46,982 nucleotides of DNA, taken from assembly GCA_028689875.1 (NCBI GenBank), contig JAQVCG010000008.1, forward strand, positions 1 to 46,982. The letters run 5' to 3'. Source of the DNA: Candidatus Rifleibacteriota bacterium. Its GTDB lineage: Bacteria; Muiribacteriota; Ozemobacteria; Ozemobacterales; Ozemobacteraceae. The translations under genes and the position numbers were made by a program. Below are positions 1-46,982 of this stretch, piece by piece. Position 1 is the first letter of the stretch; each line of letters opens with the position of its first letter. The notes below the pieces were generated by a model. It saw only the letters and a list, made by a program, of their open reading frames with translations. It had not been told where the DNA came from and ran no database searches.

Positions 1-569
1 AAGATGGTAACGTAGTACCGGTAACCGTAATCAGCGCAGGTCCTTGCACAATAATTCGCAAGGGTGAAAACAGTGTTCAGGTTGGCTATCGTGAGATCAG
101 ACCTGAGGCAGTTAAGCGTTTGCTTAACAAACCCATGCGCATGAGCTTTGAAAAAGCCGGCGTTAAACCGTTCCGTTTCGTAAGATGCTTGCCCGCTGAC
201 GAACTTGAAAGCATTGAAGCTTTAACAGATATCAATGTATCAATGTTTAAAGAAGGTGATTCAGTAAGTATCACCGGAACCAGCAAGGGTAAAGGTTTCT
301 CAGGCGCAATGGAACGCCACAATTTTAACGGCCAAAAAACAACACACGGTCAGTCAGACCGCGCACGCGCCACTGGTTCTATGGGTTCAGGGACAAACAT
401 GGCCCGCACTATTAAGGGCAAAAAATTACCAGGTCAATTAGGTAATGTTCGTCGGACCATAAAAGGTCTCAAAGTTGTAAAAGTTGATGAACAAAAGAAT
501 TTGATTTTGGTTAGAGGTTCCATCCCAGGTGCTGCAAACGGATTAGTTATTATCCGGCAGCAGGCATAA
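1..569 (+). CDS. rplC: 50S ribosomal protein L3 (5' end outside window)
   Basis: The open frame runs from the window edge (first full codon at position 3) for 188 residues, so the N-terminus is missing. L3 is an early-assembling 23S rRNA-binding protein whose central loop reaches toward the peptidyl transferase centre. That loop is seen here as the GFSGAMERHNFNGQ and KGKKLPGQLGNVR stretches. The frame upstream of the TTG at 120 (DGNVVPVTVISAG, VGYREIRPE) is typical L3, so the TTG is not the start. rplD follows after 15 nt, as in a standard S10 operon. Confidence 0.97.
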   Translation, partial: DGNVVPVTVISAGPCTIIRKGENSVQVGYREIRPEAVKRLLNKPMRMSFEKAGVKPFRFVRCLPADELESIEALTDINVSMFKEGDSVSITGTSKGKGFSGAMERHNFNGQKTTHGQSDRARATGSMGSGTNMARTIKGKKLPGQLGNVRRTIKGLKVVKVDEQKNLILVRGSIPGAANGLVIIRQQA

Positions 570-584
570 GGAACGGAGAGAAAC

Positions 585-1205
585 ATGGAAACTAAAATTT
601 ATACAATGAACGGAACCGAAAATGGTTCTATTACCCTTGATGATCAAATTTTTGCACATAATGCACATCCGCAGACTATCAATGATGTTGTAAAAGCTCA
701 GTTGAATAATCAGCGCCAGGGTACTGTTAATACTCGCACAAGAGGCGAAATCAGCGGTACAACCAAAAAAATGTTTAAACAAAAAGGTACTGGCAGAGCA
801 AGACAAGGCGACATCAAGTCTCCATTGCATGTTGGCGGCGGCACCACATTTGGTCCCAAACCCAGAAATTTTGACCAGCGCCCCCCAAAAAAAGTTGTTG
901 ACAGAGCAATTATTGGCGTGCTCAGCGGCTTAGCTCAAGATGGTTCAGTTCGAATTGTAGAAGGACTTGAATTCAATACTGGCAAAACTAAGGACGTTGT
1001 AAGTTTCATGACAGCACATGCCATGGACAAAGCTCTAGTTGTTTTAAATAATATTTCAAATGAAACTAAGCGTGCGGTAGCGAACCTCAGCAATGTAAAA
1101 GTTGTAACTCCTATGCACGTGAACGTTGTTGATCTGCTTAAGTATGGCAAAGTAGCCATCAATAAAGAAGCAGTTGCTCAGCTCCAGGAGGTTCTGGTAA
1201 AATGA
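585..1205 (+). CDS. rplD: 50S ribosomal protein L4
   Basis: A 206-residue protein of the usual L4 length. The long basic loop that enters the exit tunnel is clear at about residues 50-95 (KGTGRARQGDIKSP and GGGTTFGPKPRNF). L4 forms part of the tunnel constriction with L22, and in some bacteria it autoregulates its operon; no such leader can be judged here because the operon start is outside the window. A GGAGAG ribosome binding site precedes the ATG. The stop overlaps the rplW start by 4 nt (ATGA), implying translational coupling. Confidence 0.98.
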   Translation: METKIYTMNGTENGSITLDDQIFAHNAHPQTINDVVKAQLNNQRQGTVNTRTRGEISGTTKKMFKQKGTGRARQGDIKSPLHVGGGTTFGPKPRNFDQRPPKKVVDRAIIGVLSGLAQDGSVRIVEGLEFNTGKTKDVVSFMTAHAMDKALVVLNNISNETKRAVANLSNVKVVTPMHVNVVDLLKYGKVAINKEAVAQLQEVLVK

Positions 1206-1492
1206 AAGTTCCTCAAGATATAGTTATAAGACCAATAGTATCAGAAAAAAGCTACGACCGCATGGGCGAAGGCATCTATCAGTTCAAAGTAGCCAAAACT
1301 GCTAATAAACATGAAATTAAAGAAGCTGTTGAAGCTCTCTTCAAAGTAACTGTAAAGAATGTAAATACAGTTAACGTTGTAAGAAAGCCTAAAAGACGCG
1401 GCGTTTTTCAGGGTTTTACTTCCGCTTGGAAGAAAGCCATTGTTACCCTCAAAGAAGGCGATTCAATATCGTTCTTTGAAGGTATCGCATGA
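1202..1492 (+). CDS. rplW: 50S ribosomal protein L23
   Basis: A 96-residue protein of normal length. Family features are the N-terminal IVIRPIVSEKSYD, the KHEIKEAVEALFKV helix and the basic RKPKRRGVFQG loop. L23 sits on the tunnel rim and is the docking site for trigger factor and SRP. Here it is unmodified, unlike its ribosomal neighbours L22 and L29, which are enlarged. Its start overlaps the end of rplD by 4 nt, with the purine-rich CCAGGAGG inside the end of rplD as its ribosome binding site. Confidence 0.98.
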   Translation: MKVPQDIVIRPIVSEKSYDRMGEGIYQFKVAKTANKHEIKEAVEALFKVTVKNVNTVNVVRKPKRRGVFQGFTSAWKKAIVTLKEGDSISFFEGIA

Positions 1493-1512
1493 ACCAGTAA
1501 TAGGAGAAAGTC

Positions 1513-2340
1513 ATGAGTTTAAAAGTTTACAAGGCTATTACCCCTTCACGCCGCTTTATGACAGGTTTTGATTTCAGCGATATTACTACTGACAAACCGC
1601 ATAAGTCTTTGTGTGAATGGTTAAAGACCAGTGGTGGACGCAATCATCATGGTCACGTTACACTTCGTCACAGAGGCGGCGGAGCTCGTCGTCTGTATCG
1701 CATTATAGATTTCAAACGCAATAAAGACGGAATTCCCGGTGTTGTTGCAACAATTGAATACGACCCTAACAGAACAGCAAGAATCGCTCTAATCAACTAT
1801 CGTGATGGTGAAAAGAGATATGTTTTGGCACACGAAGGCATTAAGGTTGGCGACGTAATAGAAAGCGGCGTTGGCGCTGACATTCTTCCTGGCAACTGCA
1901 TCCCCTTAAGAAATATTCCTTTGGGTTCAACTATTCATCACGTAGAATTAAAACCCGGCAAAGGTGCTCAAATCGCACGTTCAGCAGGAGCTTCTGCTCA
2001 GTTGGTCGGTAAAGAAGGTAAATATGCTCAGCTTAATATGCCTTCTGGTGAAATGAGAATGGTTCTTATTGATTGTCGCGCTGTAATAGGTAGAGTTGGC
2101 AATCTTGATCATATGAATGTTACCATGGGTAAAGCCGGACGCAATAGATGGTTGGGAATCCGTCCATACGTTCGCGGTTCAGCTATGAACCCCTGCGATC
2201 ACCCACACGGTGGTGGTGAAGCTAAGACAAGCCGTGGTAGAACTCCTGTTTCTCTCTGGGGTAAACCTGCTCAGGGTTACAAGACCAGAAAGAAAAAGAA
2301 TCAGTCTGACAGACTCATCATCTCACGCAGAAAGAAATAA
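1513..2340 (+). CDS. rplB: 50S ribosomal protein L2
   Basis: A 275-residue L2 of normal length. The conserved [18 protein letters not shown] segment lies near the N-terminus. The [20 protein letters not shown] segment near residues 222-241 carries the conserved His close to the peptidyl transferase centre. L2 is a primary 23S rRNA-binding protein needed for subunit association. An AGGAGAAAG ribosome binding site precedes the ATG. The gene lies between rplW and rpsS in standard order. Confidence 0.98.
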
Positions 2341-2352
2341 GGGAGAATCGCA

Positions 2353-2622
2353 ATGGCTAAAAAAGCTCCATTTGTAAGTGAAGTATTAATAAAAAGAATC
2401 CAGGAAATGAATCAGACTGGTGAAAAGCGTCAGTTAAGAACTTGGTCAAGAGCATCAACTGTGTATCCAGAATTTGTTGGCCACACAATAGCTGTTCATA
2501 ACGGCCGCAAACACGTTCCTGTTTTCATTACTGAAAATATGGTTGGACATAAGTTGGGTGAATTTGCACCGACAAGGACCTTTAAAGGTCATGCCAACGA
2601 AAAAGCTGTAAAGCTTAAATAA
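2353..2622 (+). CDS. rpsS: 30S ribosomal protein S19
   Basis: An 89-residue protein of normal S19 length with the hallmark [19 protein letters not shown] and the C-terminal [15 protein letters not shown]19 binds 16S rRNA in the head of the small subunit as a complex with S13. A GGGAGAA ribosome binding site precedes the ATG. The next gene encodes an L22 that has gained an S13-like domain, so an S13-like fold is translated directly after S13's partner; whether that means anything is unknown. Confidence 0.98.
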
Positions 2623-2637
2623 TGAAGGAGAATAAGA

Positions 2638-3333
2638 ATGTTACGACTTGTTGGTGTAACCATTCCTGATGACGTAGATCTTTTCAATGGCCTTCGTATG
2701 ATCAAAGGTCTTGATACTAAAAATAGCCGTGCCAAGATTGAAACTATTCTTACTAAAGCCGGTTTATATACTCGCAAGCCAATTATTGACAAAGAAATTG
2801 GCAAGATGAAACTTGAAAAAGTTTATCCTAAAGTTGCAGACTTAACTTGGAAAGAAAAATCCAGACTTATTGATGTCCTTGAAATGCCCAAAGCAGTTCT
2901 GAGAAACATTCATTCAAGTCCTAAGAAGCTTAGACTTATCGCTGACGAAGTTCGCGGTAAAAAAGTTGATGAAGCTCTTTCAATTCTTCAGTTTATTGAA
3001 AAGGGTGGAGCAGACGTGTTGTTAAAGCTTCTAAAATCAGCTATTGCAAACGCAAGCAATAACCATGGTCTTGCAGCTGATGATCTTTATGTTGCTAAGT
3101 TCTCTATTGATGGTGGCGCAACAATGAAGAGATTTATGCCTAGAGCACGTGGTAGAGCTTGTCGCATAAGATGCAGAACATCACATGCTACAGTAGTATT
3201 ACGCGAAAAGTTTTCAATGTCAAAGATTGAAGTTGCCCAGAAAGCAGCCGAACAAACCGTTGCAAAGAAAACAACAAAAAAGACCGCTACCAAAAAAACA
3301 ACTGCCGCCAAATCACAGGGAGGTAAAGCATAA
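2638..3333 (+). CDS. rplV: 50S ribosomal protein L22 with S13-like N-terminal domain and basic tail
   Basis: At 231 residues this is about twice the usual L22 length (about 110). The L22 domain begins near Met83 ([20 protein letters not shown]) and holds the conserved [14 protein letters not shown] and the tunnel hairpin region [11 protein letters not shown]. Residues 1-82 are extra and resemble the N-terminal half of S13: [12 protein letters not shown] aligns with [12 protein letters not shown] of the rpsM product in this window, followed by a GL..I.GL segment, an AG motif, and [17 protein letters not shown] against [18 protein letters not shown] Thr/Lys/Ala-rich tail of about 35 residues ends the protein. 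The strong AAGGAG site lies only before the ATG at 2638 and none precedes the internal ATG at 2884, so the fusion looks genuine. It could be a helical extension that only resembles S13. Confidence 0.93.
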
Positions 3334-4022
3334 TGGGTCAGAAGATTAATCCAATCGGAATACGCCTCGGAATTACCAGAACCTGGGATTCAAGATGGTA
3401 TGCTAAACGTGCAGATATCGCAAAATTAGTTCATGAAGACGTAAAAGTTCGTGAATTCATTGATCTTAAATCTTTCCGCCGAGAAGGCATTAGCAAGATT
3501 GAAATCGAGCGCAAATCTAACAGCAAGCTCAGAATCACAATCCATACTGCAAAACCCGGTGTAATAATCGGTCGTGGCGGTGACAAGGTTGAAGAACTCA
3601 AAAAAGACCTTGAAAAACTTACCGGAAAATCAGTATTCTTGAACATTCAAGAAATTAAACAGCCTGATATCGATGCTAAACTCATTGCTGAAAACATAGC
3701 CTCTCAACTTGAAAAGCGTGTTTCTCATAGAAGAGCAATGAAACAGGTAATAAGCCGAGCTCTTAGAGCCGGTGCAAAAGGTATCAAAATATTGTGCTCC
3801 GGTCGCCTTAACGGTGCAGAAATTGCTCGTCGCGAATGGGTCAGAGAAGGACGCGTTCCTCTGCACACTCTTCGTGCTGATATTGATTATGCTACAGATA
3901 CCGCTATCACTACCTTTGGTTGTGTAGGCGTTAAAGTGTGGATTTTCAAAGGCGAAAAAATTGGAAAGGCTCACCTTTACAACAGAGATAACACCTCTAA
4001 TGCACCGGTAGCCAAGAAATAA
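3333..4022 (+). CDS. rpsC: 30S ribosomal protein S3
   Basis: A 229-residue S3 of normal length. The N-terminus [13 protein letters not shown] is diagnostic. The type II KH domain is visible with its GxxG loop in [19 protein letters not shown] (residues about 70-90), and the C-terminal domain has [21 protein letters not shown]3 lines the mRNA entry site of the 30S head. Its ATG overlaps the rplV stop by one base (TAATG), with GGGAGG upstream. Confidence 0.98.
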
Positions 4023-4034
4023 GGAGAAACCAAA

Positions 4035-4445
4035 ATGTTGATTCCAGCCAGAACAAAATTCAGAAAACAACATCGCGGTAGAATGACCGGTTTGGCTAAA
4101 GGCGGAAAATATTTGTCTTTTGGTTCATTCGGTCTTCAAGCTCTAGATCCACACTGGATAACCAGTGCTCAGATCGAAGCAGCCCGTAAAGTTATAACAC
4201 GCACAGTTAAACGTGCAGGTAAAATGTGGATTCGCATTTTCCCCGACAAGCCAGTTTCTAAGAAGCCTCTTGAAACTCGTATGGGTAAGGGTAAGGGCGC
4301 TCCGGAATATTGGGTAGCAGTAATCAAACCCGGTAAGATTTTATTTGAACTTGAAGGTGTTCCGGAAGATATCGCAATTGAATCGCTGACACAAGCAGCC
4401 AATAAGCTCCCTATTCGCTGTCAAGTTGTCTCTAAAAACGACTAA
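4035..4445 (+). CDS. rplP: 50S ribosomal protein L16
   Basis: A 136-residue L16 of normal length, showing [17 protein letters not shown] and [19 protein letters not shown] near the N-terminus and [19 protein letters not shown] in the centre. L16 contacts the A-site tRNA region of the 50S subunit. An AAGGAGAAA ribosome binding site precedes the ATG, and the position between rpsC and rpmC is standard. Confidence 0.98.
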
Positions 4446-4459
4446 GAGGAAGGTGCAAC

Positions 4460-5092
4460 ATGAAGAATCGAGAAGATTTTTCTGAGTTAAACGAGCAAGA
4501 ACTCGAAGAAAAATATAAACACTATAAAGAAGAACTATTTAACCTGAGATTCCAGGCCGTAACAGGTCAACTCTCAAATCCGTCTAGAATAAGTATTGTT
4601 CGCAGGAACATAGCCCGTGTTAAGACTTATCTAACCAGATTGGAAAAGGTTAAAATTGCTCAGCTTTTAAAAGCCGAGTATGACGCACTCCTGAAAGAAG
4701 AAAAGATTGACAGTCTCAAGACGCCTCTTTCAGAAAAGATTTCTAAACTTAAAGCTCGTCTTTCTTTAAAGGCAAGAAAAGTAAATCAAGAAATCAAAAA
4801 TAACTGTGACAAAAAAGTTGCAGAGCTGCTTAAGAATATGCGCGGCGAAGTTTCTAAGAAACTAAGAGACGCAAAGGGCAATGATGATGCTCAACTTAAA
4901 GCTGCTTCAAAAAAACTCAGAGATCCTAAATGCACCATCCGCAAGAAGTTTCTTGACAAATTGTCTGAAATGGGTTTAAATGATGCTTCACAAATCGCAA
5001 CTTTAAAAGAAAGCAAACGTGCGAAATTGCGTGAATTAGAAAACATCCGTGTTCTTCAGCGCGAATTGACCGCCGGTCGCCTTCCTTTTTAA
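4460..5092 (+). CDS. rpmC: 50S ribosomal protein L29 with long C-terminal extension
   Basis: At 210 residues it is roughly three times the usual L29 (60-70). Residues 1-68 form a recognisable L29 helical hairpin: LNEQELEEKYKHYKEELFNL, RFQAVTGQLSNPSRI and VRRNIARVKTYLTRLE. Residues about 69-210 are an added charged, Lys/Leu/Glu-rich region likely to form long helices or a coiled coil, ending in LQRELTAGRLPF. It contains two Cys (NNCDKK and DPKCTIR). L29 sits at the tunnel exit next to L23, so the tail may project into the space used by nascent-chain factors. No stop or internal ribosome binding site separates the two parts. I do not recognise the extension. Confidence 0.92.
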   Translation: MKNREDFSELNEQELEEKYKHYKEELFNLRFQAVTGQLSNPSRISIVRRNIARVKTYLTRLEKVKIAQLLKAEYDALLKEEKIDSLKTPLSEKISKLKARLSLKARKVNQEIKNNCDKKVAELLKNMRGEVSKKLRDAKGNDDAQLKAASKKLRDPKCTIRKKFLDKLSEMGLNDASQIATLKESKRAKLRELENIRVLQRELTAGRLPF

Positions 5093-5105
5093 CCAGGAGT
5101 AGACA

Positions 5106-5372
5106 ATGGAAAACGAAAAAACCGTAAGAAGAAGCAGAGTTGGAAAAGTTATAGCGGACAGCACTGAAAAGACTGTGAAAATTGAAGTTGAAGGTATAGT
5201 TCAGCATCCACGCTATAAAAAATATATTAAGCGTCATACCAGATTCTTGGTTCATGACCCTGAAGAAATTTGCAAAATCGACGATATCGTTCGTGTTGAA
5301 GAATGCAGACCGATTAGCAAAACTAAAAAGTGGATCGTGCGTGAAATCGTAAAAGCCGCCCAATCTAATTAA
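5106..5372 (+). CDS. rpsQ: 30S ribosomal protein S17
   Basis: An 88-residue OB-fold protein of normal S17 length. It shows [38 protein letters not shown] and the C-terminal [17 protein letters not shown]17 is a primary 16S rRNA-binding protein of the 30S body. A CAGGAG site precedes the ATG, and it follows rpmC in the usual order. Confidence 0.98.
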
Positions 5373-5386
5373 TAAGGAGTTCAGTA

Positions 5387-5755
5387 ATGATTACTCAAGA
5401 AAGTGTTTTGAAAGTTGCTGATAACTCCGGCGCCAGAAAACTTCTTTGCATCCGCGTTGCGGGTTGTTCCGGAAGATCTGTCGGTCGGGTCGGCGATGTT
5501 ATTGTAGCTTCAGTAAAAGATGCTATCCCCGATGGCACTGTAAAGAAAAAAGAAGTTGTTAAAGCTGTTATAGTTAGAACAGCTAAAGAAACAAGACGTG
5601 CTGACGGCAGTTTCATTAAATTTGATGATAATGCAGCAGTAATTATTGGTAATGACAACAATCCCCGCGGGACACGCATTTTTGGGCCGGTTGCACGCGA
5701 ACTTCGTGAAAAACAATTCATGAAAATCGTTTCTCTGGCACCGGAAGTATTGTAA
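5387..5755 (+). CDS. rplN: 50S ribosomal protein L14
   Basis: A 122-residue L14 of the standard length. It opens with [18 protein letters not shown] and has [16 protein letters not shown] and the C-terminal [16 protein letters not shown]14 lies at the subunit interface and is the docking site of the silencing factor RsfS in many bacteria. A TAAGGAG ribosome binding site precedes the ATG. Confidence 0.98.
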
Positions 5756-5766
5756 GGGAGCTAATT

Positions 5767-6120
5767 ATGCATAAGAAGATAAAAGCACGCCGCGGAGTAG
5801 AACATCCTCACATCAAAAAAGATGATCAGGTTGTAATACTGGCCGGTGATGATAAAGGTAAAAAAGGTCGTGTTCTTTCAGTTAATGCTGAAAAAGGTAC
5901 TGCAATAGTTGAAGGTGTTAACTTTATCAAGAGACACACCCGACCCAGTAAAAGTATGGGCAAAGGCGGAATCGTTGAAAAAGAAGGCGCAATTGCTATT
6001 AGTAAAATTGGTCTTTTGACTCCCGATGGAACCCAGCTGACACATGCTAAAATTGTTAAGCAAGGTGACGAAAAGAGCAGAGTTTGTGTAACAACAAATG
6101 AACCCTTGGGAAAAAAATAA
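5767..6120 (+). CDS. rplX: 50S ribosomal protein L24
   Basis: A 117-residue L24, slightly longer than usual (about 105). The KOW motif is at residues about 18-45 (IKKDDQVVILAGDDKGKKGR), followed by EGVNFIKRHTRPS. L24 starts 50S assembly and sits near the tunnel exit. In most bacteria rplE follows directly. Here rplX is the last gene of its block, is followed by an intrinsic terminator, and rplE lies about 18 kb away. Confidence 0.97.
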   Translation: MHKKIKARRGVEHPHIKKDDQVVILAGDDKGKKGRVLSVNAEKGTAIVEGVNFIKRHTRPSKSMGKGGIVEKEGAIAISKIGLLTPDGTQLTHAKIVKQGDEKSRVCVTTNEPLGKK

Positions 6121-6131
6121 GCTATAAAATG

Positions 6132-6156
6132 GGCTGCCGAAAGGCAGCCTTTTTTA
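6132..6156 (+). terminator. Intrinsic terminator after rplX
   Basis: Perfect 7-bp GC-rich stem GGCTGCC / GGCAGCC with a GAAA tetraloop, followed by seven T residues. It starts 11 nt after the rplX stop and ends the first ribosomal block, separating it from the tRNA and trmJ. Confidence 0.93.
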
Positions 6157-6175
6157 TACATTAGTGATTTTAATC

Positions 6176-6204
6176 TTGACTTTTTTATAAAATAATGCTA
6201 AAGT
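6176..6204 (+). promoter_or_regulatory. Sigma-70-type promoter for tRNA-Val
   Basis: TTGACT at 6176-6181, a 17-nt spacer, and TAAAGT at 6199-6204. Predicted initiation falls near 6211, a few bases before the mature tRNA 5' end. The -35 box is strong, and the position right after the terminator supports a new transcription unit. Confidence 0.6.
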
Positions 6205-6215
6205 CTTACAAACAA

Positions 6216-6290
6216 AGGCTCGTAGCTCAGTTTGGTTAGAGCACTACCTTGACATGGTAGGGGTCAGCGGTTCAAGTCCGCTCGGGCCTA
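6216..6290 (+). tRNA. tRNA-Val (GAC anticodon)
   Basis: A 75-nt cloverleaf can be drawn by eye. The acceptor is AGGCTCG with CGGGCCT (one T-G pair). The D stem is GCTC/GAGC. The anticodon stem is CTACC/GGTAG with loop TTGACAT, giving anticodon GAC. The T stem is AGCGG/CCGCT with loop TTCAAGT, and the discriminator base is A. The 3' CCA is not encoded, so a CCA-adding enzyme is required. A run of six T follows directly at 6291-6296. The trmJ start lies 29 nt further on. Confidence 0.95.
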
Positions 6291-6319
6291 TTTTTTATAC
6301 CTATTTTTTCGGAGATTAC

Positions 6320-7084
6320 ATGACTGATTCAAGATCCTTATTGGATAACATCAGAATAGTTTTAGTAGAGCCTCAGGGACCATTAAATGTAGGTTCAGTT
6401 TGTCGTGCTATGAATAATTTTGGCTTACATAACTTAAGTATTGTCAGGCCGGGTTGTGAATTAGATAATGATGCCGTTAAAATGGCGATGCATTCAACTG
6501 ATATTCTTGAGAATGCGCAAATAACTGATAATATACCCGAAGCAATAAAAGGCAGCGTTTTAGTCTTAGGGACAGCAAATCGTAGGGGCGAATATCATGA
6601 ACCTAATTACACAGTAAAAGAAGGTTTAGAAAGAGTTTCGAGTGTTTTGTCTTCCGGGCCTGTTTCTATCCTTTTCGGAAGAGAAGAATGGGGACTAACC
6701 AAAGACGACTTACAATACACAATGGGAACAATGAGAGTTGTAACAGATGAAGGTTGCACTTCATTAAATCTTTCACAGGCCGTATTACTTATTGCTTATG
6801 AGATATATCAGAAGTTTGGCAATCCTAAGCCTCTTTTAAAAGCTTGTGCTGATGATCCTCTTGAGCAGCCTGCAACAACAGATGAAATTGCAAAGCTTTA
6901 TTCCCACATGGAAAATGTATTAAAAATGTGTGAATTTTTACCCCTTGTAAACCCCGATGCATTGTTTCAAGTTCTTAGAGCGTTCTTCCATCGAGCAGCG
7001 CCAACCGGACGTGAAGTAAACATATTAATGGGTATTTTTTCAAATTTGCGAGGATTTATGAAAAAATACGTTCGCGGAAAATAA
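6320..7084 (+). CDS. trmJ: TrmJ-family SPOUT tRNA/rRNA methyltransferase
   Basis: A 254-residue protein with the SpoU/TrmH-type SPOUT fold. Family motif 1 is in VEPQGPLNVGSVCRAMNNFG. Motif 2 is in SILFGREEWGLT (residues about 109-120). Motif 3 is in CTSLNLSQAVLLIAYEI. The TrmJ group 2'-O-methylates tRNA position 32 using S-adenosylmethionine, and the C-terminal alpha-helical extension fits TrmJ better than TrmL. The start at 6320 is chosen because a GGAG site lies 6 nt upstream; the frame also stays open into the tRNA but has no gene signals there. trmL begins one base after its stop, so the two are likely co-translated. Confidence 0.85.
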   Translation: MTDSRSLLDNIRIVLVEPQGPLNVGSVCRAMNNFGLHNLSIVRPGCELDNDAVKMAMHSTDILENAQITDNIPEAIKGSVLVLGTANRRGEYHEPNYTVKEGLERVSSVLSSGPVSILFGREEWGLTKDDLQYTMGTMRVVTDEGCTSLNLSQAVLLIAYEIYQKFGNPKPLLKACADDPLEQPATTDEIAKLYSHMENVLKMCEFLPLVNPDALFQVLRAFFHRAAPTGREVNILMGIFSNLRGFMKKYVRGK

Positions 7085-7085
7085 A

Positions 7086-7586
7086 ATGTCTGACCAAGGT
7101 TTTTTTATAGTATCTTCAGATAGCAAGCCTCTTAGCGTTGTTCTAATTGAGCCCGATATACCACAGAATACAGGCAATATTGCGCGTTTGTGTATGGCCA
7201 CAAATTGTGAACTTGTTTTGGTTAGACCTTTTGGTTTTCGTTTAACTGATGCCGGACTTCAACGAGCAGGCATGGATTATTGGAAGGTTTTGAATCCTGT
7301 AATCTTAAACGATCTAGATGAATTTTTTGAATGGTCTCAAAATAGGCGTTTGTTTTTTTTATCAGCTCATGGAAATCACTGCTATTCTAATGTTCAATAT
7401 AATGAAAACGATGTTTTGGTTTTTGGCTCAGAATCTACAGGTTTGCCTTCTAGACTATTAAAGTGGGCTCAAGAGCGCAATTCTCTTATTACTTTACCCA
7501 TGATTAAAAATGCAAGATGCATAAATGTTTCTTCTTCCGTATCAGCATCTGTATATGAAGCACTCAAGCAAATACATAATTGGTAA
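7086..7586 (+). CDS. trmL: TrmL-like tRNA (cytidine/uridine-2'-O-)-methyltransferase
   Basis: A 166-residue minimal SPOUT methyltransferase. It has the TrmL motifs IEPDIPQNTGNIARL (residues about 22-36), LVFGSESTGLP (about 116-126) and MIKNARCINVSSSVSASVYE near the C-terminus. TrmL methylates the ribose at wobble position 34 of certain tRNA-Leu. Here it lies one base after trmJ, so two tRNA ribose methylases appear paired behind a tRNA gene. Its stop overlaps the recD2 start (TAATG). Confidence 0.88.
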   Translation: MSDQGFFIVSSDSKPLSVVLIEPDIPQNTGNIARLCMATNCELVLVRPFGFRLTDAGLQRAGMDYWKVLNPVILNDLDEFFEWSQNRRLFFLSAHGNHCYSNVQYNENDVLVFGSESTGLPSRLLKWAQERNSLITLPMIKNARCINVSSSVSASVYEALKQIHNW

Positions 7587-9763
7587 TGGATAATGAAACC
7601 TTAACTTTTACTGTTGAACGAATTACTTTTTATAATGAGAGCAACGGTTATCATGTTCTAAAAGGAGTATCTTCCGATCACCCTCTTGGCGTAACTGTAG
7701 TGGGCGTATTTGCTTCTATTCAACCGGGAGAGGAATTAAGAGCAACCGGTGTTTGGACTTATCATCCAAATTTCGGAAAGCAATTTCAGTGTGTTTCATA
7801 CACTTTATTAAAGCCGGCTACATTAAAAGGAATTGAAAAGTATTTAGGCTCGGGAATGATTAAGGGCATTGGTCCTGTTACAGCTAAGAATTTAGTTGAT
7901 AAATTTGGCCTTGAAACTATCGATATAATCGAAAATAATCCTGAAAAACTTGCTGATTGTCCCGGTATCGGGGTCGCAAAAGCTGATCTGATTTCTAAAG
8001 GTTGGTTTTTGCAGCGTTCAGTTCAAGATATAATGATTTTTTTGCAAACATATGGCATTACTCCGGCCTATGCAAGTAAAATCTTTAAGCACTATGGCCG
8101 TGATGCTGTTAGAGCAGTCTCGAATAATCCATATATTCTTGCATACGAAATCCCCGGGATGGGCTTTAAGAAAACTGATAGTATAGCAAAGGAGTTAGGA
8201 ATATCCGGAAATGACCCCATGCGTTTATCTGCCGGAATTTTATTTATTCTTAACACTATAACTAAAGACGGCCATCTTTTTCTTAGCGAGCAAGAGCTTT
8301 ATAAATATGCTAAGGAAATGTTGAAAATCGACCAACAAGCATTGCTAATGGGTTCTATTAATAATTTACTTGCCAGCAAGAAAATAGTAAAAAGGCAGAT
8401 AAAAGATGATAATTATTACTATTTACCAGCTGTTTATAAAGCAGAACAAGAAAGTGCAAGTATCATAAAAGCCAGGTTGAATGTTTTGAAAACTTTTTCG
8501 CGTGAAATTCTTGTAAATGTGTTTAGTGAAATAGCTAATAATGGCATCTGTTTAACAGAATTACAAGAATACGCTATTGAAATGTCTTTTAAGACCAATA
8601 TTTTAATTATTACCGGCGGCCCCGGCACTGGTAAGACCACTACATTAAAAAGCTTAGCACAGGCGCATAAATCTCTTGGCAGAAGCTTGTTGTTAGCTTC
8701 TCCAACCGGACGTGCCGCAAAGCGTCTTTCTGAGGTTAGCGGATTTAATGCGTTAACGATTCATCGTTTGCTAGATTATTCTCCGAAGGAAATGACGTTT
8801 AAAAATTGCAAAGAAAATCCATTAGATTGTGACACGTTAATAATTGATGAAGCCTCAATGATCGATATGAATTTGTTTTATGCATTATTATCGGCTTTGA
8901 AGCCATCTACAACGCTAATTCTTGTAGGCGACTCAGACCAACTGCCGTCAGTAGGGCCCGGCTCTGTTTTAAATGAATTGATTAAGTCTGACATAATTAC
9001 AGTTGTGAAGCTGACTTCGATATTTAGGCAATCTGAATCTTCAGATATTATTAAAAATGCACATTTAATTAATTCAGGGAAAATGCCAAAGTTGCTTATT
9101 CCTGATGGCAGAGTTTCTACTGATTGTTATTTTGTTGCTGCTACCGACGATTTTAAGACATATTCACTATTAAAAAACATACTAACTGTAGGGCTAACTA
9201 AAAAATTTGGTTTTGATCCTGTAAAAGATATTCAAGTTATAACTCCCATGAATAAAGGCTCTCTTGGTGTTGCAAAATTAAACGAAATTTTGAGAGACCT
9301 GCTTAATCCTTCTTCTTCCGGTAAAAATGAAATTCAAAATTTTGAAAGAAATTTTCGAGAAGGCGATAAGGTTATCCAATTAAGAAACAATTATGACTTA
9401 GATGTTTACAACGGCGATATGGGTATAATCAAATCAATTGATACTGAAGAACAAGAAATAGTAATTGATTTCTCTCAAAAGGAAGTAACTCTTCAAAGTT
9501 CAGATTTAGTTGATTTATCATTAGCTTACGCAATTACGGTTCATAAATCTCAAGGTAGTGAGTATCCCTGCGTAATTATGGTTGTTTCTAATCAACATTA
9601 TTTGATGTTACAACGAAATTTGATATATACCGGTTTAACAAGAGCGCGCAAAACCATGGTATTTTTAGGGACTAGTCGTGCAATTTCACTTGCAGTAAAT
9701 AACGACAAGATAAAAAAAAGAAATACTGTTTTAGCAGAATTGTTGCGCGGTAATTTTGCTTAA
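7586..9763 (+). CDS. recD2: RecD2-type ATP-dependent DNA helicase
   Basis: A 725-residue SF1B 5'-3' helicase. Order of parts: an N-terminal OB-like domain (TVERITFYNESNGYHVLKG), helix-hairpin-helix repeats (GIGPVTAKNLV, CPGIGVAKADLI), Walker A GGPGTGKTTT near residue 345, Walker B LIIDEASMIDM near 418, motif III GDSDQLPSVGPGS, and C-terminal motif TVHKSQGSEYP near 652. The long N-terminus marks RecD2, which acts without RecBC in DNA repair, rather than the RecBCD subunit. The ATG at 7586, overlapping the trmL stop, is preferred to an in-frame TTG at 7580. Confidence 0.93.
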   Translation: MDNETLTFTVERITFYNESNGYHVLKGVSSDHPLGVTVVGVFASIQPGEELRATGVWTYHPNFGKQFQCVSYTLLKPATLKGIEKYLGSGMIKGIGPVTAKNLVDKFGLETIDIIENNPEKLADCPGIGVAKADLISKGWFLQRSVQDIMIFLQTYGITPAYASKIFKHYGRDAVRAVSNNPYILAYEIPGMGFKKTDSIAKELGISGNDPMRLSAGILFILNTITKDGHLFLSEQELYKYAKEMLKIDQQALLMGSINNLLASKKIVKRQIKDDNYYYLPAVYKAEQESASIIKARLNVLKTFSREILVNVFSEIANNGICLTELQEYAIEMSFKTNILIITGGPGTGKTTTLKSLAQAHKSLGRSLLLASPTGRAAKRLSEVSGFNALTIHRLLDYSPKEMTFKNCKENPLDCDTLIIDEASMIDMNLFYALLSALKPSTTLILVGDSDQLPSVGPGSVLNELIKSDIITVVKLTSIFRQSESSDIIKNAHLINSGKMPKLLIPDGRVSTDCYFVAATDDFKTYSLLKNILTVGLTKKFGFDPVKDIQVITPMNKGSLGVAKLNEILRDLLNPSSSGKNEIQNFERNFREGDKVIQLRNNYDLDVYNGDMGIIKSIDTEEQEIVIDFSQKEVTLQSSDLVDLSLAYAITVHKSQGSEYPCVIMVVSNQHYLMLQRNLIYTGLTRARKTMVFLGTSRAISLAVNNDKIKKRNTVLAELLRGNFA

Positions 9764-9812
9764 CTCGTTTATTTATGATAATATCTGACTACCAAAATAA
9801 TTAGGAAAAAAT

Positions 9813-11222
9813 ATGAAAGATAAAAGAATAAGAGAAATCCAACTAAAGAATAGAATTTTTGTTAATAGAACTTTAAATATGAGCAATATCAAATTAATAG
9901 GTTTTGATATGGACTACACTCTTGCTACCTATAACGTGGCAGCTTTTGAAGCAAAGGCATATGATATTGTCATAGAAAAGCTGATTAATGATTATGATTA
10001 TCCTGAAGAAATTAGAGACTTTAAATTTATTGAAGATTTTATAATTCGTGGTCTTGTCATTGACACCCAAACAGGTGATTTTTTAAAGCTTAATAGATAC
10101 GGCTTTGTGAGGGTTGCCTCTCACGGAACGAAATTTTACTCGTTCGAAGACCAAAAAGATAAATATGGTTTATATAGTATTGATATTACCGAATCAAGAT
10201 ATTATACCATTCATACTCTTTTTTCGCAGGCAGAAGGTTGTCTTTACGCTCAATTAGTTGACTATTTTGATGATAAAAAGGTGAATATAAATTACCAGTC
10301 TTTATTTAATGATGTTAGAAAATGCCTAAATGATGCTCATCAGGAGACTGAGCTAAAGGGTGAGGTTGTTGCGAATCCTTCAAAGTATTTAATTCATGAC
10401 AAGCGCATAGTAGATGCACTTTTAAAGTTTAAAAAGTATGGAAAGAAACTGGCTTTAATAACAAATTCAGATTTCGATTACAGTCGTAAAATTATGGATT
10501 ATTGTTTTAAACCATTTTTAAAAACTTCTTGGCAAAAGTTATTTGATCTGATTATTGTAAGTGCAAATAAGCCGGATTATTTTACCGGTCATAATCGATA
10601 TTTGAGAGTTGACCCTGTAACGGGATATTTGACAAATTTTTATGGGCAAATAGAGTGGGGTGGCATCTATCAGGGCGGCAATGCTACAATATTAGAAAAG
10701 CATTTAAATCTTAAACCATCAGAAATATTATATATGGGAGACCATATTCTCGGCGATGTAGTAACCCTAAAAGAGACTACAGGATGGCGCACCGGTTTGG
10801 TAGTAAAAGAATTAGCTGAAGAAGTGCCGGTTCTTTCAACCACTATAAAATGTCACAAATCCATTGCTACAAAGATGAATTTAAAAGAAAAATTAGAGAA
10901 TATAGCTAATGATTGTCGTGAGAGACTTTGGCTTAAAAATTCTGAAAATTATGATTTAGCAAAGTCTGAACTTGAAGAAGTTAAAGTTAAAATATTCAAG
11001 ATCGACGAAGAAATTCGTGAACTTATTTTTGAGAGCCAAAAGGGCTTTAATAAATACTGGGGCGAAGTAATGCGTGCCGGTAACGAAGTTTCGAGGTTTT
11101 CTCTATTAGTTGAGAGATATGCTTGCATCTATATGTCCGCAATTGCTAATTTGTATTATTATTCACCTTTTAAATACTATCGTTCTCAAAGAAGGCTCAT
11201 GGCTCACGACCCACAAAACTAA
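9813..11222 (+). CDS. HAD-superfamily (IMP/GMP-type) 5'-nucleotidase
   Basis: A 469-residue protein of the cytosolic purine 5'-nucleotidase (cN-II-like) HAD family. HAD motif I is GFDMDYTLATY at residues about 30-40, with the nucleophile Asp and acid/base Asp of DxDxT. Motif II is ALITNSDFDYS near 212. Motif IV is YMGDHILGDV near 307. An AGGAAAAA site precedes the ATG. The expected reaction is dephosphorylation of purine nucleoside monophosphates; substrate choice cannot be read from sequence. It stands alone, converging on the flavoprotein gene with 2 nt between the stops. Confidence 0.85.
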   Translation: MKDKRIREIQLKNRIFVNRTLNMSNIKLIGFDMDYTLATYNVAAFEAKAYDIVIEKLINDYDYPEEIRDFKFIEDFIIRGLVIDTQTGDFLKLNRYGFVRVASHGTKFYSFEDQKDKYGLYSIDITESRYYTIHTLFSQAEGCLYAQLVDYFDDKKVNINYQSLFNDVRKCLNDAHQETELKGEVVANPSKYLIHDKRIVDALLKFKKYGKKLALITNSDFDYSRKIMDYCFKPFLKTSWQKLFDLIIVSANKPDYFTGHNRYLRVDPVTGYLTNFYGQIEWGGIYQGGNATILEKHLNLKPSEILYMGDHILGDVVTLKETTGWRTGLVVKELAEEVPVLSTTIKCHKSIATKMNLKEKLENIANDCRERLWLKNSENYDLAKSELEEVKVKIFKIDEEIRELIFESQKGFNKYWGEVMRAGNEVSRFSLLVERYACIYMSAIANLYYYSPFKYYRSQRRLMAHDPQN

Positions 11223-11224
11223 AG

Positions 11225-12694
11225 TTAGTTCCAGTCTATGTTTTCTAATACCCAAGCTGTTAATTCGTTCAATGAAGGATGTATTATCATTGAGTCATTT
11301 ATTGGCGAGTAGTTTCCAAGCTGAGGGCAGATTGTGTTGTCGCATTTTTTAAACTTTTGTTTTTCGCATTTGTGCTTCACATTCATAAGGTAAACAAAAG
11401 GTTGTAATAGTATTGCAGCGTGTGGACCCACGACATGCACGCCAAGGATTGTTTTATCTTCACCGACAATAATTTTAATGAACCCGTTGTCGGTGGAGTT
11501 TTTGTTTATACCCATGGCTATTCCACCTGCAATTTGTGAAAAAAAGTTTCTGCCTATCCAGAATTTAAAACCTTCTTTTTTTGCTTGAGCCTCAGTAAGG
11601 CCAACGTGCGCAATTTGTGGCCAAGTAAATATTGCCCAAGGAACGGCATTGTAGCAAACAGCTCTTTTTTTATCATTTGTGAAAAGATTATTCATCAAAA
11701 TTTGAGCTTCATAGTTTGCTTTATGTCTAAACTGGTATTTACCGTTTACGTCTCCGATTGCATATATGTTTTTCTGAGTGGTTTCTAAATATTGATTTGT
11801 TTTAATCCAGCCTCTTGGGTCAATTCCTACGTTAGTATTTTCAAGCTTTAAAGAACCACTATTTGAAACGACACCAGAAGCGATAAAAATCGCATCACTT
11901 TTGATAGTGGCTTTTTCTTTTGTAACAATATTTTCTATGGTTAAAGTTTTTAAATTTTTATTTGTTCCGGCTTCTATTATTGCAGTGTTTGTTAAAACAG
12001 TAATATTGTTCTTTTCAAATTCTGTTGTAACAAATTCGCTAATTTCTTCTTCTTCTGTTGCTAACAACCTATCACGCATTTCAACTATTGTGACTTTTGT
12101 ACCAAATGCAGAAAAAATATGTGCAAACTCTGCACCTATTGCACCACCACCTATAATGATGAGGCTTTTCCAAGGCTTTTTAGGAAATTTATCACCAAAA
12201 AATGATTCGGGTATTAAGTAGTTAGTTTGCTCAATATTCTTTATGGGCGGTATAAACGATTTTGCTCCATTTGCAATGACAAAAATATCCCCTTCTAATT
12301 CATCTGAGTAAATACCATCAGCAAAACTAACCTTCATAGTATTAGGACCGGTAAATTCACCGGTTCCTTTGAAGATGGTTATATTTTTATGCTTTCTTAA
12401 GTTTTCCTCAATAACTTCGCTAAAATTAATTTGTTTCCATATTCGTTCAGAAATTTTGTTCCAGTCAACTGAAGGCGATTGAAATTTCAAACCTACGCGA
12501 TTTGATTTTTCTGCCTCTCTAATTATATCTGCGGGGTAAACAAGCATTTTTGAAGGTATACAGCCTTTGGTTAAACAGGTGCCTCCGAATTTGTCTTTCT
12601 CAATAATTGCGCACTTTTTACCATTTAACGCAGCTGTTTCTGCGATCATTAGGCCAGCACCAGTGCCTATAATGATATAATCAAATTTTTTCAT
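11225..12694 (-). CDS. Dihydrolipoamide dehydrogenase-like flavoprotein with Cys-rich C-terminal insert
   Basis: A 489-residue class I pyridine nucleotide-disulfide oxidoreductase. It has an FAD site GTGAGLMIAE (residues 10-19), a redox disulfide in GGTCLTKGCIPSK (Cys40 and Cys45), an NAD site IIIGGGAIGAEFA near 180, and the second FAD motif YAIGDVNGKYQ. The dimerisation domain ends with HPSLNE, which supplies the catalytic His-Glu pair. Just before that pair is an unusual Lys/Cys-rich insert of about 25 residues with the spacing C-x7-C-x4-C (VKHKCEKQKFKKCDNTICPQ). No lipoyl-complex genes are adjacent, so the partner could be a glycine-cleavage or 2-oxoacid complex elsewhere, or another disulfide. 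It lies 21 nt after the TPR gene on the same strand. Confidence 0.85.
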   Translation of the reverse strand: MKKFDYIIIGTGAGLMIAETAALNGKKCAIIEKDKFGGTCLTKGCIPSKMLVYPADIIREAEKSNRVGLKFQSPSVDWNKISERIWKQINFSEVIEENLRKHKNITIFKGTGEFTGPNTMKVSFADGIYSDELEGDIFVIANGAKSFIPPIKNIEQTNYLIPESFFGDKFPKKPWKSLIIIGGGAIGAEFAHIFSAFGTKVTIVEMRDRLLATEEEEISEFVTTEFEKNNITVLTNTAIIEAGTNKNLKTLTIENIVTKEKATIKSDAIFIASGVVSNSGSLKLENTNVGIDPRGWIKTNQYLETTQKNIYAIGDVNGKYQFRHKANYEAQILMNNLFTNDKKRAVCYNAVPWAIFTWPQIAHVGLTEAQAKKEGFKFWIGRNFFSQIAGGIAMGINKNSTDNGFIKIIVGEDKTILGVHVVGPHAAILLQPFVYLMNVKHKCEKQKFKKCDNTICPQLGNYSPINDSMIIHPSLNELTAWVLENIDWN

Positions 12695-12715
12695 AACTTT
12701 TCCTTGTTTCTATAA

Positions 12716-15532
12716 TTAGAGTAATGGTTTACCGCATTTACAACAGTAGTATTCAGTGATGCTATTTGGTTCGTTGCAATGAGGGCAGTTTCGTTGTGGT
12801 CCTGATATTTGTGATGCAAATGGATTTGTTTGTTTAGTTTGTGGTTTATCTAATGAGGGTAAAGCATCTATCGGGGGTAGATTGTTTATAGGGGGCAAAT
12901 TGTCCACTGCCGGCAAGTTGTCTACTGTGGGTAAAGTGAATGGTGTATTAATAAACAGCCCAGGGTCTTCTTCTTGTTTTTCCTCATTGTATCCAATATT
13001 TTCATAATCAGGGAAGCCGCCAAAATCATTTTTTTCTTGAGTCGGAAGGTCGTTTCCGATGCTGTCATAATCCGGGTAAGGTTCCGGATTTGCCGGTTTA
13101 GGTATAGGAATCGGTTCAAAGGTTTTAGAAAATTGTTGTGAGTAAAAATTTTGTTGAGGAGTAGTATTATATTGAGTTGGCGAAAGGCTTTGATCAGATA
13201 AAAATTCATCAGGGAATTTTTCAGATGTCAATACACTCCATTTTTCGGCATTTTGTGTGTCATTTATTTTTTTGTAATTTTCGGTTATGGCTTTGTAATA
13301 TTTGGGGTCTTCCGGAGAAAGCCTTATTGCTCTGTCAAATATTTTAATTGTTTGAGTATTATATGTTTGTCTATTTATGTAAATATTTGCGAGATAGAAG
13401 AGCATATCGTTATCGTTTGGAGAAAGTGTTATTGCTTGGCTCAAAAAATCTTGAGCTGTTTTATGGTCGGCTTGATTTGCCATAAAAGCTTGTGCTAGGT
13501 AAATAACTATATCTTTTCGAGATTCGTCTAGTTTGTATAAGTTTTGGATATGTTCAAGAGCCTGTGGCGATCTGTCATTAAGCAGCATGCAGGCTTCACC
13601 GGCAATTTTTCTTGCTAACGGGTTTTTTCCTTCCCGTTTAAGCAAATTATTAGCTAAATCATATGCCCTCTGAGGAGCACCGGTTTTTAATAGAGCTCCT
13701 GAGAGAAGTAATGTAACAGTTCTCATATCAGGGAGATCTTCTTTCATGTAATGCTCTTCTAAGAAAGGCAGATGTTTTTCATAGTCACCTTTTTCTCTGA
13801 TTTTTTCTACCTTTTTTATTAAAAGTCTTACTTTGTAATTTTTTAAGAAGAGCACAAACTTTTTAGAAAGTAAAAGTGCAACACCTATAAGAGCAAAAAA
13901 CATATACATACTGTATTGTTTAATATAAATTTTAAATATTGTTGTATTTATATCATTTCTAAAGTCGAATTTTTTTAATTTTACTTTTTCAAAGAATGCC
14001 AGAGCAGTATCATATTCACCTAATTCGTATGCTGCAAAAGCTGAAACGTAGTTGTATAAAATTTCATCATTTTCTTTAAACTCTTCTGCCAGTCTTTTTC
14101 CTTCTATGGAATTTCCTGTTCTGACAGCTAATTCAGCTATTGTTGGCAATAATTCTTGTCTTTTTTCTGGGTAATTGGCCAAGAGCTTTTGGCTTAAGTC
14201 GAATGCACTTTCGTAATCTTTTTTGTAATTGGCTCTTTCTACTTCTGCAAATTTTTTCCTAAATTCTTCGGCTCTATTTTCATATTCAATTTTTTTGTTT
14301 TCAAGTTGAAGAATTCTATCGTTTATCTTGCCGGAGTCTGCCATTTGTTCTTTTAGTGCTGATTTTGCTGAATTTATTGCAGCAATAAAATTTAATTCCT
14401 TTTCGAATTTGTCTATTTCCGCCAGATATTTTCTATATCTTTGGAGAGATTCTTGAATTCTTCGCTTTTTCATGGCTTCAAGTTGAATTATTCGGTCTTT
14501 TTTTGCTAATTCTTCATCATACAAAGCCTTAGTTTCTTCGTAAATTTCAGAAATTTCGGCTTCGTCCGGGAATTTTTCAGAAGCTGCTACGAGTGCATCC
14601 AGAGCTTTTTCATATTCTTTGTCTTTAAGCATTTTATCAACCATATTCATGGTCTCAAAATACAGTTTATCTTTTTCGATTATTTCAATTTTTTCAAGGA
14701 TATCAAAAGGCTTATCACCGGGTAACTTGCTTATTTTTTTATAAACTTCTATTGCTTCTGCAAATTCTTCTTTTGTATAATGAATTTCAGCTGTATCAAT
14801 AAGTTTCTTAATTTCTGCATCATATTTAGCTTTTAGTTCGCGTTTGAGTAGATATAGGCCGTCGTTATGAACTCTAATTGCATTTGCGTATTTTAAGTAG
14901 TTCTCAGTTTGCTCTATATTATTTTCTCTATAGTATGTTTTTGCAGCAATAATTATAGCTTCTTGCAGAGATTCATCAAAAGCCTCTTCCAAGCCTTTTC
15001 TGTTTTTGCTGACTAAAAAATCTGCTTCTTTTTTAATTTTATCGTATTCACCATTTTCCCACCAAAATTGAAAAAGGCTTGCCCAAATTTTTGTTCCGGA
15101 TGGGTATGCCTTACATGCTTTAAGCATATGTTCAGCCATCTCAGCAGTATTTCCACGATTTTGAGCATTTTTTGCTCTAACGACATAAATTGCACCGAGC
15201 GCCTTTTGTATGTCTTGTTCCTCGGGGTTTAATTCTAGTGCTTTTGAGAAAGCTTTCTCTGCATCAGGTTCTTTTTTCATCCTATGGTAAGCAAGACCAA
15301 CAGTATACCAAGCTTCCCAGTTTTCAGAGTTGATTTTTATAGCTTCTTTTAATGCGTTTATAGCTTGCTGATATTGAAATAGGTTTATATGATCTCTCGC
15401 CTTTTTAATTAACACAAAAGATTGATCATCTCCGGCGTAGCCAGAACCTTCATTGCATAAAAGCAATACCACAGCAAGTAAAGTTATTAAGGTGATTTTT
15501 TTGATTTTATAAAAATATGAATTCATGCCCAT
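12716..15532 (-). CDS. Membrane-spanning TPR protein with C-terminal zinc ribbon
   Basis: A 938-residue protein. A hydrophobic N-terminal segment at about residues 10-30 (ITLITLLAVVLLLCNEGSG) acts as a signal or anchor. TPR repeats follow (for example NWEAWYTVGLAYHRMKKEPD), then a long helical region with coiled-coil character. A second membrane segment lies at about residues 537-560 (YMFFALIGVALLLSKKFVLF), followed by more TPRs. Next is an acidic/proline linker with repeated LPxxDNLP units. It ends in a zinc ribbon with two CxxC knuckles (CPHCNEPNS and CCKCGKP). The layout suggests periplasmic and cytoplasmic TPR scaffolds joined by one crossing. No ribosome binding site is obvious; a possible promoter TTTACA-17-TATTCT (15568 down to 15540) would start almost at the ATG. 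Function unknown. Confidence 0.85.
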   Translation of the reverse strand: MGMNSYFYKIKKITLITLLAVVLLLCNEGSGYAGDDQSFVLIKKARDHINLFQYQQAINALKEAIKINSENWEAWYTVGLAYHRMKKEPDAEKAFSKALELNPEEQDIQKALGAIYVVRAKNAQNRGNTAEMAEHMLKACKAYPSGTKIWASLFQFWWENGEYDKIKKEADFLVSKNRKGLEEAFDESLQEAIIIAAKTYYRENNIEQTENYLKYANAIRVHNDGLYLLKRELKAKYDAEIKKLIDTAEIHYTKEEFAEAIEVYKKISKLPGDKPFDILEKIEIIEKDKLYFETMNMVDKMLKDKEYEKALDALVAASEKFPDEAEISEIYEETKALYDEELAKKDRIIQLEAMKKRRIQESLQRYRKYLAEIDKFEKELNFIAAINSAKSALKEQMADSGKINDRILQLENKKIEYENRAEEFRKKFAEVERANYKKDYESAFDLSQKLLANYPEKRQELLPTIAELAVRTGNSIEGKRLAEEFKENDEILYNYVSAFAAYELGEYDTALAFFEKVKLKKFDFRNDINTTIFKIYIKQYSMYMFFALIGVALLLSKKFVLFLKNYKVRLLIKKVEKIREKGDYEKHLPFLEEHYMKEDLPDMRTVTLLLSGALLKTGAPQRAYDLANNLLKREGKNPLARKIAGEACMLLNDRSPQALEHIQNLYKLDESRKDIVIYLAQAFMANQADHKTAQDFLSQAITLSPNDNDMLFYLANIYINRQTYNTQTIKIFDRAIRLSPEDPKYYKAITENYKKINDTQNAEKWSVLTSEKFPDEFLSDQSLSPTQYNTTPQQNFYSQQFSKTFEPIPIPKPANPEPYPDYDSIGNDLPTQEKNDFGGFPDYENIGYNEEKQEEDPGLFINTPFTLPTVDNLPAVDNLPPINNLPPIDALPSLDKPQTKQTNPFASQISGPQRNCPHCNEPNSITEYYCCKCGKPLL

Positions 15533-15623
15533 ATAGACTAGAATAATATTAAAGGTGACTTATGTAAACAAAAAAATAAAATTGTTGTTATTTAATAAGT
15601 TCATGGTGTGTTATATTTAAGTA

Positions 15624-17438
15624 ATGAATGGATTGCGAATTCCAATTTTACTGTTAGTATTAGTAATTTTGCTTGGTATCTTTTTTGTGTGGTCCTCAGA
15701 GATGGGGAAAGCAAAGAAAAGTATATCGTTGCTACCTGAAATAAAAAAGGAAGCAACAAAAATAGAAGCGAAGCAAAATTATGAAAATGTTTTGAAAAAA
15801 GCGAGATTGCACTTTGAAAACGAAAGATTTGCAAGTGTTTTGTCTTTGCTTTCATCTTTTAACGATGATAATGATTATGAAATTATAAGATTAAAATCTT
15901 ATTCATTAGTAGCACTAAAACGTTTTGACGAGGCTATTTTGTCTTTTGAAAAACTATTGTCTGTACGCAGTTATCCTGAAGACGGTTATTCTCTCGCATA
16001 TTTATATGAAGTTTCCGGGTATCCAGAAACAGCTCATGGACTCTATGAGGAGCTCTTAGCCTTAGATTTAAGTGATTCTCTAAAATTGAAAGTCAGCGAG
16101 GGGTATTTAAAAACCTCAGCATACAGTTCTGATGAGAAAAAAATTATAAAAGTCGCTCACGAAATGAGCAAAAGATTTCCAACCTCGGCTACTGGAATAA
16201 TTGAAATGCTCAAATTATATAATAGGCCTGACAAGAGGCTTTTGGCGATGATTGATAAACTTAGTGTTCATCACAGAACAAATTATGAGTTTAATTTTCA
16301 AGCCGGTTTATATGCTTTTAACAGCGGATATTTTGATTTTGCCGAGAAATATTTCAACATTTGCATAAGAATTGATTCCGAAAATAGTATTGTTTATTAT
16401 TATTTTTATAAATTATATAAACAAAAGGGTTTAATAGATAAATCGCTTGAAATGATTGAGCGCTTTCATACTTTGTCTCCGGTGCTAGGAAATAACTTGT
16501 TTGAACCGGCTATTGAGGCTTCAAAACAAGGTCGCTCAGATTTGGCTTACAATTTATATAGAAGTGCTGTTTGTGCTGATAGACGACTTCTTATACAAAA
16601 TGATAATGGAATTATTAAATCTTATCTGTCTAATCTTTCTAAGAAGTTAGACTCAAAAGATAATAAATTTCACCAAATATTTAAAAGATATTTAAATGGT
16701 GAGTATGAGTTTGCTATGACTGAAATGTTATCATTTTTGCCTCAATTAAGCGGAATTGCTTACATTGATGGGGCAAACTTAATAAGGGAGTGTCATGCTG
16801 TAAGAATGCAAGATGTGCGTTATCAAAATTATATTCGGGATTTAGAATTGTCTCGTATTAGAGAAGCTGAAGCAAAAAAAAGAGCTGAAGAAGAAGCAAA
16901 AAAGCCTAAGCCTAAACCACCGGAAGACACCCCCGCAGATAAGATTAAAAGAATGGCAGTTGTAAACCCGACAGATTATGACGCTCAGTATACAGCCGGG
17001 GTTGAACTAAGTCGTTTAGGTTATCACAAAGATGCAATTTCCTTTTTTAAATCAGCTTCAAGCCTTAATAAAAAGGCATTAGCCCCCGTTTATTCTATGG
17101 CAAACTTGTATTTATTCTTAAAAGATTATGAAAAGGCGAATTCATTAGTCTTAAAAGCCCTAGAAATTTCGCCTGCTGACAGCTCATCATTGGGATTAGC
17201 AGCAGAAATATTTTTAAATCTAAATGATCCCGTAAAGAGTTTGTTTTATGCAAAAAAAGCTATTAAGTCAAATATTAATAATTTGCAGGCAAGGCTTATT
17301 TTAGCTCAAGCATATAATTCAGTTGGAGACACAATAAGTTGCCGCTCTGAATTAGAAAAAGGCCTTTTGATGAGCAAAGGTGAGCAATCCATTTATGATA
17401 AATTTAAGGTTTTATACGACTCTTTACAAAACGATTAA
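15624..17438 (+). CDS. Membrane-anchored TPR protein
   Basis: A 604-residue protein. An N-terminal transmembrane anchor at about residues 4-23 (LRIPILLLVLVILLGIFFVW) precedes many TPR-like helical pairs. A charged Ala/Glu/Lys linker lies near 405-440 (REAEAKKRAEEEAKKPKPKP), and typical TPRs resume near 455-590 (YDAQYTAGVELSRLGYHKDA). The anchor puts the TPR body most likely on the outer face of the inner membrane. It is divergent from the larger TPR gene, with 91 nt between them. The two may act together as scaffolds, but no partner is identifiable. Confidence 0.82.
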   Translation: MNGLRIPILLLVLVILLGIFFVWSSEMGKAKKSISLLPEIKKEATKIEAKQNYENVLKKARLHFENERFASVLSLLSSFNDDNDYEIIRLKSYSLVALKRFDEAILSFEKLLSVRSYPEDGYSLAYLYEVSGYPETAHGLYEELLALDLSDSLKLKVSEGYLKTSAYSSDEKKIIKVAHEMSKRFPTSATGIIEMLKLYNRPDKRLLAMIDKLSVHHRTNYEFNFQAGLYAFNSGYFDFAEKYFNICIRIDSENSIVYYYFYKLYKQKGLIDKSLEMIERFHTLSPVLGNNLFEPAIEASKQGRSDLAYNLYRSAVCADRRLLIQNDNGIIKSYLSNLSKKLDSKDNKFHQIFKRYLNGEYEFAMTEMLSFLPQLSGIAYIDGANLIRECHAVRMQDVRYQNYIRDLELSRIREAEAKKRAEEEAKKPKPKPPEDTPADKIKRMAVVNPTDYDAQYTAGVELSRLGYHKDAISFFKSASSLNKKALAPVYSMANLYLFLKDYEKANSLVLKALEISPADSSSLGLAAEIFLNLNDPVKSLFYAKKAIKSNINNLQARLILAQAYNSVGDTISCRSELEKGLLMSKGEQSIYDKFKVLYDSLQND

Positions 17439-17451
17439 AAATTGTTATACT
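17423..17451 (+). promoter_or_regulatory. Promoter of the 41-residue Cys protein
   Basis: TTTACA at 17423-17428 and TATACT at 17446-17451 with a 17-nt spacer. It straddles the end of the TPR gene and lies about 43 nt before the small gene's ATG, so the small gene can be expressed alone. Confidence 0.65.
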
Positions 17452-17493
17452 CTATGCACAGTGTTAATTTGAGCCCAATAATAGGAGTTTTAT

Positions 17494-17619
17494 ATGACAT
17501 TTTGCTGGGAAATCTACAATAATTCTAAGTGTGAAAGCTGTAAACATTACCTTGCCTATCAAGAGGGAACCTTAAATCTTGATGAAGTTAAAGATATAGT
17601 TATAGTTGATGAAGATTAA
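17494..17619 (+). CDS. 41-residue Cys-containing small protein
   Basis: A short gene of 42 codons with three cysteines (FCWE near the start, then KCESCKHY, giving a CxxC) and an acidic tail ending DIVIVDED. An ATAGGAGTTTT ribosome binding site at 17481-17490 and its own promoter support expression. The CWE...C..C..Y pattern recalls short CW/CxxC modules found in small redox or metal-binding proteins and sensor domains; that is a resemblance only. The stop codon overlaps, on opposite strands, the stop of the next gene, a tight tail-to-tail arrangement that also argues the frame is real. Confidence 0.72.
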   Translation: MTFCWEIYNNSKCESCKHYLAYQEGTLNLDEVKDIVIVDED

Positions 17620-17936
17620 CTTCTCATCAGCCAAGGCCTAAAGAATTTATCAAAGAAGCTGAGCTCGTTAATTTTCGAGCTCTTTTTCTTTTTAGGTTTC
17701 CAAGGTTCAATTATCCTTTTAGAAGGAGCGTTCATTACAGAGAGGAGCTTTTGTTCAGAAGCAACTTTCTGACTATACTCTATAATCGATTTTTCCATAA
17801 ACGTTATTTTATTTTCTAAGTTATCAATTTTTCTAGTCATGTTTTTTAGCAATGTTTGATTTGCTGCTAAGACTTGAGCGATATCTATTGATATTTCTGT
17901 TTCTTGAGTTATATCCTGGTTAACTTCCACTTTCAT
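17616..17936 (-). CDS. Coiled-coil hypothetical protein
   Basis: A 106-residue soluble protein. Residues about 15-65 form a heptad-rich helix (LAANQTLLKNMTRKIDNLEN) likely to oligomerise as a coiled coil. The C-terminus is basic then aromatic (PWKPKKKKSSKIN, FFDKFFRPWLMRS) and may bind membrane or nucleic acid. It has its own reading direction and an AGGGAGTC ribosome binding site upstream of the ATG. The family is not recognised. It is separated from the exported acidic protein gene by a 164-nt divergent intergenic region. Confidence 0.65.
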   Translation of the reverse strand: MKVEVNQDITQETEISIDIAQVLAANQTLLKNMTRKIDNLENKITFMEKSIIEYSQKVASEQKLLSVMNAPSKRIIEPWKPKKKKSSKINELSFFDKFFRPWLMRS

Positions 17937-18100
17937 TATGACTCCCTGTGTACATAAACTTTTTTATGGATTCGACATAAATGGAAAAAAATTTAACGAA
18001 TAAAAAATATATACAATGAAACGAATGGCTGATATATTTCGTAGTATGATTGTGAATGAGAAACTTAATTTGCAATTACAATAGTTTCGAGGAGGTTTTT

Positions 18101-19456
18101 ATGAAGAAATTTGCCGGTTTTTCGATGTTTTTGCTAGTTTGTGTTCTTTTTGCTTTTATGGTTAACGTTGAAGAAGCAATATCAGAGTCTACTACTTCAG
18201 TTGTCATAAATGAAGGAACTATAGATGCAGATTCTGAGTCTGAAGAAGGTGCTTTATTAGAAGACAGCGAAGAAAGCTTGCTTGACGGTATAGAAGACAC
18301 TGGCGAAGAAGTTCGCGTAACAATTCCTGAATCAGCTGATATGACATTGGGCATTCAAGATTCTGACAATGTTATGCCTGCCAATTTCCGTGGTGGCGAT
18401 CCTGATAGCGGATTAGTAAACGCACTTGAAGACGTTTATTATGTTAAGCATGAACACTCTTTAATTTACGAAGAAGATGCTCAAGAGTTAGCAGAAAACA
18501 CTACTTTTGCTTCAGACCCCAATATTACTTGGGATACCAAAATGAAAAATGCAGATGGCACTTATGAAGATGTCGAAGCTCCGAAAAACACCAACATGGC
18601 AGCTGATGGCGGCGAATTCTTTTTGCCGGGCGAATATCAGATTGGTAACAGCGGAGCTCGCCAAGTAGGTGAAGTGCCCAGCGTTGAAGATGAAGAAGAA
18701 GAAGGTAATGAAGAAGCTACTACCGTAACTGCCCAGCAGTCTATGGGTGTAAAAGTTCACGACGTTACTGCACCTGACCTTTGGATTGCTTTCCAAGAAA
18801 CTGCCGGTTCAAGAAGTATTCCTCAATCAGAAGAAGCTTTGATCGGCGATCTTAAAGAAAACATAATAAAAAATGCTGGTCATCCTTTCTCGACTGAACC
18901 AAACAATGAAGAATTCCAAACCAAGAGTTTCATATTCATTGAAGAAGGCGAAGATACTGAAGAATTAAAAGAAAGAGACAAAGAACCTTGGGATAAGACT
19001 GCACGCGTTACTTTGGCCGGAACTCTCTTTAATGAAGACGGCATGGTAGATGTTAAGAGCGCTGTTTTTGAAACCAAGCTTCTTAGCAAAGAAGATCAAA
19101 CTCGCCTGGCACAAGTTGTTGGTGGAAGCGATCACGATCTTAAAGGTATCTTTGTAAGAAGAAACGTACCCTTTATTTTCGCAGCAACTGCAACAGATAA
19201 CGGTGACAGAAGAAAATCAGCCGCTATTGAATCTTACAATGTTGAAGCTCGTCTTGAATATCGTGACGGTTCACCTGTTGAAAAAGTAGGCGATGCATAC
19301 TTGTTCCGTGTTCAAAACTATCCGGTTGAAGAACATAAAGATCAAGAAGTTTACACGTTTATCGCAAGAGCAAAAGACCTTTCCGGCAACGTAACAGAAA
19401 TCGCAGTTCCTGTGTATGTTGTAGACACTCAGGCCTCTTTTGAAGGCAGAAGATAA
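18101..19456 (+). CDS. Acidic exported protein, probably abundant
   Basis: A 451-residue protein. A signal peptide (KKFAGFSMFLLVCVLFAFMV) is followed by a strongly acidic region (ESEEGALLEDSEESLLDGIED). A large domain with no recognised family follows, and the C-terminal part has beta-sandwich-like wording (TFIARAKDLSGNVTEIAVPV) as in Ig-like or surface-layer modules. The start at 18101 is set by a strong GAGGAGG site and the signal peptide. Codon choice resembles the ribosomal genes (GAA, AAC, CGC and CGT) and differs from the pilin genes after it. With its strong terminator this suggests high expression. It precedes three minor-pilin genes and may be a surface or pilus-associated protein. 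Confidence 0.75.
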   Translation: MKKFAGFSMFLLVCVLFAFMVNVEEAISESTTSVVINEGTIDADSESEEGALLEDSEESLLDGIEDTGEEVRVTIPESADMTLGIQDSDNVMPANFRGGDPDSGLVNALEDVYYVKHEHSLIYEEDAQELAENTTFASDPNITWDTKMKNADGTYEDVEAPKNTNMAADGGEFFLPGEYQIGNSGARQVGEVPSVEDEEEEGNEEATTVTAQQSMGVKVHDVTAPDLWIAFQETAGSRSIPQSEEALIGDLKENIIKNAGHPFSTEPNNEEFQTKSFIFIEEGEDTEELKERDKEPWDKTARVTLAGTLFNEDGMVDVKSAVFETKLLSKEDQTRLAQVVGGSDHDLKGIFVRRNVPFIFAATATDNGDRRKSAAIESYNVEARLEYRDGSPVEKVGDAYLFRVQNYPVEEHKDQEVYTFIARAKDLSGNVTEIAVPVYVVDTQASFEGRR

Positions 19457-19465
19457 TTTTTGCTT

Positions 19466-19498
19466 AAAAAAACCCGGAAGTAAATTCCGGGTTTTTTT
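19466..19498 (+). terminator. Intrinsic terminator after the acidic exported protein
   Basis: Stem ACCCGGAA (19472-19479) and TTCCGGGT (19485-19492) with loop GTAAA, flanked by A and T runs that extend the stem. It has seven T at the 3' side. It isolates the acidic protein gene from the pilin genes that follow. Confidence 0.93.
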
Positions 19499-19534
19499 CT
19501 TTCAAGTTTGTTTAAAATATGTTAGACTTAGGTC

Positions 19535-20236
19535 ATGGACATACATTATAGACAAGGCATAACATTTATTGAGGTTATGATAGCCTTTTTAGTTCTGGGA
19601 ATAGTCTTAGTCCCGGTGTTTGGCTTTTTAACCGGCTCTGTGAGAGATACAGACAAAATATATGCTGAAGCCATTGCAATTTCTAGAGCAAAACTTATCA
19701 TGGATACCATGATGTTTCAGATTCCGTGGCGAGTAATTAGAGAAGGGAAAAGCGGCGGTCCTTGCCGGTTTTCAGTTTATAAGTTAGGTGAAGCGCCCTC
19801 TAGTATTCCCGAATTTCGCAAAAAAGTTAACGAAAACCTTAATAAATTGTTAACTGTTGCTGTTCCTAAGATGTTTGGAGAAGGAACAGTGGTTAGCGCA
19901 GCTGCGAATAATGAAGAATGGCGTGGCGACGGTAAGTTTGTAAATAATAAGGGCTTCGTTTTTCGGGCCAGAGCGAAAGTAATAGATTTAGATTATGATA
20001 AACTGGGGCCATCTTACAGTATTCCTTTCATCAATAATGACCCTTTAACTCAAGCTTCTAAACCGGAATATTCTGTAAAAGAACTTACACCCTTTGATTA
20101 TGACAAAAAGTATAATGTCATGAAGAAAATAGTTGTTCAGGTTAAATGGTCTAACGTAAAGGGAGTGGATCCGAATGAAGACAAGAACCCAAGAAGCTTG
20201 TTTTTAGTGGCATATAAATCTGATTTGGATAGTTAA
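19535..20236 (+). CDS. Type IV minor pilin / pseudopilin (PilV/GspI-like)
   Basis: A 233-residue protein with a class III (prepilin) signal: a short basic leader, cleavage after Gly8, then ITFIEVMIAFLVLGIVLVPV with Glu at +5 of the mature protein. The hydrophobic helix is followed by a soluble domain with no recognisable signature. It is the first of three adjacent pilin-like genes; the set resembles the minor subunits that prime type IV pilus or type II secretion fibres. The ribosome binding site is weak (TTAGG), but the leader peptide fixes the start. Confidence 0.82.
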   Translation: MDIHYRQGITFIEVMIAFLVLGIVLVPVFGFLTGSVRDTDKIYAEAIAISRAKLIMDTMMFQIPWRVIREGKSGGPCRFSVYKLGEAPSSIPEFRKKVNENLNKLLTVAVPKMFGEGTVVSAAANNEEWRGDGKFVNNKGFVFRARAKVIDLDYDKLGPSYSIPFINNDPLTQASKPEYSVKELTPFDYDKKYNVMKKIVVQVKWSNVKGVDPNEDKNPRSLFLVAYKSDLDS

Positions 20237-20237
20237 C

Positions 20238-20774
20238 ATGAAAAAGTCTAATAGAGGCATTGCAATGGTTGTAATAATATTCTTTTCTTTTGCAATTGCC
20301 ATTATATTGTTTACAATGATACGTTCTAATACGAATTTATCTTTTCAAAATAAAAACACCATTAAGGCTTTGCAGGCTAATTATTTGGCGCATTCCGCTA
20401 TGCAACATGCAAAATTGCATTTAAGGCTTTTACCTAGAGAAGTTTATCAATATTTTCAAGCAAACCCGACTTCTACTAATGCTTTAAATAAGATTGATTC
20501 AACCCAGTATCCCCCAATAGACCTGGGGTCTTGGAAGAAAGAAAAAATTGATTATGATCTTTTCAAGACAGGCGCATCTGATGATCGTGAAACTCCATAT
20601 GGTGGCTCGTATAGGGTTACAAGTATTGAGTGTTTAACTATCGATAATGACGCAAAATTAGTACAAGATAATTATCGAGTTAAGGTGGAATCTGTTGTTC
20701 TTCTAAATAATGATAAGTTTGAAGATTCTATTACAGAAGAATTTGCTGTTTCACGTCATATAGGTGGTCGCTAA
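20238..20774 (+). CDS. PilX/GspK-like minor pilin assembly protein
   Basis: A 178-residue protein. The N-terminus MKKSNRGIAMVVIIFFSFAI resembles PilX/GspK: a Gly cleavage site and a long hydrophobic helix, but no Glu at +5, which is typical for the GspK position. The Ala/Gln/His-rich helix that follows (LQANYLAHSAMQHAKLHLRL) is also typical. It begins one base after the previous gene, and its stop overlaps the next start by one base (TAATG), so all three are one operon. Confidence 0.75.
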   Translation: MKKSNRGIAMVVIIFFSFAIAIILFTMIRSNTNLSFQNKNTIKALQANYLAHSAMQHAKLHLRLLPREVYQYFQANPTSTNALNKIDSTQYPPIDLGSWKKEKIDYDLFKTGASDDRETPYGGSYRVTSIECLTIDNDAKLVQDNYRVKVESVVLLNNDKFEDSITEEFAVSRHIGGR

Positions 20775-21832
20775 TGAATAAATATAGCAAATTTGGATTT
20801 ACGCTTATTGAAGTAATGATAACAGTAATATTATTATCTTTACTTCTTGGAACAGGCAATTCTATCTTAACCTATTCACGACAGCAGACAGAAAAAGGTT
20901 TTTGGATACAGCAGGCAATTGCGCAGTTGAGAAACACAACGCGGCTTATTGGTATTAAAATGAAAGAAACGTCTTATCCATCTACCCTGGTTAAGAAAAA
21001 GGTCGGTGGATTAGATACTGACACGATACATTCTTTTAAAGAGAAGCGTGACTACGATGATATTGGAAGATTAAGAGCTTTAGAGATTAATACTTCTACA
21101 GTTTATAATATGCATACTATTTCTACAGAAGGAAATTCGCTGGCAGCTTCATATGAAGATAGAACCATTATGTATTTTCCTATTTGTACACCTGAAGTAA
21201 TAGTTAATGGCAGTAAACAAAGCGGCACTGGTGTTGTGACTTGGGTTCATTTCGTATTTAGGCCGGCAAAAAATTATTCTACAACTGGCTTGGGTGCAAT
21301 TTATATAGACGAGCATGAGGTTCCTTATTCGACCAAATCCCCAGATTACGCATACGGCCTTGGAAAACCAAGTGAAGCATTTTCTCCGACATGGACTCCT
21401 GCAAGATCAAAAGAGTTGATAACGGACGTTTCTACTATAAAGGTTGATACTTTCAGCGTTAGCGAATCAAAAGGACAAGCAGTTTCTGCTGAAGGCGTAA
21501 AAAGTGATGTTGCCACAGTTAAAAAGAATTTGGTATCAATAACGATTAACTGTTGTCATCCGAAAGATGGTAAAATAACGCTTTATGACCAGTGTTCAGT
21601 AATCAGTAGAGTTGAATTGACAGACGATTTGGTCATTCCTCCAAGTATACAACTTATAAAGGTAATTAAGTCAGGCGAACGAGCCTTAGTTAAGTATGGG
21701 GACGATTCAGCCACCGAAGTTGGACTTTTTGATCCTATCGGGCCTGGTAAAGTTGTAAAAATTTATGCTACTTCGATCAAAGTTGAGGAAGGTGGGATGG
21801 AGAGATTAGTTGTTCAATCTCCAGAGGAATGA
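20774..21832 (+). CDS. Type IV minor pilin / pseudopilin (PilW/GspJ-like)
   Basis: A 352-residue protein with prepilin leader MNKYSKFG and mature start FTLIEVMITVILLSLLLGTG including Glu+5. Its length and position fit PilW/GspJ. The soluble part is larger than usual and has a Cys pair near residue 260 (TINCCHPKDGK). The last 19 nt overlap mazG on the other strand (convergent). The pilus assembly machinery itself is not in the window. Confidence 0.8.
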   Translation: MNKYSKFGFTLIEVMITVILLSLLLGTGNSILTYSRQQTEKGFWIQQAIAQLRNTTRLIGIKMKETSYPSTLVKKKVGGLDTDTIHSFKEKRDYDDIGRLRALEINTSTVYNMHTISTEGNSLAASYEDRTIMYFPICTPEVIVNGSKQSGTGVVTWVHFVFRPAKNYSTTGLGAIYIDEHEVPYSTKSPDYAYGLGKPSEAFSPTWTPARSKELITDVSTIKVDTFSVSESKGQAVSAEGVKSDVATVKKNLVSITINCCHPKDGKITLYDQCSVISRVELTDDLVIPPSIQLIKVIKSGERALVKYGDDSATEVGLFDPIGPGKVVKIYATSIKVEEGGMERLVVQSPEE

Positions 21833-22623
21833 TTCTTTTTTACTTCGTTCCAGTATCTATCAAGTTCTTCCATTGATTTTCCGTTGAATCCGCCATTGTT
21901 ATCTGCTATCGTTTCTACAGCAGTAAATCTTTTTGCAAATTTTTCAGATGCATTTGCTAATGCCTGGTCTGCATCAATTTCTGCTAATCTTGAGACATTT
22001 ATTACAGCGAAAAGCAGGTCTCCTATTTCTTCTTGAAGTTTTTTCTTATCATTTAAGACGTCTTTAATTTCATTAGCTTCTTCAATTATTTTTACAAAAG
22101 CGTCTTCATGAGATGAAAAATCAAATCCTACCTCAGCAGCAATAGCTTGAACTTTTTCAGCCTTTTTAAGGTTATTTGCAAAAGCCAGTGCTTGATTAAT
22201 TCTATATGATGGCTTGTTTTTTAATTGTTTTTCTGAGACTTTCTGTTCGTTCCATAGTTTTAATACTTGATCTGAATTTATGTCATTCGCTTTATCACCA
22301 AAAATGTGCGGATGTCTTAAAATCATTTTTTCGCAAATATCATAAGCAACTTCGCCGATATCAAAAAGTCCTTTTTCTGAAGCAATTTCAGCCGTAAAGA
22401 CAATTGTCATAAGTAAATCGCCAAGCTCTTCTTTAATATTTAAAATATCGTTTTTTTCTAGTGCTTGTATAAGCTCGTCAGTTTCTCCTTTGATGTGTTT
22501 TGCCATAGACAAAAGAGTTTGCTTTTGGTCCCAGGCACAACCGTTCGGTGCTCTTAGAGTTTGCATGATTTCAACGAGTCTATAAAATTGTGATTTGATT
22601 ATATTAATGTCTTTATTCTTCAT
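21814..22623 (-). CDS. mazG: Nucleoside triphosphate pyrophosphohydrolase MazG
   Basis: A 269-residue protein with two tandem all-alpha MazG domains. The first has RAPNGCAWDQKQTLLSMAKH and the metal-binding EELGDLLMTIVF with ExxD pattern (residues about 60-75). The second has EANEIKDVLNDKKKLQEEIG and DLLFAVINVSRLAE. It hydrolyses NTPs or dNTPs to monophosphates and pyrophosphate, cleaning nucleotide pools. It overlaps aroK by 11 nt, so the two genes are probably co-transcribed from upstream of aroK. Confidence 0.93.
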   Translation of the reverse strand: MKNKDINIIKSQFYRLVEIMQTLRAPNGCAWDQKQTLLSMAKHIKGETDELIQALEKNDILNIKEELGDLLMTIVFTAEIASEKGLFDIGEVAYDICEKMILRHPHIFGDKANDINSDQVLKLWNEQKVSEKQLKNKPSYRINQALAFANNLKKAEKVQAIAAEVGFDFSSHEDAFVKIIEEANEIKDVLNDKKKLQEEIGDLLFAVINVSRLAEIDADQALANASEKFAKRFTAVETIADNNGGFNGKSMEELDRYWNEVKKNHSSGD

Positions 22624-23092
22624 AATTGTTATTTTTTGTAATTTTGATTGTTAAATCTGCGTATTTAAAATACTTATTTTTTCTTGTGAGCCAAAGGTTA
22701 TAAATTTCTTTAATTGTTTTATTTTTAAGAAGGGGCCTTGTCTCTTTTAGTAAAGGCAATCTTTCTTTAATGTATGCCCAAGGAACATCTAAAAATATTG
22801 TTAGACAGTTTTGTATATGTTTAAAATTATCAATATTTGTTACCAGTCCTCCTCCAGCAGCTACTATTGCTGTTCGCTTCATGCTAAGTAATAAGTCCAC
22901 AAAAACCTTATGTTCAATTGCTCTAAAATAATGCTCACCGTATTTTTCAAAAATAGAGTTTATATCGGTTTTTGAGTATTCTTCAATTTTATCATCTAAG
23001 TCAAAAAAATCATAGCCAAGCTTTTCTGCAACCATTTTGCCACAGGTTGTTTTACCGCAACCCATAAAACCTATTATTAAAATAATATTCAT
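22613..23092 (-). CDS. aroK: Shikimate kinase
   Basis: A 159-residue NMP-kinase-like protein. The P-loop is GFMGCGKTTCGKM at residues about 8-20. The DLDDKIEEYSK motif follows, with Asp for shikimate and Mg binding. AAGGGLV (residues about 77-83) contacts substrate, and the LID region has LKETRPLL. It phosphorylates shikimate in aromatic amino acid synthesis. There is no clear ribosome binding site: the terminator of the upstream gene lies directly before the ATG, so expression may be weak or depend on read-through. mazG overlaps its end. Confidence 0.92.
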   Translation of the reverse strand: MNIILIIGFMGCGKTTCGKMVAEKLGYDFFDLDDKIEEYSKTDINSIFEKYGEHYFRAIEHKVFVDLLLSMKRTAIVAAGGGLVTNIDNFKHIQNCLTIFLDVPWAYIKERLPLLKETRPLLKNKTIKEIYNLWLTRKNKYFKYADLTIKITKNNNYEE

Positions 23093-23096
23093 AATA

Positions 23097-23125
23097 ATAA
23101 AAAAACGGCGGATAAAGCCGCCGTT
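23097..23125 (-). terminator. Intrinsic terminator of the small exported Cys protein gene
   Basis: On the minus strand, stem AACGGCGG/CCGCCGTT (23104-23111 with 23118-23125) has a 6-nt loop and is followed by a T-rich run. It lies 21 nt past that gene's stop and only 5 nt before the aroK start codon. Confidence 0.88.
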
Positions 23126-23145
23126 ATTTATGTTTAACAGTTGTT

Positions 23146-23766
23146 TTATCTAACAGGAACCACACCACCAACAGACGGAACTATTGGAGATACAATAAGG
23201 CCGTCACCTTTCCCTACAGGTATTTCTGTTTGTACCGGGACGCTGGTTTTGTCTTCGGAGTAGTCAGAGTAACCACTCATGTTCATGCCTGTGTTATTGC
23301 CTTCGCCCAGTGTATTCTTGATAATATGCATCAGCTGGGTAAGTCTTTGATTAACAGCAGTTCTGTCGTTCATAACCAAATAGAATTTTGCTTTGCTAAT
23401 TCTTTTGTTGATTTCTTCGACAAGTGGATAATAAGCCGGGTGTATAACTGTCTTTTTAAGAGCAGACTGCGCGTTGTTGAGGTGGCCAATGGCTGAAACG
23501 CTGTCTTTAATATTTTGGTTATAGCTTCTCAGGCAGTTATTTAAGTCTGAATAGACCATATATAGCATTGCTAATGTTGCTTTTTGTGTAACTTCGTTAG
23601 CATATGTTTGGTCTTCAACATACATGTCGTTTCCATATTTTTCAAAGTTTTCAGTTTGTTGGCAATTGCCGCAATCCTTCTCGTTACAGTCATATCCTGC
23701 ACCTGCCCAAACGGGCGCTGTAGCGAAAACTAGGACTGTTAAAAGGCTAGCTAATAATTTTTTCAT
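23146..23766 (-). CDS. Small exported Cys-containing helical protein
   Basis: A 206-residue protein. A clear signal peptide (KKLLASLLTVLVFATAPVWA) is followed directly by YDCNEKDCGNCQQ, a C-x4-C-x2-C cluster. The rest is mostly helical with a Met/Asn-rich patch (GNNTGMNMSGYSD), and it ends VSPIVPSVGGVVPVR. The start at 23766 is set by an AGGAGG ribosome binding site; an in-frame upstream start lacks one. The family is not recognised. The Cys cluster in an exported protein could bind metal or form disulfides. It has its own promoter and terminator, so it is a monocistronic unit. Confidence 0.75.
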   Translation of the reverse strand: MKKLLASLLTVLVFATAPVWAGAGYDCNEKDCGNCQQTENFEKYGNDMYVEDQTYANEVTQKATLAMLYMVYSDLNNCLRSYNQNIKDSVSAIGHLNNAQSALKKTVIHPAYYPLVEEINKRISKAKFYLVMNDRTAVNQRLTQLMHIIKNTLGEGNNTGMNMSGYSDYSEDKTSVPVQTEIPVGKGDGLIVSPIVPSVGGVVPVR

Positions 23767-23792
23767 TCTGTTCCTCCTATGAGTGTACAATT

Positions 23793-23801
23793 ATTATACC
23801 A
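23793..23801 (-). promoter_or_regulatory. Extended -10 promoter of the small exported Cys protein gene
   Basis: On the minus strand TGGTATAAT gives a perfect TATAAT with the TG extension one base before it. The -35 region is poor, as is common for extended -10 promoters. Initiation near 23786 leaves a leader of about 20 nt with the AGGAGG site. Confidence 0.6.
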
Positions 23802-23882
23802 TATAATTTTATAAAACGGAATGAGTAATAAAAAAAAGTGTTTAAGTGTACATAGCATCGAAGATTATTTTATAAATAGTGC

Positions 23883-23911
23883 TTGATTTTTGCATTGTTA
23901 GGGTGTATAAT
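23883..23911 (+). promoter_or_regulatory. Strong sigma-70-type promoter restarting the spc operon
   Basis: TTGATT at 23883-23888, 17-nt spacer, TATAAT at 23906-23911. Predicted initiation is near 23918, giving a leader of about 100 nt before rplE. The leader contains an imperfect hairpin at 23973-23989 (CCTGA...TCAGG) followed by an A run and the AAAAGGAG site. It explains how the rplE-rplQ block is expressed after being separated from rplX. Confidence 0.8.
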
Positions 23912-24016
23912 ATCAAACACTTAGCCGAAATCAGCGTCTTTTGGATGCCCGGTGCGGTTGAGAATTTAATTACCTGACCTAGGTTCAGGAAAAAAATACT
24001 TAAAAGGAGTCCCGGC

Positions 24017-24634
24017 ATGGCAAAGACAGAAAAGGCTGCCCCCGCCAAAGAAGCTAAAGCTGCTAAGGTTCAAGGGCCCAAGTCTCTCCCAAGGCTGAAA
24101 GAAAAGTATCAAAAAGTGATTGCTCCGAAATTGGTTGCCAAGTATGGTAATCCAATGCGCGTACCCAGCGTTGAAAAGATCGTAATCAACATGGGCGTAG
24201 GGCAGGCCACTCAAAATGCTAAGCTTCTTGAAGCCGCAACCAAAGAATTAACAATTATCGCAGGTCAAAAACCCGTAACTACAAAAGCTAAGAAATCAAT
24301 TTCGAATTTTAAGCTTAGAGCGGGTGTGCCTATCGGCTGCAGAGTCACTCTTCGCGGAGACAAATGCTACTATTTTTTAGACAAATTGTTTACAATTGTA
24401 GTTCCTCGTATAAGAGACTTTCGTGGTTTGTCCCCGAAAGCTTTTGATGGACGCGGCAATTACAGCTTGGGTTTGCAGGAACAGCTTGTGTTTCCTGAAA
24501 TCAAGTATGATTCAGTTGAAAAAGTGCAGGGCATGAATATTACAATCGTAACTTCTGCTCATAATGACGGTGAGGCTTATGAGCTCTTAGAAGAACTCGG
24601 AATGCCGTTCCGCAAGATCGCTAAAAAAGCGTAA
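24017..24634 (+). CDS. rplE: 50S ribosomal protein L5 with N-terminal basic extension
   Basis: A 205-residue L5, about 25 longer than usual. The extra residues form an Ala/Lys-rich tail ([19 protein letters not shown]) before the normal start [16 protein letters not shown]. Core features are [20 protein letters not shown]-like [16 protein letters not shown] and [17 protein letters not shown]5 binds 5S rRNA in the central protuberance. The gene is first in the second ribosomal block, with its own promoter and an AAAAGGAG ribosome binding site. rplE normally follows rplX directly. Confidence 0.97.
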
Positions 24635-24653
24635 GTGACTACAAGGAGTTGTT

Positions 24654-24839
24654 ATGGCTAAGAAAGCCCTTATAGAAAAATGGATGAAAACACCCAAATT
24701 TTCAAGCCGCGCTTATAATCGTTGCGAAATTTGTGGTCGTCCTCGCGGATACATGAGAGATTTTCAAATGTGCCGCATATGTTTCAGAGATCTAGCGTCA
24801 GTTGGAAAAATTCCTGGCGTAACGAAATCAAGTTGGTAA
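24654..24839 (+). CDS. rpsN: 30S ribosomal protein S14, zinc-binding type
   Basis: A 61-residue short (C+) S14 with two CxxC knuckles, [11 protein letters not shown] and [10 protein letters not shown], forming one zinc site. The end [12 protein letters not shown] is characteristic. A CAAGGAG site precedes the ATG. The short zinc form is the usual type in Firmicutes, Thermotogae and several other phyla. Confidence 0.97.
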
Positions 24840-24851
24840 GGAGAAACAACC

Positions 24852-25250
24852 ATGAGTATGACAGATCCTATCGGCGATATGCTGACTCGTATCCGCAATG
24901 CAAACACGGTTAAACACGAAAGTGTTGAAATGCCTTCTTCCAAAATGAAAATCGAGATTGCCAAGATTTTAAAACGAGAAGGTTATATTCGTGATTTCCG
25001 TTATTATAAATTTCAGAATAAATTTAATCTGAAAGTATTCTTGAAGTATGGTGAAAAGAATTCTCACATTCTAAAAGGTATTGAACGTGTTTCTAAACCT
25101 GGTAGAAGAATTTATTCCGGCTCAGAAAATATTCAAAAAGTTCTGGGTGGTTTGGGTATTTCTATTCTCACTACTTCCCAGGGCGTCATGACTGATAAAG
25201 AAGCCCGCAAAGCCAACGTTGGTGGCGAAGTTCTTTGCAACGTTTGGTAA
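24852..25250 (+). CDS. rpsH: 30S ribosomal protein S8
   Basis: A 132-residue S8 of normal length, with MTDPIGDMLTRIRNAN at the start and RRIYSGSENIQKVLGGLG and STSQG-like TTSQGVMTDKEARKANVGGE toward the end. S8 organises the central domain of 16S rRNA and in some bacteria represses the spc operon by binding near rplE. A TAAGGAG site precedes the ATG. Confidence 0.98.
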   Translation: MSMTDPIGDMLTRIRNANTVKHESVEMPSSKMKIEIAKILKREGYIRDFRYYKFQNKFNLKVFLKYGEKNSHILKGIERVSKPGRRIYSGSENIQKVLGGLGISILTTSQGVMTDKEARKANVGGEVLCNVW

Positions 25251-25263
25251 GGAGGAAGCAAAA

Positions 25264-25809
25264 ATGTCAAGAATCGGTAAAAAACCCGTAATCATACCAA
25301 AAGGTGTCGAAGTAAAAATAGATGGTAGCGTAGTATCTGTAAAGGGGCCAAAAGGCACGATCAGCAGAGAAATGCCTTCTTGCGTTAATGTAAAAGTTGA
25401 CGGCAGCCATGTGTTATGTTCTATTGGTGAAAATGAAAGTAAAGATGTAAGATCTAAATTTGGTTTAGTTCGTTCATTGATCAACAATATGGTTGTTGGT
25501 GCAGAAAAAGAATTTACAAAAGGCTTAGAAATAATTGGTGTTGGGTACAAAGCTCAAAATCAATCACCTTCAAAAGTGTTGTTAAATATCGGTTATTCAC
25601 ATCCTGTTGAATATGAAGCACCAGCCGGCGTAACCCTCAAAGTTGACGGCAACAAGATTATTGTTAGCGGCATTGATAAAGAAGCTGTTGGGCAAACTGC
25701 AGCAGAAATTCGCAAAGTTCGCGAGCCACGTCATTATAAAGATGGCGCCGGTATACGCTATGTTGGCGAAAATGTTCGCATCAAAGTCGGCAAGAAACTT
25801 GCAGCTTAA
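25264..25809 (+). CDS. rplF: 50S ribosomal protein L6
   Basis: A 181-residue L6 with two repeats of the L6 fold: [20 protein letters not shown] at the start and the conserved [20 protein letters not shown] toward the end. The start is at 25264 because AAGGAGG lies just upstream and MSRIGKKP is the family N-terminus; an in-frame upstream start inside rpsH is not used. L6 lies near the sarcin-ricin loop. Confidence 0.98.
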
Positions 25810-25832
25810 GACTAATTAAAGGAAGGTATAAA

Positions 25833-26192
25833 ATGAAAATCGGAAAGAAAGAAATGCGTCAGCGTCGTCATGCACGCAGCAGATTTTATTTGTCCGGTAC
25901 TGCTTCAAAACCTCGTCTTGCTGTATTTCGCAGCCTTAAGCATATTTATGCTCAAATTATAGACGATGAAACAGGCAATACATTAGTAATGGCCAGCTCT
26001 CTCGATAAAGATTTACGTTCAAACGTAAATGGCGGCAATAAAACCGGTGCCGTCACAATAGGCAAGCTCATTGCCGAAAAAGCTATTGAAAAGGGCATTT
26101 CTGCTGTGGTATTCGATAAGGGCGGTTATAAATATCATGGTCGCGTCAAAGAACTGGCTGATGGAGCCAGATCTGCCGGACTTAAATTCTAG
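25833..26192 (+). CDS. rplR: 50S ribosomal protein L18
   Basis: A 119-residue L18 of normal length with [20 protein letters not shown] and the C-terminal [21 protein letters not shown]18 binds 5S rRNA with L5. AAAGGAAGG precedes the ATG, and the order rplF-rplR-rpsE is standard. Confidence 0.98.
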
Positions 26193-26203
26193 GAGGAATT
26201 CAG

Positions 26204-26755
26204 ATGTCTGAACAAGGAATGAATTCTCGTTCATCACGTCGTGAAGGTCGCCGTGGACGTGACCAGGTCGTGGAAAACGAATACACCGAAAAAATAATTT
26301 CAGTTAATCGCGTAAGCAAAACCGTAAAAGGCGGGAGACATTTTGGTTTCTCAGTTCTTGTATGTGTTGGCGATCAAAAGGGTAAAGTAGGCATAGCTAT
26401 AGGCAAGGCAAAGGCAGTTCCTGATGCAGTTCGCAAAGGCATTGAAAAAGCCCGCAAAGTTATGATTGAAGTAAATTTGAATAAAGACACAGTTGCTCAT
26501 CCATATATTGGCAAATTTGGCTCTTCTCAAATTGTAATCAGACCAGCGGCACCCGGGACCGGCGTTATAGCAGGTGGTGCAGTACGCGCTATCTTCGAAG
26601 CTTTGGGCGTCAAAGATGTTCTTTGCAAGAGACTTGGTACTAAAAATCCAGTTAACATGGCAAAGGCTACAATGAATGCTCTTTGTGAAATGCGTGGTGT
26701 TGATGCTGTGGCAAAGAGCCGCGGAATCAGTGCTACACAGGTCATACACGGCTAA
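26204..26755 (+). CDS. rpsE: 30S ribosomal protein S5
   Basis: A 183-residue S5 with a basic N-terminal tail, an S5 dsRNA-binding domain (EKIISVNRVSKTVKGGRHFG) and the C-terminal domain (RPAAPGTGVIAGGAVRAIFE). The family is associated with decoding accuracy and helicase activity at the mRNA entry. An AGGAGGAATT site precedes the ATG. Confidence 0.98.
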   Translation: MSEQGMNSRSSRREGRRGRDQVVENEYTEKIISVNRVSKTVKGGRHFGFSVLVCVGDQKGKVGIAIGKAKAVPDAVRKGIEKARKVMIEVNLNKDTVAHPYIGKFGSSQIVIRPAAPGTGVIAGGAVRAIFEALGVKDVLCKRLGTKNPVNMAKATMNALCEMRGVDAVAKSRGISATQVIHG

Positions 26756-26766
26756 GGAGAGATAAG

Positions 26767-26946
26767 ATGACTGAGCAGAAAATTAAAATTAAACTCGTAA
26801 AAAGTATGATCGGCGCAAACGTGCGTCAGGTCAGAACTCTTCACGCTCTCGGGCTGCGCAAAATGCTTCAGGAAGTTGAACATACTGCAACTCCTCAAAT
26901 TATGGGCATGGTCAGCAAGATGCAGCGCTGGATTGAAGTAAAGTAA
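26767..26946 (+). CDS. rpmD: 50S ribosomal protein L30
   Basis: A 59-residue short L30: IKIKLVKSMIGANVRQVRTL then HALGLRKMLQEVEH and MGMVSKMQRWIEVK. Length and motifs match bacterial L30. AAGGAGAG precedes the ATG and rplO follows 13 nt after the stop. Confidence 0.95.
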   Translation: MTEQKIKIKLVKSMIGANVRQVRTLHALGLRKMLQEVEHTATPQIMGMVSKMQRWIEVK

Positions 26947-26959
26947 GGAGACCTGTGTT

Positions 26960-27409
26960 ATGATGAATCTTGGTAATCTTAAGAAGGCCAAAGGGTCTAC
27001 TCAGCGCAAAAAAATCGTTGGCCGCGGTAAAGGTTCGGGAATGGGCAACCAGGCGACCCGAGGACATGACGGCCAGTTAGGTCGTGGAAGCAAACGCAGA
27101 CCATATGCAGGCTTTGAAGGCGGACAAATGCGTCTAATGCGTCTTCTCCCTAAACGCGGTTTTAAGAACCCTCACAGAATAGAATTTGCTGTTGTTAACC
27201 TTGCTGATCTTGAAAAGACTTACGCACCGAATGCACAAGTAACTTTTGAGAATATGGTTGAAGCAGGACTTGTAAAAACTTTCAAGTTCCCTGTAAAAAT
27301 CTTGGCACGTGGTGAAATAACCAAACCTTTAACTGTGCAGGCCCATCATTTTTCGAATTCAGCGAAAGACAAAATCGAAAAAGCCGGTGGAAAGGCAGAG
27401 GTGATTTAA
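26960..27409 (+). CDS. rplO: 50S ribosomal protein L15
   Basis: A 149-residue L15 with the N-terminal GRGKGSGMGNQATRGHDGQ and FEGGQMRLMRLLPKRGF, plus the L15e/L18e-like C-terminal domain. Two adjacent ATGs (26960 and 26963) are possible starts, and the AAGGAG site fits either. The stop codon is immediately followed by the secY start. Confidence 0.97.
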   Translation: MMNLGNLKKAKGSTQRKKIVGRGKGSGMGNQATRGHDGQLGRGSKRRPYAGFEGGQMRLMRLLPKRGFKNPHRIEFAVVNLADLEKTYAPNAQVTFENMVEAGLVKTFKFPVKILARGEITKPLTVQAHHFSNSAKDKIEKAGGKAEVI

Positions 27410-28723
27410 TTGTTTCAGAGCCTATCAAACTCGATGAAGATTCCGGAACTCCGGAACAGAATTCTTTTTACTCTTGGTATGATTCTCGTATTCAGGCTAG
27501 GAACTCACATTCCTACTCCTGGTATAGATGCGGCATTATTGACTAGCAAACTTCCGGACAATTCAGAGCTTTTAAGTTTCTTGAATATGTTTTCCGGAGG
27601 AGCGCTTAAGCGTTTTTCTGTATTTGCTCTCGGTATTGCACCATACATCAACTCATCTATCATAATGCAGCTTTTGGTGTATGTAATTCCTTTCTTTGAA
27701 CATCTTGCAAAAGAAGAAGGAGAAGAAGGACGCAAAAAGATCAATCAGTACACAAGGTATGGAACGGTTTTGATAGGCGCTCTGCAAGCTTTAGGTATAA
27801 GTTTCATGCTTGAACGTTACCAGATTGTAATCAATCCGGGTTGGGGTTTCAAGCTTATGGCGGTTTTAACTCTTACAGCCGGGACCGCGTTCATAATGTG
27901 GTTAGGTGAACAGATGACCGCGCGAGGTATAGGAAACGGAATATCAATATTGATCACTGTAGGTATTTTGGCGTCTTTGCCAGAAGCTATTGTTGAGCAG
28001 TTCATGTTGTTCTCCGGACAAGCACATGATGTAATTAAAACTTTAATGTTGTTAGTTTTGGTTTTGATAACTATCATGTTGATTGTTTATGTTCAAGATG
28101 GCGTTCGCAAGATACCTGTACAGTATGCTAAGCGTGTTGTAGGTAGAAGAGTTTATGGTGGTCAAAACACCTATATTCCTTTACGTGTAAATCAAGCAGG
28201 CGTAATCCCTGTAATCTTTGCAAGTTCAATATTGATGTTTCCCGCAATGATTTGTAGTTGGATTCAAAATTTAGATTCAATGCAAGACATTTTGGCAAGC
28301 AATCGTTTCGTTTTCTGGTTGTTGAATATATTTAATTACAATTCATGGACTTATTTGCTCATTTATGTAACTTTAATTATATTCTTCACTTACTTCTACA
28401 CAGCAATTTCTTTCAATGTTCAGGATTTGGCTGACAACATGAAAAAATACGGCGGATTTATTCCAGGTATTCGTGCAGGCCAAAAAACTGTTGATTTCTT
28501 AGAAAGAACTGTTTCAAGGGTAACTTTGGCTGGTGGTATATTCTTAGCTGTTGTATCAGTGATACCTAATCTATTGATAATGTTCATGAATGTAAATTTC
28601 TACTTTGGCGGCACAGCGCTGCTGATTGTTGTTGGTGTTGCAATGGACACAATGCGTCAGCTTGAGTCACATTTGGTAACTCGACATTATGAAGGCTTCA
28701 TGAAGAAAAAAGGCTTGAGATGA
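27410..28723 (+). CDS. secY: Protein translocase subunit SecY
   Basis: A 437-residue protein with about ten membrane segments forming the protein-conducting channel of the inner membrane. It shows IPELRNRILFTLGMILVFRL, a plug-region sequence after TPGID, and the cytoplasmic loop GGFIPGIRAGQKT. The start is TTG, placed directly after the rplO stop with GAGGTGAT upstream. The protein start MFQSLSNSMKIPEL matches the family, so the TTG is credible. The adk ATG overlaps its stop (ATGA). Confidence 0.97.
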   Translation: MFQSLSNSMKIPELRNRILFTLGMILVFRLGTHIPTPGIDAALLTSKLPDNSELLSFLNMFSGGALKRFSVFALGIAPYINSSIIMQLLVYVIPFFEHLAKEEGEEGRKKINQYTRYGTVLIGALQALGISFMLERYQIVINPGWGFKLMAVLTLTAGTAFIMWLGEQMTARGIGNGISILITVGILASLPEAIVEQFMLFSGQAHDVIKTLMLLVLVLITIMLIVYVQDGVRKIPVQYAKRVVGRRVYGGQNTYIPLRVNQAGVIPVIFASSILMFPAMICSWIQNLDSMQDILASNRFVFWLLNIFNYNSWTYLLIYVTLIIFFTYFYTAISFNVQDLADNMKKYGGFIPGIRAGQKTVDFLERTVSRVTLAGGIFLAVVSVIPNLLIMFMNVNFYFGGTALLIVVGVAMDTMRQLESHLVTRHYEGFMKKKGLR

Positions 28724-29394
28724 GCGAGCGGAGTGCTGGAACACTTAATTTGATTTTTTTGGGACCTCCGGGTGCCGGCAAAGGCACCCAGTCCCGAATG
28801 GTTGAAGAGAAGTATTCGATACCTCAGATATCAACGGGAGACCTGATGAGAAAAGAAATCTCATCAGGTTCTTCTTTTGGTGAAGAAATAAATGGTTATA
28901 TAAAGTTAGGGGGATTAGTCCCTGATCATATTGTTATTTCTATGTTGCTTCATCGTCTTAAGGGTGATGATTGTAAAACGGGTTATATTTTAGACGGTTT
29001 TCCTCGCACCGTGGAACAGGCGAAGTCATTTGGAGCTGCGCTAGCCGAAAAGGGGAGTTTTTTATCAGGAGTAATTGCGATTACTGTTGCAGATGAAGTT
29101 TTAGCTTTAAGACTTGGTGATCGTCGTGTGTGCAAAAAATGTGGCGCAACTTATCATTTGTTTCATAACAAACCAAAATTAGAGGGTTTATGTGATAACT
29201 GTGGTACAGAACTTTCTCGAAGGCGTGATGATGAGCCTGATGTCATTGCAAATCGAATTGAGGTTTATCATCAACAGACTGCTCCATTAATCGAATATTA
29301 CCAAAATAAAAATAAACTACATATTGTTGACGGAAATAAAAAAATTGACGTGATTTTTCAACAAATATGTGGTATAATCGACGAACTGTCCTGA
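28720..29394 (+). CDS. adk: Adenylate kinase, zinc-LID type
   Basis: A 224-residue long-form adenylate kinase. The P-loop is GPPGAGKGTQS near residue 16. The NMP-binding part has STGDLMRKEI. DGFPRT lies near residue 93. The LID domain carries a zinc site with two CxxC pairs (VCKKCGATYH and LCDNCGTEL). It converts ATP plus AMP to two ADP. Translation is coupled to secY by a 4-nt overlap. map, often found between adk and infA, is absent here. Confidence 0.97.
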   Translation: MSERSAGTLNLIFLGPPGAGKGTQSRMVEEKYSIPQISTGDLMRKEISSGSSFGEEINGYIKLGGLVPDHIVISMLLHRLKGDDCKTGYILDGFPRTVEQAKSFGAALAEKGSFLSGVIAITVADEVLALRLGDRRVCKKCGATYHLFHNKPKLEGLCDNCGTELSRRRDDEPDVIANRIEVYHQQTAPLIEYYQNKNKLHIVDGNKKIDVIFQQICGIIDELS

Positions 29395-29602
29395 GTTTAA
29401 TTCGAAGATTTCTTCATTATAAGTCAGGAAAATTGCCGCCAAGCGGGATTTAATCAGTGTAAATGTAACGGCATTAGTAATTTATGGAACTTATTATTTG
29501 TTTAGGCAAGGTACCTGCTTAAGGCTTTCAATAAGTTATATAAATTCTCATGATATCTCTCGACCTGCCAGGCGGGTTTTAGAAAGGGCAAAAGATACAG
29601 CA
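29395..29602 (+). other. Spacer between adk and infA
   Basis: A 208-nt gap with no gene. It contains two very small GC hairpins. One is CCGC-CAA-GCGG near 29435-29450. The other is CCTGC-CAG-GCGGG at 29564-29576 with four T after it, which could act as a weak attenuator before infA. No convincing promoter was found. Confidence 0.4.
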
Positions 29603-29821
29603 ATGAGCAAAGGTGATACCATTCAAATGAACGGCTCTGTATATGAAGCGTTGCCAAACGCTAGTTTCAAGGTAGAGCTTGAAAATGGTCTCATGGTACT
29701 CGCTCACATCTCGGGCAAGATGCGTATGCATTATATTCGCATTCTTCCCGGCGACAAGGTCACAGTAGAATTGACTCCCTATGATTTGACCCGTGGGCGA
29801 ATCGTTTATCGTTTCAAGTGA
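29603..29821 (+). CDS. infA: Translation initiation factor IF-1
   Basis: A 72-residue OB-fold protein, the standard IF-1 length: [40 protein letters not shown] and the end [12 protein letters not shown]. It blocks the A site during initiation. The ATG at 29603 gives the family N-terminus; the frame is open further upstream without family similarity. The ribosome binding site is poor (GAAAGGG, 14 nt away). Confidence 0.96.
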
Positions 29822-29860
29822 ATCGAGAGACGGTAAGAGAAAGCACGCAGGAGGAAAAAA

Positions 29861-29974
29861 ATGCGCGTCAGGGCATCTATCAAGAAAATTTGTGAAAAGT
29901 GTAAAATCATTAAACGTCGCGGTGTGATTCGTGTTTTGTGTGAAAACCCAAGACATAAACAGCGACAGGGCTAA
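29861..29974 (+). CDS. rpmJ: 50S ribosomal protein L36
   Basis: A 37-residue zinc-ribbon protein: [19 protein letters not shown] with CxxC, then [13 protein letters not shown] supplying Cys and His. This is the zinc (C+) form. A strong GGAGGAAAA site precedes the ATG. The position between infA and rpsM is standard. Confidence 0.97.
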
Positions 29975-29992
29975 TTTCCAGGAGGAACAATT

Positions 29993-30358
29993 ATGGCACG
30001 TATAGCCGGTGTGGATCTTCCACGCAACAAGAGAGTCGAAGCGGCACTCCCTTACATTTACGGAATAGGCTGGACTCTTTCGGGAGAAATTCTGAAAAAG
30101 ACCAACATTAATCCGGATACCCGTGTAAAAGATTTGAGCGAAGACGAGATTTCAGCAATAAAAAAAGTGTTGGAAGCTGAACATCGCGTAGAAGGCGATT
30201 TACGACGTGAAGTATCAATGAACATCAAACGTTTGATGGAAATTGGTTGCTACCGTGGCCTTCGTCACCGCAAAGGTCTCCCCGTTCGTGGTCAAAGAAC
30301 CAAAACCAACGCTCGCACCCGCAAAGGTCCGAGAAAAGCCATCAAAAAAAGTAAATAA
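29993..30358 (+). CDS. rpsM: 30S ribosomal protein S13
   Basis: A 121-residue full-length S13: [20 protein letters not shown] start, the H2TH-containing N-terminal half, then the [20 protein letters not shown] signature and a basic tail. It contacts tRNA and forms intersubunit bridges. It is the internal reference for the S13-like domain fused to L22 in this window. An AGGAGGAA site precedes the ATG. Confidence 0.98.
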
Positions 30359-30395
30359 ACTTTTTGGGATGTAAACTGATTTATAGGAGCGAAAA

Positions 30396-30797
30396 ATGGC
30401 AAAATCAGGAGCTAAGTCCAAAGTCCGAACCAAAAAGCGCGAAAAGAAAATCGTCGCTAAGGGTCAGGCACATATTCAATCAACATTTAACAACGTGATT
30501 GTTACAATTACTGATATGACTGGAAACGTTTTGTGTTGGTCATCATCAGGTTCAAACAGTTTCAGAGGTTCCAGGAAGTCTACTCCCTACGCAGCACAGG
30601 TTTCTGCCGAAATCACCGCAAAACGCGCTTTAGAATTTGGCATGAAAGAAATCGAAGTGTTTGTAGCCGGACCCGGCATGAGTCGCGAATCAGCGATCCG
30701 TGCATTGCAGACCACCGGTATTCAGGTAACTGCAATTAAAGACGTTTCCGGTATTCCGCACAATGGTTGTCGCCCACCGAAGCGACGCCGCGTCTGA
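30396..30797 (+). CDS. rpsK: 30S ribosomal protein S11
   Basis: A 133-residue S11 with [37 protein letters not shown] and the C-terminal [18 protein letters not shown]. It lines the mRNA exit of the 30S platform. A TAGGAGCG site precedes the ATG. Confidence 0.98.
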
Positions 30798-30811
30798 GGA
30801 GGTAAATTAAC

Positions 30812-31444
30812 ATGGCTAGATATACTGGATCAGTTTGTAGAATCTGTCGCCGCGAGGGCGATCAGTTATTCCTAAAGGGTGCCCGCTGTTTTACCGAAAA
30901 ATGTGCATTTAAGCGTAGAGCAACAGTGCCAGGTCAGCATGGTCCCGAACAAATGCGTAAAAAACCGACAGGTTATGAAGTGCAACTTCGCGCAAAACAA
31001 AAAGTAAGAAAAACATACGGGATTCTCGAAAGTCAATTCCGAAAATATTATGAAGCAGCTACTCGTAAAGATGGCAACACCGGAGTAAACTTACTTCATC
31101 AGATTGAAACCCGTCTTGATAACGTAGCTTATCGCATGGGCTTTGGTTTATCACGCGCACAAACACGCATGTGGGTAACTCAAGGACATTTTAATGTAAA
31201 CGGCAAGGCTTGCAATATTCCGAGTTATCAATTGAGACCCGGTGATACTATAAGCATTCGCGAAAATAGCAAAGTTAAGTCTCAGATTAAAGACGCCCTT
31301 GAAATAACCTCAAGTCGCGAAGCAAGTTCTTGGCTTGCAGTAGATCGCGAGAAACTTTCGGGCACTTTCACGACTTTACCTGATCGTTCACAGTTAGATC
31401 CGAAGATACAGGAACATCTGATTATCGAATTCTATTCTCGCTAA
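30812..31444 (+). CDS. rpsD: 30S ribosomal protein S4, zinc-binding type
   Basis: A 210-residue S4. Near the N-terminus a C+ zinc motif is visible (VCRICRREGDQ and ARCFTEKCAFKRR), followed by QHGPEQMRKKPTGYEVQLRA. The S4 RNA-binding domain is near residues 98-160 (RLDNVAYRMGFGLSRAQTRM). S4 is a primary assembly protein and feedback repressor of the alpha operon in some bacteria. GAGGAGG precedes the ATG. Confidence 0.98.
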   Translation: MARYTGSVCRICRREGDQLFLKGARCFTEKCAFKRRATVPGQHGPEQMRKKPTGYEVQLRAKQKVRKTYGILESQFRKYYEAATRKDGNTGVNLLHQIETRLDNVAYRMGFGLSRAQTRMWVTQGHFNVNGKACNIPSYQLRPGDTISIRENSKVKSQIKDALEITSSREASSWLAVDREKLSGTFTTLPDRSQLDPKIQEHLIIEFYSR

Positions 31445-31467
31445 GCATTTATAGGAGGCTAGTTCGC

Positions 31468-32472
31468 GTGATTGAAATTAATCGACCTAAAATAAAATAT
31501 ACCTTAGGCAATGACGGCCAGCATGGTATTATCGAAGTTGAACCACTTGAAAGAGGTTACGGACAAACTTTGGGAAATGCATTCCGCAGAGTACTTCTTT
31601 CTTCCTTACCCGGTTCTGCCGTTTCAGGGGTAAAAATAGACGGCGTTCTGCATGAATTCTGTTCTATCCCCGGCGTTGTCGAAGATGTAACAGCTATAAT
31701 TCTTAACCTCAAAAAGCTAGTGGTCAATGTTGAAATCGATGAGCCTATTACACTGCGTCTTGATATTAAAGGACCTGCAGTAGTAACAGCGGCTGATCTG
31801 CCTTCTCACCCTGACTTACTCGTTATTGACGAAACAACTCATATTGCCGAAATTACAGGTGATATAACGTTAGGAATGGATATCACCTTTATGCGTGGTA
31901 GAGGTTATGTGCTTGCAGATGACCATAATACCAATAAGGAAGATATCGGGACAATTCTTGTTGATTCTCAGTTCAGTCCTGTAACAAGAGTTATGTATAA
32001 TGTTTCCGACGCTCGCGTAGGCCAAGAAATAAACTTTGATAAATTGACTTTACAAGTTTGGACTAACGGTAGCATGCAACCTGCTGAAGCAGTTGAAATC
32101 TCTGCTAAGTTTTTAAGATCACATATTGATCTATTCCAGACTCTTGAAAGTGAAGTTGTTGAGAATAAAGAAGGCTTACCGACTCATAACGAAGAGATTG
32201 TCATGGTTTCCAATCAACCGAAGGAAGCGCCTCAGAAGGGTAATCACGATATTCTTATTAAGGATCTTGAATTCTCGGTACGTTCAAGAAACTGCCTCAA
32301 AAAAGCCAATATTCATACTCTTGGCGATCTTATCAACAAGAAGGTTTCTGACCTCCTTGAAATTAAGAATTTCGGCAAGAAGTCGCTTAAAGAAGTCAGA
32401 GAAAAACTCGGTCAGTTTAATATGAGTCTTCCTGACGATGACGGTTCCATTGATGGAGGAAATGACGAATGA
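31468..32472 (+). CDS. rpoA: DNA-directed RNA polymerase subunit alpha
   Basis: A 334-residue alpha subunit with GTG start (AGGAGGC upstream). The N-terminal assembly domain spans residues about 1-230, with ERGYGQTLGNAFRRVLLSSL. After a flexible linker, the C-terminal helix-hairpin-helix domain at about 260-320 (LEFSVRSRNCLKKANIHTLG) binds UP elements and activators. An acidic tail DDDGSIDGGNDE ends it. rplQ overlaps by 4 nt. Confidence 0.98.
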   Translation: MIEINRPKIKYTLGNDGQHGIIEVEPLERGYGQTLGNAFRRVLLSSLPGSAVSGVKIDGVLHEFCSIPGVVEDVTAIILNLKKLVVNVEIDEPITLRLDIKGPAVVTAADLPSHPDLLVIDETTHIAEITGDITLGMDITFMRGRGYVLADDHNTNKEDIGTILVDSQFSPVTRVMYNVSDARVGQEINFDKLTLQVWTNGSMQPAEAVEISAKFLRSHIDLFQTLESEVVENKEGLPTHNEEIVMVSNQPKEAPQKGNHDILIKDLEFSVRSRNCLKKANIHTLGDLINKKVSDLLEIKNFGKKSLKEVREKLGQFNMSLPDDDGSIDGGNDE

Positions 32473-33095
32473 GACACCAGAAAACCATGCGCAAGTTCGG
32501 TCGTGAAGCTCACCAAAGAAAAGCTTTGCTTCGATCCTTGTGCACCTCACTTGTAAAATATGAAAGAATCGAAACAACGCTTCAAAAAGCTAAAGATTTG
32601 AAACGTGAAATTGAAAAAGCAGTTACTATTGCGAAAAAGTATCGCACTGCTAACGGAGAAACTCCTGAACAAACAATGGGCTTAAAATTAGCAAAGAAAA
32701 CAATCCTAGAAAATTATTTCTTTGGTTGTGGTGACCGCGAAATTTTAGGTCGTGATAATATTAAGAAGTTTATCTCTAATCTTGATAAAGATTCAAGAGA
32801 AGCAGCTGAAAAGTATATGGAAGATCCGGATAAGAATCCTAAGCCCGAATTTATTATTTCATATATTCCCTCTACTTGCACAAGAGCTGTAAATGTAGAT
32901 GGTAAAGAAGTAAGCAAATCGAGAAAAAATGCACAGAGAATTTTGAGAGTGGAAGGCACTCTCACTAAGCTCATCGATAGAATTGCCCCTCGCTATGAAG
33001 CGACCCCGGGTGGTTACACAAGAATTTACAAGCTTGGCAATAGACGCGGCGATAATGCTGAAATGGCAATTATTGAGTTTGTAAAAAATAACTAA
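32469..33095 (+). CDS. rplQ: 50S ribosomal protein L17 with internal insertion
   Basis: A 208-residue L17; the usual length is about 120. The N-terminal 60 residues are typical (GREAHQRKALLRSLCTSLVK, IETTLQKAKDLKREIE). The C-terminal part is typical too (LTKLIDRIAPRY, GGYTRIYKLGNRRGDNAEMA). Between them, at roughly residues 60-145, lies an insertion of about 85 residues containing FFGCGDREILGRDN and FIISYIPSTCTRAV, with two Cys. Both flanks are in one frame and match the family, so this is an insertion in the fold rather than a C-terminal tail. L17 neighbours L22 near the tunnel exit. Function of the insert is unknown. Confidence 0.93.
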   Translation: MRHQKTMRKFGREAHQRKALLRSLCTSLVKYERIETTLQKAKDLKREIEKAVTIAKKYRTANGETPEQTMGLKLAKKTILENYFFGCGDREILGRDNIKKFISNLDKDSREAAEKYMEDPDKNPKPEFIISYIPSTCTRAVNVDGKEVSKSRKNAQRILRVEGTLTKLIDRIAPRYEATPGGYTRIYKLGNRRGDNAEMAIIEFVKNN

Positions 33096-33101
33096 TGTAA
33101 G

Positions 33102-33821
33102 ATGATTCTATTCGAGTGCGTAAGCTTTCGATATCACCAAAACAGTAAAACCTCCTTCTCTTTGAAGGAGGTTTCTTTTGAGTTACAAAAGGGAGAAGTT
33201 GTTGGTGTAATCGGTTCAAATGGAAGTGGTAAATCAACGGCTGCTAAGTTAGCTTCCGGTTTAATTAAACCTAGTTCTGGACGCATTCTTGTAGATGGTG
33301 TAAATATTTCAGAATCTCGGATTTCTGATTCAGAAAATAAGACAATAAAATTAAGAGCCGGCATTATTTTTCAGAATCCCGAAAACCAGATTGTTGGCAC
33401 TACCGTAGAGGAAGATTTAGCTTTTGGTTTAGAAAATCTTCAGGTAAGTAACTCAGAAATGCGTGCAAAAATTGAAAGCATAAGCAAACGCTTTGGGTTG
33501 TTTGAGTTATTAAAAAGACCAGTTCATGAGCTTTCTGGCGGGCAAAAGCAAATGCTCTGCATTGCAGGAATAATTGTTATGGAGCCTAGTTGGTTAATTT
33601 TTGATGAGCCAACAGCGCATTTGGATCCATGGTCGCGTCGAGACTTTTGGGTATATGTAAAAGAACAATGTAAAGAAAAAAATATTGGAATAATTGTTAT
33701 ATCGCAGTTACCGGGCGACTTGGATGAGTTTGATCGAATTTTAGTTTTTAGCAATGGTGAGTTGGTATTTAATGATAAATCATCATTGTATGTGCGCCCA
33801 GATTTTGAGAGCATTTTATGA
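33102..33821 (+). CDS. ecfA1: ECF transporter ATP-binding protein EcfA1
   Basis: A 239-residue ABC ATPase of the energy-coupling factor type. Walker A is GSNGSGKSTAAK near residue 39. The Q-loop is FQNPENQIVG, characteristic of ECF ATPases. The signature is LSGGQKQ and Walker B is LIFDEPTAHLD. Together with EcfA2 and a membrane T component it drives vitamin or metal uptake through interchangeable S components. It begins 6 nt after rplQ, without a good ribosome binding site. A strong hairpin lies inside its first 25 codons. Confidence 0.9.
   Translation: MILFECVSFRYHQNSKTSFSLKEVSFELQKGEVVGVIGSNGSGKSTAAKLASGLIKPSSGRILVDGVNISESRISDSENKTIKLRAGIIFQNPENQIVGTTVEEDLAFGLENLQVSNSEMRAKIESISKRFGLFELLKRPVHELSGGQKQMLCIAGIIVMEPSWLIFDEPTAHLDPWSRRDFWVYVKEQCKEKNIGIIVISQLPGDLDEFDRILVFSNGELVFNDKSSLYVRPDFESIL
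33148..33179 (+). terminator. Possible intragenic terminator or attenuator in ecfA1
   Basis: A perfect 11-bp inverted repeat, AAACCTCCTTC (33148-33158) and GAAGGAGGTTT (33164-33174), with loop TCTTT. It is followed by CTTTT. It lies 53 nt after the rplQ stop but inside the ecfA1 frame (codons about 16-26). It could end most ribosomal transcripts and attenuate ecfA. Coding constraint alone would not produce such a palindrome. Confidence 0.55.
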
Positions 33822-34543
33822 AGCTTAGTTTACATAACATTAGCGTGTTTTATGGTAAAAAGGTTATACTTAAAAATTTAAATCATGTTTTTGAAAGCGG
33901 CAAAATCAATTTAATTGTTGGCCGAGCAGGGTGTGGAAAGAGCACATTGCTATCGGCTTTGTCTGGATTTCACAAAGGTGTGAGCGGCAGTATTTTATTA
34001 GATAACTCTGATTTTGTGCCAGACGGAAATTTTTCGTTAGCGTTTCAGAATCCAGAACAGTTGTTTTTTCATGCTGATTTAGGTTCAGAAGTGTGTTATG
34101 GGTTGTTAGCAAGGGGTGAAGAAAGAAGCTTGGCAGTAGAGAGAGGTAAAGAGTGGTTAAACCGGTGGGGCCTTTCCCCAGATATATATTGGGATCGCTC
34201 TACATACGAATTATCAGGAGGTGAGAAGCGTCGAGGGGCATTAGCGTCTTGTACTGTTTTCAAGCCTCCTTTGATAATGTTAGATGAGCCATTAGCCGGC
34301 TTAGACATTCAAGGGCAGGGTGCTTTAGGTGGTATTTTAGAAGAGTTGTCTCAGGACCATTGTGTAATTATTGTTACGCATGAGCCCGAGGTATTACTGC
34401 GCGAAGATAGCACTGTATTGTTTTTACGTAATAGTTCATGTGAGTCTTATACCGGAAAAAACTTTTTTGAATTAGCTAAGGCGGATGAAAACTTTTATCC
34501 GTTGCCTAAATGGTTCCTGAATAGTCGCCGTTTTTCAGAGTAA
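33818..34543 (+). CDS. ecfA2: ECF transporter ATP-binding protein EcfA2
   Basis: A 241-residue ABC ATPase: Walker A GRAGCGKSTLLSA near residue 34, Q-loop FQNPEQLFFHADLG, signature LSGGEKRRGAL and Walker B LIMLDEPLAGLD. It overlaps ecfA1 by 4 nt and should form a heterodimer with it. The T component gene (ecfT), usually next, is absent; the following gene runs the other way and overlaps the end of ecfA2 by 38 nt. Confidence 0.9.
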   Translation: MKLSLHNISVFYGKKVILKNLNHVFESGKINLIVGRAGCGKSTLLSALSGFHKGVSGSILLDNSDFVPDGNFSLAFQNPEQLFFHADLGSEVCYGLLARGEERSLAVERGKEWLNRWGLSPDIYWDRSTYELSGGEKRRGALASCTVFKPPLIMLDEPLAGLDIQGQGALGGILEELSQDHCVIIVTHEPEVLLREDSTVLFLRNSSCESYTGKNFFELAKADENFYPLPKWFLNSRRFSE

Positions 34544-35960
34544 TCAATGGATAATTAGCAAGGTTAACGTATATTGTGCCGATTTTTGTTGCGTCTTCTA
34601 AGCTCATAATTTCAGGATTTGCGATTTTTGCTTGAATATCAGATATTCTGTGTTTTACTTTTATGAAAAAATAGCTTGCATCTGTTTGAGTTAAGATTAT
34701 CGCGGTTCCGTTTTGGTCAGTTAAAAGGGTTTCTCGTCGGACAGCGTATCCTTTTTTTATTACATTAAATTCAATTATTGCGTTTGGAACGAGATTTTTA
34801 GCGACACTATAACTCGGCAAGTCTGTAATTTGGTATTCCGGCTTATCGTTTAAACTTTCTGATTGAGTTGCAATGTTTGGTGTATTGTCTTCAGTCGCAA
34901 TTTGCCTAGCAATTTCTTCTATTTCAAGCATTTTTGTTATTCTTTCTTGTTCTGTTTTGAATATGCCATTTTGTATGTCTTTATAATACTGGGCATAAAG
35001 AGCTAAGAGCTGCTCAGAGGGGTTAGAATTTGCTTCGGTTGGAGGGAGTTCGGTAGGTAGTTCTGAGGGAAAATCTGCGACTATTATTTTTACTTGAGAC
35101 ACTTCATTTGCCGGTATTATCTGAATTAAGTCATACCAAGAAAAGTGTGTTATCTGAGCAGAGAATAAATTTGTTTCGGGATCAAATTTAGCAGGTATGG
35201 GGTTCTCCCATTTTGCAGTTTTATCGTTGTATGAGCACACAAAAAGGTTGTTTGCATCGACAGGTAAATCTATTTTAAATGAAATTGAAGCGGGCGAATT
35301 GAGTTTAGAAATTGCATTTCCTTCAATGTCAGTAATTTGAAAAAATACGGGGCTTAAGGAGTATGTTAGTTTGTTTTCTCCGTTAAAGTCAGCGTAAAAA
35401 TTACCCGGACGTGTAGAGAAGAATCGGTTATGGTCTGTTTGATCAATTTGGCAAATAACCGCATTTGCATCTTTGGGCAAAGAGTTTTCCGGAAAATGTA
35501 ATGTTATTGTTTTATTTGACGTTTGCGGTGATTGCCCTATTGTTGTAGGCAATGATTTGTTTACTTGATATTTTGTTCCAATATTTTGAATAATTGGAAG
35601 TTGAACTTCGATAGTTTGTGTAGAATTAGGTAATAGTTGTAAAGAGAAATGTTTGGGCAGTCTTTGTGAGGATTTTATTGTGAAGTTAGTTGTTCCAGGC
35701 TCCATTTCGAAATTAATACAACCATTTCTTGCATTTTTTTCTGTTTCTGCATTTGCTGATGCGACGAAATTCAATATTGGTTTATTGTTTTCGTCTATTG
35801 CTTTAAAAGATATCATGGCTTTAGAAGGGTTTGAATTGCTCTGTTGTGCAACATTTGATGAGGAGCAGCCATAAAATATAATAAAGGCAAATGATATTAT
35901 AGCAACAATAAGATTATGTTTATCATTATTTTTTTTGTGTCTGTTATTAAATTTATTCAA
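34506..35960 (-). CDS. Predicted lipoprotein
   Basis: A 484-residue protein. A basic N-terminus and hydrophobic helix end in FIIFYGCSSS, a probable lipobox with Cys32. After it come beta-rich stretches (SKAMISFKAIDENNKPILNF, NKTITLHFPENSLPKDANAV) that resemble carboxypeptidase-regulatory or ZU5-like adhesion modules. A helical middle (LYAQYYKDIQNGIF, ERITKMLEIEEIARQIA) and a second beta module near the C-terminus follow. No enzyme motif is seen. It is likely an envelope lipoprotein of structural or adhesive role. It has its own consensus promoter, and its end overlaps ecfA2. Confidence 0.75.
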   Translation of the reverse strand: MNKFNNRHKKNNDKHNLIVAIISFAFIIFYGCSSSNVAQQSNSNPSKAMISFKAIDENNKPILNFVASANAETEKNARNGCINFEMEPGTTNFTIKSSQRLPKHFSLQLLPNSTQTIEVQLPIIQNIGTKYQVNKSLPTTIGQSPQTSNKTITLHFPENSLPKDANAVICQIDQTDHNRFFSTRPGNFYADFNGENKLTYSLSPVFFQITDIEGNAISKLNSPASISFKIDLPVDANNLFVCSYNDKTAKWENPIPAKFDPETNLFSAQITHFSWYDLIQIIPANEVSQVKIIVADFPSELPTELPPTEANSNPSEQLLALYAQYYKDIQNGIFKTEQERITKMLEIEEIARQIATEDNTPNIATQSESLNDKPEYQITDLPSYSVAKNLVPNAIIEFNVIKKGYAVRRETLLTDQNGTAIILTQTDASYFFIKVKHRISDIQAKIANPEIMSLEDATKIGTIYVNLANYPLITLKNGDYSGTI

Positions 35961-36252
35961 CTTAAGCCTCTTTGTTGATGGGTTTTTTGATTATAACGAT
36001 TAAATATTTTGGTGTCAATTAAGTGTTAATAACTACTTAAATATTTTAAAAATAATGTGTGTTTTTTTATCGATTAGAACGCGATGATAATGAAGGTTGT
36101 GTTGAGAATAAAGTCGACTGGATATTCGCCTGTTATGAATGTCTCTGTTTATCGTGATTTAAGAGATGTGTGTAATTTTCACTTAATACAAAATAAACAC
36201 TTTATGTCCTGTGCAAATTATGCAAATACAGCTTGTTTATAGCTTTTCCGGT
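35961..36252. other. Intergenic region upstream of the first regulatory RNA
   Basis: AT-rich region holding the minus-strand lipoprotein promoter at its left end and, on the plus strand, sequences upstream of the first sigma-54 promoter. TGTGCAAATT at 36210-36219 also occurs upstream of the second sigma-54 promoter (36734-36743) and may be part of an activator site. A 52-codon frame (36084-36242) has no ribosome binding site and is not called. Confidence 0.5.
35990..36018 (-). promoter_or_regulatory. Consensus sigma-70 promoter of the lipoprotein gene
   Basis: On the minus strand TTGACA (36018-36013), a 17-nt spacer and TATAAT (35995-35990): both hexamers are perfect. Initiation near 35983 leaves a leader of about 22 nt with an AGAGGC site before the ATG. 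Confidence 0.88.
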
Positions 36253-36269
36253 TTGGCATAATAATTGCT
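36253..36269 (+). promoter_or_regulatory. Sigma-54 promoter of regulatory RNA 1
   Basis: TTGGCATAATAATTGCT, with GG at 36255-36256 and GC at 36267-36268, the exact 10-nt separation of the -24/-12 class (consensus TGGCAC-N5-TTGC). Predicted initiation is near 36280, exactly where the first RNA hairpin begins. Activation would require an enhancer-binding protein, none of which is encoded in the window. Confidence 0.82.
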
Positions 36270-36413
36270 TGATAAGTAATGAAGGTGAAGAAAAGTAACC
36301 TTCTAGCTCATTGAAAGTAAAAAAGTCCCAGTGGAATCAGCATATGATTAAGGCATAAGTCCTGTCACACCTTTTTTTATATAGCTACGAGTTCAACTCA
36401 ATGTCTTAATTAA

Positions 36414-36467
36414 CTCTCTCTCTCTCTCTCCTCTATTGATACAGCACACACACACACACCACACACA
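36414..36467 (+). repeat. CT and CA simple repeats in RNA copy 1
   Basis: A 21-nt alternating CT tract (36414-36434), the linker ATTGATACAG, then a 23-nt CA-rich tract (36445-36467). The same two tracts with the same linker occur in copy 2 but with different lengths. This is the behaviour expected of simple repeats that expand and contract while being functionally retained. Confidence 0.9.
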
Positions 36468-36556
36468 TACTAAATATGTTGTTTTTTCTGGGGCTTTTTA
36501 TAATTTGTCATCATCCTGATGACTCAAGTATCCTCTCAAAAGATCCTCTCACTTAT

Positions 36557-36581
36557 TCCCCGGTAACGGGGATTTTTTTTT
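36557..36581 (+). terminator. Intrinsic terminator of regulatory RNA 1
   Basis: Stem TCCCCG/CGGGGA with loop GTAA and nine T. Copy 2 keeps the identical stem with a different, longer loop. Confidence 0.93.
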
Positions 36582-36826
36582 GATAATTAATGCATAAACT
36601 GAGTCTCTGAGTGAGTGGTTTGAAAAGCCAGATATGTGTTTTGATAGAAAGATAACTATAGAGTCTATACAAAATAGATCAATATAATTGTATGTTGTGC
36701 GTGAAAAAAAAACACTTGTGTGAAAAAGACACGTGTGCAAATTCAATATTACTGAATTTATCTAATGAAAATAATGCTGACAGAGGTTAACAATGAATTT
36801 AACGGATAAATAAATGCTTTAAAAAG
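36582..36826. other. Spacer between the two regulatory RNA genes
   Basis: A 245-nt AT-rich stretch without a credible gene. It contains TGTGCAAATT (36734-36743), shared with the region upstream of copy 1, and the partly self-complementary surroundings AAGACACGTGTGC. It probably holds the activator-binding region for the second sigma-54 promoter. Confidence 0.45.
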
Positions 36827-36843
36827 TTGGCACGCCTTTTGCG
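36827..36843 (+). promoter_or_regulatory. Sigma-54 promoter of regulatory RNA 2
   Basis: TTGGCACGCCTTTTGCG: a full match to the TGGCACG-N4-TTGC consensus, with GG at 36829-36830 and GC at 36841-36842. Predicted initiation near 36854 is a few bases before the 5' hairpin. It is stronger than the copy 1 promoter. Confidence 0.9.
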
Positions 36844-37004
36844 TATTACTATCATGTCGAGTGAAGTTAAGTAACTCGCAAGATCATTGAAAACGAAAAA
36901 GTATTTCCGGGCGAAGGGCGTGTAGATTCGGTATGACCAATCGCAGCATTTTTTTTCGCAGTAATATAGTCAAAATCTGCAGTAATATGCAGACTACCAA
37001 ATCA

Positions 37005-37048
37005 CTCTCTCCTCTATTGATACAGCACACACCACACCACACCACACA
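37005..37048 (+). repeat. CT and CA simple repeats in RNA copy 2
   Basis: CTCTCTCCTCT (37005-37015), linker ATTGATACAG, then CACACACC and repeated ACC/ACA units (37026-37048). The CA tract here is interrupted by CC every few bases (CACACC), unlike the purer tract of copy 1. Confidence 0.9.
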
Positions 37049-37137
37049 AAACATGCCCAGAGCCCGGAAGCTTTTTATAATTTTTTGTCATCACCCCGAT
37101 GACTCAAGTATCCTCTCAAAAGATCCTCTCACTTTGT

Positions 37138-37165
37138 CCCCGCTTAACACCGGGGATTTTTTTTG
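37138..37165 (+). terminator. Intrinsic terminator of regulatory RNA 2
   Basis: Stem TCCCCG/CGGGGA (37138-37143 with 37152-37157), loop of 8 nt, then eight T. It ends two bases before the stop codon of the convergent rseC-like gene. Confidence 0.93.
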
Positions 37166-37166
37166 C

Positions 37167-37598
37167 TTATTTGGCTTTAGAGATAATTTCAAAATCGGGA
37201 GCTGATATTTTTTTCTTCGATACGAAATTTGAATACACAGATGCCGGAGCAAAGAGCAAAATAGCTGTTATTAAGCCGGCAGAAAATCTTAATATATCAT
37301 TGGAACTTTGAAAAATAAAGGGTGAAAGCAGAATTCCTGCGAAGAATCCTATTAGTGGCAACCCAAAAAGAATAAAGGCACCAAAAGCTGCGTTTATTTT
37401 TTGTAATGGTTCAAGTTCTATTGTTTCACCAACATTGTATTCATAGTCATCTTTTATAAGTGCTGTTCCGGTTACAGTTTCATTACATGGTGCAAATGCC
37501 TTAATGCATCCTTTGCATTCTTTGCAGGTTTCATCGCTGAGTATTTCTACTGTTATTGTTTTATTGTTTATTTTGAGTATTTTGCCCTTAATGGTCAT
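37167..37598 (-). CDS. RseC/MucC-family membrane protein
   Basis: A 143-residue protein. The N-terminal soluble part has a Cys cluster (TCKECKGC and a further PCNE) as in RseC-type proteins. Two transmembrane segments follow at about residues 70-92 (AFGAFILFGLPLIGFFAGIL) and 102-122 (RFSAGLITAILLFAPASVYS). RseC members are linked to sigma-E signalling or to the Rnf/Rsx SoxR-reducing system, and the rnf genes lie about 600 nt away on the same strand, which supports a redox link. The ribosome binding site is weak. The gene converges on regulatory RNA 2. Confidence 0.78.
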   Translation of the reverse strand: MTIKGKILKINNKTITVEILSDETCKECKGCIKAFAPCNETVTGTALIKDDYEYNVGETIELEPLQKINAAFGAFILFGLPLIGFFAGILLSPFIFQSSNDILRFSAGLITAILLFAPASVYSNFVSKKKISAPDFEIISKAK

Positions 37599-37643
37599 AA
37601 TATAGGTGTTTTCTTTCGATAGTTGATTTAATATGGATATTAT

Positions 37644-38225
37644 ATGCTAAAACCTGTTAGTTTAACGACTATTATTTTATTTTTGCTCCTTGCTGATGTG
37701 AGTTTTTGCCAGCAAGGTGGTTTTCAGCCTACAATCGGAAAACCTACAGCTCCGGCAAGGATAGAAACAGAGCGGCCGGCAATGCCTTCAGTAGAAAAAA
37801 TCACTGAAGATTCACTTCCTGATGACAAATCAGAATCAGAAGCAAAAGCAAAGACTTTTGTTTATGACCCATATTTAGATAATTTATTGAAAGCTCCGCA
37901 AACTGGCGTAAAAAATGGATTATTTGGGTATAAGATATCTGAAGTTGAGAGATATTTAAAAACTCATGGGGCCAGAAATCATTCTTACGCATTTGGCAAA
38001 TACAGTCGCATGGTTTTGTCAAAGTATTTGCTTATAATAAGTTTTGATAAAAACAAAAGAGTCGGGGCAGTAAAAATAAATCCTATTCCGCCCAACGATA
38101 AAATTTTATCTAACGCAAGAGAATTTTTTATGTCAGTATTTTTAGGAGATGCAAATGCCTCTGATTTTTCTATTTCGGTTAGCTCAAGCTCACTAGAAAT
38201 TAAATATCTGGGAGGGCTTCTTTAA
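37644..38225 (+). CDS. Exported protein of unknown function
   Basis: A 193-residue protein. A signal peptide (LTTIILFLLLADVSFC) leads into a Pro-rich and acidic segment (GKPTAPARIETERPAMPSVE). A C-terminal domain of about 110 residues contains GYKISEVERYLKTHGARNHS and repeated Lys/Ser strands. The family is not recognised. It is divergent from the rseC-like gene (45 nt between starts), and its last 26 nt overlap the end of rnfB on the other strand. Confidence 0.65.
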   Translation: MLKPVSLTTIILFLLLADVSFCQQGGFQPTIGKPTAPARIETERPAMPSVEKITEDSLPDDKSESEAKAKTFVYDPYLDNLLKAPQTGVKNGLFGYKISEVERYLKTHGARNHSYAFGKYSRMVLSKYLLIISFDKNKRVGAVKINPIPPNDKILSNAREFFMSVFLGDANASDFSISVSSSSLEIKYLGGLL

Positions 38226-39018
38226 TAATAGATTTTCTTGGGCAGACTTCAACACATTTACCACAATCTATGCATTTTTCATAATTGATTTTAGCCAGAT
38301 TATTTTCTATTACTATGGCATCTGCCGGGCAATTTTTTTTGCAGATTCCACATCCAATACAGCCAACCTTACACATTTTGACCGTATCTTTAGCTGTATC
38401 ATTCGAAACGCATAAAACGTGCACAGTTTTTACTTGCGGAACCAGTTCAATAATTTGTTTTGGACAGGCAACTACGCATTTTCCGCATGCGACGCATTTA
38501 GCTTCGTCAACAACCGGAAGGTTATTGGGTCCCATTTTTAAAGCATCGAAAGGGCAAGCTGCAACGCATGATCCAAGGCCTAAACATCTATGGGGGCATT
38601 TCCAAGGTCCATTCTGCACCAGAACTGCAGCTTGACAATCTTTAACACCGGCGTATTCAAAGTTTTTATATTCATCTGTATCAAGGCCTTGACATCTAAT
38701 TAGAGCGGCTTTTCGGGCTAACGGGTCATCACTTTTTGCTTCTTTTTCAATGCCCATTATTTTATTGATTGCATCTGCATTTCTTTTGGAGATTGCAACA
38801 CAAAGACTAATAGATGCGCCATTATTAACGATTGCCTCGGCTAAAGCTGCGCAACCAGGGTATCCACAACCACCACAATTTGCAGAAGGTATGTATTGCA
38901 TCACTTGTTCAATTTTGGGATCGACTTTAACTTCGAATTTTTTTGAAGCAAATGATAAAACTATACCTGAAATAAGTCCTAATATGCCTAAAAAGAGAGC
39001 TGCTATAATTATGTTCAT
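38200..39018 (-). CDS. rnfB: Rnf complex ferredoxin-type subunit RnfB
   Basis: A 272-residue protein. An N-terminal membrane anchor (IAALFLGILGLISGIVLSF) is followed by a 4Fe-4S motif of the RnfB/Fes type (CGGCGYPGC at residues about 48-56). Multiple ferredoxin clusters follow (CLGLGSCVAACP, CVACGKCVVACP, CIGCGICKKNCP, CIDCGKCVEVCP). RnfB is the entry point for electrons from ferredoxin into the complex. It is the last gene of the rnfCDGEAB operon, 12 nt after rnfA, and overlaps the exported protein gene tail to tail. Confidence 0.95.
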   Translation of the reverse strand: MNIIIAALFLGILGLISGIVLSFASKKFEVKVDPKIEQVMQYIPSANCGGCGYPGCAALAEAIVNNGASISLCVAISKRNADAINKIMGIEKEAKSDDPLARKAALIRCQGLDTDEYKNFEYAGVKDCQAAVLVQNGPWKCPHRCLGLGSCVAACPFDALKMGPNNLPVVDEAKCVACGKCVVACPKQIIELVPQVKTVHVLCVSNDTAKDTVKMCKVGCIGCGICKKNCPADAIVIENNLAKINYEKCIDCGKCVEVCPRKSIIKEALPDI

Positions 39019-39030
39019 ATTATCCTCAAT

Positions 39031-39609
39031 TTAAATTAGGCCGGAAAGCCCCATAAAAGCGGTAGCCAAGAGGCCAGCCGTTATAAAAGCAATCGGAGCG
39101 CCGCGCATTACTACCGGAACTTCAGAAATTGCGAGTCTTTCTCTGATTCCTGACATTATTACGAGAGCGAGCAAGAATCCGAGTCCGCCGCCAAGAGCAT
39201 TAATAGCTGACTCAAGAAGTCCATAATTTCTTTTAACGTTTATAAGTGCCACACCTAGTACGGCGCAGTTCGTCGTAATAAGCGGTAAGAATACTCCTAA
39301 TGCTTTATACAATGCGGGAGCAAGTTTTTTTATTACCATTTCAACAAATTGGACAAGTGCTGCGATAATAAGAATAAATGATACTGTTTGCAGGTATTCA
39401 AGGGAGTAGGGCACCAAAATTAAGTTCTGAACTGCCCAAGTTGCAACTCCAGCCATAACCATTACGAATGTTACCGAAATTCCCATTCCAACTGCTGATT
39501 CAGTGCGGCCTGATACCCCGATAAAGGGGCATAAACCTAAAATTTGGTTTAGAACAAAGTTCTCAATAAATATGGCCGTAAGAAAAATTCCTATTAGTGA
39601 TTCTGTCAT
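39031..39609 (-). CDS. rnfA: Rnf complex membrane subunit RnfA
   Basis: A 192-residue integral membrane protein with about six membrane segments. It has the RnfA/NqrE-type FIENFVLNQILGLCPFIGVS and the TTNCAVLGVALINVKR segment. The conserved Cys in both half-repeats help hold an intramembrane iron-sulfur centre in the RnfA/RnfE pair. It overlaps rnfE by 4 nt. Confidence 0.95.
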   Translation of the reverse strand: MTESLIGIFLTAIFIENFVLNQILGLCPFIGVSGRTESAVGMGISVTFVMVMAGVATWAVQNLILVPYSLEYLQTVSFILIIAALVQFVEMVIKKLAPALYKALGVFLPLITTNCAVLGVALINVKRNYGLLESAINALGGGLGFLLALVIMSGIRERLAISEVPVVMRGAPIAFITAGLLATAFMGLSGLI

Positions 39610-40220
39610 TTTGTGAATTTTCCTTTCAAATCATGGGTTCTTTTAAGTGCTATGAGTAAACCAAATACTATAAAGCCGCCCGGAGCCATAATCATTATTA
39701 ATGCAGGATCATTTGCAAAAAATGGTATTTTATATCCAAACAGTGCGCCGTCGCCCAGAAGTTCTCTAAAGAATGCAATAAGTGAAAGGGCAAGCGTGAA
39801 TCCGAGGCCCATTCCGATTCCATCTAAAATCGATGCTATTGGCGAGTTTTTGCAGGCAAATGCTTCGGCTCTTCCTAATATAATGCAGTTTACAACTATA
39901 AGAGGGATAAAAATACCCAGACTCGCTGAAAGGGCAGGTGCATAAGCTTGTATCATTTTGTCGAGAATTGTAACAAAAGTAGCAATAACAACAATAAAGG
40001 TAGGTATTCTAACTTCATTTGGCACAATGTTTCGGAGCAGTGAAATAAATAAGTTGCTGCAAACCAGAACAAACATGCAGGAAAGCCCCATTCCAATTGC
40101 ATTAGTCATGGAAGAGGTTACGGCAATTGTCGGGCAAAGACCTAATGAAATGACAAAAATAGGATTTTCTTTCCAGATACCTTTTGTCAGTTCATGAAGT
40201 AAATTAGAGTTATTGTTCAT
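39606..40220 (-). CDS. rnfE: Rnf complex membrane subunit RnfE
   Basis: A 204-residue membrane protein with about six membrane segments, homologous to RnfA. It shows ENPIFVISLGLCPTIAVTSS and IPLIVVNCIILGRAEAFA, each with the conserved Cys. It pairs with RnfA. It overlaps rnfG by 4 nt and rnfA by 4 nt. Confidence 0.95.
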   Translation of the reverse strand: MNNNSNLLHELTKGIWKENPIFVISLGLCPTIAVTSSMTNAIGMGLSCMFVLVCSNLFISLLRNIVPNEVRIPTFIVVIATFVTILDKMIQAYAPALSASLGIFIPLIVVNCIILGRAEAFACKNSPIASILDGIGMGLGFTLALSLIAFFRELLGDGALFGYKIPFFANDPALIMIMAPGGFIVFGLLIALKRTHDLKGKFTK

Positions 40221-40780
40221 AGCTTACCTCCTGTTGAGGTGTTTAATATAAGCGTATTTTCACTAAATATCTTTTGTGCTTCTTTAAGCCCTTCGCAAAA
40301 AGCGCGTGACGTTATAGTAGCTGCAGTTATTGCGTCTACGTCTCCGCCGTCTTTTTTTACTCTTAAGTCGGTTTTTTCATTTTTTTCTATAACGCTCATA
40401 AATTTACTATGAAACTCTTCTCCGGTGATTTTAGCACCTAAACCGGGAGTTTCTGAATGTGACAATATTTTTGTTCCCGTTATTTTTCCGTTATTGTTTA
40501 TGCCGACGAGCATATTGATTTGGGCTCCGTAACCTTTTGGTTTAACTCCGATTACGAATCCGGCGATTGAGCCGTCATCATTGTAGCCGATTGCAAGCTG
40601 TTTGTCTGTTTTAAATGTTTTAGCTTGTGGAAGGACTTGGCTTCTGGCCTGCATTTCAAATTTTTCGTTTATTGCAATAATTACGGGAGCGGTAATTTGT
40701 TCGCTCAAAGCCAATAATAGGCCTGAAATAGAGGATATTATAAACAGAAATAATGCAGTTTTTAACATTTGTTTTGGCAT
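40217..40780 (-). CDS. rnfG: Rnf complex FMN-binding subunit RnfG
   Basis: A 187-residue protein: one N-terminal membrane helix (FLFIISSISGLLLALSEQIT), then the FMN-binding domain on the outer face. The FMN is covalently bound through a Thr in the DAITAATITSRAF segment near residue 155. GYGAQINMLVGINNNGKITG and HSETPGLGAKI are typical of the family. One-base overlap with rnfD. Confidence 0.94.
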   Translation of the reverse strand: MPKQMLKTALFLFIISSISGLLLALSEQITAPVIIAINEKFEMQARSQVLPQAKTFKTDKQLAIGYNDDGSIAGFVIGVKPKGYGAQINMLVGINNNGKITGTKILSHSETPGLGAKITGEEFHSKFMSVIEKNEKTDLRVKKDGGDVDAITAATITSRAFCEGLKEAQKIFSENTLILNTSTGGKL

Positions 40781-41811
40781 TATTTGTTACCTCCTGTTCC
40801 AAACTTAGGTGGAGCGAACATCTTATCAATTAGCGGAACAAATGCATTCATGATTAAAATCGAGTAACAAACTCCTTCGGGGTATCCACCTTTAAGTCTT
40901 ATCAAGAGGGTAATGATTCCGCATCCAATACCGAATAAAACGTTTCCGCGCCTTGACATCGGCGATGTAACCATGTCTGTAACCATAAAAAATGCACCGA
41001 GCATCAATCCGCCCGCCAGCAAATGAAAAATTGCGAAATTTATGCTATTGCCAACGAAATATGCACCCAAGAAAACTGTAAGTATCATTGAAACGGGTGC
41101 GTATAATCTAATGTGTCCTCGAATGAACAAGAACAGGGCACCGATCAAAACTGCAATCTTCGAAGTTTCACCGATAGAGCCTGCGAGGCCAATTCCCAAA
41201 AACATATCAGAAAAACTAATGTTTAAGGTTTGCATAGTATGTTCAATTATGGTTTTGCCTGATTCAGAGAGAGTAGTGAGCAGCGAGTTATTGGTAAGAG
41301 ACTCTTTAAGAAAGGCTAGGGGGGTTGCTGTTGAAACAGCGTCTACCCCGGGTTTTATCCAAGATGTCATATAAAGAGGCCAGCTTGCGAGGAGAATTGC
41401 ACGACCGATATGGGCCGGGTTAAAAATGTTTTGGCCAAGGCCGCCATAGACTTGTTTGCCGAAAGCTATTGCAATAAAACCGCCGGTAAAGGCTATCCAA
41501 GCGGGTATTGACGGTGGTAAACACAGTGCCAATAGAATGCCTGTTACTATTGCGCTTCCGTCTCTTAAAGTAGTTTTACTCTTAAAAAAGAATTTTTGAA
41601 TTGCGAATTCGGCGATGCAAGCGCCTGCGACCGTTGCAAGAATAACAGTCAACGCATAGAATCTAAAATTATATATTGCCATTGCCAAAACAGGAATCAG
41701 AGCAATATTTACATCCCACATTACTCGTGCAGTCGTAAGTCCGCTATGTATATGAGGCGAACTAGTAACCATAAGTCTTTTTGCTACAGCTGCTTGGTTT
41801 TCGGCGATCAT
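40780..41811 (-). CDS. rnfD: Rnf complex FMN-binding membrane subunit RnfD
   Basis: A 343-residue membrane protein with about nine to ten segments. The covalent FMN site is the Thr in VSTATPLAF near residue 158. TLRDGSAIVTGILLALCLPP and GGLGQNIFNPAHIGRAILLA are conserved in RnfD/NqrB. It overlaps rnfC by 4 nt. Confidence 0.95.
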   Translation of the reverse strand: MIAENQAAVAKRLMVTSSPHIHSGLTTARVMWDVNIALIPVLAMAIYNFRFYALTVILATVAGACIAEFAIQKFFFKSKTTLRDGSAIVTGILLALCLPPSIPAWIAFTGGFIAIAFGKQVYGGLGQNIFNPAHIGRAILLASWPLYMTSWIKPGVDAVSTATPLAFLKESLTNNSLLTTLSESGKTIIEHTMQTLNISFSDMFLGIGLAGSIGETSKIAVLIGALFLFIRGHIRLYAPVSMILTVFLGAYFVGNSINFAIFHLLAGGLMLGAFFMVTDMVTSPMSRRGNVLFGIGCGIITLLIRLKGGYPEGVCYSILIMNAFVPLIDKMFAPPKFGTGGNK

Positions 41812-43139
41812 TTTTTTCTATCCTTGATGCTTTGTTGGTGAATCATATGTTTTGCGAGCTTCATGTTTTGGACCAGCGGCAAAACAGCAGGACAGGTATA
41901 AGCGCAACAGCCGCATTCTATGCAGTCCATAACCGAAAGCCGAAAAGCGTCTTCCCAATTTCTGTGGTCCACATATTTTTTTATTAGTTGAGGTTGTAGT
42001 CCCATGGGGCAAGCTCTTTCGCAGTTCCCGCATCTTAAACAATTCGTTGAATCAGGCATTGCTGCCTCGTTTTCATCCCAGCACAAAATTCCGCCGGTCC
42101 CTTTTATGATCGGGACATTCAAATCAAAAAGTCCGAATCCCATCATCGGGCCGCCCATAATGATTTTTTTTAGGGGCACGTCATCCTTAAGACCGCCTGT
42201 CATTCCAATAAAATCGGCAACGGTGGTGCCCAGTCTTACTAAGTAGTTTCCGGGATTTTTAACGCAGTTTCCTGCTAATGTTACCGTTCTTTCCATTAAT
42301 GGCATTTTATAATTAACGCCGTAAGAAATGTAGGCTGCAGACGTAACATTAATGACTACTACTCCTACGTCTAGGGGCAATTTTCCTGATGGAATTTCGC
42401 GTTTTAAGCAAGCAGCAATGAGCTGTTTTTCTCCGCCTTGCGGGTATTTCGTAATAAGTGGCTGAACAGCAATTTCTTTATCACCGGCGAGTTTTTGATC
42501 AAAAAGCTCAATTGCATTCATCTTATTATTTTCTATAGCAATGATTCCATTTTTAACGTTTAAGACCTTCATTACAAGTCTGAGACCATTAATAATTTCG
42601 TCGGGATGTTCAAGCATCATTCTATGATCAGTTGTTAATGCCGGTTCACATTCTGCTCCGTTAAGAATTACTGTGTCGAGTTTTGATGTCTCGTTGGTTG
42701 TGAGTTTAACGTGTGTCGGGAAAGTTGCGCCACCTAGGCCTACTACTCCGGAATCTTGTATTCTTTGCCTTATTTCATCAGGGGTAAGGGTGAGTCCGTC
42801 TTCGTAGTTATACTCAGTCATGTTCGCTTCTTTGTCTCGTTCAATTACAACTGCGTGAGATGGCACCCCCATCGGGTGCATGAAATTACCTGCTCCGATA
42901 ATTGTGCCTGCAATAGAAGCGTGCACAGGGGCAGATACAAAACCGCCGGCTATAGCGATTTTATCACCGCATGCCACTTTATCTGCAATTTTTAGTATGG
43001 TCTTTGCGGGAGCGCCTTTGTGCTGGGATACATGCAAAATGACTCTATCTGGTAATGGCAGCGCTATAATTGGTTTATCAGCAGTAGCTTTAATTGATGG
43101 TGGATGTAAGCCTCCCGAGAATGTTTTTGGAGTTAGCAT
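41808..43139 (-). CDS. rnfC: Rnf complex NADH-interacting subunit RnfC
   Basis: A 443-residue peripheral subunit with FMN/NADH-binding features (GVVGLGGATFPTHVKLT, VILNGAECEPALTTDHRMML). Two C-terminal 4Fe-4S clusters follow (CLRCGNCERACPMGL near residue 365 and CIECGCCAYTCPAVL near 401). The complex couples ferredoxin-NAD electron transfer to Na+ or H+ pumping. It starts directly at the stop of the chemoreceptor gene (one-base overlap), so it is co-transcribed with it. Confidence 0.95.
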   Translation of the reverse strand: MLTPKTFSGGLHPPSIKATADKPIIALPLPDRVILHVSQHKGAPAKTILKIADKVACGDKIAIAGGFVSAPVHASIAGTIIGAGNFMHPMGVPSHAVVIERDKEANMTEYNYEDGLTLTPDEIRQRIQDSGVVGLGGATFPTHVKLTTNETSKLDTVILNGAECEPALTTDHRMMLEHPDEIINGLRLVMKVLNVKNGIIAIENNKMNAIELFDQKLAGDKEIAVQPLITKYPQGGEKQLIAACLKREIPSGKLPLDVGVVVINVTSAAYISYGVNYKMPLMERTVTLAGNCVKNPGNYLVRLGTTVADFIGMTGGLKDDVPLKKIIMGGPMMGFGLFDLNVPIIKGTGGILCWDENEAAMPDSTNCLRCGNCERACPMGLQPQLIKKYVDHRNWEDAFRLSVMDCIECGCCAYTCPAVLPLVQNMKLAKHMIHQQSIKDRKK

Positions 43140-45346
43140 TATTTATCCTCATTTATATTTTCTGTCTTTATATTAGCATCAATAGTTTTAAGTTTTGGGG
43201 CGATGCTACCTGACATTTCATTCGCTTCAAGGACGAAGTGTGCGAGCATTCTGTTCATTTCATCTGCTACCATGCTTAAATGTTTTGTGATTTTTGTCAT
43301 ATTGAGAGTTGAATCTCTTTGAGATTTCAAAGATGCTAATACGCTGTCAACTTCTCTTGTGGTTGTTTTAGTGGTTATAGAAAGATGTTCAATGCTATTA
43401 CTTATGGCTTCAATGTTTTTACTTTGTTCGGCTGAAGACTTAGTAATGTCTTGAACTTGTTTATTAACACTTTCAGATGACATACCAATTTCATCAAGGC
43501 AAACACCGGCTTGGTTCACAATTTTTACGCCTTCCTGAACTTTTTCTTTGCCCACACTCATTTCTTCAACAGCTTTATTTGTTTTATTTTGAATTTCATT
43601 AATCAATGCACCAATTTCTTCAGCTGCTTTTGCGCTTTGTTCTGCAAGTTTTTTAACGTTTGAGGCAACAACGACGAAACCTTTTCCTTGCTCACCAGCT
43701 CTTGCCGCTTCAATGCTGGCATTTAATGCCAACAGATTTGTTTGTCTTGCAATTGCGGTTATTGTTAAAACGATTTTTCCGATTTTTCTTGATTGTGCTT
43801 TTAGTTCTTCTAGTACTCTAGAAGAGTCTCCAACTGCATGTTCTATTTCTTTTATAGTTGTAGAAGCTTCTCTGACTGCTTCCATACCTTGATTAGCTTT
43901 AATTCTGTTTTGCACAAACTCTTCATATGTTCTGTTCGCACGTTTTGCAATTAATTGAGAGTTTGCTGATATTTCTTGAATTGCTGCAGCTGTAGCTTCT
44001 AAAGATACTGCTGAATCTTTAGAGGCTTTTGTAATTCTTTGTGTGTTTCCAAAAATTCCTTGTATTGATTCATTAGATTGTATTGTAAGGCTTGAAATGC
44101 TGCCTGCCATTTGCGATAGTCGCGCAATTACGTCTTGAATTTGTAAAAGCAATTTTTGAATATAACCGATAAATCTATTAAAACGGTCTGAAACTTCTGT
44201 TAATTCGTCTTTTCCAATTATCGCTAATCGTTTTGTTAAATCTCCACGTCCCTTTGAAATCTCGTCTAACCCTTGAGATACACCGTGAATTTGCTTAACA
44301 ATACCGCTCATTACATACATTGTTGCAAGAGTCATTGCTATCAGCCCAATAATTACCAGAAATAAAGAAAAATTCTGAGCTTTTTTAAGAGCTCCCATCA
44401 TGCTTTCTGTGTCAACTGTTGTCAGTACAACCCAATTTAAATTTTGAACAGGAACAGAAGCGATAAGAATATTTGCCTGATCTCTTTCTAAGTATGTGTT
44501 AAAATCATTTTTTGTTTTAGTGATTTTTGTTGCAATATCTTGTAATTCAACATTTTGAACGTGCTGATAAATACAGTATTTATCGCTCAATAAATAATCC
44601 GATTCGGGGTGTGCTACATAAAAACCGTCTTGGAGAGGATCTGTTGAAACCAATGTTGTTTTAGCCGATAAGCTTCCCAAAACTGAAGTTACAGGTTCAA
44701 GCAAACGTTCAAGATTGACTCCTATGACAGCTATTCCTATGCGTTTATTATCTTGCATTATGAGTTTATATAAATAGATAACTCTTTCTTTATATTCTTC
44801 AGTAAGTTTGAGCATCAGAACAGGGCTTTTTATAACAGTGTCTTTGCTCATGCCTTCACGTATTGCAGTATTAATAAACGGCAAGTAATTTTCATTCTCA
44901 AGGTCAGTATTCTTATGATCGGTCGGTAAAACTTTGTGCATTGTTTTGCCATCAGAATATCGCAAAATAGCTATTTCAACAACTTCACGGTTAAAAAATT
45001 CATCAACCGGAGTTTTCAAAATACTTTCTATCGGTCCATTCATGACTTCACGCCACAATTCTATATTTTCAGTGTTTTCCGGAGCTTGATCTATCCAAGA
45101 CAAAAATTGAACGAGAGCAGGCATTCCCGAAAGATATGTAACTATATTTTCGTATCCTGCAAAGAAGGCATCAATGCGACCTGCTTCAGCTTTGATTGAA
45201 GCAATTATTTGCAATGGAACCTGACTTTTTACCGCAAGGTGAATTTCATTTGAAGTGAAAAAAGTAAGACCGAGAAGCAGAGCAGACAATATTAAAAGAG
45301 TTATAAAAAGTCTTGTTTTAATTTTCAGATTAGAAAAAAAATTCAC
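43139..45346 (-). CDS. Methyl-accepting chemotaxis protein, Cache type
   Basis: A 735-residue transmembrane receptor. TM1 is at about residues 10-30 ([20 protein letters not shown]), followed by an outer double-Cache-like sensor of about 280 residues. TM2 is near 325-347 ([20 protein letters not shown]), then HAMP. The cytoplasmic signalling domain has the hairpin tip [20 protein letters not shown] near residue 535. Cache domains usually bind small organic ligands. There is no CheW-binding oddity or missing tip residue. The gene is placed in one operon with rnf (one-base overlap), 10 nt after the amidase gene, which suggests a link between taxis and energy state. Confidence 0.93.
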
Positions 45347-45356
45347 AGTATTTTCC

Positions 45357-46844
45357 TTATTTTTCAGGTATGTTCAAGATTTGTCCGATTTTAATGATAG
45401 AATTTAGTTTGAGCGCATTAGCTTTGAGTAAAGAGTTTAAAGAAACCCTTTTTTTGGATGCAATTTTAGAAAGTGTGTCGCCAGATTTAACTTTGTATAG
45501 CGAAGCTGCTTTCTTTCTTAGCAGTTCATTTTTTTTTCTTAATTCATCTTGTTGTTTTTTTAATTTTGCCTTTTTAGCGGCTCTTTCTTTGCGAAGTCTT
45601 TCTGCTTTTTCTGCAGCCGCCTTTTTTGCATCTGCGTGAACACAGTATGCTATGTAACCTTCGTCAATGCCATCTTCGATTTCGCTAAGCAAAAAATCTG
45701 AAACTCCGGCATATATGCTTTGAGCCAGCTTGCTTCGGTTAATATTGTTTTTTAGTATTGAAGCGTCTTTAGAATTTGAAACGTAACCAAATTCAACCAA
45801 TATTGAAGGCATAGCGAGAGAGTGTAATACTTTAAAGCCAGCTCTTTTTACTCCTCTAGATGGGAGTTCTTGTATTGTATTTGCCAGTTTTATTTCAGTT
45901 TTTTCTGCTAAGAACTTGCTCTTATACATTATCTTAGCTTGTTTTTCAATTAATTCTTTTTTGCTAAGCGCTGTATCAATAGTAGAGGGCATTTGTGAAT
46001 CAGCGAAATCAACTTTATTTTCAATTTCGGCAACCAGTCTTTCTGCTTCTCCTACAGCTCCTTTTGGGGATTCATAATATACTTCTATTCCTCTTATGCT
46101 TTTAGTATTATTATAATTATAATGTAGACTTACAAAGGCATCGGCACCAAGATGCTCTGCAATTTGTCTTCTTCTATCGAGCGGAATAATGTAGTCGCCG
46201 TCTCTAGTTAAGACTGCTTTAAACTTTTTGTCTCTGTCAAAATAGGCTTTAACCAGTTTGCCCATAGCCATAACATGATTTTTTTCAATAATACCGTGCC
46301 CTGATGTTCCCGGGTCTTCTCCGCCGTGCCCCGGGTCTATTACTACTATTTTTACATTTTCGGATTTAAGTTGTTTAACTTCAGCAAGTTCAGCATCACG
46401 TTTTTGTTTTTGCTTGGCTGCAGGTTCACGTAAGAAGATAACTATTCTGTCACTTTTTCGCTCATTTGCAGGTAAAACAAATGTTTTAGCTTGAACTCCG
46501 GTCGGAGTTTTAAAATTGACATTTACACTCATGTCTTTATCAACTTCTTGAACTGTTAAAACTTCAAGAAAAGGATTTTGCAGAGGATAACGTTGTCTTC
46601 CCGGTCTAAACGAACAATTTTTAATGTTAAAATTCAGGCTTCCGTCTTTTATTAAATTAACTTCGCTGACTTTTGGGGGCTTTGTTAAATCCAGGACTAT
46701 CTGGGCTTCTTCAGGACTTTGCCAGAAACGAATATCGGTTATCCTTGTATTTATTTCAGCTAAACACACAGTGTTGGCTACTGAAAAGCATACAAAAAAT
46801 AAAATTAAAACAATTTTTTTTGTTAAAAGTTCGGTTTTTATCAC
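45357..46844 (-). CDS. N-acetylmuramoyl-L-alanine amidase with AMIN and LysM domains
   Basis: A 495-residue exported protein. A signal peptide ([20 protein letters not shown]) is followed by an AMIN domain at about residues 33-140 for septal or envelope targeting. The Amidase_3 domain is at about 163-390, with zinc and catalytic residues in [24 protein letters not shown] and [11 protein letters not shown] Lys/Ala-rich linker follows, then one LysM at about 450-494 ([20 protein letters not shown]). It cleaves the amide bond between muramic acid and the stem peptide, usually in daughter-cell separation. It is the first gene of the operon with the MCP and rnf genes. Confidence 0.92.
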
Positions 46845-46880
46845 TGATAGTTCCGGCTCTGATAAATTTCACTTGCAAAG

Positions 46881-46889
46881 AGTATATCA
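46881..46889 (-). promoter_or_regulatory. Extended -10 promoter before the amidase-MCP-rnf operon
   Basis: On the minus strand TGATATACT gives a TATACT -10 box with a TG extension; no good -35 is seen. Initiation near 46874 would leave a leader of about 30 nt. Further upstream, 46928-46947 holds an inverted repeat TAACTA/TAGTTA of unknown role. Confidence 0.45.
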
Positions 46890-46982
46890 GTTTTTAGCTT
46901 GGGATTCTATATATTTTTTTATCCCCTAACTATGTTCAATTAGTTAAGGAGTCTTATAAATTGCTTCATTCAACAATTCAAG

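Follow-up and report, generated by a model that had tools for sequence, protein, structure and literature searches.

A putative family of sigma-54-dependent, boxA-bearing regulatory RNAs in the Ozemobacteraceae (Candidatus Riflebacteria) with exact core copies in phage sequences

Several described groups of small RNAs come close to the locus reported here. The Qrr1-5 RNAs of Vibrio, controlled by LuxO, resemble it in having sigma-54 promoters under an NtrC-type response regulator, several related copies, a strongly conserved core, an intrinsic terminator and Hfq encoded in the genome. CrcZ, CrcY and CrcX of Pseudomonas, which depend on CbrB, are likewise multicopy RNAs of about 300-400 nt under sigma-54/NtrC-type control, with A/C-rich unstructured stretches of the sort that recur in some copies of the present units, and CrcZ sequesters Hfq/Crc. 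LhrC and RsaE, multicopy pairing sRNAs of the Firmicutes, share repeated single-stranded C-rich seeds in tandem and strong conservation of the core. In the Enterobacterales, the homologous sRNAs GlmY and GlmZ are transcribed with sigma-54 and an NtrC-type regulator (GlrR/QseF) acting on upstream activating sequences (PMC6075780), and GlmY is a protein decoy (PMC7073468). A further element of the locus, boxA, is an antitermination signal of rRNA operons recognized by NusB/S10, with the gamma-proteobacterial consensus GYTCTTTAANA (PMC5725501).

Here, we analysed a stretch of 46,982 nt (the window) on a contig of a metagenome-assembled genome (MAG) of 2.38 Mb and 71% completeness from Candidatus Riflebacteria, family Ozemobacteraceae. 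A preliminary description had placed two tandem units on its plus strand, each with a -24/-12 promoter of exact GG-N10-GC spacing, shared blocks of 28 and 37 identical nucleotides and a terminator, and every one of these lies where it was said to lie; the 37-nt block includes a 21-nt core. The description had missed the GTG-N9-CAC operators, the boxA, a long-range helix, the link to an activator and the phage copies. The features of both units, all on the plus strand, are as follows.

36168..36182, plus strand: operator GTG-N9-CAC of unit 1, GTGTGTAATTTTCAC, 86 nt 5' of the T of -24; putative sigma-54 activator site
36253..36270, plus strand: -24/-12 promoter of unit 1, TTGGCATAATAATTGCTT, score 19.9 of 20.9, exact GG-N10-GC; start predicted at ~36280
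36281..36303, plus strand: hairpin preceding boxA in unit 1, read from the sequence, in a boxB-like position; unit 2 and G001 have one too
36306..36317, plus strand: boxA of unit 1, GCTCATTGAAAG, the same as in 24/25 promoter-bearing copies and in the 23S rRNA leaders/spacer of the family
36319..36346, plus strand: predicted 5' arm of helix P1 in unit 1, RNAduplex -29.5 kcal/mol
36424..36451, plus strand: CU/CA-rich block of unit 1 inside the P1-enclosed variable domain, 28 nt, the same in unit 2
36473..36500, plus strand: predicted 3' arm of P1 in unit 1, pairing with 36319..36346
36507..36523, plus strand: predicted P2 hairpin of unit 1, GTCATC/GATGAC, the stem exchanged for GTCGCG/CGCGAC and others elsewhere
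36531..36551, plus strand: invariant 21-nt core of unit 1, TCCTCTCAAAAGATCCTCTCA, the same in 26/28 copies, four viral contigs and L062
36557..36581, plus strand: predicted intrinsic terminator of unit 1, with compensatory changes in the stem across copies
36701..36715, plus strand: distal operator GTG-N9-CAC of unit 2, from the spaced-trinucleotide analysis
36718..36732, plus strand: proximal operator GTG-N9-CAC of unit 2, at 17 bp spacing to the distal one
36827..36844, plus strand: -24/-12 promoter of unit 2, TTGGCACGCCTTTTGCGT, score 20.2 of 20.9, exact GG-N10-GC; start predicted at ~36854
36858..36878, plus strand: hairpin preceding boxA in unit 2, read from the sequence
36882..36893, plus strand: boxA of unit 2, GATCATTGAAAA, matching the boxA elements of the family
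36895..36924, plus strand: predicted 5' arm of P1 in unit 2, RNAduplex -36.5 kcal/mol
37005..37032, plus strand: CU/CA-rich block of unit 2 in the variable domain, the same 28 nt as in unit 1
37050..37077, plus strand: predicted 3' arm of P1 in unit 2, pairing with 36895..36924
37087..37103, plus strand: predicted P2 hairpin of unit 2, compared across copies
37111..37131, plus strand: invariant 21-nt core of unit 2, the same as in unit 1
37137..37164, plus strand: predicted intrinsic terminator of unit 2, with compensatory changes in the stem

The units could not be assigned to any of the described systems. A search of Rfam gave no match at the gathering score and none that convinced at E<=10, and the Rfam covariance models of Qrr, CrcZ and GlmZ in particular matched at neither threshold, so that the earlier claim of an unrecognised family unlike the Crc and Qrr RNAs stands. 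Unlike Qrr1-5, the units are two to three times longer, have another operator and core, and carry a boxA and a long-range helix; unlike the Crc RNAs, they contain an invariant CU-rich core. They differ from GlmY/GlmZ in sequence and structure, in carrying boxA and in that no link to RapZ is shown, whereas LhrC and RsaE have other sequences and are not known to carry a boxA or to depend on sigma-54. The sequence comparisons thus support the view that the two units are members of a previously undescribed regulatory RNA family. An open-access literature search found no paper joining 'Riflebacteria' and 'small RNA', and the present analysis gives the phylum a family of regulatory RNAs, structured and multicopy, together with a likely activator and regulon.

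A search by DNA similarity, together with an exact-match pattern for the core at the 3' end, located the core at 28 places. These fall in 20 of the 24 family genomes, whereas 16 genomes from elsewhere in the phylum have none, and the reversed pattern gave no match; the pair in the window is therefore not a product of chance. The relatives with the element bear the names Candidatus Riflebacteria, Ca. Ozemobacter, Ca. Rifleibacterium and Ozemobacteraceae; close relatives in this set are not independent, and some of the MAGs are incomplete. Each genome with exact cores holds one to three of them. A covariance model, the check on relatives that had been proposed at the outset, recovered diverged units as well, namely unit 1 of G001 (a partner unit) and the second units of G014, G018 and G019 (genus g11); beyond the family it yielded nothing convincing. 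Units stand in tandem in G000, G001 and G004 and, with the diverged partners, in genus g11; taking tandem and unlinked copies together, the redundancy first suspected for the window holds for many genomes. Copies of type 'a' adjoin rseC and Rnf genes, the arrangement of the window included, and those of type 'b' adjoin a putative Hsp33 gene (read as such from its sequence, without a domain scan). These differing neighbourhoods show that the units, 139 to 421 nt long across copies, are genes in their own right.

Genus g11 also has a second type of unit (L132:6025+, L133:5752+, L130:4272-), which combines a sigma-54 site, boxA and P1 with a conserved CTCCTCTCTCAACACACTCAAC domain and a single AATCCTCTCACTC seed only. 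Between the two units of the window, positions 36593-36690 hold the 3'-end remnant of a gene for a protein of 963 aa that is otherwise lost there; a sister genome retains the whole gene between its own two units (L129 4784-7675), and the gene has no match in Pfam or PADLOC.

Comparison of the copies establishes both the promoter and its operator. On a weighting of our own with a maximum of 20.9, a sigma-54 site scoring at least 19.2 lies on the same strand, 105-389 nt upstream of the core, in 25 of the 28 core copies, and on the opposite strand in none. Two of the three copies without such a site belong to the 3'UTR of the ptsN operon (G002, G007), and the third is found in G019 (L156). The operator GTG-N9-CAC occurs in 26 of the 29 regions upstream of units, against 0.7 expected from dinucleotide shuffles, and is the standout pair among all spaced trinucleotides there. 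Other sigma-54-like sites accompanied by it number 2 of about 33 (in 777 kb), one of which precedes ptsN in G002. When the combined pattern of operator and promoter was searched in the 24 genomes, it returned 28 distinct places, of which 19 are RNA units, 3 are ptsN promoters and 6 are neither, and its reversed control returned none. RpoN is encoded in all ten genomes of at least 90% completeness and at most 5% contamination; in the window's own MAG (71% complete), neither RpoN nor the orthologue of a HEAT-repeat protein discussed below was found. The proposal of tandem sigma-54-dependent RNAs is borne out to the extent that promoter, operator, RNA structure and terminator are kept without a protein frame, transcription itself being inferred.

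Three further loci are of note. In L156 of G019 (about 700-960), a sigma-70-like promoter apparently takes the place of the -24/-12 element, and boxA is retained. L260 (G006:C22:37663-37750), one of the 6 places that are neither RNA units nor ptsN promoters, has the operator and a sigma-54 site ahead of a predicted RNA that is short and ends in a terminator of its own, without boxA and without an exact core, in a genome that otherwise lacks the family. In L263 (G012:C153:40533-40625), the two elements stand before a gene for a secreted-looking protein, which is possibly a further member of the regulon.

In 23 of the 25 promoter-bearing copies, the T of -24 is followed after 29-31 nt by a boxA of the form G[CTA]TC[TA]TTGAAAA, or one close to it; in one more copy the distance is 37 nt, leaving G013 as the only one without the element; the motif has a background rate of 2.6e-4 per base. 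For the genus of the window the distance is 53-55 nt, and only there is a hairpin inserted between promoter and boxA. The identity of the element rests on comparison with 23S rRNA loci of the family, located with a DNA query: the leaders of the 23S operons, in which boxA follows a promoter and a hairpin, contain GTTCTTTGAAAATAAT (G004), GATCTTTGAAAATAAT (G015), GCTCATTGACAATAAT (G016) and GCTAATTGAAAATAAT (G014), the 16S-23S spacer of G017 contains GATCTTTGACAAG, and the resemblance is weaker in the 16S leaders of G011 and G018. The element of the units thus matches the boxA of the family's own 23S leaders and, like it, stands just 3' of the point where an untranslated RNA starts; the difference is that the transcript here is not an rRNA operon but a regulatory RNA of 160-420 nt driven by sigma-54. 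A boxA of the rRNA type is thereby assigned to a regulatory RNA, a class that one survey of Nus-factor targets had expressly left aside in not considering non-coding RNAs (PMC5725501). The RNA is probably antiterminated through boxA, although binding of NusB/S10 and suppression of Rho are inferred from the identity of the element. Predicted RNAs without boxA are the shortest (139 nt in G013, about 100 nt or less in G006), as would be expected if boxA shields long untranslated transcripts from Rho.

Comparison likewise establishes helices P1 and P2, the terminator and the invariance of the core. P1 joins an arm 3' of boxA to an arm 5' of P2, and the arm sequences of the a, b and G017 types are unrelated to one another; the mean RNAduplex energy is -24.6 kcal/mol for cognate arms, -14.9 for arms taken from different copies and -13.8 for shuffled arms (shuffles that preserve composition only). 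P2 has the stems GTCATC/GATGAC, AGTCGCGT/GCGCGACT and CATCGCATC/GATGTGATG, and both helices are, as judged from these comparisons, kept through compensatory changes, which also occur at several pairs of the terminator. The distance from the end of P2 to the core is 7 nt in most copies, with G005, G012, G017, G013 and G003 deviating. The core, UCCUCUCAAAAGAUCCUCUCA, is 21 nt long and the same in 26 of 28 copies, the two in ptsN operon 3'UTRs being one A short; the diverged second units are the other exception. It contains two AUCCUCUCA repeats at a constant 13-nt period with an A-rich linker between them, and in predicted ensembles the CCUCUC seeds are largely unpaired, with some pairing towards the middle of the core. 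The variable domain is short and not A/C-rich in b-type copies. A decoy of the CrcZ type, with A-rich CA motifs for Hfq/Crc in every copy, was considered and is not borne out by the b-type copies; since they lack the A/C-rich domain, it cannot be the shared functional part.

A candidate for the activator is found at a locus with the order era, HEAT-repeat protein, NtrC-type response regulator, ptsN, RsbW-like ATPase and ndk, in which the regulator has REC, Sigma54_activat and HTH_8 domains according to a domain search. A sigma-54 site with one to three GTG-N9-CAC operators lies 53-69 nt before ptsN, and operator and promoter precede ptsN in 16/16 genomes that have the regulator gene and ptsN side by side (some of these loci have no recognisable rsbW or ndk). 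The linkage of activator and ptsN is thus established by comparison. The HEAT protein is present in 23/24 family genomes, with only weak HEAT-repeat matches outside the family, a range that is close to that of the RNAs. In G002 and G007, the core and terminator are themselves part of the ptsN operon mRNA, at its end. The regulator beside ptsN is the best candidate for control of the RNA genes, inferred only from gene adjacency and shared sites, without binding data. The nutrient- or stress-responsive role proposed earlier remains an inference; ptsN (nitrogen-type PTS EIIA) and an RsbW-like kinase next to the activator fit a nutrient signal for the RNAs but are no proof of one. The regulon's own mRNAs contain no conserved GAGAGG, hence no feedback site was seen.

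The reading that we favour, and consider rather probable, is that of a free-standing RNA gene of ~300 nt, activated by sigma-54 and an NtrC-type protein and antiterminated by boxA, with a trans-acting core that most likely pairs with mRNA. The evidence is good for the upstream control and for the units being RNA genes; the action in trans and its mode are inferred. The activator from the HEAT gene/ptsN neighbourhood would bind GTG-N9-CAC and switch on sigma-54 polymerase at the RNA genes and at ptsN-rsbW-ndk. Following the start site, boxA would load NusB/S10 as in rRNA operons, allowing polymerase to pass a long, often G-poor untranslated domain without Rho termination. The RNA would then fold in order into P1 around the variable domain, P2, the exposed core with its two repeats, and the terminator. 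The C-rich seeds would most likely pair with purine-rich stretches of mRNA, probably assisted by one of two genome-encoded Hfq proteins, and multiple copies per genome would raise the dosage. An Hfq gene is present in 24/24 family genomes, most of which have two paralogues; in most Ozemobacteraceae, one is of about 80 aa and one lies in a longer frame.

Searches for a target of the core found none. At ribosome-binding sites GAGAGG shows no excess over its other permutations, and core duplexes with 263 gene starts of G016, a sample of one genome, were no better than those of shuffled cores; pairing as an anti-Shine-Dalgarno sequence is therefore not supported as a general mode by the tests on gene starts. 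No perfect 21-nt antisense target of the core exists, all 28 exact matches being units or 3'UTR modules. Pairing with 16S rRNA is not supported either, the match being no longer than for shuffles (1742/2000 equal or longer). The h11 loop of E. coli-type 16S rRNA, TGAGAGGAT, would match each core repeat; Riflebacteria have TGAGAGGGT instead.

With promoter, antitermination and regulon unchanged, the core might instead be a decoy in which the two repeats form a fixed two-site platform that sequesters an RNA-binding protein, a possibility that we regard as real though short of probable. It would account for the invariance of the entire 21 nt, linker included, in free-standing and phage copies, for the constant period of the repeats and for the absence of a complementary target, and GlmY/RapZ provides a precedent for a sigma-54-dependent sRNA acting in this way (PMC7073468), but no candidate protein has been identified, two repeats per RNA are fewer than in typical sponge RNAs, and tandem C-rich seeds are also usual in pairing sRNAs. 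Base-pairing through the C-rich seeds in tandem is preferred to protein binding by a narrow margin only, since the target test failed and the linker does not vary; an invariant A-rich linker is at least as compatible with a protein site.

The core and hairpin could also be a mere specialised terminator or 3' stability element, with the RNAs serving mainly as transcription events or leaders, given that an intrinsic terminator always comes right after the core, even in ptsN operon 3'UTRs and phages. We hold this to be improbable: in any one genome the core accompanies no more than one to three terminators, almost all of them governed by a single operator; the core stays constant where the terminators vary, and P1 and P2 are retained. 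That the units encode a small protein is hardly tenable. The sole open reading frame of at least 80 aa (36933-37205, 90 aa) does run across unit 2, but it is frameshifted and stopped in the sister genome G001, the units range in length from 139 to 421 nt and the changes are compensatory in RNA helices; this 90-aa frame is thereby excluded as the conserved protein frame that would have refuted the RNA reading.

Exact copies of the core in phages make phage mimicry of a host regulatory RNA a testable idea. Core and intrinsic terminator are present in four IMG/VR viral contigs (L271, L272, L273, L274) and in L062, a short phage-like MAG contig with a gene for the small subunit of terminase. It is conceivable, and we put it forward only tentatively, that several unrelated phages mimic the core in order to steer or blunt a host circuit, a sigma-54 regulon of the PtsN operon and multicopy RNAs with rRNA-type antitermination, in which the core is the whole effector. 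Relaxing the core pattern in the phage search added one match only, inside a coding gene, and the core matches of L065, L069, L085 and L275, which have no terminator, were set aside as chance. Neighbouring genes matched PHROGs for large and small terminase subunits, portal, major head and neck proteins, integrase and a CI-like repressor. As the positions of the core differ among the phages, its copies were probably acquired separately, with the exception of L274 and L062, which have it at a common terminase-side position. An origin from attachment sites was rejected: an integrase gene adjoins the core only in L271, and in the others the core lies by terminase, portal/capsid or neck genes.
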